Below are positions 1 to 64,000 of a stretch of 64,000 nt of DNA, one piece after another. Location of the stretch: positions 493,492-557,491 of the forward strand of contig MU130224.1 in the NCBI GenBank assembly GCA_015039465.1, in the 5' to 3' direction. The DNA is from Phlegmacium glaucopus. Taxonomy: Eukaryota; Basidiomycota; Agaricomycetes; Agaricales; Cortinariaceae. A model generated the notes under the pieces. The model did no database searches and was not told the DNA's origin. It was given only the letters and a program-made list of their open reading frames with translations. Positions within the stretch are counted from its first letter, which is position 1; every line of letters starts with the position of its first letter. The position numbers and the translations under genes are program-made.

Positions 1-147
1 GACTCTGACCGTAGACAGTCATATGAAGATCAGTTTGTTGATAGAATGAGCTCAGAAGAATGCCAAGAGATTGTCTCGAGGTATTGTCTTAAGAGTTTGA
101 GGAAGGTCAAGAAGGAAAAGCAGGTGCAATTCTCAAGAACTAGCTAG
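1..147 (+). CDS. C-terminal end of an unknown protein, open at the window edge
   Basis: Frame 1 is open from the first base to a TAG at 145-147 and gives 48 residues rich in Lys, Arg, Glu and Ser, ending QVQFSRTS. The charged, codon-like composition looks coding, but there is no recognisable domain. The start lies outside the window. It could be the tail of a mobile-element gene, because a minisatellite and repeats follow directly. I do not recognise the family. Confidence 0.35.
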   Translation, partial: DSDRRQSYEDQFVDRMSSEECQEIVSRYCLKSLRKVKKEKQVQFSRTS

Positions 148-226
148 AGAATACAGTTGTTGTAAATACAGTATTTATACTAAAAAGATGAGTCGCATAT
201 AGTATGAGTTGTCCATGAGTAAAAGA

Positions 227-268
227 TGAGTCATATGTAAAAATAGAGATGACTCATGCAATGAGTCA
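227..268. promoter_or_regulatory. cluster of three TGASTCA bZIP motifs
   Basis: Perfect TGAGTCA, TGACTCA and TGAGTCA lie at 227-233, 250-256 and 262-268, with looser ATGAGTCG and CATGAGT copies just upstream. TGASTCA is the known binding site of Gcn4/AP-1-type bZIP factors. No gene start is visible close by, so a regulatory role is only inferred; the motif may simply be part of a local repeat. Confidence 0.3.
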
Positions 269-479
269 TATGCATGTAAGTGAAATGATGAGAAAGGCAA
301 GGTAAACATGTGTAAATGGAAATGAAGAAGAGATGTGATGCATGTGTGGGTGAAACAGTATCGTGTTCAGTGGAGTTAAAGAAAAGAAAAAGAATTGTTT
401 GTAACATGTCCTGGGATTTCCTGGGATGTCCTGGGTAGTGATGTGACACTAACAAACCACCCAAGGCTACCTAGGGCCA

Positions 480-1030
480 AAATCATTTTTCCTGATGTAA
501 TGCATTGAAATGGGTGGTAAATGGGCTGGGGTGGTAGTGATGTGTTGAAACAGGTAGCTGATGGGTTGAAACAGGTGGTTAGTGCATTGTAGTAGTTGGT
601 AATGGGTCAAAATGAGCAGTGGTGGGCCAAAACAAGTGGTGGTGGGTTGAAATGGATGGTTGGTGGGCCAAACAAGCAGTGGTGGGTCAAAACAGATGGT
701 TGGTGGGTTGAAATAGGTGGTTGGTGGGTTAAAGTGGTGGTGATGGGTTGAAATGAGTGGTAGTAGGTTGAAATGAGTGGTGATGGGTTGAGATGAGTTG
801 TTAGTGGGTTGAAGCAGGTGGTGATAGGTTAAAATAGGTGATAATGGGTGGTGGGTGGTTGTATTGGGTGGTCAATGGGTCAGAGTGGGTGGCATTGGCT
901 GAAAATGGGTGGTATTTATTGACTAAAAAAAAGGTGATATTGGACAAAAAAAAAGGGGAGGGCCATTGGCTGAAAACAGCAAGTTTTCACTGAAAAATGA
1001 GTGGGGGTGGTGAAAATGGGGGGTAGTAGG
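480..1030. repeat. degenerate GGTGGGTTGAAA minisatellite
   Basis: About 20 imperfect copies of a unit near GGTGGTGGGTTGAAACAGGTGG, period roughly 20-24 bp, run through this stretch. Copies differ by substitutions and small indels, so the array is old. No reading frame persists through it. Confidence 0.75.
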
Positions 1031-2403
1031 TGAAAACAGGGACCTAGGTTATATTAGGTGGTTAGCACTCAAAAACAGGTCATGAAAGTAGTACTTACCT
1101 CTTTGACAACCACGGATCACCATCTGTGGTCGTTATTGCTGTATTTTGATGTGAGGGGGACAGTAACATTGCCATGTTGCATGTCTGCTGTCCTGTATAT
1201 ATGGTAATTAGTATATTATATCTCAAAATAAACTAATTACTTACCTTTTGACAACCACAGATGGTTGTCATTGTTCATGGCACCCCAAGGTGAAGTGGTG
1301 GTGTGAGAGAAAACAGAGGTGAGCTCCAGTCATCACATACAGTCACATAATCACCTGCCTTGAGTCATGTGATTACCTTGTGCCCTGAACAAAATATATA
1401 ACCATGATGGGGGCACATCATTGTAATCTTTATTAATAGCTCCTGTCTGCCAACCGTCCATTGGACTCCATTGGCCCATTTCTGGTGATTGTCTGCTGGA
1501 AAGTCCATTGGTACTGTCCAGTGGACTAATTGTCTGACCACACAAGCAGCAGAACCAGCATCAGACAGTCTCTGGAATAATATACCTATTTATAACAACC
1601 AAAAATAGTGTTTTCTGGACTAGTGTCTGGTGACAGTCTGGCTGGAGAATGTGGGGGACTGTAAATACCTTACACCACATACTCAACAAAATATGATTTT
1701 GATAGCAACACAACATTGCCATCAAATGCTTGTACATTATATAAATTTTTATTTTCTGGAAAGATCAGATTTCACTCTGAAAAATTAGGTAACTCAATTC
1801 TGCTCAGATCTGGTGGGTCACAGCAAAGACCTCCTTAACTGTAGCTACTCTCTTTCTGATCGCATCAGTATTTTAGCATTTTATCAAGGGGCCACTGGGA
1901 TCAGATAAAACACCCAGGGTCAATTTTTTTTGTTAAGGACTTTCTGGACTGTAAGCAAGATATGTCTATATATGGTAATTTACATAATTATTTCAATATT
2001 ATACAATTACTTCTGGATCTGATGGCACATCAATTCAGCCATCACACCATTCCAACATATCCATACCTCTGTCAACATGGTAGAAATTATCTATTATAGT
2101 TTTACAGTATGTTAGAGCTCATATTTATTAAAATAATGATCAAACTACGATGAAAAATCAGAGGTACAATTTTTTTGGGGGGGTCTGACTGGATTATAAT
2201 AAGACAAGATTGATCTTGCTTAATCTCAATTTGCTTTAGTTCTAGGTCAGTGAAATCTAGTATATCCAGTGTCAATCTCCCAATCTTCGAGTGTATTTGA
2301 ATAATATGGTTTTCTCAAAGTATTAAGGACTATTTGTAATGGTATATTGAAGGAGGGTAATTCCAAGTCAAACGTGAACAAGACCTTTCAGTAGATAAAC
2401 AAA
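1031..2403. other. intergenic, AT-rich, with fragments of repeats
   Basis: No convincing gene. Two related segments at about 1096-1135 and 1240-1280 both carry CTTACC, a T-run, GACAACCAC and a GATGG/ATGGTTGTC continuation. At 1650-1665 TGTGGGGGACTGTAAA matches the right terminus of the foldback element at 23261-24010, but no matching left end is visible here. The rest is AT-rich without structure I can name. Confidence 0.5.
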
Positions 2404-3779
2404 TCACAGACGACCCATGTTTGGTCGAAGAAGGAAAAATACTGCCAAGATCAGTAGAAGAAGGGGATTTGCCATCATGGGGAAACTAGGAGAAGCCGCG
2501 CCAGTGGTAACTCTAAAATCTGGAGATCCGGTGGTCCTAGCAAAAAGTGTGCCTGATGTTGTGATCATAAAAGGTGAAGTCGAGGTGGACAATTGGCGAG
2601 GTGCATATTTGGATGGAACAGTGACCACAATACTGTCTAGGTCTAAAACATCGAAAACCCTCTAGTGAATACACAAAAAGGTGGAAAATAAATAAATTAG
2701 GACATACCAAAGAAAGAAGCGTTGACCCCAGCATAGTTCGTTATTGTGATAGTATGCAACGAATCATCGAGATTAGAACCCAGGTAAGCCAATGAAGGGA
2801 GTGGCTGTTCGCAAGTCTTTCCGAAAGCTCCTCCACAGCCTGACGTTGCGTTGTAGAATTGGGCAGGGTTATTATCGAGGACTATGCTGTAGATTCTGTG
2901 GCGGTTGTTTTTGTCTCCCAAAACGTAAACTGCTGACCCTAAATATTATTTGAACGGTTAACAAACGAATTTATGCACATACAGAGAATGACAAACCGTG
3001 GAAGGAGAGAGATACTGATCCTAAATCGTCATTTGTGAAAGCCGTGCCACCCCCGCTGAAATGGGATCCAGTATTGTTACTCCATGTCCCAGTATAAGTC
3101 AGTGCAGGATCAGTTTCTTCGTACGTTACATTCGAAACGGTGGCACTGACATGACAGGCAATGTCAATAGATATTTGTAGTCGAATGTTCATGCCACTTA
3201 CCCCGCTGGCGCTAATTGAATCGTTGATTGAATGTAATCGATCAGAAACGCGTCCCCTCCTTTGTCTCCAACCTCCGGCTTTGCTCCAAGGTTACGTAGA
3301 ATGATATTATGGTTTGCATAAGTCAGACTCGTCGATGAATACAGTAGGGTCGACGAATTATCAGATGATTCTCTGTAGGCACTATATTGCTGAACCTCAG
3401 AATCGATTTCAACTTCGTATGAGCCATATAAAGGACCCGTATTTCCGTATATAAACACAGCAGGACCTGAAGGAGGTGATGAAGGGTTTGAAAGGAACTC
3501 CTATCATCGATGCCAGAATTTAATTTCCTTACCAGTAATGTTGAGGCTCACGGAGGCACCTATCTCCTTTGTCTGATGATAGGTGCCTCTCCACCATTGA
3601 GAACTGCCTGCGTTGAAGCCTTTCGCAGACGGATCCGGAGAGTCCCAAACAGCTTGGTCCTCGTAACTGAGCAAGCTGTCGAAGTCGTCAATCGTCACGT
3701 TCCGGTTTACTGCTGATGGGTCCATGACTGCTGATGGGTCCATGAATGGCTGTATAGAATAAATATAACTACGAGACAT
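2404..3779 (-). CDS. membrane-anchored extracellular protein with two galactose-binding-like domains
   Basis: Five exons splice cleanly: about 3530-3779, a PAVFIYGNTG exon, a TYEETDPALTYTGTW exon, a VYVLGDKNN exon, and 2404-2642. The first half begins VTIDDFDSLLSY, the second with TVSNVTYEETDP; both are beta-rich repeats common in Agaricomycete secreted proteins of unknown ligand. A hydrophobic segment (NPLLLLILAVFFLL) sits about ten residues from the C-terminus, so the bulk should lie outside the cell. The donor and acceptor phases agree at all four junctions I checked. The N-terminus is unresolved: the only in-frame ATGs (3779 and in a duplicated 18-bp unit) give no signal peptide. A signal-like hydrophobic stretch lies upstream near 3866-3820, but it lacks an ATG and meets a stop. 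Confidence 0.75.
3709..3744. repeat. perfect 18-bp tandem duplication inside a coding exon
   Basis: ACTGCTGATGGGTCCATG occurs at 3709-3726 and again at 3727-3744 without mismatch. It is in frame and doubles the peptide MDPSAV just before the first domain of the minus-strand membrane protein. Confidence 0.9.
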
Positions 3780-4440
3780 CAGTAAAAATACCAATGAAGT
3801 AAATACGGTGTACTCACCTTCAGTCGTTGTGGAATAAAATGAGGAGAGCACAAAATAAAATACCACGTATTATAGAGAAATTTTCTAACTACGGGCAACA
3901 ACGGTTTCGGGATCTCAATGTAAATAAGATGTAAGTTAGAATCGCCGTATTTCAAGCGTATTCACATTAGACGAAACCGGTCGCTTGTCGAGGCCGGTTT
4001 CGAAGGCGGTTGTTTTTTTTGTTAGTAAACGAAAGCCTAAGGGCAAAACTCGTACAGTCAACGAAACTGAATTTTTGGCTCGCGTCACAGTCGCGAGCAT
4101 TTATTTCGTACTCCTTAGCCGTTTGCTTGTTCTCTATGGTTACGTGCCTGCCTCGTCAAAAGTCCTTGCGGCTAAGCTATCTCGACTGCCTCGTGGATAC
4201 AGGTGGGATTCAAGCTCCGAGGTTGTGAAAAAAGGATTGAAACAGATTGAAACCAACGAAACCTATCTACGATCAAAGTTGGGAAACCGGTTTTTGAGAG
4301 CGAACCACATTTGAACACCGACCTCGACCAGTTTTTGACCGAGTCTGTGACGTGACCAGATGAGTCACGTGATATTACTAATACCACGGTCTCAACGCGT
4401 CGTTGCCAGTAGACGCGCACCTCAACTGAGCTATTTATTA
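3780..4440. promoter_or_regulatory. upstream region with bZIP/E-box motifs
   Basis: This stretch lies upstream of the minus-strand membrane-protein gene and holds no gene I trust. It contains TGACGTGA at 4348-4355 and TGAGTCACGTGA at 4361-4372, overlapping AP-1-like, CRE-like and CACGTG motifs. A short inverted repeat GAAACCGG...CCGGTTTC lies near 3974-4000. Confidence 0.35.
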
Positions 4441-4988
4441 TTTAATGAGCCTGAGTGTTATATAGACGAACACAGAAAGCCATTTCAATTTGAATATGAG
4501 TATTTTCAGGTCTTCAAGGCTCCAAGCCAATGATGGCGTGAATTCTTTTTATAAATTTATATTATTACCTAGTCTACTATTATCTGGCTCTATGCGTGTG
4601 GCTCTAAGCTCCGTGGGAGCCAGCTTGCAGCGTCTGGGAAAGCCCAGGCCCTAAGCCAGTGTAAATATTATCTTCACACTGGGTCATTTGACTATATCAT
4701 CCGGCTGAAAGAAACAACTCAGCATGAGTACGTATTACTATTACCCTAGTACAAGGGCCCATGGTGTATAGTATTATTAGCTACATGACTGGTATTCACC
4801 ATTGTTACAAGTGTTACATACAACAAAATCGAGGATGAGAATAAATAAACAAGTTAGAAAGCTCAGCGTCGTGTCTACCAAAAAAAATGCGAAATCAGAT
4901 TGAGTACATACATGAGAGGGAAAGAAAGCATATGATCGTGGGGGTTGAAAGAGGTATCAGAAGTACAAATGAATAAAAAGGAAACAAG
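4441..4988. other. intergenic, nothing recognised
   Basis: AT-rich sequence between the coiled-coil gene (which ends at 4989) and the upstream region of the membrane-protein gene. I see no coding frame, repeat or RNA. Confidence 0.5.
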
Positions 4989-7900
4989 TTAACGGGTGGA
5001 AGCAACAGGTGGCATCCTCTGCTTCATCTCTGCAATCTGGGAAGGACTCAGCTTTTCCATATCTTCACAGGCTTTTGAATGCTCCGTTTGACAATGGTTG
5101 ATAAGATCCGCCCATGATGCGTTCAGTGGAAATTTCTTCGTATTAGCCCTTGCTTTTCGTCGTTCGGCTGCTGTTGCGTCAGGGTTTTGTTCTAACGATC
5201 TGATATCCAGGAACAAGTCGTCAGTCATCCTATCGTTACTTGATCGAGGAAAGTAGAAGAACTACTCACAGACAGATACGGCATACCATGACTTCCTTTT
5301 CTGTCTTGTAGAGCAAGTCCATATGATTGATCCCTAGTTTCGGATGTCGTTTCTGGGGTCGTTGAGCGGGAGGCGACGGTAGTGGAGGAGGAGTGAATTG
5401 TTGAGTGATAAAAGAGCTTGTTGGTGGGAGAGGAACGCCGTTATCTCTAAAATGCGTGTAATATGACCATCTACCGAGAGTTTTTGGATGCCCATCTTTC
5501 GCTGGTTTATTAGACAAGGGTGTCATAGGCATCTGGGTCTCCATTGGTGGCGTTACCTGTCGCCCATTTGTGGCAACCGTTTCACGTGTCTTGTCTTTTC
5601 CGGTAATATCGACGTCCTTTTGCTCCCGCCCTCGCATAATCTCGCTCTCCTCCGATTTCTCTACACCTGCACGAATTTCATCCGCTTCCGCAGAGTTGGG
5701 ACTGTGCACGATTTGGGCCGGATCCATCCGAACTTCCATCCTTCGTTCCCCCCCAGTCATACCCGATTCGTTGATCCCCACATCATGATCTTTCCCTACC
5801 TGATCGGCTTCATACGCATCTCTGTTCCTCTTCATACCTGTCCTTGAAGCCGTTGATGAAGATTTCCTCGAGCGTGCATGTGGAGAAGTTACAGTTGAGG
5901 TTGAGGTTGAGCCTCGTCGCGCTTGTCGCTGTCGCTGCCGTTGCGCTTCCACTTCAAGTTGTAGCTCTGATTCTTCTTCATCTGTAGGTCGCATCTGTTG
6001 CCCAAGAGTGTGGACATCATTCTCCAAGGGTTCCGCATCTGGTATCGCAACCGGATCTAGAGCCATCACTCGTATGTTAGTTGTAGGAGGAATGATAGAA
6101 ACATCATCATCATCATCATTGCCATCCATCTCGATGCCGACCATCTCACGACCATCAGCTTCATCAGCTTCCATTCTGGATTTGTCTCCATCATTAATGG
6201 ATACAACTTTAGCCGGAGGCGGAGGTTTAGACTGTCCCGGCGGCTCATTGATGGTGTAATGAACTTCGGCGACAACTGATGGTAATGATGGGTTCTGCGT
6301 CGAAGTTGATACCTCCAATGAAAGAGGTCGGGTGCGGCGATCATGATCGCGATGGACTATGTCGGACAACGCGGAGGCAGTTTCGACGATCATCACCTCT
6401 TCTGATTCGTGTTCACGTGTCGTATCTGGATTTTGAGGATTGCTAAACGCCGATTCCTCCAGCTACATACAAAGGGATCAGCTCGTAGATGGAAGAAAAA
6501 TAGAGGGAAAGGACGAACCGCTGTCAACGCTCGAAGTTGCTTTACGGCATCGTTGAATATCCGCTCTCTCTCCCTTTCTGCATGAAGCCGAGCCATCTCC
6601 CGGTGGTGAAGAGCGGACGGGACGGTTGTCGTTTGGGAGTTCACGTCATTTGTAGAATCCGCCTCTCTACATATACGAAAGGTTTCAGCATCAGCTTTCA
6701 CCTTCGCCAACTCCTCCTTGTATTGGAAAACACGCCCCGTAACCCTTAATAACGCCTCTCTCATCTCATCATTCTTCTTCTTCAGCTCTACGTTCTCCCG
6801 CCTCAAAACGCTATTCCCTTGGTTCAAAGCATCAATCACCGTGACCTGTTGGACATTCTCTCTCCTCAGCCGCCCATTCTCAATAGCCTTCTCCGTTAAC
6901 AAACCATTCTCTTTTCTCAGCTCTTCCATGGCCCATTCCTGATTCCTGAATTTCTCGCTGCTATTTACCAAACAGCGCATCAGATTGGCATTTTTTCGCC
7001 GTTCAGCAGCAATCAGTCGGGTGAGATCTTTTTGCATCTTGGTCACGACTTGACGGACGTTCTGAACTGTCTCAACCCAAGCATTTTCGAAGCCTAAGCG
7101 GAGAGGTTCCAAGGCTGTGTCTATCGTTTCAACAGCGGAGGTATCGATTATCGGTGGGGGCTCATCGGTGGTGGGGGGTTGAGAAAGGGGATGAGGTGGT
7201 TGGGGTGGTTGTGGTGGCCGGGACATCGATGGTGATGGAGACGTTGAGGATATGGCTGAGGTGGGGGGATTGTCACTGCGATGAGTTGGCAATGGCGGTG
7301 GACTGGAGTAGGGTCTCGAGTTAGGGTTGGTTTGACCTGGTTGAGGTGGGAGTTGCTGTGTTCCGAGCCGTTGGGGAGGACGATGAGGTTGTACGGGATA
7401 GCCAGGAGGAGGAAGGGATGACAGCGTCCTTCTTCGTCCATCAGACAAGGAAACTTTCTGCTGGTCAGGGACATGACTCGAGTCCATGGTGTATCGACGG
7501 AGTGGCGCCTGCTCTGGGTTATCTCTCAGCACCTGTGTAATTGATGGCCTCCTCTGCGTAGCGGGTGGTGAACGAATTTCAACATGTTGATGATTGGGTG
7601 GTTGATCAACCCCTCGATAGGTTGGCGGACGATGTGGGACGCTAGATAATGGAGGAAGGGTAATCACTGGCGAATTACCTGCAGAGGACGATGATCCATT
7701 GACTCGGTGCTGGGTATGGTTAAGGATAGGTGATGGATGTTGAGGAGGAGATGAAGCAGTACGACGATCATTGGGCACTTGATCTCTCATGGATCGTTGA
7801 TCTGAGGGAGAAGGATACGTAAAATTTAGTGGATTGGTGGATCGGGTTGGAAAATTGGCTTCAGTTGATGGTGGTGAAGGATATCGAGTATGGTACTCGA

Positions 7901-8349
7901 AGTGAAGAGCTGCTGAAGTTCTAAGTTTCTGAACTAACATAAGAAGACGAAACAGATGCCCTTTGATGATCAAAGCTTACTGGCAGTGTTTCATGTTGAT
8001 GCAAGGGTGTACTAGGCGACGACACGGATTGATGCATTATAGGAAATCTGTTGGGCAAACCGCTTTGTTCGGATAGCTTGACATAATTTTAGCGCTTAGA
8101 TACTAAGAATTATTTGAGGAAAGGCATACCGTAGGATCCAGGTTCTGATGACTGTGATGAGACTGACTGGATTCTTGTATCTATCCAGTGTATAAACTCA
8201 GGTTCAATTTTATAAAAATTGTTTGAAGGAAAACATACGGAGGTATGCATGTTCTGGCGAAGGTGATAGGATTCCGCTAGCTGTCTATCGTTGGATGATT
8301 GGCTTTCATTTCGAGCACCTCTTGGATTGAAGGTCATCTGAGGGTCCAT
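4989..8349 (-). CDS. long proline-rich coiled-coil protein with C-terminal CxxC...HCxxxH finger
   Basis: Minus-strand gene of about 950 residues in at least six exons. Order: a Gln/Asn/Ser-rich start (MDPQMTFNPRGA), a long Pro/Ser/Thr-rich disordered half, then a coiled coil of about 150 residues (from LEPLRLGFENAW to AKVKADAETF), an acidic, Arg-rich linker, and a conserved-looking C-terminus. A 40-nt intron (5230-5269) separates VCRICL from the last exon, which carries WADLINHCQTEH. Together these give CxxC and HCxxxH, a likely zinc site. Other supported junctions are near 6393-6470 (GTTCGT...TGTAG) and 7930-7980 (GTAAGC...TTCAG). Exon phases near 8050-8160 are not settled. I do not recognise the family; the architecture suggests a scaffold or transcription-related protein, which is inference only. 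Confidence 0.7.
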
Positions 8350-9280
8350 AGTCTTCTATCACAGATTGAAGTTCCAAAGTGGTGGTTGGTGAAAGAAAGA
8401 GTTGCATACCCTTCCGAGTTTTGTTGTCGGAACAAATCTTATAAATAGATGCGTGGAAAAGACAGCCCAAAGTTATGTAAACAACTCGAGATAAAGCTCC
8501 TTCTAGTCCCAAAAAAATAATAAATGTAAATCTCACGTAGTATAGCGTTGATCTCCGTGATTCAGAACATCAGAAGCTCATTCTCAAAGCTCAAAGTGCA
8601 AACTTTACGTTTTGCGTGCTTATGGTGCGGAGTTCTCAAGTTCAGGCGCCGTTTTAACTGCACATATTCTCACTGACCTGTCACTGGTGAGGTCCTCACC
8701 TCAGATACTTATAGGCGTACGATGGTGAAAGTCAGACGAGGACCCGTGGTAGGCGGTCGATGCCTGTATCTAGTCATTACCACGCTTGGATTGCTTACGG
8801 CATGGGGCAGCATGGCGCTGACTCAAAATTCATTAATTTTATATTATATATTTGATCGGGGGGTCTTCGTGGTCCTGCTATGTACCAATTCGACTGAGAA
8901 TTATTTATTATATGCAGAGAGACAAGCGCACACCTCGTTTACTAATACTATTCGGTCCGAAAAACACGAAAGGCTATTTTGGGACAAGATAATACTACTT
9001 ATGTAGTCCTTAGCGGTTGCTCGCTGCTTTAAATTTGAGGCGAGGCACAAATCGGAAATAGCATGCGAAATAAGATATTCTAGGTCCCATTCCGTTTGTA
9101 ACTCTTTGTAACTCCACAAGTTTTGGAATATTGCAGACAAGCCGCACACGAAACCAACCCGAAAATGGCAAATATGGTGGGAAGAAATATAATATGCCGA
9201 TCTGTGCTGATCCGCAAGATAGTCTTTCCTCCCCGTTACATACGGCAGCCATCTGGAATTTGAAATTATTCAAGTTCGAC

Positions 9281-9551
9281 TGCATGCCATCAGTGCGAGA
9301 TGGAATGAGAAAATTAATGACATTGGCCTCAGACTATGCTAGCCACACTCACGGCCCTTTCAAAACGAATCTGCTATGTTCGACGTGCGTGGATGCAAAT
9401 AACGTTTCCGGGGCTGCATGCCATCAGTGGCGAGATGGAATAAAGAAATAAATGGCATTGGCCTCAGCGGCTATGCCATATTCGCGGACTTTTCAAAACA
9501 AGTGCAAGAGTATATTCGACGTGCGTGAGTGCAAATCGCATTCCGAGACAG
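9281..9551. repeat. two-copy tandem repeat, unit about 134 bp
   Basis: TGCATGCCATCAGTG at 9281 recurs at 9415, followed in both copies by CGAGATGGAAT, a run of As, ATTGGCCTCAG, a CTATGC segment, TTTCAAAAC and TTCGACGTGCGT. The copies differ by scattered substitutions and short indels, so the duplication is not recent. Confidence 0.75.
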
Positions 9552-9690
9552 CTACAATGATTTATGTGAAAAAGTCGCCACTAGTGCACTAGTACTTACG
9601 AGCGCTATAGATTTTCCCAAATTTGGTCCAGCCCCGCCAAGTCTGTAAAGTTGAATTAAAAAAATAGTCTCATTTACTTTTTTTAGATAA

Positions 9691-9975
9691 TTATAAACGG
9701 CATATAAATAGGTACATAACCAGCGGATTGTCGCGTCTGCGATACCATGCGCGTATAGTTGAGTTCCACCGTTCCAGACACCTGGAGCCCATAGTTGTTT
9801 CTATTTCTTGACCGTTTGCGTCGGAGATGGCTGGTGATCCGGAGACGACTTGGCTTGATATGCCATGCCATGACGTTATCCATTCTTGACCAAATTGATT
9901 TCGAAAAATGCAATGAGGCTCACTAGGGATATATTTGGTATAGCGGTCATCCTCACCGAGACGTGTCCTTCCCAC
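9691..9975 (-). other. weak minus-strand open stretch, possible gene fragment
   Basis: A 94-residue open frame containing YIPSEPHCIFRNQFGQEW has plausible composition but no family I recognise, no clear start and no obvious neighbouring exon. It may be a decayed gene or chance. Confidence 0.15.
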
Positions 9976-9989
9976 CAGGCCAAACGCAT

Positions 9990-10500
9990 CGGTTTCACAT
10001 TTGTAAATAGCTTAGATGCACAGTCCGTGATAAGGTTAAATTGCATTTACATATGACGGTCATCATCCTAATGAGTAAGAGTGATCAGACTTCTATGTAG
10101 GCTAATATCGCGTTAGACAGAGCCTTTGGTAAAAGTCTCCAGATTTGGCAGTATCTAAGGGAGCATAGATGGTCTATATAAGTTCAAGTGTACCGTATAC
10201 GCAGTGGGTGATATCACTATAAATGGAGTTAAATATGCAGTGTTCTTCCCAGAAGGCTATATCGTTTCACATTTGTAAGTAGCTTAGGTGCAGTCCAACA
10301 TAATTTTTTTGCCTTACAGATTGGATTTAGAAATAAGTAAATAAAAATGATGGTCATCCTTCATTCTAATGAGTAAGATTAATCGGACTTCAAAAATATG
10401 TAAGATAACATCACTACATAGAACCGAATTTAATAAAAGTCTCCAGATTTGGAGATAGCATGGATGGTCTATATAAGTTCAAGTGTACATACGCAGTGGG
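9990..10500. repeat. two-copy repeat of about 220-240 bp, each with a TATA-like box
   Basis: Copy 1 (about 9990-10209) and copy 2 (about 10262-10500) share GTTTCACATTTGTAA, TAGCTTAG, ATGGTCATC, CTAATGAGTAAGA, AAAAGTCTCCAGATTTGG and GATGGTCTATATAAGTTCAAG, then an ACGCAGTGGG box. The TCTATATAAG element sits at the same place in each copy. The copies differ by substitutions and an insertion in copy 2. Confidence 0.8.
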
Positions 10501-11174
10501 AGTTGAATAAAGTAAAAGAACGGAAACTGCTAAGAGGGTACAGGTGAGTCAGCGACTCTCTGGAAAGATAGACCATCAAAGTCCTTCAAAGTTCAATTGT
10601 AGCTATTCGATGCAAAATCCTCAGAAAGACACCCGAATCAAAGATGGGATGGGAAGTCGCAGTGACAACTGTATAAAACTTCTTATTCTCGTGTTCATGC
10701 AATGTTCATTTTGCGCCACCGGAGTTGCATGAGAACCAATAGGCATGAGAAGTAATATATCGATGTCAACAATGGCCCATGGGGACGAAAACCCGACACG
10801 CTACATCGTGGAATACCTCATGTACTCTGAGAAGGGGGTAGGCATGCCGTTGATCCCACACCTGTGACGACCAAAAAACACATGAAGTTCTAGTGTCAGG
10901 CCATTTTGCTCTAGTCTTTACTGATTTGACATCCAGTGGTCATATCTTGAGCATGAGTTACTCTTGGCGATGGATTGATGATAACACCCATCAAAGAACC
11001 GATACTGCGCATAGAATGATCAGTTTGTGAGAACAATTAGTGTGGCGTAACATACCAATGATAAGACGTAGGTAATCGACAGACAAGATTTGATTATCAT
11101 TAAATCAGCTGGTAAAGGTGACCTTCAATGTATTGAAAATCAGAACCTAGCTACGTAGATGATGATAACACGTT

Positions 11175-11420
11175 TCAAGAAGTGATCGGCTCATTTCTCA
11201 TACCGATTGATATCAGATAAATTTCTGGAATTGTTTGTTGCCCTCGATGGATCCGGAGGAAGATAGTTGAGATATATATATTGGGGTTGAAACGTTGAGG
11301 AACTGAGGCGTAGGCTCTAAATTTAACTGGTGACATCGATGATCCTGATTGAATAGCGCGCAAAGGTCCGAAGGCCTTCCATTCAACAACGACACCAGCA
11401 TCTAGTCCAATTTCGACGTC
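11175..11420 (-). other. minus-strand open frame, possible 3' exon of a decayed gene
   Basis: The frame reads through VDVEIGLDAGVVVEW and VKFRAYASVPQRF to a stop at 11175. Composition is coding-like over about 80 residues, but there is no ATG at its beginning and no recognisable domain, and I could not link it to another exon. Confidence 0.25.
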
Positions 11421-11793
11421 AACGGGTCACGGTGTCGTGTTGATTCGGAAGCCTATTGTTTGGGCATATATGTACGTATATATAGCGCACTATGCAAGTG
11501 AGGAGCTTCAGGAAATTCTGTATAGATATTCGGTTCAAAACAAATGCCGAAGTCAGTCTTTGACCCTGATGTTGAAGGTGGTTGCTTACTTTCAACAACT
11601 GATTTGGAGTTTACTAAGTTGTGGTAGAACATTAAAGCAATCGAATTCACCTACATATCAATCAAGAAGGCGGGTGGATTGATATTTTATTTTTATTTTA
11701 TTTTCATTTTATTGTGGTTGTTTATTTCCGAACTTTTCACACAACACTGGAAACTTCCGACGTGATGACAGCCATCTTCGCAATTGATGTTAC

Positions 11794-13338
11794 ATGCTAA
11801 GAATCCTTGGACGCGCCGTGAACTACCAAATACGCCCCCTGTTTTCGTTAAATAGTACAAGACTACGCGGATTCACGACCAGACGCCGAAAGATCGTAGG
11901 ATTTCTCAAAAATGACCCGGAAACAGAGAACATCCTAGGTTATGTCAACAGAGAACTTGACAAGACGTTGCCAAACGTTAGGTCGCCTCAATATGTCTAC
12001 GAGAGGGTAATCACATTCCTTGTGGGTCGGCAATACGCACAAGAAGCTGCACTTCTTTACCAGCGCATGCACGAATCCGGGCTTATGTCTTCCAATGTTC
12101 TCGACGCAAAAATGCTCGCAATAGCACTAGCCGTTTCCCAGGAATCTCCTCAACCCCTCATACTTCGCCTCGCGCCCATTTTTACAGATCCACGATACAC
12201 TGAAAAGGATTTCTCTGGACTCTGGACTATTGAAGACAATGTCGAAATACCGTCCGGAAATTCTTGCGCCTCTACTCAGTGCTCGTACTCGTTCAGGAGA
12301 TGTTGATGTGGCTCTTGAGGTATTGGATCAATTTTCAGGTGCAAATCAACTTAATCGAGCTGCTCGTGCTTGTGCTTCTGCGCATGCCCCATATGTTTGC
12401 AGGAAACTCGAACTTGGGATACCGCATCCGTTAACAGAGTATTGGACCTAATGACGACCCAAGGATTAGCCCCCAGCCTAGCAACGATAAACATCCTCTT
12501 GTCTAGAGAAGTACGATTGGGAAACTATCGGGCTGCCATAGCCATGTATTCTATGCTCAAAGGGATGAGAATGACACGGAAAATATCTCCCGATTCCTTT
12601 AAATTCGGTAGCATGTTTCTATTATATCGAATGATACGTCCTAGGGCCATACGAAAGCACCATGACCTCGCCTCCCCCTTTCCTCCTAGAGCTTTATACC
12701 ACGACTTTATGCTAGCAGTGAAACCGAAAGGCCACACGAAGCGTATCGTGCCATCGACTACTCTTATGAATGTCATCCTTCATGCGTTCATTCGGCAGCG
12801 CGATTACGCTGGAGCCTTCGTTGTCCTCAATTCGTATTCCCTTTTCAACGTTCCTTTAGACCACCGGACCTATTATCGCGTCATCAAGCATGTCGTGCGT
12901 CGTATCTGGCTTGAAGTAAGTAAACAGTATAGAGGAGAGGTCGGTTGGAGCGTTGTCTTTCTGGGTGTGCAAGATTATAGGCACGTCGAGTTGAACGAGG
13001 ACTTGGTACAGAATTTGCTTACGTTCGTCTCCCAGGAGACTTTCCACCTGATTTCTCCCCTTGATGCTTCTCGTCATCACATACCTTCACCGAATACCGA
13101 TGTCAGATATAAACTACCATCGATGGAGATGATGGAAAGAGTATTCCTGCCTGGTCCACAGGACTTCCATTACGACCCCGTACCGCTGAAACGGATCCTT
13201 CGACGCGCAATTTTGGCTAACCTTCGCTTGGCAGACGATAATGCGGGTCCGGCAAGACGTTTCCAAAGCGATCGCCAAGGCCGATATGCTGCCCAAGATC
13301 CCTCAGCGTCCACCCAGTTCAGTGTCCATGGGGGATAG
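11794..13338 (+). CDS. PPR-like, probably mitochondrial protein, frame broken by a 7-bp duplication
   Basis: The product begins MLRILGRAVNYQIRPLF with several Arg and no early acidic residue, which resembles a mitochondrial targeting peptide. Helical-repeat-like segments follow (YAQEAALLYQRMHESGL, YRAAIAMYSMLKGMR, YAGAFVVLNSYSLFN), each reminiscent of pentatricopeptide motifs, so an organellar RNA-binding role is likely. An intron GTATTGG...TTTGCAG (about 12321-12402) is needed to reach the long last exon, which runs to a TAG at 13336-13338. Before it, the frame of the first exon shifts at 12215-12228, where CTGGACT is repeated exactly twice; removing one copy restores a smooth frame. Either this allele is inactive or the sequence has an error there. 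No specific family name is justified. Confidence 0.6.
12215..12228. repeat. 7-bp tandem duplication that shifts the reading frame
   Basis: CTGGACT at 12215-12221 is followed immediately by an identical CTGGACT at 12222-12228. With two copies the upstream frame runs on about 25 codons and stops; with one copy it joins the downstream MSKYRPEILAPLL frame directly. Confidence 0.8.
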
Positions 13339-14862
13339 GCCACGCCACACAGACACATAATAAGCGATGACTCTTATAATCCATGCTATCCATAGCTTAC
13401 AGCCTATTAATAATTAGAGAAGAAAGGCAGGAAAAAAGAAAGAAATTGAGAAAGCGAAAAGGGAAGAACACAAGAAACATCCATGTACAGAGCGATATAT
13501 CCTTTTTGCCACCAATCCAAATCTCATCTCTCACCGAATTCCAACTACTGGCAGATGCACTGTTCCCCTCACTCGAGCACCATCCTATCCCATTCCATCC
13601 ATCCCGGTTTTGCGTCAATCCTGGCCACCAGTTTCAAACACCGTCGGAATCTAACAACCGGCTCCCAGCAGCTAACCCACCTTGCACGCTCCTAGCTAAT
13701 AAATCATTCCATTTTCTTGATCAGGCAGCGAGGGCTGAAAGGGGTGTTAGAGTTCACGTTGGAATGGTTTGCCAGCACCAATACTCTCCGACTCAAAGTT
13801 AATTTGCCGAAGGATTACAGGAGCAGAGGGTAGGGTGAAAAAAATGAAGTAATGCAGAAGGTGCTCGACTTGTCGAGTGCCTATAAGCAACGGGAAGTGC
13901 ACGTGATGCACTTCCCGTCTACTCAAAAACTTCTTCGCTTGTACCTCGTTTCGTTATAGAAACGAGCCAAGTAACCATTCTCCTGTACATCGACCTTGTT
14001 TTAATGACCGAGTTAGAAAGGACTCGAACTTAGAAAGGGACGCCAGCACCTTTGTCGCACATTTCTATTCTCTACATCGACTGCGTACTTGACCCATGCC
14101 TTTCCTTCGTCTCCATGCATCCAAACTTGACAGGCAAGGTCCCCAGACCATGATGTTGGTATTCAAAGTTGAGACCACAAGGCTTTAACCATACGATAAC
14201 GTTTGACATACTAGAAAGGGACTTTCAGGTCCCATGCGTACAAAGGCCGTTCTTTTTCACAGCAAACGTGGATTCAACGCTATTATAAGCCGTTGTGTGA
14301 TCAAAACATCGTGGTGGGGCTTTTATATCAAATACTACGCTTTGTGCCGCTCTAATTTTGGACTGAATACAGTGCAACTTGAACACAATCATATGAGCCC
14401 CTCACGAGACTGTTTTCTCAAGCTGAATAATGAAGAACATGGCCTACTTGTCTTGGCATCAAGACACAAGAACGTTACAATTCATTCGCTGTGCCTAAAT
14501 GCTACTACTTCAGAGTCATGCGTCGACTGTCCGTGGATTTTTCAACCCGGGGACCAATTATAGAGGCGAAACATTCGTTCTGGTTGGCATTTTGTATCAG
14601 CTGCATCTGTTAGCTTCAGCCTCGATTTAATTGAGTGACCTACGGCAGGGACCTTCCATTTTCATACCACATGTATATTTTTTCCGAAGCATCTCACCCC
14701 ACGGGTTTCGCACAGTAAACTTATAAAGGATGGCTTGTTCGAGGAACGTTCGTAGTGTCCACATGGTCTCACTGAAAACAAAGTTCGTCTCTTTCAATAC
14801 TGCTTGAAGTACTATAAAAGTCTCATTTTGAGCTTCGAGGCCCATTAACTATTTACGCAACC
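13339..14862. other. intergenic, with paired hairpins
   Basis: No gene supported. Purine-rich sequence follows the PPR-like gene. Two adjacent hairpins lie at 13862-13880 (CTCGAC/GTCGAG stem) and 13891-13917. The remainder, up to the signal peptide of the phosphatase gene, shows no clear coding frame. Confidence 0.5.
13891..13917. repeat. perfect 11-bp inverted repeat with 5-bp loop
   Basis: CGGGAAGTGCA (13891-13901) is separated by CGTGA from its exact reverse complement TGCACTTCCCG (13907-13917). CACGTG falls inside. It could be a terminator-like stem or a binding site; the sequence does not decide. Confidence 0.7.
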
Positions 14863-16336
14863 ATGTTTGGTGCTCGTAGGTCTTTCTATGCTACTCTTGC
14901 TCTTATCAGCACCACCGCTTGGGCTACTCCTTCCTTGTACGTCTATAATCGCAAGACTTTGTGGTGTCTCTCACTGTCATGTCGGTAATCACAGGGATGT
15001 CAACCAACCGCAGGCCGGACAGGCCATCGTTTCAGGCACAGTCTTTGATCGCTACGTTTCCATCTGGTTAGAGAACACCGACTTTAGTAAGGCTGTTGCT
15101 GATCGTGAGCTCTTCTTTGTTACATTGGCCCCAACAATTTTTCATTTCACTGCCCCCCTCTTGCCAGCGAACATCGCGGCTCTGGCCAAAAAAGGGATCC
15201 TCCTGACCAACTATTTTGCCGTAACGCACCCTTCGGAACCTAATTATGTCTCCGTCGTTGGAGGGGAATACTTTGGAATGGACAATGATAACTTGAACAG
15301 CATTCCAGCTAATGTATCCACCGTTGTGGATTTGCTTGAATCCAAAGGTATTAGTTGGGCGGAATATGAGGAAGATATGCCGTCTACTGGTTTCACGGGC
15401 CTCCAATTCCTGAATCCCGTAACTGGTGCAAATGATTACGTTCGAAAACACAAGTAGGTTCGAATTTTATGACTTATGTGACAGGGTAATTTAGCACATC
15501 ATCCTTAGCCCGTTGATTATCTACAACTCCGTATCAGGTAGCCCAACACGCAGTGCGAACATCAAGAACTTTACTTTGTTCCACCAAGACCTTGCTAATG
15601 GGGCGATTCCTCAATGGGTCTTTATTACTCCAAACATGAGTACGTTTTTTTTCTACTTGAATTCCCCTGTCTCTATCTCTGAACCATCCTTGCAGCAAAC
15701 GACGGACATGACACCAGCATCACTGTTGCCGGGACGTTTGCGAAGAACTTCCTTACACCTCTCCTTACAAACACAAACTTCAATAGCGCAAGGACACTCA
15801 TCGTTCTTAGTATGTTTCATCAAAAACCTTTCGATGTGACCGATCTGCACTAACGATTCCTAGCTTTCGATGAAACTGGAACTACCACTGCTCAAAACCG
15901 GGTCGCCGCAATTCTCCTCGGTGGCGCCGTTCCTGCAAGCCTCGTTGGAACCAGCGACACCGCATTCTACGACCACTACTCTGAGATCGCGACTGTGGAA
16001 GCCAACTGGGGTCTGCCTACCCTCGGAAGGTACGACGTCGGCGCCAACGTCTTTTCTTTCGTTGCGCAGCACACAGGGGACGTGGTACGAACCCTGGGAA
16101 GTCCATCACTGTCCCAAACATTCTTAGATTCTTCGTACCCTGGATTGTTCAATTCCAAGACGAAAAGGTCACTCCCAGTTCCGAATACCACTTTGGTAGT
16201 AAACGGAAGGGCAGTGTTACCTCAGATTGTTCAGACCTGGGGATCGGCTGCGTTGCAGGCATGTACGGTCTATAATGGTTCATTAGGAGTTCCAAGTGGA
16301 GCCAATCCTCCCGTTCTACACGCGGGATGCACTTGA
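14863..16336 (+). CDS. secreted acid-phosphatase-type phosphoesterase, copy 1
   Basis: The start at 14863 gives a signal peptide (MFGARRSFYATLALISTTAWA). Exon 1 ends at 14936 and exon 2 begins at 14995 after a 58-nt intron. Later introns follow RKH (about 15454), ITPNM (about 15640) and RTLIVL (about 15811). The protein carries the hallmarks of fungal phosphoesterase-family (PF04185-type) acid phosphatases: WLENTD, THPSEPNY, GGEYFG, NDGHDT, TFDET, FYDHYSEI and TVEANW. By analogy with AcpA-type enzymes the Glu-Asn, the Ser of HPSEPNY and the Asp-Glu of FDE would form the metal site and nucleophile; that mapping is inference. It should hydrolyse phosphate monoesters outside the cell. All junctions keep phase and I see no lesion. 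It is the most divergent of four copies and faces the next one tail to tail. Confidence 0.85.
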
Positions 16337-17397
16337 GGAAATAGGCACTACAAATTTAAATTTATCCAAATATTTTTGTTGGCAAGGCATGGCATGGCGT
16401 ACCGAAATTTATGTATATTGTGACTGAATGGACTTCGACGTTTCTGATACATTGGCCAGATCACTGTATAATAAGAACTGTACTAGGAAATTGTGGGCTC
16501 AAAAGGGTTTTGTGACTGGTATAATAATAAGAAATGATCTTATTTAATGGCAGGCAAGACCTTAGCGCCCCAGATGTTCTAATCGGGAGTCAAAATCAGA
16601 TACCTTTTTAGTCAGACAAGCCTTTGTGGGGGCTGGTATGGAGGCTTTTGGTCCGCCTGAGTCAGGTGAGGTAATAGACTGGGATTTTAGCCTTTGCGTT
16701 TATTTCCGAACCTCGAACTGCACGAACCATTGGGAGAGACCGGCAGCTAAGGTAGTGGATGGAAACCTTCATAGGGACAAAACCAGTCCAGTGGAGAGTA
16801 TGAAATAGGGCTATATGATACATAATAGTCAGCAATGCTCCCCAGGAAATATTGAAAGGCGAGTGTTCGTAAGTGTGAGCTATTAATTTAAGCTTTTTCT
16901 AACGGCCAGCCGACCGAAGACTATACAAGAGTATCGTCAATACAACAACAAAAAAAATCACAAGGGCATCGAACAGATAGCACAGAAATTTGCAGCAGCA
17001 GCAAAGAAAAGAGCGGACAGCAGGGGAAACATTAATATGGCAAGGCTATACCGCTGTCAGTGCGTGCGCGTGGTGCCTGCATATCACGACGCAGGCTACC
17101 GATGCCAGACAGCGACGGAATAGAATATGTTTCCCAGAAAATACATTGCCCGAACATCCCCAACGAAGGATTGGTAAAAGTCTCTTCAGGCTGACCTCGG
17201 AAGCCTCAGAATATTGCCTTCTGGGATTCACCCGTATCGAGCCAATACTAATCTGGGAGTCTGCACACACACACCAAGGGTATAAAAGCAAGCAAACGTT
17301 TCAGCCTGCCAACGATGGATTGGAGACAATACAACTCTTTATAAAATGCTTTCGGTGATGACAGAAATAAATGAATAAGAATGAGAATGATATGAAC
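16337..17397. other. intergenic between convergent phosphatase genes
   Basis: About 1 kb between two 3' ends. I find no gene, repeat or RNA. It must contain both terminators, but no motif stands out. Confidence 0.5.
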
Positions 17398-18884
17398 TTA
17401 AGCGCATCCCGCAGGAAGGACGGGGGGATTCACCGCGCTCGGAATCTCCAATGCACCAGTGTACACAGTGCATTTTTGCAATTCTGGACTTCCCCATGTA
17501 TCTACGATACTGTCCAACACATGTCTTCCATTTACGACCAATTTCGTGTTAGGAATTGGAAGTGGCGCAAATTTAACAGTGTTGAATATTCCGGGGTATG
17601 AGCCATTCAAGAAGGTTTGAGCAAGGGGTGGGTTCTTGAGCGTTCGTATTTCGTCGTGGGTGTGTTCGGCCACGAAGGCGAAGACGTTAGCGCCTACATC
17701 GAATCTTCCGAGAGTAGGCAACTTCCAGTTGGCTTCGACGGTGGCTATCTCGGAGTAGTGGGCATAGAAATTGCTGTCGGTGGTTCCGATGAGATGCTTA
17801 GGGACAGCGTTGCCGAGCAGAATGGCAGTAACTCGGTTTTGCTCATCTCCACTTTCGTTCTCATCGAAAGCTAGAGAAAAGGGGGGGTTTGTCAGGTCAG
17901 TGACAATGTCTACAAGAGAGAAGACGAAGACATACTGAGAAGGACGAGTGTCCTTTCGCTGTTGAAATTTGGGTTTTTCAGGAGCGGCGTAAGGAAGTTG
18001 ATCGCAAATGTCGCAGCAAAAGTGACGTTGGTGTCATGACCGTCGTTTACTGTGTGTACAGTTGAGGCACAAACAAGATTTTCGGAAGATACAGAGACTT
18101 ACGCATGTTGGGGGTAATGAACATCCATTGAGGAAGATTGTTATTCGCCAGGTCTTGCTCAAACAATGTGAAATTCTTGATATTCGCACTGCGTTGTGGA
18201 CTATTGGCCACGGAGTCATAGACGATCAAGGGGCTGTGGGCAACGAATCAGAATCTGCCAATGACCACTTAAATGCCGATGGATGTATTAATAACTCACT
18301 TGTGCTTCCGAACATAATCATTCGCTCCAGTTATAGGGTTGAGGAATTGGAAACCCTGGAAACCGGTTGAAGGCATGTCTTCCTGATACTCAGCCCAACT
18401 GATGTCCTTCGATTCAAGCAAATCAACAATGCTGGAGATGTTGGCTGGGATATGGTTCAAGTTGTCGTTTTGCATCCCGAAGTATTCCCCTCCAACTGAG
18501 GCCACATAGTTAGGCTCTGAAGGATGTGTGACCGCAAAGTAGTTCGTCAAAGAGATGCCTTGGGCGGCAAGAGCCTTAATGTTTGCTGAGAAAAAGTAGG
18601 TTGGCACGGTTGAATGCAAGGGTAAGTATAGATGCCGTGGCCGAACTCACGATCAGCTTGAGAGGAAGCAAAGTCGGTGTTTTCCAACCATATGGCAACG
18701 AATCGGTCGAAAACCTTGCCTTTAACCAACTTTTTCTCTGGTTTTTTTCTATCCGTAAGATTCAATATTTACGATGCCAGATAGTCGATGATGAAAAACC
18801 AACTACGCACTCGGAGACAGAACTCAAAGCATTAACACTGCTAAGAGCGAGCAGAGCACACAGCAACCTGCGAACAAGAAACAT
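17398..18884 (-). CDS. secreted acid-phosphatase-type phosphoesterase, copy 2
   Basis: Start MFLVRRLLCALLALSSVNA at 18884 is a clear signal peptide. The intron pattern matches copies 3 and 4: an intron GTGCGT...ACGGATAG after the signal exon, then introns after ADR, RKH, ITPNM and RTLVLL. WLENTDF, THPSEPNY, NDGHDT, AFDEN and TVEANW are all present, and the protein ends NPPVLPAGCA. At the FYDHYSEI motif this copy has Ala in place of Asp (FYAHYSEI); copy 4 has Asn there, so the position is variable. No stop or frameshift was seen. It is closer in sequence to the distant copies 3 and 4 than to its neighbour, copy 1. Confidence 0.83.
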
Positions 18885-19977
18885 TGTCACAAATAGGACC
18901 AAGTTTGATGAACTTGAAAGAAAGTTGAAGAGGAGGGAGGGAAAAGCGTACATGCATTTATATACTTTATATTCTTATGATAGATCTTCCGTCGGGGTTG
19001 TTTACACTGCTCGGGAGTCGGCTAGACATAGAACGATTTCCAACATCCTTGACAGGCACACTCTACGAACGTGTTCTAGCTAAAGTCAACATTTTCACAT
19101 AAAAATATCATGGGCGGTGGAAGGTGAATGACAAATCATGATTGGCATGGTAAAATCGGACGTGACATGGGAAATGTTTGGATATTGCCCAAGTATTGTC
19201 GTGGGGCACCGTAGTACATACAGACCAAATACAGACTTTGCAACAGCCCGCAGGCCCAAATCTCTACTTCCTGGCAAACGTTCAACGGTTCAAGAATGGT
19301 AACGCGGAAATCGAGCCTAGAGTTGTCCCAAAGAGGATATAACACACCCACGTGAACGAGTGGCCCAGTTCCAGGTAAAACAAGTGTATAACAGTTAGGG
19401 CTGGGTTTTTTTGCTAACCCGGGCTATTTGTAACGTGGTGATAGTCTGGGCCTTTGTGTGATGTTAGTTACTTAGGTTATCAACAGTTATTAACCTCAAA
19501 ATTGTGTATTTAACATATAAACTGCTGTACCATTTCGATTGATTTCGGTCCATGTCACATGTCACACCGACTGTGCATCAGCAAACTCCGATTTTTGCTA
19601 TAACTCACTATGACAAAAAATCTGAGTTTGCTGAATCCTGATGTGTGACAAATGGTCTAGAAAAAAATGTTTAAATCAGCAAGAAATCCATTTTAAATAA
19701 AATAATATGTTCTAGAGGTCTGTCTGGTTGAAGAATTTGTTGTTGACAAAGATTCATGAAACTAAAAATCATAGAATAATTGTGTAAGCTATTAGTGCAT
19801 AATTAAACATAAGCTGTTCTATTCCTTCTATAAGTTTGTTTGGATAAGCTGCAGCTTCAAGTTGGTGCATATCACTGCATGAAGGCACTATTTTTCCATG
19901 GATTGTTCAATGTTGGCTGAAATTTTCACACCCTGAGTGGCTGAATGATAAATTCTGTCCACTGTGTCCCAGGTCAC
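18885..19977. other. intergenic with an imperfect hairpin at 19560-19650
   Basis: The first part is the promoter of phosphatase copy 2; ACTCTACGAACGTGTTCTAG near 19060 resembles sequence upstream of copy 4 near 43520. At 19560-19650, TGTCACAC...CATCAGCAAACTC pairs with GAGTTTGCTGAATCCTGATGTGTGACA, an imperfect stem-loop of about 90 bp, perhaps a small inverted-repeat insertion. The rest is AT-rich without genes. Confidence 0.5.
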
Positions 19978-22968
19978 TGTGGGGAAGCCACAGTGGCTAT
20001 GCAATAATGCAAGGACAATGGACTACCATATTTAGATAGAACACTGTGGCATGGGCCACTTAGTATGTATATAAAAGCCTCGTATTTTCATAGTAAACAA
20101 TAATAATTCTCTTTTACTCAGAACATTCTCTCTCTCAATAAATCTAAAAAGACTCTATCCCCTTACGAACCCGCATAGCGACCCTACATATTGAAGCCCA
20201 CCATGAGGGGGTAGGTGTCTTCGACCCTATTCCTTCTGCCTCTAGACCTACCCACTACGAAAAGCCACTCAGGTACTAAGCCACTCAGCTACTAGTGCTA
20301 CTCCATCTATCCGCTACTACCTAATTTTGAGACAACGGTCCTATTCCTATTTCTATTTCTGAACTACATCAGTAACCAAGATGAAAGAAAGAACAACAAC
20401 ATAACAATAGCACCTTACCTGTTAAAAACCCTGCTAGCACCATGAGAAGCCCAAGTGAGACCGAAACAGGATGATAGAGGATATCTGTGAAAGGAATGAT
20501 CAGTCAGAAACAGAGTCAATACGAAAGGATAAAAGAGACTTACCAAAAAGATGGATTTACCAGCCCCAGGAACCAAAGGCGCACCTGACTTCAATTACAG
20601 GTTTCCGGATGAACTAGGGGACTTTCTGGGTGAGTTTGAAGACCTGGCTAGACAGTGCAAGTTAACGAAGCAGGAGATGTCAAGGATACTGGGGAAGTAT
20701 GTGGACCAAGCAATGAGGACCTTTTGGAAGGAGCTAGAAGGCTATGGGAAAGACTACAGAATCTTAAAAGAAGCGATATGGGAGGCTCACAAGATGATGT
20801 ATGGCACAAACAAGAAAGAGATGTCTAGAAAGGAAGGAAAGAGGGTTAGCATGAATGGACAAAAAGGAAAGGAAACAGAAGACAAACCGACCGCAAACAC
20901 TATGCCCAGTCCAGCAGTACTCGACGAATCCACCAATGTCCCTCAATGTTCATATTCTGATGTCAATGACACTTGCGCGAACGGTCCCAGTATTCCAATG
21001 GCCACAATCAATGAGTTAGCCCAAGAGAACATGCGAATGATGAGTGAACATACCATTGCTATCGAAAACTGTCAACCTTGTGTATCAGAGTCCACAGATG
21101 ACCTAGTACCCCCATCACATTTCAGTAACCAATCCAGCAGTCGTAATTGTTTCGGAATTCAAACCAGCTATAGATGACAAGTTAGCATATGAAGATACTC
21201 GAATGTCAGACGAACGTACCATTGTTACCCAAGATTCATCCTCTTCAGCCCACACAGAATCTGTCATCATTGCGCCAGCCATAAATGATCCAGCACCTTC
21301 ATGTTTCAGTACCGATACCGTGATCCCAAACAATTCCAATGTTCAACCAGCTACAGTCAACAAATTAGCACATGAAGGCCTTATATTGTCAGAAGAATGC
21401 ACCAATTTTGCCCAAGATTTACCTGATTCTTCATATTCCTATACCAAAGTAACAGCTGCAAATGATTCCAATATTCAAACAGCCCTGGTCAACAAGTTAA
21501 CATTGGAAGAATGTACCACCTTAGCCCAATCTTCATATTCCAACAACGACACGGCAGTTGCAAACATTCCGGACCCTTCAACGACTGTGGAGAACAAGTT
21601 AGCAAATGATAAAATTCACAAAACAACAAACAAACGCACCAATTTCACCCAAGACTCAGCCGCTACACTTTATCGCAAATGTTCTGGATTCTCAAATAGC
21701 TATAGACAATGAATTAGGGCATGAAGATACTCAAATGATGGACGAACTCACTTTTTTTGCCCAAGACCTTTCCGCCATACCTACCATTGTCACACCAACT
21801 CCCACCAAGGCCCTCCCACCTTTGTATTCCGATATCAATGTAGCATGTACAGGTGTTTCAGATACCAAAGCAGCCAAAGATGATGAGTTAGAGCATGAAA
21901 ATAGACAAACAATGGATGAACTTACCATTTGTACCCTGGAACACCAATCCTCCATGACAGAAACAAGTAACCCGACCACTGTAACGGCTTCAGATGATGA
22001 GGGCAACAAGTTGGAATGGAACAGATGGGAAGAACCAGGAAAAGGGCCAGATGAACACGAGCAGGTGACAGAATTTGAAGAAGCGAGGGTGCGGGACGAT
22101 GAGCAGGCAAAGAGGAAGATGGAAGGTGTTAATAAAGCTAAGGAAAAGAAGGAAACAAGCACTTACCAATCACTGAATCCACGCACGCTCGAAATGAAAA
22201 TCCAGCAAGTTCAACAGCAAGCCTTTTATGACGAAATACCCAGTAATATGAGCCTGGATCTAAAGGAAATCAGCAACAACACAGACAAATATTTTGAAAG
22301 AAATATGCATACTGGGGACACATCTATGGTCAAAAACACCAATCTGGTACATCTGGAGCCCGCAGTGTTGTCCGGCAAAGTTCAAAAACCAAATATGAAA
22401 TATCTGCAAAGACAAGGATGGATCAGGACAAGTGCAAACATGTACAAAATTCAAGATGGGACTTACCTGTTTTTATGTTACATACCTTGGTGGAAAGGAG
22501 TTTGGTTGAAGGGAATTGTTGCTATGAATTTGGGGTCCAGAGATGGTGGAGAAGGCGAGATTGGAGAGAGAGACAATGGAAAGAGATGGTTGTTGATGAT
22601 GATTGATAAGGACAATAAGCACCTAAGCACAAGTTCTGAGTCACATGACCTAAACACAAGCATCGCGAGTGATGGAAATTGGAGATTTGAGTTGACAGGG
22701 AGTAGGGAAGGTAATGAGGACGTTACAATTAAAAGAAATGGTGAGATGTGGGGAAGCCTTAGTGGCTACACGAGGACAAGGCAACATGGCCACCTTCCTT
22801 ATTGGTACTGTAGCATGTAGGAATGGCCACCAGTGGCACCATTGTCTGAATACATATAAATAGAGTAGAATCACAGAATTAAATAATTCTCTTTTACTCA
22901 GAACATTCTCTCTCTCAATAAATCTAAAAAGACTCTATCCCCTTACAAACCCGCATAGCGACCCTACA
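19978..22968 (+). mobile_element. non-autonomous LTR retroelement with gag-like region, no pol
   Basis: Two direct repeats start TGTGGGGAAGCC and end CGACCCTACA: 19978-20188 (left) and 22747-22968 (right). Their 3' halves, from AATAATTCTC to ACCCTACA, are almost identical; their 5' halves are diverged. TG...CA ends, a purine-rich run (AAAAGAAATGGTGAGA) directly before the right copy, and a gag-like coding region between them fit an LTR element. There is no sign of protease, reverse transcriptase, RNase H or integrase in the 2.6-kb interior, so it would depend on another element. The 5-bp flanks (GTCAC, CTAGG) do not match, so the target duplication is lost or the flanks were rearranged. No primer-binding site was identified. 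Confidence 0.7.
20551..22746 (+). pseudogene. gag-like coding region of the LTR element, frame-shifted
   Basis: The first 60 residues (LGEFEDLARQCKLT, YVDQAMRTFWKELEGY) resemble the capsid-like Gag of fungal Ty3/gypsy elements. After a Lys-rich linker comes a run of about seven degenerate 40-residue units with a core like NKLAHEDTxMMDE-T-AQD. These units lie in three frames: a one-base insertion at about 21126 and a second shift near 21690 separate them. The last open stretch runs on into the right LTR and stops at 22820. The repeat region is not a standard Gag feature. Frame breaks mark the copy as decayed. Confidence 0.55.
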
Positions 22969-23251
22969 CTAGGGTGGTTTTAACATAGTGGCAAAAAACC
23001 CAGGAATGAAAGGACAGTTTGCATACACAATCAGGTCATCTTTGTTAGGGAACATAAGGAAGGACCCAGGAACCAAGTTGAATTCTAAGGTGGTTATCTT
23101 TGATAACCACCTTACACCTATATACTACAGGCATGTGAGCCAATACGACTATATACAGCTAGGATGTAATAGAAGGTAGGGTGTGTGTGATAAGTACGAG
23201 AATAGAAACTGACATCTCACGATGTCATCGGTGAAGTGTCAACTACTACAA
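22969..23251. other. short spacer with a perfect 12-bp hairpin
   Basis: AAGGTGGTTATC and GATAACCACCTT form an exact inverted repeat with a 3-base loop at 23087-23113. No gene is visible between the LTR element and the following foldback element. Confidence 0.5.
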
Positions 23252-24019
23252 CAATAAGAGAGGACTGTACACTCCCCCACATACTCCGCCGGAATCCAGT
23301 GGACTTCACTGGACTCCACCGGACTCCAGTCCAGGATTTTTCAGTGTGACATGGGCCAAATTTGTGAGTCCAGTCCGCTGAAGTCCAGTGGAGTCCAGTA
23401 AAATCCACCGGAGTCCACAGATTCCGGTGGAGTCTTACCAGACTTATTCTGCCAGACTCCGGCAGACTTGTCTGGTGGACTCTGGCAGACTCCACCACCA
23501 TTATGGCCTGGGATGCAAACAAATATAAAAATATAGTCTTGGCAGGCACACAGTATTTATATTTAGCTATCATCCAAGAAAGGCAACTCTAAGTCTCTAA
23601 ATGATACAACTCAAATTTGGACTTAAGTTTGTTTAATATAGCCCTTTCTCAATAAGGAAAGAAGCTATTAATAGATTTTAAATAGATTGAGGGTCCTAAG
23701 AAGATCCTCTATCATTCCATTCAATATTTCCTTTTTGGGAAACTTTTCCCATAGGCCAAATCCCATTTAATGCCATGTTTAAAAATGTATTTTGCATTTT
23801 TCTCAATAAAAAAAGAAGCTATTAATAGAATTTCAACAGATTCAGGGTCCTAAAAGGATGATCTATCATTGAGTCTGGTGGAGTCTGGTGGAGTCCAGTG
23901 GAGTCCAGGATGTGACATATCAGAGTCCAAGTGGAGTCTGGTGGAGTCTGGTGGAGTCTGGTGGAGTCCACCAGATTCCGGTGGAGTATGTGGGGGACTG
24001 TAAAGTACAGCAATAAGAG
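23252..24019. mobile_element. foldback/TIR element built of GGAGTCCAGTGGA-like repeats
   Basis: Left end CTCCCCCACATACTCCGCCGGAATC (from about 23272) is the inverse of the right end GATTCCGGTGGAGTATGTGGGGGACTGTAAAG. Inside each end are tandem short units (GGAGTCTGGTGGAGTCC and variants). CAATAAGAG at 23252-23260 recurs at 24011-24019 just outside the right end, which fits an 8-9 bp target duplication as made by hAT or Mutator-type elements. No transposase is encoded in the 750 bp, so it is non-autonomous. The superfamily is not certain. Confidence 0.7.
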
Positions 24020-24487
24020 GGAGTCTGTAAAGGGTAGGATGGGGAACGCGGCGAGTGATACGATCGTAGAGTGAAAGTGAAAGTATGAGTAGCTAAGTGT
24101 AACTAGGGGCAGACACAATGAGTGTCCCCTAACAATCTTATTAAACAAATATCCATTTTTGAACTCTCAAACATATTCTAACCAGCAAGGGAACCTTCAA
24201 CCAGAATTGCAAAAATTGCCTGGGGTAGGAAAAATTTCTTAAGGGCTAGAGGCCTGATGCCACCCTTCCAAAAGGTATGTTTCTACCCAAAATGGTATTC
24301 TCTATGATTGGGGTTGCACAATCCACAGTAATGTGATGCTGCCAAATTTTGCTGTCACATGCTTTTCATGCCCTGAAATCAGAGACAGCCTATCCTTGTT
24401 CACAAAGATATCACTGGGGATCTGCATTCATGAAGAGCTGATATGTCCACAATGTTCAGTTCTCAAAAGAAGTGTTTGCCCAGTTGG

Positions 24488-24885
24488 GAATACCACAGTA
24501 CTTTACCCTCCCCCACACATTCCAAGTGGGTCTGAGCAGGTCTGAGCAGGTCTGAGCAATCTGAGCAAATTCTGAGTAAATTCTGACCAAATTCCAAGCA
24601 ATCTGACCAAATTCCGACCAAGTTCTGATGTCATTTAGGGTTAGGTTAAGGTTTGGTTAGAGTCTATTTAGGGTTAGGATTAAGGTTTATTTAAGAGGTT
24701 AGGCCAGTATATTGATCCTTGGTGGTTATAATGAATTTAATATAAAATTGGTCAGAATATGGTCAGATCCACTCGGATTATGGTCGGATTATGGTCGGAT
24801 TCTGGTCGGATTCTGCTCAGAATTTGCTCGGACCTGCTTGGACCTGCTCAGAATGTGTGGGGGAGAGTAAAGACCTTGAATACCA
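24488..24885. mobile_element. foldback/TIR element with TCTGAGCAGG subterminal repeats
   Basis: Terminal inverted repeats of 22 bp match at 21 positions: CTTTACCCTCCCCCACACATTC (24501-24522) and its inverse at 24851-24872. Subterminal arrays of about 10-bp units (TCTGAGCAGG on the left, GGTCGGATTCT types on the right) are also inverted to each other. GAATACCA at 24488-24495 recurs at 24878-24885, close outside both ends, compatible with an 8-bp target duplication. The CTCCCCCACA core is shared with the element at 23261-24010, but the internal repeats differ. Confidence 0.7.
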
Positions 24886-26669
24886 AGTCAACATCAAAAC
24901 TCTGGTATTTTTACATGATGGTACAGCCACATAGGTCTAGTTGTTACTTGCCAAATTTCAGCCTGTGAAGTTGAGTAGTTCTCCAGAAAAATGCTAAAGA
25001 ATCAGAACATCACTCCTCAGCCATTTTTAATCCCCTGTTTTTGGCTAACCAGATTTATAATACAATTTGTGATGGCATCAGATCTCAGCCACCTGCTCAC
25101 CTTTGTTTCTTGAGTTGCTCAATGAGTTTTCATCTGATTAAAATTTTGTTTTTGGGTCATATGTATTTAAATTAGCTTGAAACTATGTAGAAGAAATTTA
25201 TGGGTTTATTTAAATATTTAGACTACAAGAAGTAAAATACATGTTGGGGAAGATTGTCCAATTTGTGTGTTTTAGGCATCAAAACCTACCCCCTCACTTT
25301 CTACTCTCCATTTTATGAATTTGCAATACCTATGGGTTGCCCACATATGTATAAAAGCCAATTTAGAGATCAGGATGCATAATGGTCTCAAAAATCTCAG
25401 TGTTAGGGAACAGTCGCAAGGATAATCCAAGCAACTTATCCTTACAGTCACACTTCTTGGATAACCCCGTAAATGTTGTTATTGACCAAGGTGCAGAACC
25501 TATATCTGCACCTTAACTACTCATGGTCTGTGCACTTGTTTTTACTTATGTATGTAGTGATAAGGATCAGCCATGAGTAATACTAAACTACTAAGCGGAT
25601 AGCTAACCAGCCTTGTGACTAAGGCATAATGACTAAGACTACAGATCTAGGTCCGGGAGACAGGTAAGGGTAGGTGCTTCTGTAGGAAGCTGGTGACAGA
25701 GGGTGTTGGGTAGTGCCATAGGCCTAGGTGATAATGTAGGGTTGTTGTACAATGGGTGAGATGAAGGTGACAGGTGGTGTTATGCATAGACTGGGAGGTG
25801 TAGTGTAGGATTAAAGGGAGATCCCCTGACACTCAGAGGTACAAAGGACCCTTTACTTCTTAAATACTGTAGCTCAGGCAGATGCACTTATCACAACATA
25901 AATTACAGCCTTAAGAATTGGCCCAGGGTATGCTAGAGTATGCCAGAGTAGGGGTAAGAGTAAAAAAAATTACCATTGGTAGAAATCCTTTATCCTCAGC
26001 AGTGGTCAAGAAGCACAAAGATTGGTTTAATATTTCACATCTTTCTCCCTATTTTTTGCAAATTTTGGTGTCTGGATCTTTTAAAATAGAATTATCCATG
26101 TAACTGTCTACAAGGTCAATTTAGTTACTTGCATATCCCATAGAAAATTTTGTTTTTAAAATAAAGAAGGGTAGAAGCAAAGAGTTAGGATTTTGTCTTT
26201 GAGAAGACAAGAAGACCCAAGGAGTGTAAAGGGCTCTTTGATAGAGTATGTATGATATAATATGTGATATTTTTTCTCAAAAAGGACTTAAGTTTTTAAC
26301 TTAGGATTTCTTGGTAATATAAGAATAACTGAAAATGTAAGAATTATATTAAGGTGTTTCTCTATTTTCCAAACAAAATGGTTCCCTGTAGTGTCTGCAC
26401 AATTTTATTTTTTAATGCAAATTTCAGGAAAGTGCCAGAAATACATCCAAAAAAGAGAATAAAATATAATTTTCATCAGGGTCACAGGTAACAAGGTCTG
26501 GTAAATTGGAGTATGCTCTGTACATTAGCTGACATATTGATTTTTAGTATTTACTGTTGACAGCTTAATAGACAGCTATAATTAGTGCTTAATTACAAAA
26601 ATATACTGAAAGAAGTTATATTGCTTGGATATGAGCAATTTACTGCTGCAATAATCTATACCATGATGG
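24886..26669. other. AT-rich intergenic, nothing recognised
   Basis: No coding frame of substance and no clear repeat. A run of ordinary AT-rich sequence between mobile elements. Confidence 0.5.
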
Positions 26670-26832
26670 TACCTCAATGAAATTAAATTACTTTCTGAGT
26701 AACTTAGATACAGTAATCTCTGCTATACAATGATAAACAAAAGAGAGGCTTTAAGGTTGTTTTGTTTATCATTGTATAGCAGAGCTTACTGTATTTAAGT
26801 TACTCAGAAAGTAATTTAATTTCATTGAGGTA
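26670..26832. mobile_element. MITE with 71-bp near-perfect inverted arms, pogo-like core ends
   Basis: The left arm (26670-26741) and right arm (26761-26832) are inverse copies with about two mismatches, separated by a 19-bp loop. Within the arms, TACAGTAATCTCTGCTATACAATGATAAAC is flanked by TA and resembles pogo/Tigger termini (CAGTA...CTCTG). The outer 40 bp (from TACCTCAATGAAATTAAATTA) is also inverted, so a pogo-type MITE appears embedded in, or extended to, a larger palindrome. Transcribed, it would form a very stable hairpin. Confidence 0.8.
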
Positions 26833-27368
26833 AAAAAACAATTTGTCACAAGTTTCTATTTAGGTTGTCATGCAGTATGACACATTGTAATGCCCTTAAC
26901 AGTTGTGCAGCATGACAATGGATTTTAATAAAAGTGACTTATTTATTTATTGTTTTTGAGGAAGCATTTAGATAGTTCAGACCTAATAATATAAAATAGA
27001 AAAATCTTCAAGATCTGCTAGTTGATTTAGGTGGTGGTTCCAAGGTGGTTCCTGACTCCTACAACAATTCTTTAACAGGTTCTAACAAATTTAAACCTCT
27101 GACATACAACCATTGTATATTTCAGAGAGTAAATAATGGACTTGTAGTCTTGTATTGTGATGTGAAAGCAGTAAGATACAATCCAGAGAAGTAAAAATGT
27201 ATTTGTTTCAAAACATGGAAAAGTTAAATAAAGTAAAGTACAAATTTTTCTAGGCTTTGGCTAGTTCTTCAGACTTGGATCACTTTCTTCAATACTTCTG
27301 ATGAAAAGTGTACTCAATATCACTAGGACTTTCAGATGCTCTGCTTGATTGTACCTTCTCTAATTGCA
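26833..27368. other. 3' flank of the NB-ARC gene
   Basis: AT-rich sequence after the palindromic element, up to the stop codon of the minus-strand receptor gene. It should hold the gene's 3' UTR. No feature was recognised. Confidence 0.45.
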
Positions 27369-30300
27369 TTATAGGGCTGCTAGATTTTCCATGTGAATAA
27401 GTGCATCTGGATGTTCTGCATCAAGAAGCTTTCTTATATTTATGACTTGAACCTTTAGCTGCTCTGCTTCATTTAACCTTCCCTGACTATAGTATGTGGC
27501 TGCTAGATTTTCCATGCTTGAGAGGGTGGAGGGGTGCTCTGCACCAAGAAGCTTCTTCCTCATGTTCATGACTTGAACAAGTAGCTGCTCTGCCTCATCC
27601 CACCTTCCCTGATTGTAGTATGTGGCTGCTATATTTGCCATGCTTGAGAGGGTGGATGGATGTTCTGCACCAAGAAGCTTCTTGTTCCTGTCCATGACTT
27701 GAACTGCTAACTCCTCTGCTTCATTCCACCTTCCCTGATTACGGTATGTGGCTGCCATATTTGCCATGCTCAGCAAAGTGGATGGATGTTCTGCACCAAG
27801 AAGCTTCTTCCTCATGTCCATGACTTGAACCTCCAGATGCTCTGCCTCATTCCACCTGCCCTGATTACGGTATGTGGCTGCTAAGTTTGCCATGCTTGAG
27901 AGGGTGTCTGGATGTTCTACACCAAGAAGCTTTTTGTTCATGTCCATGACTTGGACTGCTAGCTGTTCTGCATCATTCCATCTTCCCTGATTGCAGTATG
28001 TAGCTGCTAGATTTGCCATGCTCATAAGGGTGGATGGATGTTCTGCACCAAGAAGCTTCTTCCTCAGGTCCATTACTTGAATTTCTAGCTTCTCTGCCTT
28101 ATTCCACCTTCCCTGATTATGGTATGTGGCTGCTAGGTTTGCCATGCTTGTGAGGGTGTCTGGATGTTCTGCACCAAGAAGCTTCTTCCTCATATCCATA
28201 GCTTGAACAAATAGCTGCTTTGCCTCATTCCACCTTCCCTGATTATAGTATGTGGCTGCCAGATTTGCCATGCTTGAGAGGGTAGAGGGATGTTCTGCAC
28301 CAAGAAGCCTCTTGTTCATGTCCATGACTTGAACAAATAGCTGCTCTGCCTCATTCCACCTTCCTTGATTACGGTATGTAGCTGCTAGATTTGCAATGCT
28401 CATGAGGGTGGATGGATGTTCTGCACCAAGAAGCTTCTTGTTCCTGTCCATGACTTGAACCTCTAGCTGTTCTGCCTCATTCCATCTTCCCTGATTGCGG
28501 TATGTGGCTGCTAGATTTGCCATGCTTGAGAGGGTGGATGGATGTTCTGCACCAAGAAGCTTCTTGTTCATGTCCATGACTTGAATCACTAGTTGTTCTG
28601 CCTCATTCCACCTTCCCTGATTACGATATGTGGCTGCTAGATTTGCCATGCTTGAGAGAGTGTCTTTGTGTTCTGAGCCAAGAAGCTTCTTCCTCATGTC
28701 CATGACTTGAACCTCCAGCTGCTCTGCCTCATTCCATCTTCCCTGATGATGGTATGTGGCTGCTAGATTTGCCATGCTCATCAGAGTGAATGGATGTTCT
28801 GCACCAAGACACTTCTTTCTCATGTCCATGACTTGAAGATCCAGCTCTTCTGAATTCTTCCAATCTCCATTTTCCCTCATTACTAGTGCAAAATTGGTAT
28901 ATTTATCATCATAGTAGTGCTTGATAAGTCCCATCTGGCTTCCATGTAACTCATTTGCCCTTATATGTGGAAGAATCAATCGCCGTAATGCATAATCCTG
29001 AGTTGTAAATCTCTCTGGGATTGCACAGGACAAGATTATGCTTCCCATTTGCCATATTCTTTGCTGGTCAGATTTCAACATTTGTTCCCTACTCCAGCAG
29101 TGCACCAAAGGATGAACAGACAACATTTCAGATGATTGTCCTCTTCTCATTAAGGAGAATGACAGAAGCACACCAATACCTTGCCCAAAGAGGAAGTCAT
29201 CCCAATGACCATCATTGTCCAATACAAGCAAGGTATCATCCAATATGTTGATTGCCTGGGGTAACTTTTCAGCTACCTCATTATCAACAGCATATTTCCT
29301 AGACTCCTCAGCAGCAGATTGGAATATGTCTTTAGAAATATTACTATGATGATAAAAAGCACATATTTGGAGAATCAGAATTGCAGCCTGGGCTGCTTTT
29401 GCATTTCCAGTGTCAGATTGTCCACTAGCTCTCCTTTCTATTTCTTTAAAAGATAAATCCCAAGTCCCATACACTGTTTGATTATAATTGGATGCTCCTG
29501 TGAATGCAGCATCTGACATAAGAGTCTGACGATGTAGGGAGAATTGTCTCAGATATTTGTTGAGATCACATTTCCCAGCTTCAATATAAGCACCAGCATG
29601 ATCAACAGCAAGAGGAATGTAGCCAAGTTCATTGACAATCCTTTTAGCAGCTTGTTGATGCTCAGGTAAGGGATCCAAACAGCTGGACTTGAGAAGTAGA
29701 GCTATAGCATCTGACTCCTCCATCTCATTGATTGCAATTCTGTTCTCAAATGATACAATCCTTCCCATGGATCGGTTTCTGCTAGTAATCAGAATATTAC
29801 CTCTGTTACCTGGAGGAATGAACTTGGCCACCCCCTCTGGAGACAGATCATCAGCATTATCAAACACAATCAACCATTCTTCTTGAATGTGAGATATCCA
29901 CTGGAGGGCAGACTCAACTGAGCCATCTACACCAAAAACTTGTGCAGCAGAAATGGTGGATATCCCCTTGAAGGACATTGTAATACTCTCAAGAGAGGAG
30001 GCATCAATCCAGAACACATGTGAAAAACTAGAGTACAAAATGAATCTGCAGTGTTGTGGATGTAATGTGAAGACACTTACCTGCCAGACCTATCTTCTGT
30101 GAATTTGAGACAGATCTGGGTCTTTCCAATCCCTCCCAATCCCCAGAGGAGACAAGAACGCCTTGACATCAGTTGACTTTTAGTCCGAGGAACAAAAATC
30201 TTCCCAAGTTTGTCAAGTACATCTTTCTGTCCAGTAAAGATTGGACTAGGGTTTGGTTTTTGAGGTACAGGGAACTTTATCTGCCCTTGGCCAGTATTGG

Positions 30301-31114
30301 CCGGGGCCATATTGACTATATTGTTCTGGAAGATAAAATATGTAAAATTATTGCGAAACAGTATAAGAAAGACTTACAATTGTAAAAGTGCCGCCAGCGA
30401 TGAGTAAATTCTGGGCATTTGGAAAGAAACCCGAGCCACTGGAATGCTGAGTCTGTTGATCATTAGGAATAGCCGGGAACAAACGGGTGTAAGCAACTCA
30501 CCGAGGGATTTTGTTCTGATTCCGTAGATCCCAAGTTGGCTTCAAGGTTTGTTATGGTATCGAGGGAGGAGAGAGAAATTTCTTCCGAATGGGCTACGGG
30601 AGCAACTGGGGCTTGGGGTTCGTGGTCAGTCTGATCGACGATGACGATTGAGTAATCAAGGATGTGATGGGCGGAGTTGAATGCTTACACGGGCAATATC
30701 GTTGAAAGCAGAAACTGGGGCGCAGGCTTGAGGTTCAGGGGCGGCCTAATGGACGACAATGATTGAAAGGCTGTGGCTGTTACGGGCTAAGTTGAAACTC
30801 TTACGGGAAAAAGATCGTTGATCCGCAGGGCAGAGACTTCGAGTTCCTGGGTAGCCTAATGGACGTCCATGGATAAGTAATTTTGGACGCGATGGGCGAA
30901 GTTGAATAGTCACAGTAATTCCAACGGCTTGATTAACTTGAGCGCTTTCAACTGCAGCACTAGTGGGAACGGATGGCAAGAGACCAGCGATGCTCGTTAT
31001 GGCTGCCGATGTCGAAGTTGCTACTTCAGAGCTTGAACCAAGAGCATTGGTCGTGGTCAGAGATGTGTATTTTGCTCTCTTGGACTTGCCAAGTTTCTTA
31101 AAAAAGTGCTTCAT
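27369..31114 (-). CDS. NB-ARC/TPR (NLR-like) STAND receptor
   Basis: The start at 31114 (MKHFFKKLGKSKRAKYTSL) opens a Ser/Thr/Ala-rich N-terminal region spread over several short exons, with introns such as GTGACT...CATTAG, GTAAGAG...CATTAG and GTGAGTTG...CAACAG. The segment NAQNLLIAGGTFTI precedes the NB-ARC domain, as is usual in Agaricomycete NLR genes. The NTPase has a P-loop GLGGIGKTQ, a Walker B strand LIVFDNAD, a sensor-like NILITSRN and a GLPL-type LGYIPLAVDHAG. A helical region follows, then kinesin-light-chain-type TPRs of 42 residues: eleven full units and a shortened twelfth. The length is about 1,140 residues. Such proteins are thought to act in non-self recognition or programmed cell death in fungi, with repeats as the sensor and NB-ARC as the switch. 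The N-terminal region shows no effector domain I can name. No frame lesion was seen. Confidence 0.85.
27372..28845 (-). repeat. eleven near-identical 126-bp TPR units plus a partial unit
   Basis: Each 126-bp unit encodes a 42-residue repeat of the form EQLxVQVMDMxKKLLGAEHPSTLxSMANLAATYxNQGRWNEA. Between units, variation is confined mainly to positions after EQL (LEV, FV, AV, VI), the R/N of RKK, the S/D after HP, and the residue before NQGRW (R, Y, H, C). The twelfth unit is cut short and lacks one residue in IRKLLDAEHP. Near-identity at the DNA level points to recent amplification or gene conversion. Confidence 0.9.
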
Positions 31115-31639
31115 ATCGCTGAACGTTGGGCTGTGGTACTTGATACGCAGAGGGTGATGGGGGGCAAGAAGAAAAAAAGACGTCCTGATTACATAAGAGC
31201 TGCGTTGCAAGAACTGCCTCATGCCTCGTACCGAAACTTTTTAAAAATGAAAGATCATTTATATTGACCAATTGGTGGCCATCGATTGGTGCATTGACTG
31301 AGTGGTGATAGCATTACCAGATTTTGCAAGTAGTCCACCACTTGACACCCTAAATACACATTGTAGATGTACTGATGCCCTGGTCCGATGCATGAAAATT
31401 ACAGAAGAAATGGGCATTCCTAACCAGTGGAGGACAATAATCATCAACAGATACAACAGCGAGCGAAGCAAACACACAGGGAGGCTCGTGAAGCTCAACA
31501 AAATCTGACACCAGCGGAGGAAGAGATCCCCTCATAATCAAGGCTTCTCCCACAATCACTAAAAAAGATTTAGAGCCTGGCAACCCTGCTGCGAAAAGTT
31601 TCTCTCGGAGATAACTGTAGTGCAGTTGGTTGCTAGCCT
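31115..31639. other. intergenic, promoter side of the NB-ARC gene
   Basis: Spacer between the receptor start and the pogo-type relic. No gene was recognised. Confidence 0.4.
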
Positions 31640-32470
31640 AGGAAATTTCTAGTGAAAGGTGAAATTCGGTGCCAAGACCTGTATGGCATGGCCGAGACAG
31701 GATCTACCCACGGCACGTCGTTGGTGGGCGAAAAGCCAAGACTCACCTGACCGCGATCGTGACCATTTGTGCAGGTGGCACGATACTTAAGCATACATTT
31801 ATATTTACTTGCAAAGGGTCAACAAGTGGGGAAATGCATTATCACAAGCTCCGGAGGTACTCACCAAAGACAGTCTGACGCCATCTAGTCTTACACATTC
31901 ACCCAATGGATGGAGCTACCCACCCCACTCCGCTTCAAGTTCACGAAGGTGAAGAACAAGTTCCAAAGCGAAAATCAAAAGTTTGAAGATTTGCACAAGC
32001 GCAGTGTCGGAAAAGGTGATTTTGCAGATGTCTTCGGGTGTACATCCCTCCGTCCCTTCACAGAGGGTGCAATTAAGGCGGGGTTTGCGGCAACTGGTGT
32101 CTATCCACTTAATCCCGACGCAATCTCTGAAGAGCAGATGAAACCGAGCTTACCAACTTCAACAAAGACATCCCCCCCTCCAACTCCCGTAACACACCTG
32201 CAACACCTTCGACACCAACCAGGCAACACCGCAAGCTTATGATTGATCCACACCTTGAAACGCCAACAAAACGGAGGCATGAATTATATGGCGCGCTAGC
32301 CTACGTCGTCCAGCTCTCTTCCTCGAAAACACGGAAAACATCTGCCTTATCGCCAGCAGCGCTACTTCTCGAGTCCCTACCAGAAATGCCCCAAGTATAT
32401 TGGTCCCTCCTAAAAGGTCTGCATTCTACTGGATATCAGCCCTACGAAGCATTACATGCACATTGACGAA
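31640..32470 (+). pseudogene. relic of a pogo/Tigger-type DDE transposase
   Basis: Two open stretches in different frames resemble parts of a DDE_1 transposase. The first (31669-31878) has KAKTHLTAIVTICAGGT followed by a FIFTCKG strand, like the block around the first catalytic Asp. The second (31910-32242) has TEGAIKAGFAATGVYPLNPDAI, the typical C-terminal signature of pogo-type transposases. The DDE core between them is missing or frame-shifted and no flanking inverted repeats were found. It is inactive. Confidence 0.6.
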
Positions 32471-33639
32471 CTCACCAAAAAACTACTCCTACTCACATAA
32501 TATTATGTAGGCTTGGGCAATCATCGATGAGAGGACAATGCGCAGCTTGTCGTTCAGCACGTTCATCTGAGTAAACTTAGTCAATCCTTGCAGAAGAAGG
32601 CGAAAAAAGAAAGGTGATCGCACCAAACTCTTTCCCAACTTGAAAGGACGTGGCCGACATCCAACTGTTGATAATTTTGTGACGAGCTGCGAGAGAGAAA
32701 GAGAACAAGGCAAAGAGGACAAACAGAGAGGCAAGCAGGTTCGCTATCAAGATTCAGTGGGAGGGGATGCTAGCAGAACACAAGAATGCGGTAGCTCGAT
32801 GGGAAGCAAGGCTCCTCTGAAGAGGCGGTGAGGCAAGCATTCTGTCTCTTCAGACTCTTCAATTTGTGACTGTGGATGAAGCTAGTGAGGTGAGTCAAAG
32901 TTGTATACAGACACATCGTCCGCTAAATGGTTGGACTCTTTACTTGTATTTGTCGTCAACTCTCTATACGAATCGTACGGCCTCTTGACCTCGTTGCTCG
33001 GTCAGTCATGTTATTGCACTCAAGGATTCCCAGACCGGTCAATCCGACTGTAAAAGGCGTATCAATTGCGGTGAAAGGTTCGTTTAAATGACTACGAATG
33101 ACATGAACTAAACATTCACCTTGTTATAGTACCACGTCGTTGTCATCATCTCTCATACTAACCGTCATGGGGGGCGGTTCAACACTCCTCAGACAACGGG
33201 AGCTAAGTTAGGATCTAGGTCAACACCACTGACCCTTATATTGAGCCTCTCTAGTTGATGGTATTGCCACGACAGTTTGGTATGCTGGATTGAGGCTCTA
33301 ACGTTAACCGTTCACGGAAAACATGTCTGCTGCTGCAAAATATCTCCTATGATCCTAATTTGACTTCTATATAGCTCCACATCTCCACACCCACCTCCTC
33401 CTGCTCATCTACCGGCATGGGATAAGATCAAAGCTAGCTACGTACGGGGACTTCTGCAATGTCATCGACGACCACAAGACCTAAGCACCCGACCTTGGTT
33501 CCCCACCTTTTTGCCCCTTTCCTTGTCTTCTCGCGGTGGTCCTGGGACTATCGACCGAACGCTTCAGTGTCTTTTGCCGCCTAATATTCCCATCTTTCTG
33601 GTCAAAATGTCGTGGAGCTCATATTAATCAATAGGTACT
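32471..33639. other. intergenic, possible remnants only
   Basis: About 1.2 kb with no gene supported. An open stretch near 33480-33590 reading KHPTLVPHLFAPFLVFSRW could be part of the F-box-like relic that follows, but no splice path joins them convincingly. Confidence 0.35.
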
Positions 33640-34270
33640 CACTACAAAGACGGCTATTGTCATTTTACATGAGGAAGAGATATTGATCTGGGCCATTCCA
33701 CCTCCATCTCAACCGACCAATTTTGATCGCGACAGTCTTGCTCAACTCCCACCACTGATCAGACTTGAATTTTCAGATGGTCTTGCAGTCCATCCCGAAA
33801 CTCCAGCATGGAAAACAACTGTCTATTTTGGCTCCTCGCAACTTTTTTTATGTTTCGACATGGTATATTATACGGCACTTGCAACTTCAATGTTTCAAAA
33901 TGACCATCAACCCGACTTGAGAGATGCTACTCTCCATTTAATAAATACCCTCCAACTAACTACGGCAACAATACCCTCTTACATTCCAATACTTGCGCGG
34001 TGGCCGGTCTCTCTCGGATACCTTGAATCAGTGTGGAATATATACCGGATCGATACTCTCTCAGCCCACCAACACTATATCGCATTGGGAGTCATCTGTA
34101 GTCAGGATGTTGCCCGTGGATTGGCATGGACAGTCATCCTTTGTGCCCAGCATCCGGTAGGTGTTTACATTTTCAGATCGGCACGGTAATAACGACTTAG
34201 TAGTCTTTGATTTTCTACCACATTACGGTCCTGACAGCCGTGGCCTTGTCAAAACACGATATCAAGGACT
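33640..34270 (+). pseudogene. fragment resembling the C-terminal part of Agaricomycete F-box-type proteins
   Basis: The frame reads VILHEEEILIWAIPPPSQP and then a run of beta-strand-like sequence (DATLHLINTLQL) to a stop at 34189. IWAIPP followed by a Pro-rich step recurs in large families of Agaricomycete F-box-containing hypothetical proteins. The frame changes near 34180, where GNNDLVVFDFLPHY continues in another frame. No start or F-box is visible upstream. It is probably a truncated or decayed member; the family assignment is from memory of motif style and is tentative. Confidence 0.35.
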
Positions 34271-35052
34271 CACAAAGCAAGTTACTAAGCGACGCGTTGT
34301 GCTAATTGTGGAAAAATAGAGGATGAAGGTGTTGAATCGAAAAAACGCATCATACCTTTCATATCTAGTAATGCCGGATGCAAGAAAGTGAGTCATGATC
34401 AACGTAGTATCATAGTACTAAGACCTGAGGAACCACTGCCACATCCAAGTACATATTTTCGCTATCCTCAATGCATTTGTTATTTTAAATAACGATGTTT
34501 AGTGGTTGATAAACATATGCACTTGATTCGAATTCCAGAATACACTACTTAAGCATCGTCTGCTGTGAGAAACAATCCAGGTATCGTAAGTATACACATA
34601 CTAAGTAATATAGATTAAGATAAAGCAGAGGAACGGCGTCTCAATCAGTTGACGTACCGCATTCAACTCGTGAACTGAACTTGAGGTGTCTTTCAGAAAC
34701 ATTTCATAATTCATAGTCCTTTATTTTTAAATTATAAATAGCTCCTTGTTCGGCATTTAAAATGCTGATTTCCTATAGGGACTGGATCTATAGGTCCTTT
34801 AAATATTGCGACTCCCGACGTGTAGAGGAGGGTGTAGCAATGGAATGGATCCGGAGCAGAGAGTAGTTAGCCATCAAAAGGCTGTTGCCACACCGTGACG
34901 ATACTTATATTCGCATCTTCACATAGATGTAAGGAATAAGACTGCAACCTAGGGAGCCTGAGAGATATGCCAGCTTATAGCAAAGGAACTTCATTCGATT
35001 CACAGTGACAGCAAGGACCAGGAGCAACAGTAATGTAATTCAATGGCACCCC
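34271..35052. other. intergenic, nothing recognised
   Basis: No coding frame or repeat was supported in this stretch between the F-box-like relic and the 3' end of the HNH-like gene. Confidence 0.5.
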
Positions 35053-36492
35053 CTACACAATCACCTTCTGTTGGTCATCAAAATGTGGATATTGGTGCTT
35101 TCGTTCAGATGTAGGCCATGCTGTAAGTCCGATAACCAAAAGTGCTTGTTCAGTGGTACATTTCCCAGACAAAAATACCAAGACTGACTTCTCTGTCATT
35201 TTCTGCCTGACAAGGTAAGCATGGACATGGGTACCTAGCGGGGTCGACCATCTTGGATCACTAGGATCTATCTCGTTGTCGTAAACACCAAGTTCTTCCA
35301 TGAAAATCTCAATCTCCTGCTCTCTGTAATCTTCCATGACGTCACCACGGCAGACGCTAACAGCAAGGCACTCATTGAATTGCAAACGCAGAAACCGGTC
35401 ACTAGGTCGATGGGGTCCATCGATCAGGGTCAGATGGCTTTTCAACGGTCCGACATTGTTTAAGCTTTCCCATCCCTCAAATACGATAATGCGATAATTG
35501 TCCTGTATGTCATGAATACCACAGTTAAATATTTGAAAGGGAGACCACATACATCAACGTCGACCCCAAGTTTGTTTTCCCAGAAGAGCGCGACAATGTC
35601 CTTACGACCTGATATGACATTTCCGGCCACCATCAATTCGTTTAAATCGCATGCATCCGGATATTCATAGTACTTCGGCTCTAGCTCGTAGTCATCCGAA
35701 AGCTTATTAGCGATAATAAGAATAGCTGAAAATAAACATATAAATGCGATGATTCGAAATGTTGCACACCTGCCTTATAGCCCAGGAATGGCGGAAATAC
35801 CCAGGTTGCAACCAGGGGATCAGAGTCAGAGCTTGGCACAACTCCAGAAAAAATGCATTGACGATCTCTGTCGAGAGCTTGTTGGATGATAGCGGGAGTC
35901 AATGACGCCTTGTTCCGCATTAGAGAAAGCAAAGCATATTCCACGAAACAACGAGGTACCTTGGCAAAGAGCGGTGGGCTGTTTTCTTTCACCACATCCT
36001 CCATCCATGCAAATGAAAGGGCTCGACCGAAGAAATAGTAAAGTCTGGGGTCACCTGCGTGCTAAGGCCAACTAGCCCGTGGTCGTGCACAAAATAGTAT
36101 TCTTGCCTACAGTAAATAACCCATAGTCTCCGGGAACAATCATGTCTTGAGATTCTCGCGATAATCCATCGCCATTTTTATGGACAGAATATGTCATTAC
36201 AATACTAGGTTGAACATCGACAGGGAAGAGAGTAAATCTATCGGCTTCTTGCCAACTATGGGGCCGATTTTGATACAGAACTGCGTTGGTTATCCAACGA
36301 TATGCTGTCGAAATAGTAATTGGTGAGTCACTCCCAACACGCCAGCCTGGATACGGGTCTGAGAACGACTTTGGATGTCAAACATCAAAACAACTAACCT
36401 AAGGCCAGACTGTGCGATTTAGTGCACCAGATGAAGACGTTGCGATGTTGTCGAGTAGATTTTTCAGACAAAACATGAGTGGGTTGGTACAT
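35053..36492 (-). CDS. HNH-nuclease-like fungal protein (degenerate motif)
   Basis: Five exons splice in phase: 36399-36492, 36111-36358, 35770-36061, 35553-35725 and 35053-35502, giving 418 residues. The start (MYQPTHVLSEKSTRQ) has a good GCCGCCACC context. Domain order: an N-terminal module with VFIWCTKSHSLAL and a VPGDYGLFT turn, a helical middle, then CIFSG...ATWVFPPFLGY followed by NELMVAGNVISGRKDIVALFWENKLGVDVDDNYRIIVF. That last block matches the layout of fungal HNH_2-type domains, in which a CxxTG strand, an HxxP step and an N-x-D helix make the metal site. Here the expected His of the HxxP step is Trp (TWVFPP), so nuclease activity is doubtful. The function is unknown. Confidence 0.7.
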
Positions 36493-36799
36493 GGTGGCGG
36501 CGTGACGTGTGAGAAACGTGAATATTCATATCGATAGGCCACAACACACATCCAACTTGAGCGATTGAGCGATTAGATTCCCTGCACATGAGCACATGGT
36601 ACCAACGGGGCAGGAAATTTTATTATTATGACCAAGCTGGTCAGGGTTCCTAGCTGTAATAACAGCAAGGTGATGGCGAAGGTGTGTCGTGACAAGTAAA
36701 CCTTATTTTCCTTAAGTTTGAACTTGAAAAGGTTTGAAAGTCTGGAGATACTTTTGCTCGATTTTCATCGTTTTGTATTTCCCCAGGGTAGACTGATCG
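36493..36799. promoter_or_regulatory. shared upstream region of two divergent genes
   Basis: About 300 bp separate the start of the minus-strand HNH-like gene from the start of the plus-strand kinase-like gene. No specific operator was recognised. Confidence 0.35.
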
Positions 36800-38299
36800 A
36801 TGATCCCAGACGACTCAACATCGGTCTTCTCGTATGACGGTGAGGGAGATCCCGACTCTTTTAACCTCCTCGAACTGAAAACGGTTGTCAGTTCTCACTT
36901 CAACACCGTTTGCAGCCTTAAAAAGTTAGCGCAAGGCGGTTATAACAAGGTTCTACCATGATATGGCTTCTTCTTTTTTATCTGTGCAAACCCTCTTGTC
37001 TCCAGGTATATGATATTTTGCAGGAAGATGGCACGTCTCTAGGGGTTGCCCGCGTTTCTGCCCCTGCGTTCCCGAAGGATAAACTTGAGTCGGAGGTGAT
37101 TGATATTTCCCTCTAAAATTCTGCGCGTTTATTGATAAATTGAACTTTGCAACCCTTAAATGTCTTGCCGCACGCACGTCTGTTCCTGTCCCTGAAGTTT
37201 ACGCGTGGAACTCAGACGCTTCCAACAGGTTGGTGCGGAGTACATGATCATGCAAAAAGTGAGCCCTTCAGCTCATGTGTTCTGCCTTACTCATGTTGCC
37301 TATGTTTAAGGTCCCGGGTTTCCCTGCCAGCGACCAATGGGAAACTGTCTCAATGGATGTGAAAGAACGGGTGGTCTCTCAAGTTGCTGAACATCTCATG
37401 GCTATGTTTGCCTTGAGTTTTGATCATGCAGGGCTCACTCTATCTCTCCTCCTCTTCAGAAAATGACTTCGTCGTCGGGCCTATTGTCACTACTCCATTC
37501 TATCGTGCACTTGACGGTGTAGTCCGCGTACCCGATGCAGAAGCAACCTCAATGAGTGAACTGTTCCTCTTACGTGGTCCTTTTTCAGATACATCTGATT
37601 ATCTTCAGAGCTTCTTACATGCCGAACTCCATTTCCTCTCCCACCACCGCTCCATTGCATTATCTGAACTTGATGAAAAGGACAATGACATGGCTTTACG
37701 CCTCCTTGAGCGAGGAGAACGTAGCATTCGAAACGCCCTTGAGTTGTGCACTATCTATCATGGTAATATCCAAAACTGTGGTCAGGGCGTTTGTACCACA
37801 AAACTGTTCTCGCTCAGGCATGATGATCTTCGGCTATCCAATATTATGGTGTGTCCTCCATTGTCCGCCTCATTTTATCTGTTGCTCATCCTGCAATGTA
37901 CAGATCGACGAATCTGGTAATGTAACAGGAATCATCGACTTTGAGGGTGCAACCATTTCTCCTCTCTGGGAATGTGCATTGCTTCCCCGATGGCTACAAG
38001 ATCTCGATGATCCAGAAGGAATGTATGAAGGTGGATCATTGGAATGCAGACAAACGCTACGTACCCGGTTTTTGGACAAGATTGGAGATGGGGAATGGAG
38101 AACGGTGTATGAGTCGGGGAGACCTTACCGTCTGTTGGGAGATCATTTGTTTTGGCAAATCGCGGTCTGGGCAGACAGAGGAATGGAGCAGTGGGTGAAT
38201 GAGAGGCTGAGTTGGGCAAAGGATCACCCTGGTGTTGGATTTCCTGAGCATGTTGGTGTCGCAGCGTACTCGGTTAGGCCGTCTTCGCCACCTCTTTAG
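36800..38299 (+). pseudogene. APH-family (aminoglycoside-phosphotransferase-like) kinase, decayed
   Basis: The ATG at 36800 opens a frame with a glycine-rich loop (LAQGGYNKVYD), then the typical VPVPEVYAW, GAEYMIMQK and VPGFPASDQW blocks, the catalytic loop LRHDDLRLSNIM (HxDxxxxN pattern) and GIIDFEG. These are hallmarks of PF01636-type kinases, abundant in Agaricomycetes and of unknown substrate. Three lesions break it. The intron after LESE (from 37096) has no AG acceptor before the next coding block. One base is missing near 37229, so YAWNSDASNR and GAEYMIM are in different frames. One extra G lies at 37431-37433, between FDHAG and SLYLSSSSE. The introns at 37259-37310 and about 37853-37901 are normal. 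Unless these are sequencing errors, the gene is dead. Confidence 0.75.
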
Positions 38300-39040
38300 C
38301 CCCCGCACCCTTCGAACCACCACCATTGCATGATGTCCCTGTCTCTGTTCGCGGTCAATACGTGTGGGGCCTAAGGTATTTCTGAGCAGCATGGACGAAT
38401 GTTTAGCTTAGATGTTATCATGACATGGCCCCGCATAGGCGAGAAAGCACAGGCTTTTCACTTTGTCGGCAGTAACTTGAATTAGATAGTCAAGTAGTTA
38501 CGGTTGTGTTTTTGTCTACCATATGGCATGCCACAATGGACAATAAACGAGGTTTTTTTTTTAAAAAAAAACTAACCTGCGTAGAGAGCGCTAGCAACAG
38601 ATTTAATATCATATTCTTGTTTTCTCGGGTCAATTTGTTCGTTCATATTACCTAAAGTTCCTAAACTGTTTGAACAAAATGACGGTCTGGCCGTTCCATT
38701 TCCCTTTCACAATTTTAACAGTGAGTGAGAACAGAGAGGAAGCGACGTTTCACATCTGCAAAGAATGTCCTAATGTCAAATTCCTCAGAAGCCCTTCATC
38801 AATTCTATGCAGCGTACTCTTCGAACAACTTGGTCTGCCAGTGGTTTTTAGGCTTTCCTTCAGTTCGCAACAATAAGCACATTATAACTTATTTGAATTT
38901 AACCTCTGGCTTATTTACAGTCAGGAAAGGAGCATTTTACCTCGGTGTTCCAGGCGGCTAAATTTATGGTTTAAACAACTAGATATGACATATGACAGCT
39001 TTGGAGGGGAATGAATAAAATGGGCGATGCCATGATGAAC
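38300..39040. other. intergenic; part of a segmental duplication
   Basis: No gene. A T10/A9 run near 38551-38572 forms a weak palindrome. From about 38725 the sequence is repeated at 41222-41490 (shared CTCAG, CCCTTCATCA, CTTGGTCTG, TTTACCTCGG, GTTTAAACAA and AGCTTTGGAGGG blocks). Confidence 0.6.
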
Positions 39041-40552
39041 CTAAGCGCATCCCGCAGGAAGGACGGGAGGATTCACCGCGCTCGGAATCTCCAATGCACC
39101 AGTGTACACAGTGCATTTTTGCAGTTCTGGACTTCCCCATGTATCTACGATACTGTCCAACACACATCTTCCATTTACGACCAATTTCGTGTTGGGAATT
39201 GGAAGTGGCGCAAATTTAACAGAGTTGAGCACTCCGGGGTATGAGGCATTCAAAAAGGTTTGATCAAAGGGTGGGTTCTTGAGCGTTCGTATTTCGTCGT
39301 GGGTATGTTCGGCAACGAAGGCGAAGACGTTGGCGCCTACATCGTATCTTCCGAGAGTGGGCAAATTCCAGTTGGCTTCGACGGTGGCTATCTCAGAGTA
39401 GTGGTCGTAGAAGTTGTCGTCGGTGGTTCCGATGAGATGCTTAGGGACAGCGTTACCGAGCAGAAGGGCGCCGACTCGGTTTTGTATTTTAAAGTTTGCG
39501 TTCTCATCGAAAGCTAGAGAAAAAGGGTCGGGTTTGGTCAAGTCAGTTGACAACGTCTACAAGAAAAGAAGACGCAAGACATACTGAGAAGGACGAGTGT
39601 CCTTTCGCTGTTGAAATTTGGGTTTTCCAGGAGAGGTGTGAGGAAGTTCCTCGCAAATGCCCCAGCAACAGTGATGTTGGTGTCATGACCGTCGTTTGCT
39701 GCGTGTACAGTTGAGGCGGAGACCAATATTTTTTCAAAGACACAAGGGACTTACTCATGTTAGGGGTAATGAACATCCATTGAGGAAGCTTGTTATTCGC
39801 CACATCTTCGTAGAACAATGTGAAATTCTTGATATTCGCACGGCGCTGTGGACTGTTGGCTACCGAGTCATACATGATCAAGGGGCTGCGAGTAACAAGT
39901 TAGAATATCCGTTGGGCCAATGACCATGTAAGTGCTGATTATTTATTTAAACACGCACTTGTGCTTCCGAACATAATCATTCGCTCCAGTCGTGGGGTTA
40001 CGGAATTCGAAACCTTCGAAACCGGTTGAGGGCATGTGTTCCTGATACTCACCCCAACTGATGTATTTCGATTCGAGTAAATCAACAATGCTGGAGACGT
40101 TGGCTGGGATATGGTTGTCGTCGTCGTTGTCTATCCCGAAGTATTCCCCTCCAACGGAGGCCACATAGTTAGGCTGTGAAGGATGTGTGACCGAAAAGTA
40201 GTTGTTCAAAGAGAGGCTTTGCGAGGTAAGAGCGTGGAAGTTTGCTGAGAAAAAAATAATTGGCACGGGTTGAATGCAAGAGTAAGTTTAGATGTCGTGG
40301 TCGAACTCACGATCAGCATGAGCAGAATCAAAGTCGGTGTTTTCCAACCAGATGGTAACAAATCGGTCGAAAACCTTGCCTTCAACCCACTTTTCCTCTG
40401 GTTTGTTTCTATTCGTAAGATTCAATTATTTACGATGGGTAGTCGACAACAAAAAAATCATCAACGCACTCCGAGTCGGAGACAGAGTCACTCAAAGCAT
40501 TAACACTGCCAAGAGCGAGCAGAGCACACAGCAATCCGCGACCAGGAAACAT
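39041..40552 (-). CDS. secreted acid-phosphatase-type phosphoesterase, copy 3
   Basis: The start at 40552 gives MFPGRGLLCALLALGSVNA, a signal peptide. The intron layout equals copies 2 and 4, and WLENTDF, THPSQPNY, NDGHDT, AFDENANF, FYDHYSEI and TVEANW are present. THPSEPNY reads THPSQPNY here, a conservative change beside the proposed nucleophile. IQNRVGALLLGNAVPKHLIG follows a slightly longer AFDENANFK segment. The protein ends NPPVLPAGCA. No frame lesion was found. It lies in unit A of the segmental duplication, upstream of copy 4 on the plus map and in the same orientation. Confidence 0.83.
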
Positions 40553-41862
40553 TGTGAAAGATAGGACTAAGTTCGATGGAGTCAAAACTTGAAGGAGGGA
40601 ATAGCCTGGGGTACTTTTGATATTGGATCGGCTTTTGGGTTTTAACTTGGAGTCTGTTCGGTATCCATTATTTGGTTTGAATTACTGGAGAATGGCTTCC
40701 AATCCAACAGTCCAAATGAAAACACGTCACAGATCGCCACTAAATAATGACTTGGAGTCTCGGTATCCATTATTCGATTGGATGGCATCGCCGGTCAGAT
40801 TGCCAGGAATGGTGCCGGTGTTTCTAAATCCCGTACTCTTGCAATACTGGCGATCGATGCCATCAAAGTTGATCAAACCGAATCCAAACAGACTCTCAGT
40901 GAGTCATGTATACTTATTGCCGGGTCGAATAGGAAATGCGTAAGCTCTGAGGCTCTCTCTCTGAGAAGGCAAGATTATCAATGACTGTCAACTTGATCTT
41001 CTCTCGACCCTCACTTATTACATAAATGAAATGAATAAACTGCCGTTAGCAACTTAGCTAACTGTATGAATCTACCGTCATCGTTCTCTGCCATTTGGCA
41101 TTGAGAATGAAAGAAGACGTTCAGAAGTCGCTCGGTGGAAGCAAATTCTGGTGCATACATAATTAAACGAATAAATTGGAAATTGAAGATGTCAATTGCA
41201 GATGTCAAAACTCTTGTTCTCAGTTCTGAACTCGAAGCTTCTGCCAACGACCGCTGAATGTCCCAATATCAAATTTCTCAGTCCTTCATCAGTTTCTATG
41301 GAGTGTACTCTTCAACTTGGTCTGGTTTTTTGGGCTCCCCAAGTACATTATTATAACATACTTTAACCTCGGTCCTATTCACAGTTATGAAAGGAGGTTT
41401 TACCTCGGCGTTCCAGGGGGCTAAAAATTTATGGTTTAAACAACCAGATATAAACATATGACGAGCTTTGGAGGGAGTGAACAAGAGTAGGCATCCCCAA
41501 TGGTCAAACGACTTCTTTTTTTTTGGGGGGGTTTCCTCCTAAATTAAATGGAAAAAATCATCAGCAAAAATTCTACAGCTTGTCGCCATCAGATATCAAG
41601 GGAAGTGGTGATGGGGTACTGTATACGCAACATTATGAGTGCTGGCCGATATGTAATCCAATGTTATAAGTTATATTGAAATGTAAAACCTCAGTTTTGG
41701 CAGAGAACTCCGTCAATAATCGGGGGAAGGACACAAAAACAACCTTCATAAGTTATATATGCAAAATAAAATATTTTGAGTAAACCGTTTAGACATAATA
41801 AAATGGCTTTCGGTAATGATCAATGGAATGGGGGTAGGGGGTCATGCAAAATGATGGAAACC
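40553..41862. other. intergenic between phosphatase copies 3 and 4
   Basis: The promoter of copy 3 followed by the duplicated 3' flank of copy 4 (from about 41222). Two segments near 40630-40690 and 40735-40790 share CTTGGAGTCT, CGGTATCCATTATT and related words, a small local duplication. No gene was supported. Confidence 0.55.
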
Positions 41863-43372
41863 CTAAGCGCATCCCGCGGGAAGAACGGGAGGATTCACCG
41901 CGCTCGGAATCTCCAAAGCACCCGTGTACACAGTACATTTTTGCAATGCTGGACTACCCCATGTATGTACAATACTCTCCAACACATGTCTTCCATTTAC
42001 GACCAATTGCGTGTTGGGAATCGGAAGTAGCCCGGGGGTAACAGTGTTGAATATTCCGGGGTATGAGGCATTCAAGAAGGTTTGAGCAAGGGGTGGGTTC
42101 TTGAGCGTTCGTATTTCGTCGTGGGTATGTTGACCCACGAGGGCGAAGACGTTAGCGCCTACATCGTATCTTCCGAGAGTGGGTAAGTCCCAGTTAGCTT
42201 CGACGGTGGCTATCTCAGAGTAGTGGTTGTAGAAGTTGCTGTCGGTGGTTCCGATGAGATGCTTAGGGACAGCGTTGCCGAGCAGAATGGCGCCGACTCG
42301 GTTTTGGTCTTCTGCAGTTTCGTTCTCATCGAAAGCTAGAAGAAAAAAAAGGTTGATTAAGTCAGTTTGACAATGTCAAACAGGAAAGAAGACGAAGAAG
42401 ACATACTGAGAAGGATGAGTGTCCTTTCGCTGTTGAAATTTGGGTTTTTCAGGAGAGGTGTGAGGAAGTTCCTCGCGAATGTCGCAGCAAAAGTGACGTT
42501 GGTATCATGACCGTCGTTTACTGTGTGTACAGTTGAGGCACAGACAAGATTTTCAGAAGACACAGAGACTTACGCATGTTGGGGGTAATGAACATCCATT
42601 GAGGAAGCTTGTTGTGCGCCACATCTTCTTCAAACAATGTGAAATTCTTGATATTCGCAATGCGTTCTGGACTGTTGGTTACGGAGTCATAGATGATCAA
42701 GGGGCTGCGAGTAGCGAGTCAGAATCTCCGTTGGCGAATGACCATTCAAATGGCTGGATTGGTATTAATAACTCACTTGTGTTTCCGAACATAATCATTC
42801 GCTCCAGTGGTGGGGTTGAGGAATTGGAAACCCTGGAAACCGGTTGAGGGCATGTCTTCTTGATATTCACCCCAAGTGATGCATTTCGATTCGAGCAGAT
42901 CAACAATGCTGGAGACGTTGGCTGGGATATTGTTCAAGTTGTCGTTTTGCATCCCGAAGTATTCCCCTCCAACTGAAGCCACATAGTTAGGCTCTGAAGG
43001 ATGTGTGACCGAAAAGTAGTTGTCCAAAGAGATGCCTTGGGCAGCAAGAGCCTTGAAGTTTGCTGAGGAAAAAGTAATTGGAACGGGTTGAATGCAAAGG
43101 TAGGGATAGATAACGTGGTTCGAACTCACGATCAGCAACAGCAGAAGCAAAGTCGGTGTTCTCCAACCAGATGGTAACGAATCGGTCGAAAACTTTGCCT
43201 TTAACCACCTTTTCCTCTGGCTTTTTTTTATCCCTAAGATTCAATGTTTACGATGAGTAGTCGACAACGAAAAAAAACCAACAACGTACTCGGAGACAGA
43301 GACACTCAAACTCAAAGCATTAACAGTGCTAAGAGCGAGCAGAGCACACAGCAACCTGCGACCAGGAAACAT
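41863..43372 (-). CDS. secreted acid-phosphatase-type phosphoesterase, copy 4
   Basis: The start at 43372 gives MFPGRRLLCALLALSTVNA. All family blocks are present: WLENTDF, THPSEPNY, NDGHDT, AFDENETAEDQNR, FYNHYSEI (Asn where copies 1 and 3 have Asp) and TVEANW. Introns match copies 2 and 3. No stop or shift was found. Upstream sequence near 43505-43545 (CACTCTACAAACGTGTTCCAG) resembles the region upstream of copy 2, so promoter parts may be conserved between the two. Together the four copies suggest expansion of phosphate-scavenging capacity, which is inference. Confidence 0.83.
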
Positions 43373-44342
43373 TGTGAGGGACAGGAAGAAGTCAAAAGGA
43401 GGGAATAGCGTGGGTACTCTGGATATTGGACCGGTCTTCGGGTTTTAAGTGGGTAAGATTGTTTGTAACTGGTCAGCTACATAGACCCATTGCGCATACG
43501 AACGTTCCTTGATGGGCGCACTCTACAAACGTGTTCCAGCCCAGCTCAAGTCAACCTTTTGGTACCGTATCAAAAAAAAATTCATGGATGTTAAAAATAA
43601 TGTATTATGTAATTGTAAATTATGATTGGCATGGATGCGACGTGGGAAATTGAGGCAGGAAATGGGCAGGAAATTGAAATTTGAAGCACGGTGCATGCTC
43701 GTAGCATGCTCACTGCAAGTCACTGCACTGTGCAAGTTCAAATTCTTACTCTCATGAGCATATGGCGACGCGGTTCGAGGACATCGGATCCTTCAATTGG
43801 TCATCAATTCATCAATCGATGGTCTTCGATGGTTACCTCCTTTGGCCGAACCAAGCCGCACACAAAAACCGCATGGTGTAACCATGAACGATTATCAATC
43901 CAACAAGGAACGGTTGCTTTGGTGAGCTCTGATGAGCTCTGATGAGCTTGCGAACATCTCCCTGCCTCAACTCTCTTCAACTCCACAAAATTAAGGACTG
44001 TTATTTTACAAAAGCCTTGACTCAATGACATAATTGAAGCTGATGGTTTATCTAAAGAGGAGACCCGAGTAAGTTGTAACAAGCTAAGTACATAATTGAC
44101 ACATCCTTTAAACGTCATTTAATCAGTCCCGGGCCACTCGCCTACCCTGTTCGTTGATGAACCCATCTCACTCAAATCTTCTCCACCAGGTTGTGAGCCA
44201 GCTGAAGTAGATACATGCGCTGCGGTCAAGCCCCCTTGAGGACGAGGATAGTTGAGATTCACTGAGAACCGACCGTGTTGCGAATGTGGTTGCGTTATGT
44301 AAGCAGTTTGGACAGTTGGTACATGGACTTCCATGGATGATG
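43373..44342. other. intergenic, nothing certain
   Basis: The promoter region of phosphatase copy 4, then unremarkable sequence. A short repeat GTGAGCTCTGATGAGCTCTGATGAGCTTG lies at 43921-43949. No gene was supported. Confidence 0.45.
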
Positions 44343-44830
44343 TCAGAAGAGAACCATGAATTTCTTCGCGTTTCCCTCTCCTTCAATCGTTAAATCCATC
44401 TTGTAGTACAGCACTGGGCTGCCTCTCTTCAGCCGTTCGTTGAGTTCGAGGGTTGCAAATTTCGCAAAGATTTTATCACCATAAGTATCTTCCCCCAAAG
44501 CTACTGCGTCAGTTTCGAAAAGCCTGGCCGATAGAGTACAGTGAAGGTGGGGAAACCATATATGAAAACAATCGACGAGCTTGACAGCTGGCGGCGGATG
44601 GTGGAGACACACGATTTCTCATTATAGTGAGACCAAATAATTCCAAGCGCATAAGTCTTAAGAGATGGTGCAAGCAATATATTTTCATTCCACAAATTAC
44701 AGTTACAAGCAAAGATATCCAGGAGTATGCCATGATTCCTTTCTGAGCTCTTCCCCACTGCCCAATATATATTTCTTCTGTTTTTGGTTCTTTGCATAGA
44801 GTGTGATGATGTAAGTATGCAGTAGAGCAT
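44343..44830 (-). other. possible decayed coding region
   Basis: One frame has FATLELNERLKRGSPVLYYK up to a stop at 44343; an overlapping frame upstream has LLDIFACNCNLWNENILLAP. Both look coding-like but are in different frames with no clear intron, and I recognise no domain. It may be a remnant of a gene following the GTPase gene. Confidence 0.2.
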
Positions 44831-44879
44831 TGGCTTATTTCCCTGCTATACTTGCCAATTAGTAGTGCTCATCAACAAA

Positions 44880-47805
44880 TCAAATTAAATCCATACATAA
44901 GAGATTGTTCAACACAGTCTGTACAGCCTCCTCGACCAGTAATTCATGATTGACATAATCAACATGCAAAAAGCGTTTGACATGTCTCATTACATGAGAG
45001 CCTTTGAAAAGATTTGGCATGTCAAAAATCTTTTCAATTGCTTCCTTGACAGAGGCATCACAGGCTGATAGCTGAAAAATGTAGGCAGCTCTTTGTAAGG
45101 AGTTTTTAGCACTTGGTGATTCTTGATGAAGAAAGAAAGACAAGTGGCCAATAATAGCTGCAACTAATAGTAAAGTTAACATTGAGAGTATGGGAAAAAT
45201 GTTGAATGAGATGCATGCCAATTGCACAGTATGTAGCATCTTTTAAGTTGAATTTGGTAGATAGGCCAGAAAGCTTGAAAAAATTGGAAGATGAAATTTA
45301 GCCACTTTTCTGGCAGTGTATTGCCAAAAAGCAAACACTCACAATGGGCAACATAATTTTGGAGACAGAAGCCTGTACAATGGAATTGATAAAAACTGGA
45401 TAAAAAAGTAAGTACAGATATAGGAATAAGGCAGAAAAAAATCACCAAGTGATAGTGTATTATAGAGGATTTTGAAAAAAGGTTAAGAGTAATGATACTT
45501 ACCATCTATGTCCAAATAAGAATAAAATAAGATGACAAAATAATAGAGATTGCTCTGTGTTTGGACTTACCATCTGTCAAAAGAGTAAGCTAGAGTCAAG
45601 GCAGATCAAGATAGTCTTGCACTTACATCCTGTCAAAAGAGTAAGCTAGAGTCAAGGCAGATCAAGATGGTCTTGCACTTACCTCCTGTCAAAAGAGTAA
45701 GCAAGAGTCAAGCCAGATGAAGATGGTCTTGCACTTACATCCTGTCAAAAGAGTAAGCTATAGTCAAGGCAGATCAAGATGGTCTTGCACTTACATACTG
45801 TCAAAAGAGTAAGCTAGAGTCAAGCCAGATCAAGATGGTCTTGCACTTACATACTGTCAAAAGAGTAAGCAAGAGTCAAGGCAGATCAAGATGGTCTTGC
45901 ACTTACATCCTGTCAAAAGAGTAAGCTAGAGTCAAGGCAGATCAAGATGGTCTTGCACTTACCCTCTGTCAAAAGAGTAAGCTAGAGTCAATCCAGATCA
46001 AGATGGCCTTGCACTTACCATCTGTCAAAAGAGTAAGCTACAGTCAAAGCAGATCAAGATCGTCTTGCACTTACATCCTGTCAAAAGAGTAAGCAAGAGC
46101 CAAGGCAGATCAAGATGGTCTTGCACTTGCATCCTGTCAAAGGAATAAGCTAGAGTCAAGGCAGATGAAGATGGTCTTGCACTTACATACTGTCAACAGA
46201 GTAAGCTAGAGTCAAGGCAGATCAAGATGGTCTTGCACTTACATCCTGTCAAAAGAGTAAGCTAGAGTCAAGACAGATCAAGATGGTCTTGCACTTACCC
46301 TCTGTCAAAGAGTAAGCTATAGTCAAGGCAGATCAAGATGGTCTTGCACTTACAAACTGTCCAAAGAGTAAGCTAGACTCAAGCCAGATCAAGATGGTCT
46401 TGCACTTACAATCTGTTTTTAAAAAGACCATTAACTAGCAATCTAACACAATGATCACTCTTTTCCTACACACATGCTGTCATAATATATGTTAATCTCA
46501 ACTGTTGCATGTTAAATGCTAAAGATAACCACTCTACAAAATCAGCTGTTAGTTCCTTCTTTAGACTTATCAAATACATACCACAATTTGTGGAAAATAT
46601 ACCAGAACAGCCACCATGATATATGCCCAACTTCCTTCTTTCCTCTTAAAATATTCCAACCACATTGATTCATTCCCATTTAAAAGTCTAGAAAATATGT
46701 CAAAACAGGAATTTAAAAATATCATGGGTCCCAACCTTTTAACCCCATATTTAATACACATCTCAACATTGTTTTGCTGTGTTGAAAGAAAGAGCTGTTG
46801 TAATTCTTCACTAGATAGTGCAGCTGTTGTTTTTTCAATCAAGTCTCTACAATCAGCTCCAGGCTCATGCATCTCTATAACACAATGAGCCAAATAGTTG
46901 TTAACAGTTATAACACTTACTTCGAAATACAACATATGCTTTTGGTGGATATTTAAACTCTTCAAATCGTTGATGAATACTCTGTTCAAAATCAGTCCAA
47001 GCTTTTTGTGGAGCTTGTTCCATTGCCTCAGATCTGCTGTTACCTTCCTTCATGAGTTGCTTAATTTTAGCAATATCAAGACAGTCAGTCTTGGTCCACA
47101 GAACAATCACTGGCACTTCACAGACTTATCCCTCACAGTAACATATTAATAAGATGAACCACACATACCAAGCCCTGTCCCACATTCATTGAAAAATTTC
47201 TTCTCTGCTGCCGTGATTGGTCGGTCGTCACTCGTTGGAATGCAGTACCTGCCCAAAATATTTTATTTCTGTCAACAAATTTGTTCTCTAAAGGCAAGTA
47301 CTAACACACCAGATCGCGTGAAGTTGCATCTTCACATTTTTTGCCTTTGAACGCTCCATAATGAACTCCTGTACCATCTTCAACTCCTGAGCACCGCCGG
47401 CTTCAAAACCACGGGAATCATGAAAGATAAAACCAGGGTTGCTCTCAAATATCATTTCATTCTTGATATCATGCTCTCCACGCTGTGGTGTGAGGATATT
47501 AATTGAACCAAAACCCAATACGAGTACAGGAACCGCTTACCCCGATTGATGGATTAAGGGCCGAGGACTCGATCTGAGATCATGGACATTGATTGGTATC
47601 TAGCATGAACTTTCACCATATACCTCACCTTTTGACCATTCGGACTGAAGATCATAGGTTCTCCTGTAGTGTTGCAGAGTCTTCGCAGGATTGTTGTCTT
47701 GCCTGCGTTGGCTCGCCCAATCACGAGGATACGGAATCGGGTAAATCTTTCTCTCAGTTGCTGAATCTGGTCAGCAGTGAGTTGGGGTTTCGATGAAGTA
47801 GACAT
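44880..47805 (-). CDS. P-loop GTPase (RGEHDI type) with a tandem intron array
   Basis: The first six exons splice in phase: 47629-47805, 47541-47573, 47310-47482, 47169-47248, 46921-47115 and 46582-46874, giving 317 residues. The G domain has a P-loop GRANAGKT, then RGEHDIKNEMIFESNPGFIF and HDSRGFEAGG (G3), a WYCIPTSDDRPIT block, and LWTKTDCLD (G4, TKxD). It ends in a hydrophobic stretch (YIMVAVLVYFPQIV), probably a membrane segment. This GTPase family is common in Agaricomycetes; its role is unknown. After a donor at 46581 comes the 56-bp intron array (45571-46412). Further C-terminal sequence is visible (LPEKWLNFIFQFFQAFWPIY near 45290-45230, then AIIGHLSFFLHQ to a stop at 44880). However, those blocks are in different frames, and the phase needed after the array (1) does not match the phase before it (0). 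The C-terminal half may be decayed. Confidence 0.7.
45506..46412 (-). repeat. tandem array of 53-nt introns separated by 3-nt micro-exons
   Basis: On the minus strand a 56-bp unit is repeated 15 times between donors at about 46409 and 45570. Each unit is a 53-nt intron starting GTAAGTGCAAG, with a CTTAC branch-like site 12 nt before the acceptor TTTTGACAG, followed by exactly 3 nt and then the next GTAAGT. The period is 56 in all but one unit (55). The 3-nt segments in transcript order are ATT, TTT, AGG, GAT, TAT, GAT, GAT, ATG, AGG, GAT, TAT, TAT, GAT, GAG, GAT and ATG; none is a stop. One unit (donor at 46130) has GC in place of GT. A related intron (45506-45570) follows and also ends ...ATAG, 3 nt (ATG), GTAAGT. 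Confidence 0.9.
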
Positions 47806-48256
47806 TGCGAAAGACGCTCTCGTAGATGTGAAGGATATCGATAAGGTGCCACTGTGACTGTCACCAATTATGACCATAAATGCTAATTACTAAGCTATCA
47901 TGATAGAGCGGGAACCGAACCCTTCAGAATGCTATGTAGTAACTTGCTGCTAACTAAGTAGAATTCTGATCCTACCCATCGCGTCTTGCTTATCGCGCGA
48001 CAAAACCATTTCTTCTCGCAACATTGTTGATATGCCGCCCGCTCAGGCAATCCCAGAGTCATAGTAGAGTCCAACACCGCACCACAGAAGTGGACGAGAT
48101 TCAACTGAGAACTTCCTTGGTACGACGACGATGCCTTGTTCGTTTTTATCAAATACTTCTTGTTTTAGTCGTTGATCAAGGGTAGAATTGCCCTCAGCTT
48201 TTATAAAGTTTCCGTCAAAGAATATATTTGATCATTTGTGAAAAAACTAAACTTCT
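47806..48256. other. intergenic between two minus-strand genes
   Basis: Promoter side of the GTPase gene and 3' flank of the next. No gene or motif was recognised. Confidence 0.45.
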
Positions 48257-48680
48257 TCAATTCCTGTCATCCGGTCGGCAGCGACCTGCACTGATTATCG
48301 CCAGTGCCCATCTGAGTGTCCACTTCTGTGTTTTCTTCAATTTCTTCGTCTGCATCAAAAAGTTCAGTTCTTCGCCTTGTAGCTGTACCAAACGTTTTGT
48401 ATGTTCGGGTATCTACAGTGTTGCAGATTAACTCGAGACTAGTCCAAAGCAGGAAAAAAAAAACATTCCTCACCTTTGTCATGTTCAGTAGTCGCTCGTA
48501 CAATCTTGTGCTGCTGCTGATAGTCACGTTGTGTTCGGTGAAAGGAAAGACGTTAGCTAGAGGATATTCTCGGCTTTGATACCATCCGTAGGCTGAGGAG
48601 AAAGTAGGGAGAAAGGAGTCAGTTGGCGACTGAAAATCATCCCATCGAGACAACGGTTTCGAAACCCACACCACTGTCAT
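48257..48680 (-). CDS. small unknown protein, partly resolved
   Basis: A coding-like exon reads AYGWYQSREYPLANVFPFTEHNVTISSSTRLYERLLNMTK, then an intron GTGAGG...ACTGTAG, then IPEHTKRLVQLQGEELNFL to a basic tail ending RCRPDDRN at 48257. CTGAC followed by a pyrimidine-rich CTCAG just before AYGW looks like a branch site and acceptor, so the first exon may lie further upstream (an open stretch with SDWRKAQKAEKCERYL lies at 48750-48870). The ATG at 48680 is only the nearest candidate start. I do not recognise the family. Confidence 0.45.
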
Positions 48681-49718
48681 GTTGGCGAACACTGGCTAAG
48701 AAGTGAAGCTCAGCTTTGCCTGATTGCTTGATAGATCACAGGATTCAACTACTTGGACGAAAGCGTCGACGAGGAGAGGTAACGCTCGCACTTCTCTGCT
48801 TTCTGAGCCTTTCTCCAGTCGGATATGGCACGGGTGCTGGACATGATCCACAACGGGAATCTGTAGTGTATAAAGTATCGAGTCTGAGACTTGGAGGGAT
48901 AAGAGGGTATAGCAGCATTAGTGCGAAATCGGCCATTCAATGTTCGGACTTCGTTTAAAGCCCAAGCCTGCCTGCGCGTCGCTAATTGTCATTGGCCTAA
49001 AACTTCGCAATTTACCCAGGCCGACTCTTCGATGGATACCACCAGAGTCAAGTTTGCTTTGCGCACACTGTTCTAAAACTGCTTACCAGCTCGACAGTTC
49101 CGGAGGTCGAGCGTGATTGAGTAAAAAATCGTAAACCGGTGGGAGGCGGTGCGTTGCGCGGGCTCCTTCTCGGTGGGGGTCGGTAGGGCACTTCATCCCG
49201 CTTGCGGATGATGTGTGCTCCTTCCAGAAAAGTCAAACATCGAGATGAGCAATGTCAGCACAAGGAACTGTCAGAATTGCTTGGACGACTCAGAGTGACA
49301 ACCACAAGATGTTCCATAGGTGTTCTGCGCACCTGTTCGCAATAAAACTTGTTTTCCGTTTCATCTCATACCTCTTTATATGACATATTATTGTTGACTG
49401 AAGATCCGTCGATTAGTAGCAACCGCAAAGTGTTATGAGCAACGGATTTGCAAACAATAAGTCACAAAAAAATACAGGGTGAGGGTGAGGGTGAGGGCCG
49501 GCACCTAAACATGTCAGTCGGACGAAAAGGGGACGTAGGCTAAAGAAGTAGATGATTAGACTGTTGGATGATGGTGGGTTCGTACTAGGTATCCCTTTCA
49601 TCAGGAAAACCAGGGATTAGAAATCGTCCAGGATTAGCACCAGTAGTACACACGGAGGACACAAATGAACCTCTTGGCCTTGAGGCATGGGAAAAGAAGG
49701 CATCAATTAGTCCCATCG
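48681..49718. other. intergenic with a G-quadruplex motif
   Basis: No certain gene. GGG TGA GGG TGA GGG TGA GGG at 49477-49497 is a perfect four-tract G-quadruplex motif on the plus strand. Minus-strand open stretches at 48745-48940 may hold an upstream exon of the small gene before it. Confidence 0.45.
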
Positions 49719-49915
49719 CTAAACGTTAACATTGACCGCCGGCTTCGGGAGTTTTGAACTGTGCCTTGCAAGTATCGATCGCCATAGATCCGTAGCCACA
49801 GGTTTCACCATCATCATTTGAGAGTCGTAACAAGGAGTAGCCTGTATGAGATGTTCGATACCTAGTTTTCTGTACCACTGGAAATAATATAAATAGATAG
49901 GCAAGCCTGTTGATT
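49719..49915 (-). other. possible last exon of an unresolved minus-strand gene
   Basis: After an acceptor-like CAACAG at 49916-49921, the minus frame reads YRKLGIEHLIQATPCYD and VATDLWRSILARH to a stop at 49719. Composition is coding-like, but no upstream exon was found and the plus strand next to it has a competing candidate. Confidence 0.25.
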
Positions 49916-49933
49916 GTCGAAGAAGATATCTTC

Positions 49934-50396
49934 AATGCACAGCCTCGACATGCCCCTGTGTACGAAGACAGGGAGTGGTAAAAAGATGGCAGGCATGCTG
50001 CCTTCTGTCAGATTCCTGTCCCCAGGAAGCAAGCGTTGGTTGCGAGTGTGAGAACATTTGGAGTCAACCAGATTCCTTGCCAATTTCTGTTTCGCTCTTC
50101 AAACTCAAACGATGGAGGCCTCTAATTGCTCGTGAAACAAACAAAAATCCTCTGGAGCCAAAGACAGTCGAGATCTTTCTGGAGATCTACCGAAAGCGGC
50201 TAGTGCTGCTACTCTCGAAGGCCTTGATTGGGAGGTAAAAAGAGATTATTTGAATAATAAGACGTTACCTGAACCACCGGTACCTTCTGGCAAGTTTGGA
50301 CGTAGGAGAAGGATGGGTTGGGATAATGGCGATGATGGTATTAACACAGAGAATCATGATCATGAAGAGCCTCAGCAGGGAGGGAGGAAGAGGTGA
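49934..50396 (+). CDS. possible small two-exon gene, unknown product
   Basis: ATG at 49934 gives MHSLDMPLCTKTGSGKKMAG...SKRWLR; a GTGAGAAC donor near 50050 and an acceptor AAGACAG near 50167 lead in phase to RDLSGDLPKAASAATLEGLDW and a disordered, acidic and Arg-rich tail ending QQGGRKR at 50396. The second exon is open for about 80 codons with strong coding flavour, but no domain is recognisable. The splice path is my own reading and needs RNA evidence. Confidence 0.35.
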
Positions 50397-50644
50397 GATT
50401 TGATGTCTGTGTTCCCAGCTGCTGTGCATGATCATCAGGCTGTTCAAGCTCGGGTTTTCATTGTTCAGACGCTTTTTGGTTCGATTTTTTGGTGGAGGGG
50501 CACAATTATTTGAACGACGGCAGAAGTTGATGAATTGAGTGGGGTTCAGTTGGATGGAGTGTGAGCAGCCGCCAGGGGCGAAGAGGTATTCCAGACACAT
50601 CGGGGTATTTCTGTGTGGGATCCATTGAATTGTCAGTAATCAAA
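50397..50644. other. short intergenic gap
   Basis: Spacer between the candidate small gene and the 3' end of the DnaJ gene. Nothing was recognised. Confidence 0.4.
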
Positions 50645-51990
50645 CTACGCGGCGCGTTCACAGAATAAATGCACATGAAATTTTATTAGGTCAGCGTGTA
50701 AGTGCACGGAGTGATCAAATATTCCAGCGTTAGGAATGATAGCTGTGCCAGTAAGAAGCCCAGTTTTGCAGAAATCGACAAGAAATGCGTATTCCTTCTC
50801 ATCGATGCCATTGAGACGAACCTCTCCTTCGTTCTCCTCCAAGCTATCAACCCAAGGAAGTCGGACTTCCAAACGTAAATCATCATGAACCCGACTAAAG
50901 CGTTTATGTCTTGACGCCTTCACCAAGAAAATGATGTCTTGCCTCGTGCCATCTTTACGTTCATTGCCAACATTCGTAACGATCACTTCGGTGCCATCCC
51001 GACTTCCAAGCGGCACAGTCACGACCAAGGGTACGATACTTTTCTTGCCAGATAGTTTATAACGGATCAATCGGAAATGGAAAGTCCTTCCTTGATATAT
51101 TTCTTCTAGGGTCATGTTCAGAACGTGAACCCATTTTTTGGGAGCGTCGGCACCGGCACCACGTAAAATCGATCGTTCGGGACGAAGAATGGCCCCCACG
51201 AAGTCAGGCTCGCGTGTTGGAGAGTCGTCAGGTCGATGAAGAAAGGTTTTGGGGTTGGGATTACGGGTATTGATTTGAGGATTGGATTTCTTGCGTACAA
51301 TATCCTCATGTTCTTCAGGCGCAGGGTCTTCCACATTAATGAATGAGTCGGAAGGCGATATCGACGCAGAGGAGGTATCGGAGGGGATGGATGTACAAGG
51401 AGTGTCTTCATGAGATTGAGATAATGAAGAGGTATCGGAGGAGATGGATGTACGAGGTGTGTCTTCATGAGATTGGGATAGTGAAGGGGTACGTGATGGT
51501 TGTGAGCTGTGGGTTGGAGAGGACGATGGAGATCGAGAACTTGTTGAACTTTGAGAAGGGCTTCTTTGGGATCTCGTAGAACGCGTCGATTGTTTCAAAG
51601 ACGCGAAAAGAGATGCTGAAGTTGGTGGGGAAGCGGGCAAGGGGTCCGAAGTTGGGCAGTCTTGGGTAGCTTTGGCTTCTCTGCGAGCGCGAGCTAGAGC
51701 ACGGCGCATAGTTCTGTTTGCTTTATTGATCTGAGAGGAAGGCATTATGAGGGCCGAGTACTGTTGATAATATAGAGAGACAAACCTCTACGAATTTGCT
51801 TGTTGCTTCTTCTCTATTTTGCAGTTGACGATCTGGATGCCATTTCAACGCCTAGATATATGGAACAGAGATTAACATCGAAGAGACTCGCAACGATGGA
51901 AGCTTAAGGACGTACTAGGGCTTTGTATGCTACCCGAACTTGTTCTTCGGAGGCATCTTTAGGAATTCCAAGGATTTCGTGGGCTTCCAT
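50645..51990 (-). CDS. DnaJ (Hsp40) co-chaperone, type II-like
   Basis: Three exons (51916-51990, 51786-51851, 50645-51730) splice in phase to 408 residues. The J-domain begins MEAHEILGIPKDASEEQV and carries the diagnostic HPD in LKWHPDRQ, split by two introns. A Ser/Thr/Pro-rich linker of about 130 residues contains two copies of a SQSHEDTPRTSI-type repeat. The C-terminal half (MTLEEIYQGRTFHFRLIRY, VPLGSRDGTEVIV, RFSRVHDDLRLEVRLPW) follows the layout of the DnaJ substrate-binding domains, without a Cys-rich zinc region, so it is not type I. It should stimulate Hsp70 ATPase and deliver substrates. The long linker in place of a Gly/Phe region is unusual. Cytosolic or nuclear location is inferred from the lack of a signal. 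Confidence 0.85.
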
Positions 51991-52546
51991 GGTTTGTTAA
52001 AAGGATTTATGAAGGAGAGGGTGCAATGTAGAAAGAATCAAAAGTGGGAGTGACACAGGTATTTCTGGGAGGTTGATTCCTTGAAGTCAGGACGCCTTAT
52101 GTACCAGTAGTCGACCACCAAAAGAAAACTAACATGAGGCCATTAGACGCGTCTGTACGGCAAAGTGATCTTTTTTAGAAAGGCGGTGTCAAAGACTTCA
52201 TTCCATGGTTCACGTACTCCATTTTTGTTTCGCGTGTGGGCGCACATCCTCGGACCTCAGGCCTCAGGCCTCGTGCAGGACACGTTCTTGTTCGAAAGAA
52301 AATTTCCGATCGTACTTCGACAGACAAGGGCAAGAGAGTGATATGTGATATGTGATGTCCTTTGTGGCAAAGAATGAGTCATGGAGGGCTCAGGGCAAAG
52401 AATCTAAGCCTCAGTCACAGTTGACAATTTGGGTTTTTTAACTCGAAATATGTAAGGAAATGTTTCAATTGATTGGAACATATACAGCATAACGATTCAA
52501 AATGCGATGCCATGGAGCCACTTGGACAGGAGATATTTTGCAGAAG
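51991..52546. other. intergenic, promoter side of the DnaJ gene
   Basis: No gene or clear motif. GGACCTCAGGCCTCAGGCC near 52254-52272 is a short internal repeat. Confidence 0.45.
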
Positions 52547-52833
52547 ATTACAGCTACATGCAAAAACCTAGGAACCCCTCGAAATTTCAGCTCATGCGCC
52601 AATATTTATATAAACAACCGTTTTTGGTATCCTAACATGCTAAAAGTCCTGTTTCGGTAGTGATGGAGGGAGCTTGGGGTGGTTGAAGGGTTCTAGTGCC
52701 CTAACTCCACAACATGTGTCATTATGCTTGGAGACAACGCGCGTTCAAGCTACCAAAAGTAGGTTGTTTGTACAAACAGAGGCGCACAAACTGATTTTCG
52801 AGGGGTTCCTAGGTTTTTGCATGTAGCTGTAAT
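52547..52833. mobile_element. TIR element of 287 bp (MITE)
   Basis: The left end ATTACAGCTACATGCAAAAACCTAGGAACCCCTCGA is repeated in inverse at the right end, and similarity continues to about 53 bp with several mismatches (GCTCATGCGCC against GTTTGTGCGCC). No coding capacity and no clear target duplication were seen. The inner 180 bp is unrelated AT-rich sequence. Superfamily unknown. Confidence 0.75.
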
Positions 52834-53004
52834 TAAATGATTTCAACACCACAAGCGGAGTTTGTCCTTGAAAATTAACTATTTTGTTGTAAATACATGT
52901 TAGGCACTTTTGATCTCGGACATCTGCGGATATATATTTGAACATTGATCGATTTGATCAGGTTAACCCAACATCCCGACATTGATCAACTGGCAAAAGA
53001 TAAT
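52834..53004. promoter_or_regulatory. upstream region of the MTAP gene
   Basis: Short region between the TIR element and the MTAP start. No motif is certain. Confidence 0.3.
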
Positions 53005-54205
53005 ATGTCAAACGACAAAGGTAAGTGCTTGGATCGAACATGATATAAACTACGAGCTGATATTTCGAACGAGCAGTACTTATCGGGATAATCGGAGGAA
53101 GTGGGTTGTACCACGTCGATAACCTTACCTTTGTGTGCGTGAACCCCCATAAAAATTTCCATTCTTATTCTTTTTCATCTGTTCTCAAAACAGCAAACAA
53201 GTGAACCCAGAAACAGTTCGTTATTCGAAAATGCACAAGTGAAAAGAAAAAAAAACTGATCTGATCTATCATCCTAGCCATGGGGATTCCCTTCTTCTCC
53301 CATAACGATTGCATCCTTGCCTTCTCCCTCAGGCGCCCTTGTAGCCTTCATCGCTCGTCACGGCCCTAATCATTCATTCACTCCTTCCGCCGTCCCTTCT
53401 CGGGCCAACATATCAGCCCTCAAATCCTTAGGCGTCCGTGCCATCCTCGCATTCTCTGCAGTCGGTTCTCTCCGTGAAGAAATAGCACCTGGTTCATTCA
53501 TCTTACCTTCACAAATAATCGACAGAACCAAAGGTATACGCCCCGCGTCTTTCTTCGAAGACGTCGGCGTAGTGGCTCATGCGATGTTTGGAGAGCCATT
53601 CAGCGGAAAATTGGTAAACTGGTTGGAAGGAAGTGTTAGAAAGGCTTTGGAAGGCACTGAAGCGAAATTGTTTACGAAGAAATGTATTGTGTGTATGGAG
53701 GGTCCGCAATTCTCAACTAGGGCGGAAAGTATGATGTATCGAGAGTGGGGAGGTGATTTGATCAATATGAGCGTTCTTCCTGAAGCAAAGTTGGCTAGAG
53801 AGGCAGAACTCAGGTTCTTATTTATTTATTTCCCTATTCATATAAATCTCTTACTAACGTTTTGCAACCTCTTTTTTTGTCACTAGTTACGCACTCATAG
53901 CTACAGCTACGGACTACGACTCCTGGCGACCTCACTCCGATTCCGTCACAGCCGCAGAAGTATTCAAAACCCTCAAAGCCAACGCCGATACTTCGCGTTT
54001 AGTAATCTCTACTATCTTGCATGATCTGCATGCAGCATTATCGGGCGAAGAGGCTAACGTATTCCTCGAAGAGGTTGGCTCCATGAAGTTTAGTATCATG
54101 CCTCGTTCAGGGCAGTTGAAGGAGGAGAATAGGAAAAAGTTGGCGTATGTTCTTCCTGAATATTTCTCGGAGGATATTCCGAGACAAGATGTTAGTTCTG
54201 TTTGA
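53005..54205 (+). CDS. MEU1: S-methyl-5'-thioadenosine phosphorylase
   Basis: Five exons splice in phase (53005-53020, 53077-53134, 53194-53215, 53278-53813, 53887-54205), giving 316 residues, normal for the family. The first intron follows MSNDK. Conserved family blocks are clear: [14 protein letters not shown] at the phosphate site, [86 protein letters not shown] and ATDYDSWR. The enzyme cleaves methylthioadenosine with phosphate to adenine and methylthioribose-1-phosphate, the first step of methionine salvage after polyamine synthesis; it is cytosolic or nuclear in other fungi. No lesion was seen. The symbol follows the yeast gene MEU1. Confidence 0.93.
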
Positions 54206-54439
54206 AGGAACCATATGGAAAAGAGTAGATTGGAATGTATCATCACCATAGATATACATAGATTGTAGAAGTCAAAGTAACTACCTCCCCAAGTTTTAGA
54301 GAATAACCTGAATGACTGATACTTAGAAGAGAACTAGATAAGCTATTGACGAATATTGGGGGGAAATAAATACTCAAATAGTGCACGTGTATACATACAA
54401 ACTGGGAATCAAGATCATCGGGTATGCGACCTATGTACA
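54206..54439. other. 3' flank of the MTAP gene
   Basis: Short gap with AT-rich sequence. Nothing was recognised. Confidence 0.4.
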
Positions 54440-55212
54440 TACGTATACGTAGTGCTAACTCTACAGATTGGCTGGAAAGGAATTTATTCCAACCAATCTC
54501 TACATCGACCTCATGATTATGATCAAGAACATTCTCTTTTGTGTGGCCAAAGCAAAAATAGATGATCCAGACGGTGAATTCTGGCTTATCCTCTTAGGAA
54601 CTGACCAACTCAAAGAAATTTTCAGGACCATGGTTGGAAACGATGCCAACTTAGATATTCTGCAGCTCGTTTCTTGTCTTTCCTTAGCGATGATGGCGAA
54701 ACACATCCGAGTGGGTCTCCTTCACCAGAGGCGGACGAGGTTGCTGAGCATGAAGAAACTGACATCGACGAAGAAGAGGTGGCCGAAAACTCAGAGAGTG
54801 GCGATTTCGGGGGCGGAAGTGAAGACCTGGATGGTGTGGTGAGTGTGGGCGAAGACTCTGAGATGCCAGGAATGCGGGATAAAGTCGCTTCTTTGCGAAA
54901 TTCGGGACGGAACTTGTTCCAATCACGCAAGAAGCACCTGCACCTTCAACCAACGACAGCGTGAGTTTTATGATTAACTTTGACATACAATGAACTTTAC
55001 TTACCACATCCGATGAACAGAACAATAAAACATCAGAGAATGGCGAAGGTAGCGTGGACACTGCACACACAAGTTCCCGAGTGGTCACGACGTCTGAATC
55101 ACGCAATGACTTGGAGGTAAATCATGTAGCGGCAACTGAAATCGGTTCAGAAATTCCCAATGATTTGGGGCGGTCGAAGCGAAAAAGGGTTCCGCCGGCA
55201 GCTCACCTGTGA
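54440..55212 (+). pseudogene. internally deleted copy of a multicopy mobile-gene family
   Basis: An acceptor near 54463 leads into KEFIPTNLYIDLMIMIKNIL, then KIDDPDGEFWLILLGTDQLK and MVGNDANLDILQLV, a block typical of a large multicopy, probably transposon-linked Agaricomycete gene family. At about 54680 the sequence jumps to an acidic tail (GSPSPEADEVAEHEETDIDEE) in another frame, followed by RNSGRNLFQSRKK and a second short exon ending RKRVPPAAHL at 55212. The whole middle of the protein, including its finger, is missing. The same acidic tail recurs inverted at 55753-55953. I cannot name the transposon class. Confidence 0.5.
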
Positions 55213-55953
55213 TCGTGTATGTGACAGGTACATGAATTAAGAGCCTGTTCAGTAACCAAAACCGTGGGCGAATTTGTGAAAGTTCACGTCAAATTCGATC
55301 TGTGTGTGACATTATGTAATCAAATCTCTTATATCACGATGCGGCCACCCCATGAAGCACAGCGCCTTGCTGCTGCTGCTGCCGCTTTTGTGGTCAATGC
55401 TGTGGCATGTGCTGCCCAAATTTATGCGGGTTCATTTTATGACAAGACCCCATATCACACCTCTGCCCTAACAGGTGAAATGTGGGTTGCAGAGCTCATG
55501 AGTGGTCATCCCAACCGTATCAACTGCAACTGTAGGCAGCTGTGATGCGAGAAAACCGATGAGCGTGTTCGTTTCCGTATCAGACCAGGCGGCACCGCGG
55601 GGAGGCATTAGATTGCGTGAATTGAGGCGTTCACGGCGAGATTGCAACGACGCGACGGTAGCGACATGGTCACACGTTTCTCACAATTTGGTCACAAAAT
55701 TCCGCATCAGTTTTTCACAAATTCACTGATGGTTCGGTTACTGAACAGGCTCTTATCCCGCATTCCTGGCATCTCAGAGTCTTCGCCTACACTCACCACA
55801 CCATCCAGGTCTTCACTTCCGCCCCCGAAATCGCCACTCTCTGAATTTTCGGCCACCTCTTCTTCGTCGATGTCAGTTTCTTCAAGCTCAGCAACCTCGT
55901 CCGCCTCTGGTGAAGGAGACCCACTCGGATGTGTTTCGCCAACATCGCTAAGG
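54682..55953. repeat. 201-bp inverted duplication flanking a 870-bp spacer
   Basis: 54682-54882 and 55753-55953 are inverse copies of each other with only a few mismatches (for example GATGATGGCG against GATGTTGGCG, and GCATGAAGAA against GCTTGAAGAA). Both encode the acidic tail of the same gene family, in opposite orientations, so the two relics meet tail to tail. Confidence 0.85.
55241..55752. mobile_element. TIR element (MITE) with GAGCCTGTTCAGTAACC ends
   Basis: GAGCCTGTTCAGTAACC at 55241-55257 is exactly inverted at 55736-55752, and partial similarity continues (GGCGAATTTGTGAAA against TTTCACAAATTCACT) to about 42 bp. The left flank is TTAA, the right flank TTAT, compatible with a 3-bp TTA target as used by PIF/Harbinger-type elements, though an offset of one base leaves this open. 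The right end inserts exactly after GGGATAA of the acidic-tail copy. No transposase is encoded. Confidence 0.65.
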
Positions 55954-57615
55954 AAGAAATTTGTTAGTGATCCTTTTTCATACAGCAGAAGGACAAAAAA
56001 GAAACATACATCACAGGAATTCGTGCACGATGGCTCTCTGATATGACCAGTGGTGGAATTTTCGACTTTTTGGTGCGTTTCGTCGTTGATTTCCCTTGTT
56101 TTACCCAGATTTTCTTCATCTCAGATCTTTCGAAGTTGGAGAGCTTCCAGAGGCGCTCGTACTTGGTAAGATCCAATGTTTTATGCTTTTCTTCAAAGTG
56201 AACCTTCATGAAATATTTCCAGATGGCGGGGTTAGCCTTTGGACAAATCGGACAGTGAATCGGCACATTAGAGCAAGGCGAGGAGGCAGTTGACTCTGCT
56301 GCTATACCGTAAGAATAGTTCATCGACAACCCTTTGATATCTTTTGATTAATTCTTAGGTTTCCGTTTGCACCCTTTCCTTTTGCCAAGTAGGACTGGCA
56401 TAGTTGTGATTGGCGGAGGCACAGGCCGCATAGGTGGGATCGTATAGGATATGTGACCCAATGTGCTCAAGAACGCGTTGACCTTGAGAGGGATCAAGCG
56501 TAACAGTTGGCGAGCACCGTGGGCAGTCGGAGGTTGTCACCGAGCCAATATCCCCCAAATCCCGGTCGCTTTCGCAAACAAAGCAAGCATCATCTGTAAA
56601 ATTCGAGGAGGTAAGCTCGTTAGTTGCATGTGTAATCCATTACTCACCGGAACCCTGGCGATAGGGATATTCCTTGCTTGGTACAAGCTTTGGCACCTTC
56701 TTGAGGTCCGAGTCGGTAAGGTTTTGAAACAGACTTGCCGTTAATGCAACTAAAACCGTGCTCTGAAACAGGTAAAAAGGGATGTTGAGGTGTGTTTTTG
56801 AGGTGGTTGGGTTGACAGGCTGGATGAGACGTCCCGGTACGGTAAAGGATTGTTCGCCCATCATGTACGTCCTCCAGTCATGTTATCCATCAGGGTCATC
56901 CGCTAACGTTGCAGGTCGCAAGCCTAGCATTTGATACGAGACAGTAACGGTCTCCTCAGGGAGCATGTTGAGGCCGATGTAGTCAACTGGCCGCCCATCA
57001 ACTCGTAGCCCATTCAACTCGCCAAGACAAAGCCAGAACTTATCCTCAACACGGATGAGGGTAGAGGTTGGGTCCGATGGGATGATGTTCTCTGTATCGT
57101 CAATGTGAGATTCCAGCGAGTGATTTGGGTTTGAATTGAGTGTTTTTCGGTATCAACAAATCTTGGAATAGATTGAACACGTTTTGAATGGTCTGTTGAG
57201 CCAGCATGTTGCCGATATTTGTGAAAATCCTTTAGGGCACGCGGCTTGGACTTTTCAGTACCTTTGATTACTTGTGGTTTCGGTGTTTAAGGGAGCAAGT
57301 TCCACCCCAAGTTTGTCCTCGACATTGACGCGCATATCCATTTCATGAGCCCCAGAGGAGATCGTTCCATCAGCCAAGGCAACAATTGGAAGCTCAAGAC
57401 TCTCATCTATATCATCATCGGCAAGAGGGACCTCGAAGAGGAGTGTGCCGAATGGAGAGAGAATATTGATATTGTCTAAGTTATCAAGTTCATGGAGGAC
57501 ATGTTTGAGTCCTTCGCATTCCTGCTCAATGATGCGCCGCCCACGATTCCATGAGAGTTTGTAGGGAAAGATATTTGAGTTCGACGTTTCCCCTATGTGA
57601 TCCGCCAACCTGTTA
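55753..57615 (-). pseudogene. 5'-truncated copy of the same multicopy mobile-gene family
   Basis: Reading the minus strand: HELDNLDNINILSPFGTLLF near 57510-57450, then DKFWLCLGELNGLRVDGQPV-type sequence near 57000, SFTVPGRLIQPVNPTTSKTH near 56830, a CPRCSPTVTLDPSQGQRVLE block near 56500, and a C-terminal finger CPICPKANPAIWKYFMKVHF with EEKH near 56230. The acidic tail (GSPSPEADEVAELEET) follows down to the TIR element at 55752. Pieces lie in several frames with introns I did not resolve. The N-terminal part is missing. The family looks transposon-associated; its function is unknown. Confidence 0.5.
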
Positions 57616-58387
57616 ATTTACTTCTAAATCAACAAATTTGTGGAAGTGAGCAACGGTCTCAAAAAAAGGATTACTATTACAATATTTTGTACCGCCGAGT
57701 ACCTGCAGAACTACATATACGGTACGGGTATGTAAAAATAAACCCGTTTACACCTGTAAACTACCACGGCGGCCCTAACAATACTCTACCAGTTGATAAA
57801 CCACTATTTCTGTAATTATAACTTTCAACACCCACACCCCGGTCAAGAATAGTTTGATACAATATTTAACAAGCGCAAATTAAACCTGAGTCCTTAGACG
57901 AAGGCGGATCAGCACATGTAACAGTGTAAACAACCCCCACGTTCCTTGGTTTAACTGAAGGTTGTTGACAGTTATATGTCCTTTCTTCGTTTAATAACCC
58001 CACATCCCTAATTAACCATTACCCCTCCTCCTGAGGTTCATGTTATCCATCCTATATTCTATTCCATTCCGACCTAGAAATTCAATCAACTCGACCACGG
58101 GACGAATAGCAACGACCTTCATTGCTTCGTGTGCGCATCCAGGAACTTAGGAGAGAAGAATTGCGGAAATTGTAGGAAGGATGTAGACTACTTCTACTAG
58201 CAATTGGAATTTCAAAAGAAATAACGAGGGGAAGAGAGCGAAAGTGGGGGGACATGATACGAAGCAAAACTGAAAATCAGTCATTAAGAAAGTGATCCTC
58301 GTTGATGATGATTTGAATTCGGGTTTCCCATCAACTTTTGTCATAAAACCCAAGGGATAAGGATAAAGAATAAGCTTTAGATTTTGC
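57616..58387. other. intergenic, nothing certain
   Basis: AT-rich spacer. If the last HAP5 intron is spliced rather than read through, a further 3' exon could lie here, but I found no convincing one. Confidence 0.4.
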
Positions 58388-59448
58388 TCAATAAGAACAT
58401 AAGATAGATATTACCTGATCTAAAACCTCTCCCCCATTTCTTCCATCTGTGCTATGATTATGGTTGTGGTTGTGGTTGTGGTTATGATTGTGGTGGTCAT
58501 GGTTCTGATTACGCTCCTGACCCTGACGAGATTGATGCTGATGATGACCATCCATATCCATCGGTCCAGATTGTCCATCGTTCGGAGCTGGTCCCTACAA
58601 AATCTCAGACGTCAATTTCATCGAAGATAAGATACAGAATAACATTTGTTGGGGCACTCGGAAGGGAATGTAGGGAGTAAAAGGTCGTTTGTATTGCGTT
58701 ACTTACCATATCACGCTTCCCTCCATGTCCTCCTTTCCTCAAAATCGCACCAGCACCTGCACTAGAGCCGGTTCCTCCAACTCCATTCGTTACAATGCCA
58801 GCCGCCCCAGATCCAGCAGGCACAGACGGGGGCGGTGGCGGTTGTCCCGAGAAAACTGCCTCCTCCCTCGGCACGATATCGATCAGAAAGTCGAAATGGT
58901 CGGATTTTGTCAGAGCTTTAGCGATATCTGCTCGAGATAACGTTCGTCGTTTGTTGGAATCCGCCACTATGTATGCTCGGCCTGTTATTTCCGCTATGAA
59001 TACTAGATAGTGTGAATTTCATGAGCGATCGGAGTTCCTTGAGCGAAGATGATGGTGGAACAACGCAGCCGCACTCAGCCGCGTTTAATGGAACTATATA
59101 GTTCAGATTATATAAACGTACTCTCGCAAGCTTTGCAGAACAGGATGGGAGCTTGTGAGGTGTCAGTACAAGTTTCGGTGTTATGAAGATAGAAAAGCAA
59201 AGTGTACCATCAGCAGCAATCATCTAAATCAAAAAATCAACTTCCAAATGAAAAAAAACTCTAGAACATTTGTAACTTACTTTCACATCGGGGTCGCTTT
59301 TCATCACTTTCTTGATCCTCGCGAGGGGTAGTGGTGGATGTCGGTAATCAGGTGTCTCCTGTTCCGCAGTGGCTATTTGCCTTTCCCAGAATGACTTTAG
59401 GAATTCAGGTAGGGGCTGCCCGGATTGTACAAATGGTTGTGCCGACAT
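58388..59448 (-). CDS. HAP5: CCAAT-binding factor subunit C (HAP5/NF-YC)
   Basis: Five exons in phase: 59281-59448, 59208-59223, 59122-59151, 58707-59002 and 58388-58594, giving 238 residues. The histone fold is complete: [67 protein letters not shown] and [20 protein letters not shown], then IVPREE. It pairs with HAP3 (NF-YB) and binds CCAAT boxes together with HAP2 (NF-YA), in the nucleus. The exon of 16 nt (59208-59223, ATGATTGCTGCTGATG) is unusually small and is required for the fold. The C-terminus has a Pro/Gly-rich part and a (HN)n tract (58450-58500). The last stop (58388) assumes GTAATATC at the end of exon 5 is read through; splicing there would change only the tail. Confidence 0.92.
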
Positions 59449-60392
59449 GATAGTTGGCGGTTCATTGCCAGAAGACAGATTTGGTTTTGATCAATTATTT
59501 ATTTATTTTATTTATTGTTATTATTATTTATTTAACTGCTTTTCATTACAATCAATGATGGTTAAGTTTCTCCTGGTAAGTTCAGAGCATGATGAATTGA
59601 ACGAGCAAACGTAGGGACCTATCTGTCTGGATTCGTTGAAAAGAATTGATCTTCGTCACAAGACAACATTTTCTATCAAACTCTTTGGGCAAGCACAAAT
59701 AAGTGCTATCAAGTAAACCAGGATCAGAAGACGGAGAACTGCGTCCGAGTCCCCAAAGCTTCAACAATTTGATGTTTTATTATGCATGCCCCGAGAGCAC
59801 AAAAGAACCTACTAGTACATACCGTAAGCCTTAAGGGACACCTGGGACACCTTGAACAGTTCATTTTATAGGCATCATCCTTGCAATTGGGAGAAAGACA
59901 TCTGTGCTGGAGTTCAGTTGACAGTATTTAAGTTCAGATCGATCGTCATCAATTTTGCAGTCACGTCTGACATGGCTTTGCAGGCGCAAAGAGTCATTCA
60001 CAAGATACCTAGCGTGAATCGCGATTCAATAAATTTTGATTGTAGATTCAACGGAGAAATATTCTCGTCTTCAATGTCAATGAAATTCTGTATAATTTAT
60101 ACAAAAAAAAAGAATTCATAGTAGAGTTCGGTTGTTTATTTGATTATTGAACTAGAAAAAAACTGGAAGAACCACCCTGGAATCTGGACTCTAGGTAGTC
60201 GATTGCGAATGAGTAGAGATTCAATAAATAAAAATGATTGTAAACGTGTATATGTAGAGAGCATAAGACGTTTACAGAATAATAGTGGGGATGAAGATAT
60301 AGATGCGTGGGTATCATAAAAAGCAAAGTATTAAAAAGTTCGGTAGGGTTCATACTTACTCGAGCTCTATATATATTACGAATCAAATCAAA
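59449..60392. other. intergenic, AT-rich
   Basis: Contains an (ATTT)n-like run at about 59495-59535. No gene was supported. Confidence 0.5.
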
Positions 60393-61279
60393 TCAAATCC
60401 AGGGGCCCACCGGCAATGGCTCTACCAGCACAAGCGTCAATGCGGCGGCATTATCTTATAAATTGAAAAGCTTAATGTGGCGCATTATGAGGAATGACGC
60501 AATAATTTCTGAATAGTTACGTCTGAGAACAAAGGAAAGATAACGACCAAAGAAGGTAGGAACTCACCGATAGTGATCTGAGCATAATCCTCAAGTACCA
60601 TCAAGTTATATCCAGAGGCCTCATACATTCGGAACACACGTTCTGTTTCAAGTTCGTAATGAGCCACTAAGATGTTATCCATGGTCGTACACTGCTCGCC
60701 GAATCCCCAATCGTGATAAAGAACATTAGCCAAAAGGCAATTATAATTATTTTATGTACTCACAGTCCACTCTTGTCCAGGTCTTACTCTAAAGCCCCAT
60801 TTGTATTCTTTCCCGTCGGACGCAAAGAACTTCCTGGACAAAGAACTGTAGTTGTCAGGAACAGGACGGGTGTGCATGTGAGCAAGCCTATATATAGGAG
60901 CACAAAGGTGGATGTCGGCTCACCTTGCGAAGAAGGATGTTTTTTGTAGGTACTGCGTCATTGGCAAATTCCCTGTATAAGAAGACATCAACGAGAGAGT
61001 GATCGTGCCTAAAGCTTCTTGAGGCCCAAAATCCAGGGAAACTTCAGGGTTTGGAGGTAAAGGTAGGGAATTCCGAACTCGACTGGGGCGAAACCCCATT
61101 CTGAAGATTTTAGTGCTTGTATGCCCTGGGAGACGAGAGACATGAAAGTGCATGCGGTCATACATGTCATCGAAGTCAGTATTGGTAATGTGACCAGTAC
61201 GATCTTCCAATTGAAGGGGAAGACCGTCGCGCGTACGGCGGTCTGGTTGCCACACAGATGGGACAATAAACTGTGACAT
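60393..61279 (-). CDS. DUF6593 family protein
   Basis: Four exons in phase (60924-61279, 60764-60833, 60568-60691, 60393-60454) give 203 residues. The N-terminal half carries a basic, beta-rich region (HITNTDFDDMYDRMHFHV); then FFASDGKEYKWGFR, LVAHYELETERVF and LMVLEDYAQITID follow. The YKWG step and the alternating strands fit DUF6593, a domain widespread in Basidiomycota with no known function. A short hydrophobic C-terminus (AALTLVLVEPLPVGPWI) ends the protein. No signal peptide. No lesion was seen. The name rests on motif resemblance. Confidence 0.65.
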
Positions 61280-63326
61280 CTTTAACTTTGATGGAGACGA
61301 GACAGAATTGAAGGAGAGTGGCAAGGCTTCTACAGGCCTTCCAAGGGGCTATATAAGCAAGACACGACAAGATTCGACACAACCACAAAAGGCTTGGGGT
61401 GACATGGTTCATGGAGCCCCAAAAGGCTACAAGGGGCACGCTTGTACAAGCTAAGCCACACACAAAGCCGGCCCACTGAGATGTTGTCGGGGTTCTTCCA
61501 ACCTTTTTGGGTGAAGTCGAAATCCCACAAACATGGACTAGATCAAAATAGGGCACACATTGAATCAGGATTGAATCAGAATCTTGAACTGGGCCTGTTG
61601 TGTTATTCTAACGCTCCCACGTGCAGTGTGTCGACTTAGATTTGGGCGATATCCGTAGTTAGCCGAATGATTGAAAGTCAAGTGTGGAATCCAAACATGA
61701 TGATAACCTGACTTTTTGCAAGCAACTTCGAAGTTCTATCGTAGGGGTTTGACACTGATTGGATCGGTTTTTTCCGTGCGTCTGAACTGTGTTTAGCAAA
61801 AATAAAATGGCCCAAAGAGAAGTTAAATACGACATTACGAAAGTGACGTGGCAGGAGTAACGACCGAAAAGCGCCGAGAAGACAAACATGAGTTTGAGGT
61901 TGCCGACATGGAAATATTTCCATACGAATATGTCAAAACTTCTGATGGAACTTACCGTAATGTAGGAGCTATGATTAAGCGCTGAGTGTTTGTGAAGAGT
62001 AAACTGCAGGGTCGCTGTTACCTCGAAACAATGGAAGTGATGCATCTAGGCCAGAAATATAGCGGACAATTCTTCGTGGCGCTATTGGTAATATATGACC
62101 AAGGAACGAAAATCAAAATCAGCTAGCCAAAGATCGTCGTTTGCCGAGGTATTAAGAACAGCACAGTAGACTTCTACGCAGTTCACCATGAAAACAGGTA
62201 CTTCCTCTAGAATTCGAAGACCGACAGTCGGATGAGAATCCCGGTTCAACGTCTCGAGAGCATCATTGTCAAATGGAGTTTCGACCTCAAACCTTTTATC
62301 CCTCTATGTGTTCCTTTTGTTTTGTCTGCTCTCGGGAGAGAGCAATAAGGCGTGCTGTTATCTGGTCAAGTGATACCTTGTTTATCGATGTGTGCCGGCA
62401 AAAAGAAACCCACAGGTAAGCGACACAAGACGATTGAGCACGTACCTGTGGCGTCAAGAGTCATGGGGGAGTCTGTGACGGCAGATGAAGAACTGATAAT
62501 GAGATAATGACAGGATGCATGGGGCCAATACCATGGTGGCCACCAAGTCGCTAAAATCAGGTTAAGCTGCATAGTAAGCTCAAAGTTAAGAATAGATTGA
62601 ACAGTGCATCGATTAACGACAACTTGGATAAAAAAAATTCATCTCGTCACTAAGACAAACGAAATATTGCGTTATGTAGTCGAATCGCAGTGGATGTATA
62701 CATACCCTTGCTAATCTCCGAGTCATAACATCTGTGGGATTATTTCCGGCGGTCCAAGCATTACAAATGCTGCATGAAAAAGAAGGCGAAAGGACATACG
62801 CAGGTGATTGCGCAACATGTACACCACGATGTAAACCACGCCTCCACTCAGAGCCTTGTGACCCCAGCACCTGGGGCCGACGCCATCGCTCTCAGTCACC
62901 TGATACTATTAGAAGAATCACTTGTGAATCCAATTCCCATTTCTAATGTAAACCCCATAATTTGGGTCAATAGGATATTGTGAAACTGCCGGGAACCTGG
63001 AAGTTGGATATCTTGACAATTAGTCCTTGGCAGCGTGATAACTCGGTACATGACCCAAGTTATTTATTTGATGATCAAGTGAGGGTGAGGCAAGAACTAG
63101 CCGTGGACCCAAAGGTCCTTATCAATACACTCGTTGACAGCCTCGCTCTCAAAACGCCATCATACACAGTGAAGCATATGGCTTTTTTGGGGCTCCCGTC
63201 AGAGGGAGGATAAACGTATATAGAGATACATGCAATTAAACAGGCTATCGGAAGTATATGAATAAAAGATCAGGCCTCAGGTACAAAGTGGACACTCAAC
63301 TCCATGTGTGTATATCTAGGATCGAA
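61280..63326. other. intergenic, about 2 kb, nothing recognised
   Basis: Open stretches on both strands lack coding flavour. I find no repeat or RNA gene. It contains the promoter of the DUF6593 gene and the 3' flank of the RuvB-like gene. Confidence 0.5.

Positions 63327-64000
<674 letters not shown>

What the first reader, a model, noticed from the sequence alone, without database searches (positions are those of the whole stretch)
45506..46412. Fifteen tandem 53-nt introns separated by 3-nt micro-exons in a GTPase gene
Seen directly: on the sense strand of a P-loop GTPase gene, a 56-bp unit is repeated about 15 times, and every unit is a complete intron (GTAAGT donor, CTTAC branch-like site, TTTTGACAG acceptor) followed by exactly 3 nt before the next donor. 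All 16 triplets are sense codons, and the triplets vary more than the introns do. Known: fungi splice by intron definition, and 53 nt is a usual intron size for basidiomycetes, so each unit could be removed alone. Inference: this is either a machine for adding 0 to about 16 residues by choice of splice sites, or an expanded intron minisatellite tolerated because any donor-acceptor pair restores the same phase. I know of no described array of this kind.
Basis: partly seen in the sequence, partly recalled or inferred. Interest (0 to 1): 0.92.

Follow-up and report, generated by a model that had tools for sequence, protein, structure and literature searches.

The report
Fungal genes spliced codon by codon
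In a mushroom genome, dozens of related genes carry a stretch written one codon per exon, with almost identical introns between hypervariable single codons, which looks like a way to keep part of a protein extremely changeable without losing the reading frame.

Summary
The window (Phlegmacium/Cortinarius glaucopus) holds a GTPase gene of 28 predicted exons, 18 of them one codon long; 15 tandem 52-53-nt introns separate most of these. The listed genome matches form at least 39 such arrays, 38 of them just downstream of the same GTPase exon. Three more subfamilies carry arrays of different introns (73, 67, 56 nt) with the same 3-nt spacing. With exon length left free, 1020 of 1039 and 121 of 122 exons are exactly 3 nt. 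Stops: 3 in 1141 triplets, about 117 expected. Triplets are near saturation while introns are much more alike; paralogs with 92-97% identical flanks share no codon order. Seven of 15 listed jgi proteins carry a variable insert here with the same residue palette; one deposited P. glaucopus model joins 20 of these codons in order. Best reading: single-codon exons are spliced together and translated as a hypervariable segment. Splicing in this species, the diversifying process and the function are unproven. My searches found no published description.

The parts
44880..47805 (-). GTPase gene, 28 predicted exons; 441 residues plus stop when all single-codon exons are included
   Evidence: exon-by-exon join, no internal stop; NCBI relatives P0001-P0006
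47629..47805 (-). exon 1, P-loop GRANAGKTT
   Evidence: Pfam Arf 22.3 bits, equal to its cut-off; MMR_HSR1 below its cut-off
47541..47573 (-). exon 2
47310..47482 (-). exon 3
47169..47248 (-). exon 4
46921..47115 (-). exon 5
46736..46874 (-). exon 6
46582..46687 (-). exon 7, ends ..YFPQIV in phase 0
46477..46581 (-). 105-nt intron before the first single-codon exon
   Evidence: GTATGT..GACAG
46474..46476 (-). single-codon exon CAT
46410..46412 (-). single-codon exon ATT, the first triplet of most arrays parsed (GTT or TTT in some)
45571..46409 (-). array: 15 tandem introns (52-53 nt), each followed by one codon (TTT AGG GAT TAT GAT GAT ATG AGG GAT TAT TAT GAT GAG GAT ATG)
45506..45570 (-). 65-nt intron; most paralogs read have three more single-codon exons (typically TAT TAT CAA) here, apparently lost in the window by an intron-to-intron deletion
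   Evidence: by comparison
45503..45505 (-). single-codon exon ATG, ATG in 10 of 12 paralogs compared
45343..45372 (-). 10-codon exon ASVSKIMLPI (paralogs often DSISKIMSPI)
45219..45273 (-). exon LSGLSTKFNLKDATYCAI, followed by a GC donor
   Evidence: P0006
44880..45163 (-). last exon, hydrophobic VAAIIGHLSFFL and C-terminal part, stop TGA
   Evidence: mean dN over mean dS 0.51 for the three C-terminal exons, 190 pairs of 20 loci

Best explanation
This is a family of GTPase genes in which a protein segment between two hydrophobic stretches is encoded one codon per exon. Each codon sits alone between two copies of a short, strong, nearly identical intron (53-nt type here; 73-, 67- or 56-nt types in other subfamilies). 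The introns can be removed one by one, leaving a run of about 16 to 100 codons that is translated as a hypervariable segment (supported by sequence and by relatives' proteins; not shown by reads of this species). Because every exon is a whole phase-0 codon, gain, loss or exchange of units and indels in introns keep the frame, so the segment can change length and sequence fast (inference). Introns are kept alike while codons are diversified, most likely by recombination within introns plus selection for diversity, or by mutation aimed at the codons (inference). The likely use is a variable recognition surface, for example in self/nonself recognition (speculation).
For: (1) Parsed with exon length free (1-12 nt), 1020 of 1039 exons in 24 loci of the window's subfamily are 3 nt while introns range 43-114 nt; 121 of 122 in 5 loci of three other subfamilies. 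(2) Stops: 2 of 1020 vs 109.9 expected from position-wise base frequencies (TAA 0 vs 28.1, TGA 0 vs 11.3, TAG 2 vs 70.5); 1 of 121 vs 6.9. (3) 38 of 39 arrays merged from the listed matches lie 153-371 nt downstream of the family's exon on the same strand. (4) Three other intron repeats, different in sequence by eye, with the same 3-nt spacing. (5) Proteins on short jgi contigs: P0121 (295 aa, 1373 bases) and P0122 (285 aa, 955 bases), the closest to the window's subfamily, read YFPHL|Y|V|variable|E|H|H|D|L|NLFSNAMS and YFPNV|W|I|variable|P|M|Y|D|L|ISLSKIMS, the predicted layout, without a break where P. glaucopus has introns. Of 15 listed jgi proteins, 7 carry an insert there, each richer in the triplets' residues than every same-length window before it (insert ends set by eye). 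(6) NCBI model P0006 holds KIEEEEKYDWEYSLREYYQV, which are 20 of L030's 24 single-codon exons in order; its last 19 are a full subsequence of L030's peptide, and at most 14 match any of 23 other loci. (7) C-terminal exons: mean dN over mean dS 0.51. (8) Heterozygosity .68/.71/.63 at triplets vs .185 mid-intron; second subfamily .70/.72/.53 vs .013, 30 of 45 introns identical. Codon order of close paralogs is no more alike than shuffled (4 pairs, flanks 92-97% identical).
Against: No RNA reads of this species were seen. That the short jgi contigs are cDNA is inferred from unbroken proteins across known intron sites; their DNA could not be fetched, and relatives whose segment is an ordinary exon are not excluded. 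P0006 is a fused model of two neighbouring genes, omits 4 of L030's exons and all of L031's array, leaves one residue (E before K) unexplained, and is listed on a contig of 868108 bases where contig C237 here has 864199. By their tails, 3 of 15 jgi proteins (P0003, P0031, P0045) seem to read into the first intron and stop. Some arrays are irregular (exons of 1, 2, 4 or 6 nt in L030, L038, L042, L044, L045, L047-L049, L054; stops in L041, L049, L051; foreign DNA in L037). TAG avoidance could partly reflect avoiding a second acceptor; TAA and TGA avoidance cannot. Units with identical introns do share codons somewhat more than background (26% vs 10% within, 12% vs 6% between arrays), so codons are not wholly uncoupled. 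The recognition role has no direct evidence.
Confidence: 0.85

Rival explanations
1. The array is spliced out whole as one large intron; the triplets are never translated (the layout of the NCBI model for L031).
For: P0006 skips the L031 array, FPQIV joined to DSISKIMSPI.
Against: 3 stops in 1141 triplets vs about 117 expected, exon length held at 3; inserts in relatives' proteins; the same model includes L030's triplets.
Confidence: 0.05
2. Regulated choice of donors and acceptors makes many isoforms per gene (0 to n residues).
For: Nearly all exons are phase 0, so any subset keeps the frame; P0006 omits 4 of L030's exons; by their tails jgi proteins P0003, P0031, P0045 seem to read into the first intron, P0015 and P0058 into a later one.
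Against: No isoform data; mostly near-consensus splice sites suggest constitutive splicing; diversity among genes is already large without it.
Confidence: 0.2
3. Introner-like invasion: a mobile intron inserted between the codons of an ordinary exon, so codons differ because they were an ordinary coding sequence.
For: Introns alike, codons not; adjacent units hardly more alike in codon than distant ones.
Against: Insertion after every codon in dozens of genes is implausible; paralogs with 92-97% identical flanks share no codon order beyond shuffled controls (4 pairs); unit numbers differ; among the listed matches (list truncated) only the detached half L036 lacks a family exon just upstream.
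Confidence: 0.1
4. Neutral intron minisatellite in decayed genes.
For: Several loci carry stops or irregular exons.
Against: Stop avoidance, exon length, purifying selection on the C-terminal exons, 38 of 39 arrays in one place of one family.
Confidence: 0.03

Closest known systems
Schistosome micro-exon genes (MEGs)
   Same: Much of the coding region in very small symmetrical exons, thought to allow protein variation (PMC4350168, passages).
   Different: Here nearly every exon of the segment is one codon, the introns are near-identical tandem copies, the codons are hypervariable between paralogs, and the host is a mushroom GTPase family.
Ultra-small exons in plants and fungi (1-nt exons of APC11, VPS55, CYP621A)
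   Same: Exons of 1-3 nt can be spliced accurately (PMC8831610, PMC12940212, passages).
   Different: The passages describe isolated, conserved exons; here tens to about a hundred in a row, hypervariable.
Introners / introner-like elements
   Same: Many near-identical introns in one genome (PMC9860276 passages; PMC4457414 listing).
   Different: Introners insert into many genes; here the listed copies form arrays in one gene family, one codon apart, with at least four different intron sequences.
Recursive splicing (recalled, no call)
   Same: Each splice can recreate a donor for the next step.
   Different: A codon is kept at each step instead of none.
Stwintrons of Hypoxylaceae
   Same: Unusual fungal introns present in many similar copies (PMC8469720, PMC9024468, listing).
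   Different: Stwintrons are nested: one intron interrupts another.
Hypervariable repeat families: fungal NLR repeats (recalled), sea urchin 185/333 (PMC1988830, listing)
   Same: Large families with fast-changing repeats linked to immunity or recognition.
   Different: Their variable units are, as far as I recall, exonic elements of many codons.

Membership tests
Micro-exon genes (MEG-like organisation) | a coding segment in tiny exons of whole codons | tested here: met
   1020 of 1039 and 121 of 122 exons are 3 nt
Micro-exon genes (MEG-like organisation) | homology to schistosome MEGs, secreted products | not tested
   no MEG sequence was compared and secretion was not examined; the gene is a fungal P-loop GTPase
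Micro-exon genes (MEG-like organisation) | variants made by alternative splicing | not testable with these tools
   no reads; only hints
Introners / introner-like elements | near-identical introns spread over unrelated genes | tested here: not met
   38 of 39 arrays from the listed matches are in one gene family; the list was truncated
Introners / introner-like elements | target-site duplication or terminal inverted repeats | tested here: inconclusive
   neighbouring triplets agree in 97 of 866 cases vs 85 by shuffling, so no 3-nt duplication; longer duplications and inverted repeats not tested
Coding minisatellite | tandem copies by unequal exchange, neighbours alike | tested here: inconclusive
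   tandem units yes; triplets of neighbours hardly more alike than shuffled, 21 of 300 shuffles reach the observed count
P-loop GTPase of Agaricomycetes | P-loop and homology over the G domain | tested here: met
   GRANAGKTT; 1766 homologs at E <= 0.001, best 120 seen; Pfam hits weak; no PDB relative by sequence
Fungal recognition receptors | experimental role in incompatibility or immunity | not testable with these tools
   only diversity was measured

The most novel reading that the evidence does not exclude
A codon-cassette diversity generator: each codon is an independently exchangeable, possibly hypermutable cassette held between identical intron arms, and splicing fuses them into a variable segment, giving a fungus a repertoire of fast-changing recognition proteins, with a process that acts on the codons and spares or restores the introns.
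Probability: 0.35. Interest if true: 0.98.

Novelty: categorically new. Interest (0 to 1): 0.95.

Why it matters
It would show that a eukaryotic gene can be built one codon per exon over up to about 100 codons, a test of how small and how many exons the spliceosome handles. It would be a new way of making protein diversity, with introns as frame-proof spacers, and it offers a natural experiment on mutation and recombination: codons and their own flanking introns compared more than a thousand times in one genome. It would also mean that standard annotation misses the variable part of a large fungal gene family.

Tried and rejected
Whole-array skipping, neutral minisatellite and introner invasion were considered and are given as rivals.

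A first parse (636 of 639 exons of 3 nt) was replaced, and a first site finder for the other subfamilies, which missed many units. The reversed units of L052 were left out of all triplet counts. L037 and L044 were left (they supply 7 of its 19 exons that are not 3 nt) and out; searches also drop the last five triplets or units of each array of the window's subfamily. One search dropped L036 and L050 (short) and two loci in which the C-terminal exons were not found.

(631 units): most intron sites show no association with the neighbouring triplets inside arrays; a few do, mainly next to the splice sites (z 3.0-4.0 at positions 3, 7, 50, 51). Of 12 pairs of intron sites tested, 6 (all at most 3 bases apart) are linked and the two distant ones are not. 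This fits frequent short exchanges or recurrent mutation and does not decide between them.

Structure prediction on 8 sequences gave mean pLDDT 50 and was not used. The pattern search (spacing guessed too short) found nothing useful. PDB sequence search: no match.

Literature: ten searches, of which I saw listings and the starts of abstracts; none listed a paper that by title or abstract start describes tandem single-codon exons. Four papers were looked at in passages only. The library holds open-licence PMC papers, so subscription papers and preprints were not covered.

Full report
WHAT IS THERE. On the minus strand of the window, 46412-45506, fifteen tandem introns (fourteen of 53 nt, one of 52) are each followed by exactly three bases. 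The array lies inside a GTPase gene whose exons can be joined from 47805 to 44880 into one open frame of 441 residues plus stop; 18 of its 28 exons are a single codon. No reading frame runs through the array unspliced.

WHOSE GENOME. The closest proteins are annotated as Phlegmacium glaucopus (older name Cortinarius glaucopus, recalled); one of them, P0004, lies on a contig of 880866 bases, the length of contig C62 of the window's genome. The genome has 60.5 Mb in 259 contigs.

A GENOME-WIDE FAMILY. A DNA search of the genome with the array gave 173 matches (40 of 47 candidates scored, list truncated). The listed ones, merged by hand and checked by script, form 39 arrays, about 88.8 kb or 1585 units; 38 of 39 start 153-371 nt downstream of a copy of the window gene's exon 6-7 region on the same strand. 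This is a lower bound. The exception, L036, lies some 8 kb beyond L037 and looks like the second half of the same gene after an insertion. I fetched 24 of the 39 arrays.

OTHER SUBFAMILIES, OTHER INTRONS. A search with a more distant relative found further copies. Six were fetched. L051 and L053 carry 22 and 23 copies of a different 73-nt intron; L054 has mainly a 67-nt intron; L055 and L056 mainly another 56-nt intron; the units again keep 3 nt, with one 4-nt exception in L054. L052 has the 73-nt type but is probably misassembled. 'Subfamily' here means similarity, not a tree, and the introns were judged different by eye.

EXONS HELD AT ONE CODON. A parser that scores donors and acceptors and lets exons be 1-12 nt found 1020 of 1039 exons of exactly 3 nt in 24 loci, with introns from 43 to 114 nt, and 121 of 122 in five loci of the other subfamilies. 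The exceptions are partly parsing at array ends or in the foreign DNA of L037, partly probable damage.

STOP CODONS ARE AVOIDED. Under independence of the three positions, 109.9 stop codons are expected among the 1020 triplets; 2 occur, both TAG. TAG might be avoided because it would add a second acceptor; TAA and TGA have no such reason and occur 0 times against 39.4. In the other subfamilies 1 (TGA) of 121 against 6.9. The C-terminal exons after the array read through in frame in 18 of 20 loci examined; mean dN is 0.155 and mean dS 0.303 over 190 pairs of 20 loci (4 of 24 loci not usable).

PROTEINS OF RELATIVES. Among the listed homologs (best 120 of 1766) 15 are jgi proteins of unnamed origin (read). 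Seven (P0011, P0015, P0024, P0058, P0113, P0121, P0122) continue after the FPQIV/WFPH end of exon 7 with a low-complexity stretch; in each it is richer in the triplets' residues than all same-length windows before it (background recalled, insert ends set by eye). P0121 and P0122 are closest to the window's subfamily (63% and 57% to P0006) and show the predicted order: exon 7 end, one residue, V or I, a variable stretch, a short tail, then the SISKIMSPI-like exon. Three (P0003, P0031, P0045) seem by their tails to read into the first intron, P0046 is unclear, three (P0005, P0007, P0051) end earlier, and P0123, on a 9592-base contig, reads through an intron and is probably genomic. P0015 and P0058 end in VS.., which fits reading into a GTNAGT donor. 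That the short contigs are cDNA is inferred.

A DEPOSITED MODEL THAT USES THE CODONS. NCBI protein P0006 is a fused model: exons of L030, then KIEEEEKYDWEYSLREYYQV, then exons of L031. Those 20 residues are, in order, L030's single-codon exons with 4 of 24 left out; the 19 after K are a full subsequence of L030's peptide, and no other of 23 loci gives more than 14. One E before them is unexplained, and the same model leaves out all of L031's array. The contig length given for P0006 (868108) differs from that of C237 here (864199). Whether RNA supported the model cannot be seen here.

CODONS VARY MUCH MORE THAN INTRONS. In 660 units with 53-nt introns heterozygosity is .68.71.63 at the codon positions and .185 in the middle of the intron; 24 units with the very same intron carry 10 different codons; identical-intron pairs share the codon in 7 of 27 cases within arrays (background 10%) and 32 of 269 between arrays (background 6%), so some coupling remains. 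In L051 and L053 30 of 45 introns are identical and carry 18 different codons; heterozygosity .013 against .70.72.53. In L054, 16 of 22 introns are identical and its codons are less varied (.52.57, 0). Neighbouring units are hardly more alike in codon than others: 97 of 866 against 85 by shuffling (21 of 300 shuffles reach it) in the window's subfamily, 17 of 116 against 13 (45 of 300) in the others. Close paralogs, 92-95% identical over 600 nt before the array (L027, L043, L045) or 97% over 341 nt (L051, L053), have codon orders no more alike than shuffled ones in all 4 pairs tested. Window and L044 match over 590 nt with 16 mismatches in 30 codon bases and 21 in 560 others.

A CONTROL IN THE SAME GENES. 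Four single-codon exons follow the array in most paralogs. In the 12 of 24 loci where they could be compared, two (mostly TAT and ATG) have heterozygosity 0-.17 while their introns differ by .13-.15; the other two are intermediate (.30-.55). So small size alone does not make an exon hypervariable.

HOW IT MAY WORK. Shown: the layout, the exon length, stop avoidance, the contrast of codon and intron diversity, inserts in relatives' proteins. Inferred: introns are removed one by one, as expected for short fungal introns (recalled), and the codons are fused into a segment. Inferred: whole-codon exons make any gain, loss or exchange of units harmless to the frame, so the segment can evolve fast. 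Open: why introns stay alike while codons are saturated. Selection for codon diversity with frequent exchange inside introns, or mutation aimed at the codons, would both fit; one search does not separate them. A recognition role is a guess from the pattern.

NOVELTY. Ten literature searches listed no description (listings and abstract starts). The nearest are schistosome micro-exon genes (PMC4350168, passages), isolated 1-nt exons (PMC8831610, PMC12940212, passages), and introners (PMC9860276, passages). None of these, in what I saw, has tandem near-identical introns with one variable codon each.

Noticed in passing
L052 (G000:C249:8650-11800), about 440-2560: 22 units of the 73-nt array are present reversed but not complemented, and a run of 26 A follows; read backwards they are intact units. 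Most likely an assembly or gap-filling artefact.
   Followed up: partly
L037 and L036 (C237:494400-501300 and 485500-492500): Array broken off by unrelated DNA in L037 and resumed about 8 kb away in L036: probably one gene split by an insertion.
   Followed up: partly
L044 (C220:187600-196200): Array interrupted by about 1.6 kb, with a second family exon in opposite orientation nearby (C220:192263-192556 +).
   Followed up: no
NCBI protein P0006 (BYT27DRAFT_7202008): Fused gene model of two neighbouring family members (L030 and L031), annotated as one protein.
   Followed up: yes
window 27408-28837 (-): 126-bp tandem repeat, 11.4 copies, inside a 906-codon open frame that looks like an NTPase with TPR-type repeats (recalled label, not searched).
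   Followed up: no
window 15854-16336 (+), 17398-18033 (-), 39041-39556 (-), 41863-42375 (-): Four open frames sharing long motifs (SEIATVEANW, DVGANVF): copies of one gene, phosphoesterase-like by recall.
   Followed up: no
window 533-849: Degenerate 20-bp minisatellite.
   Followed up: no
subfamilies 2-4 vs 1: The third base of the triplets is A or T in all but one of 121 in subfamilies 2-4, but G, T or A in the window's subfamily; C is third in 2 of 1020 and 1 of 121. Unexplained beyond the splice-site context.
   Followed up: no
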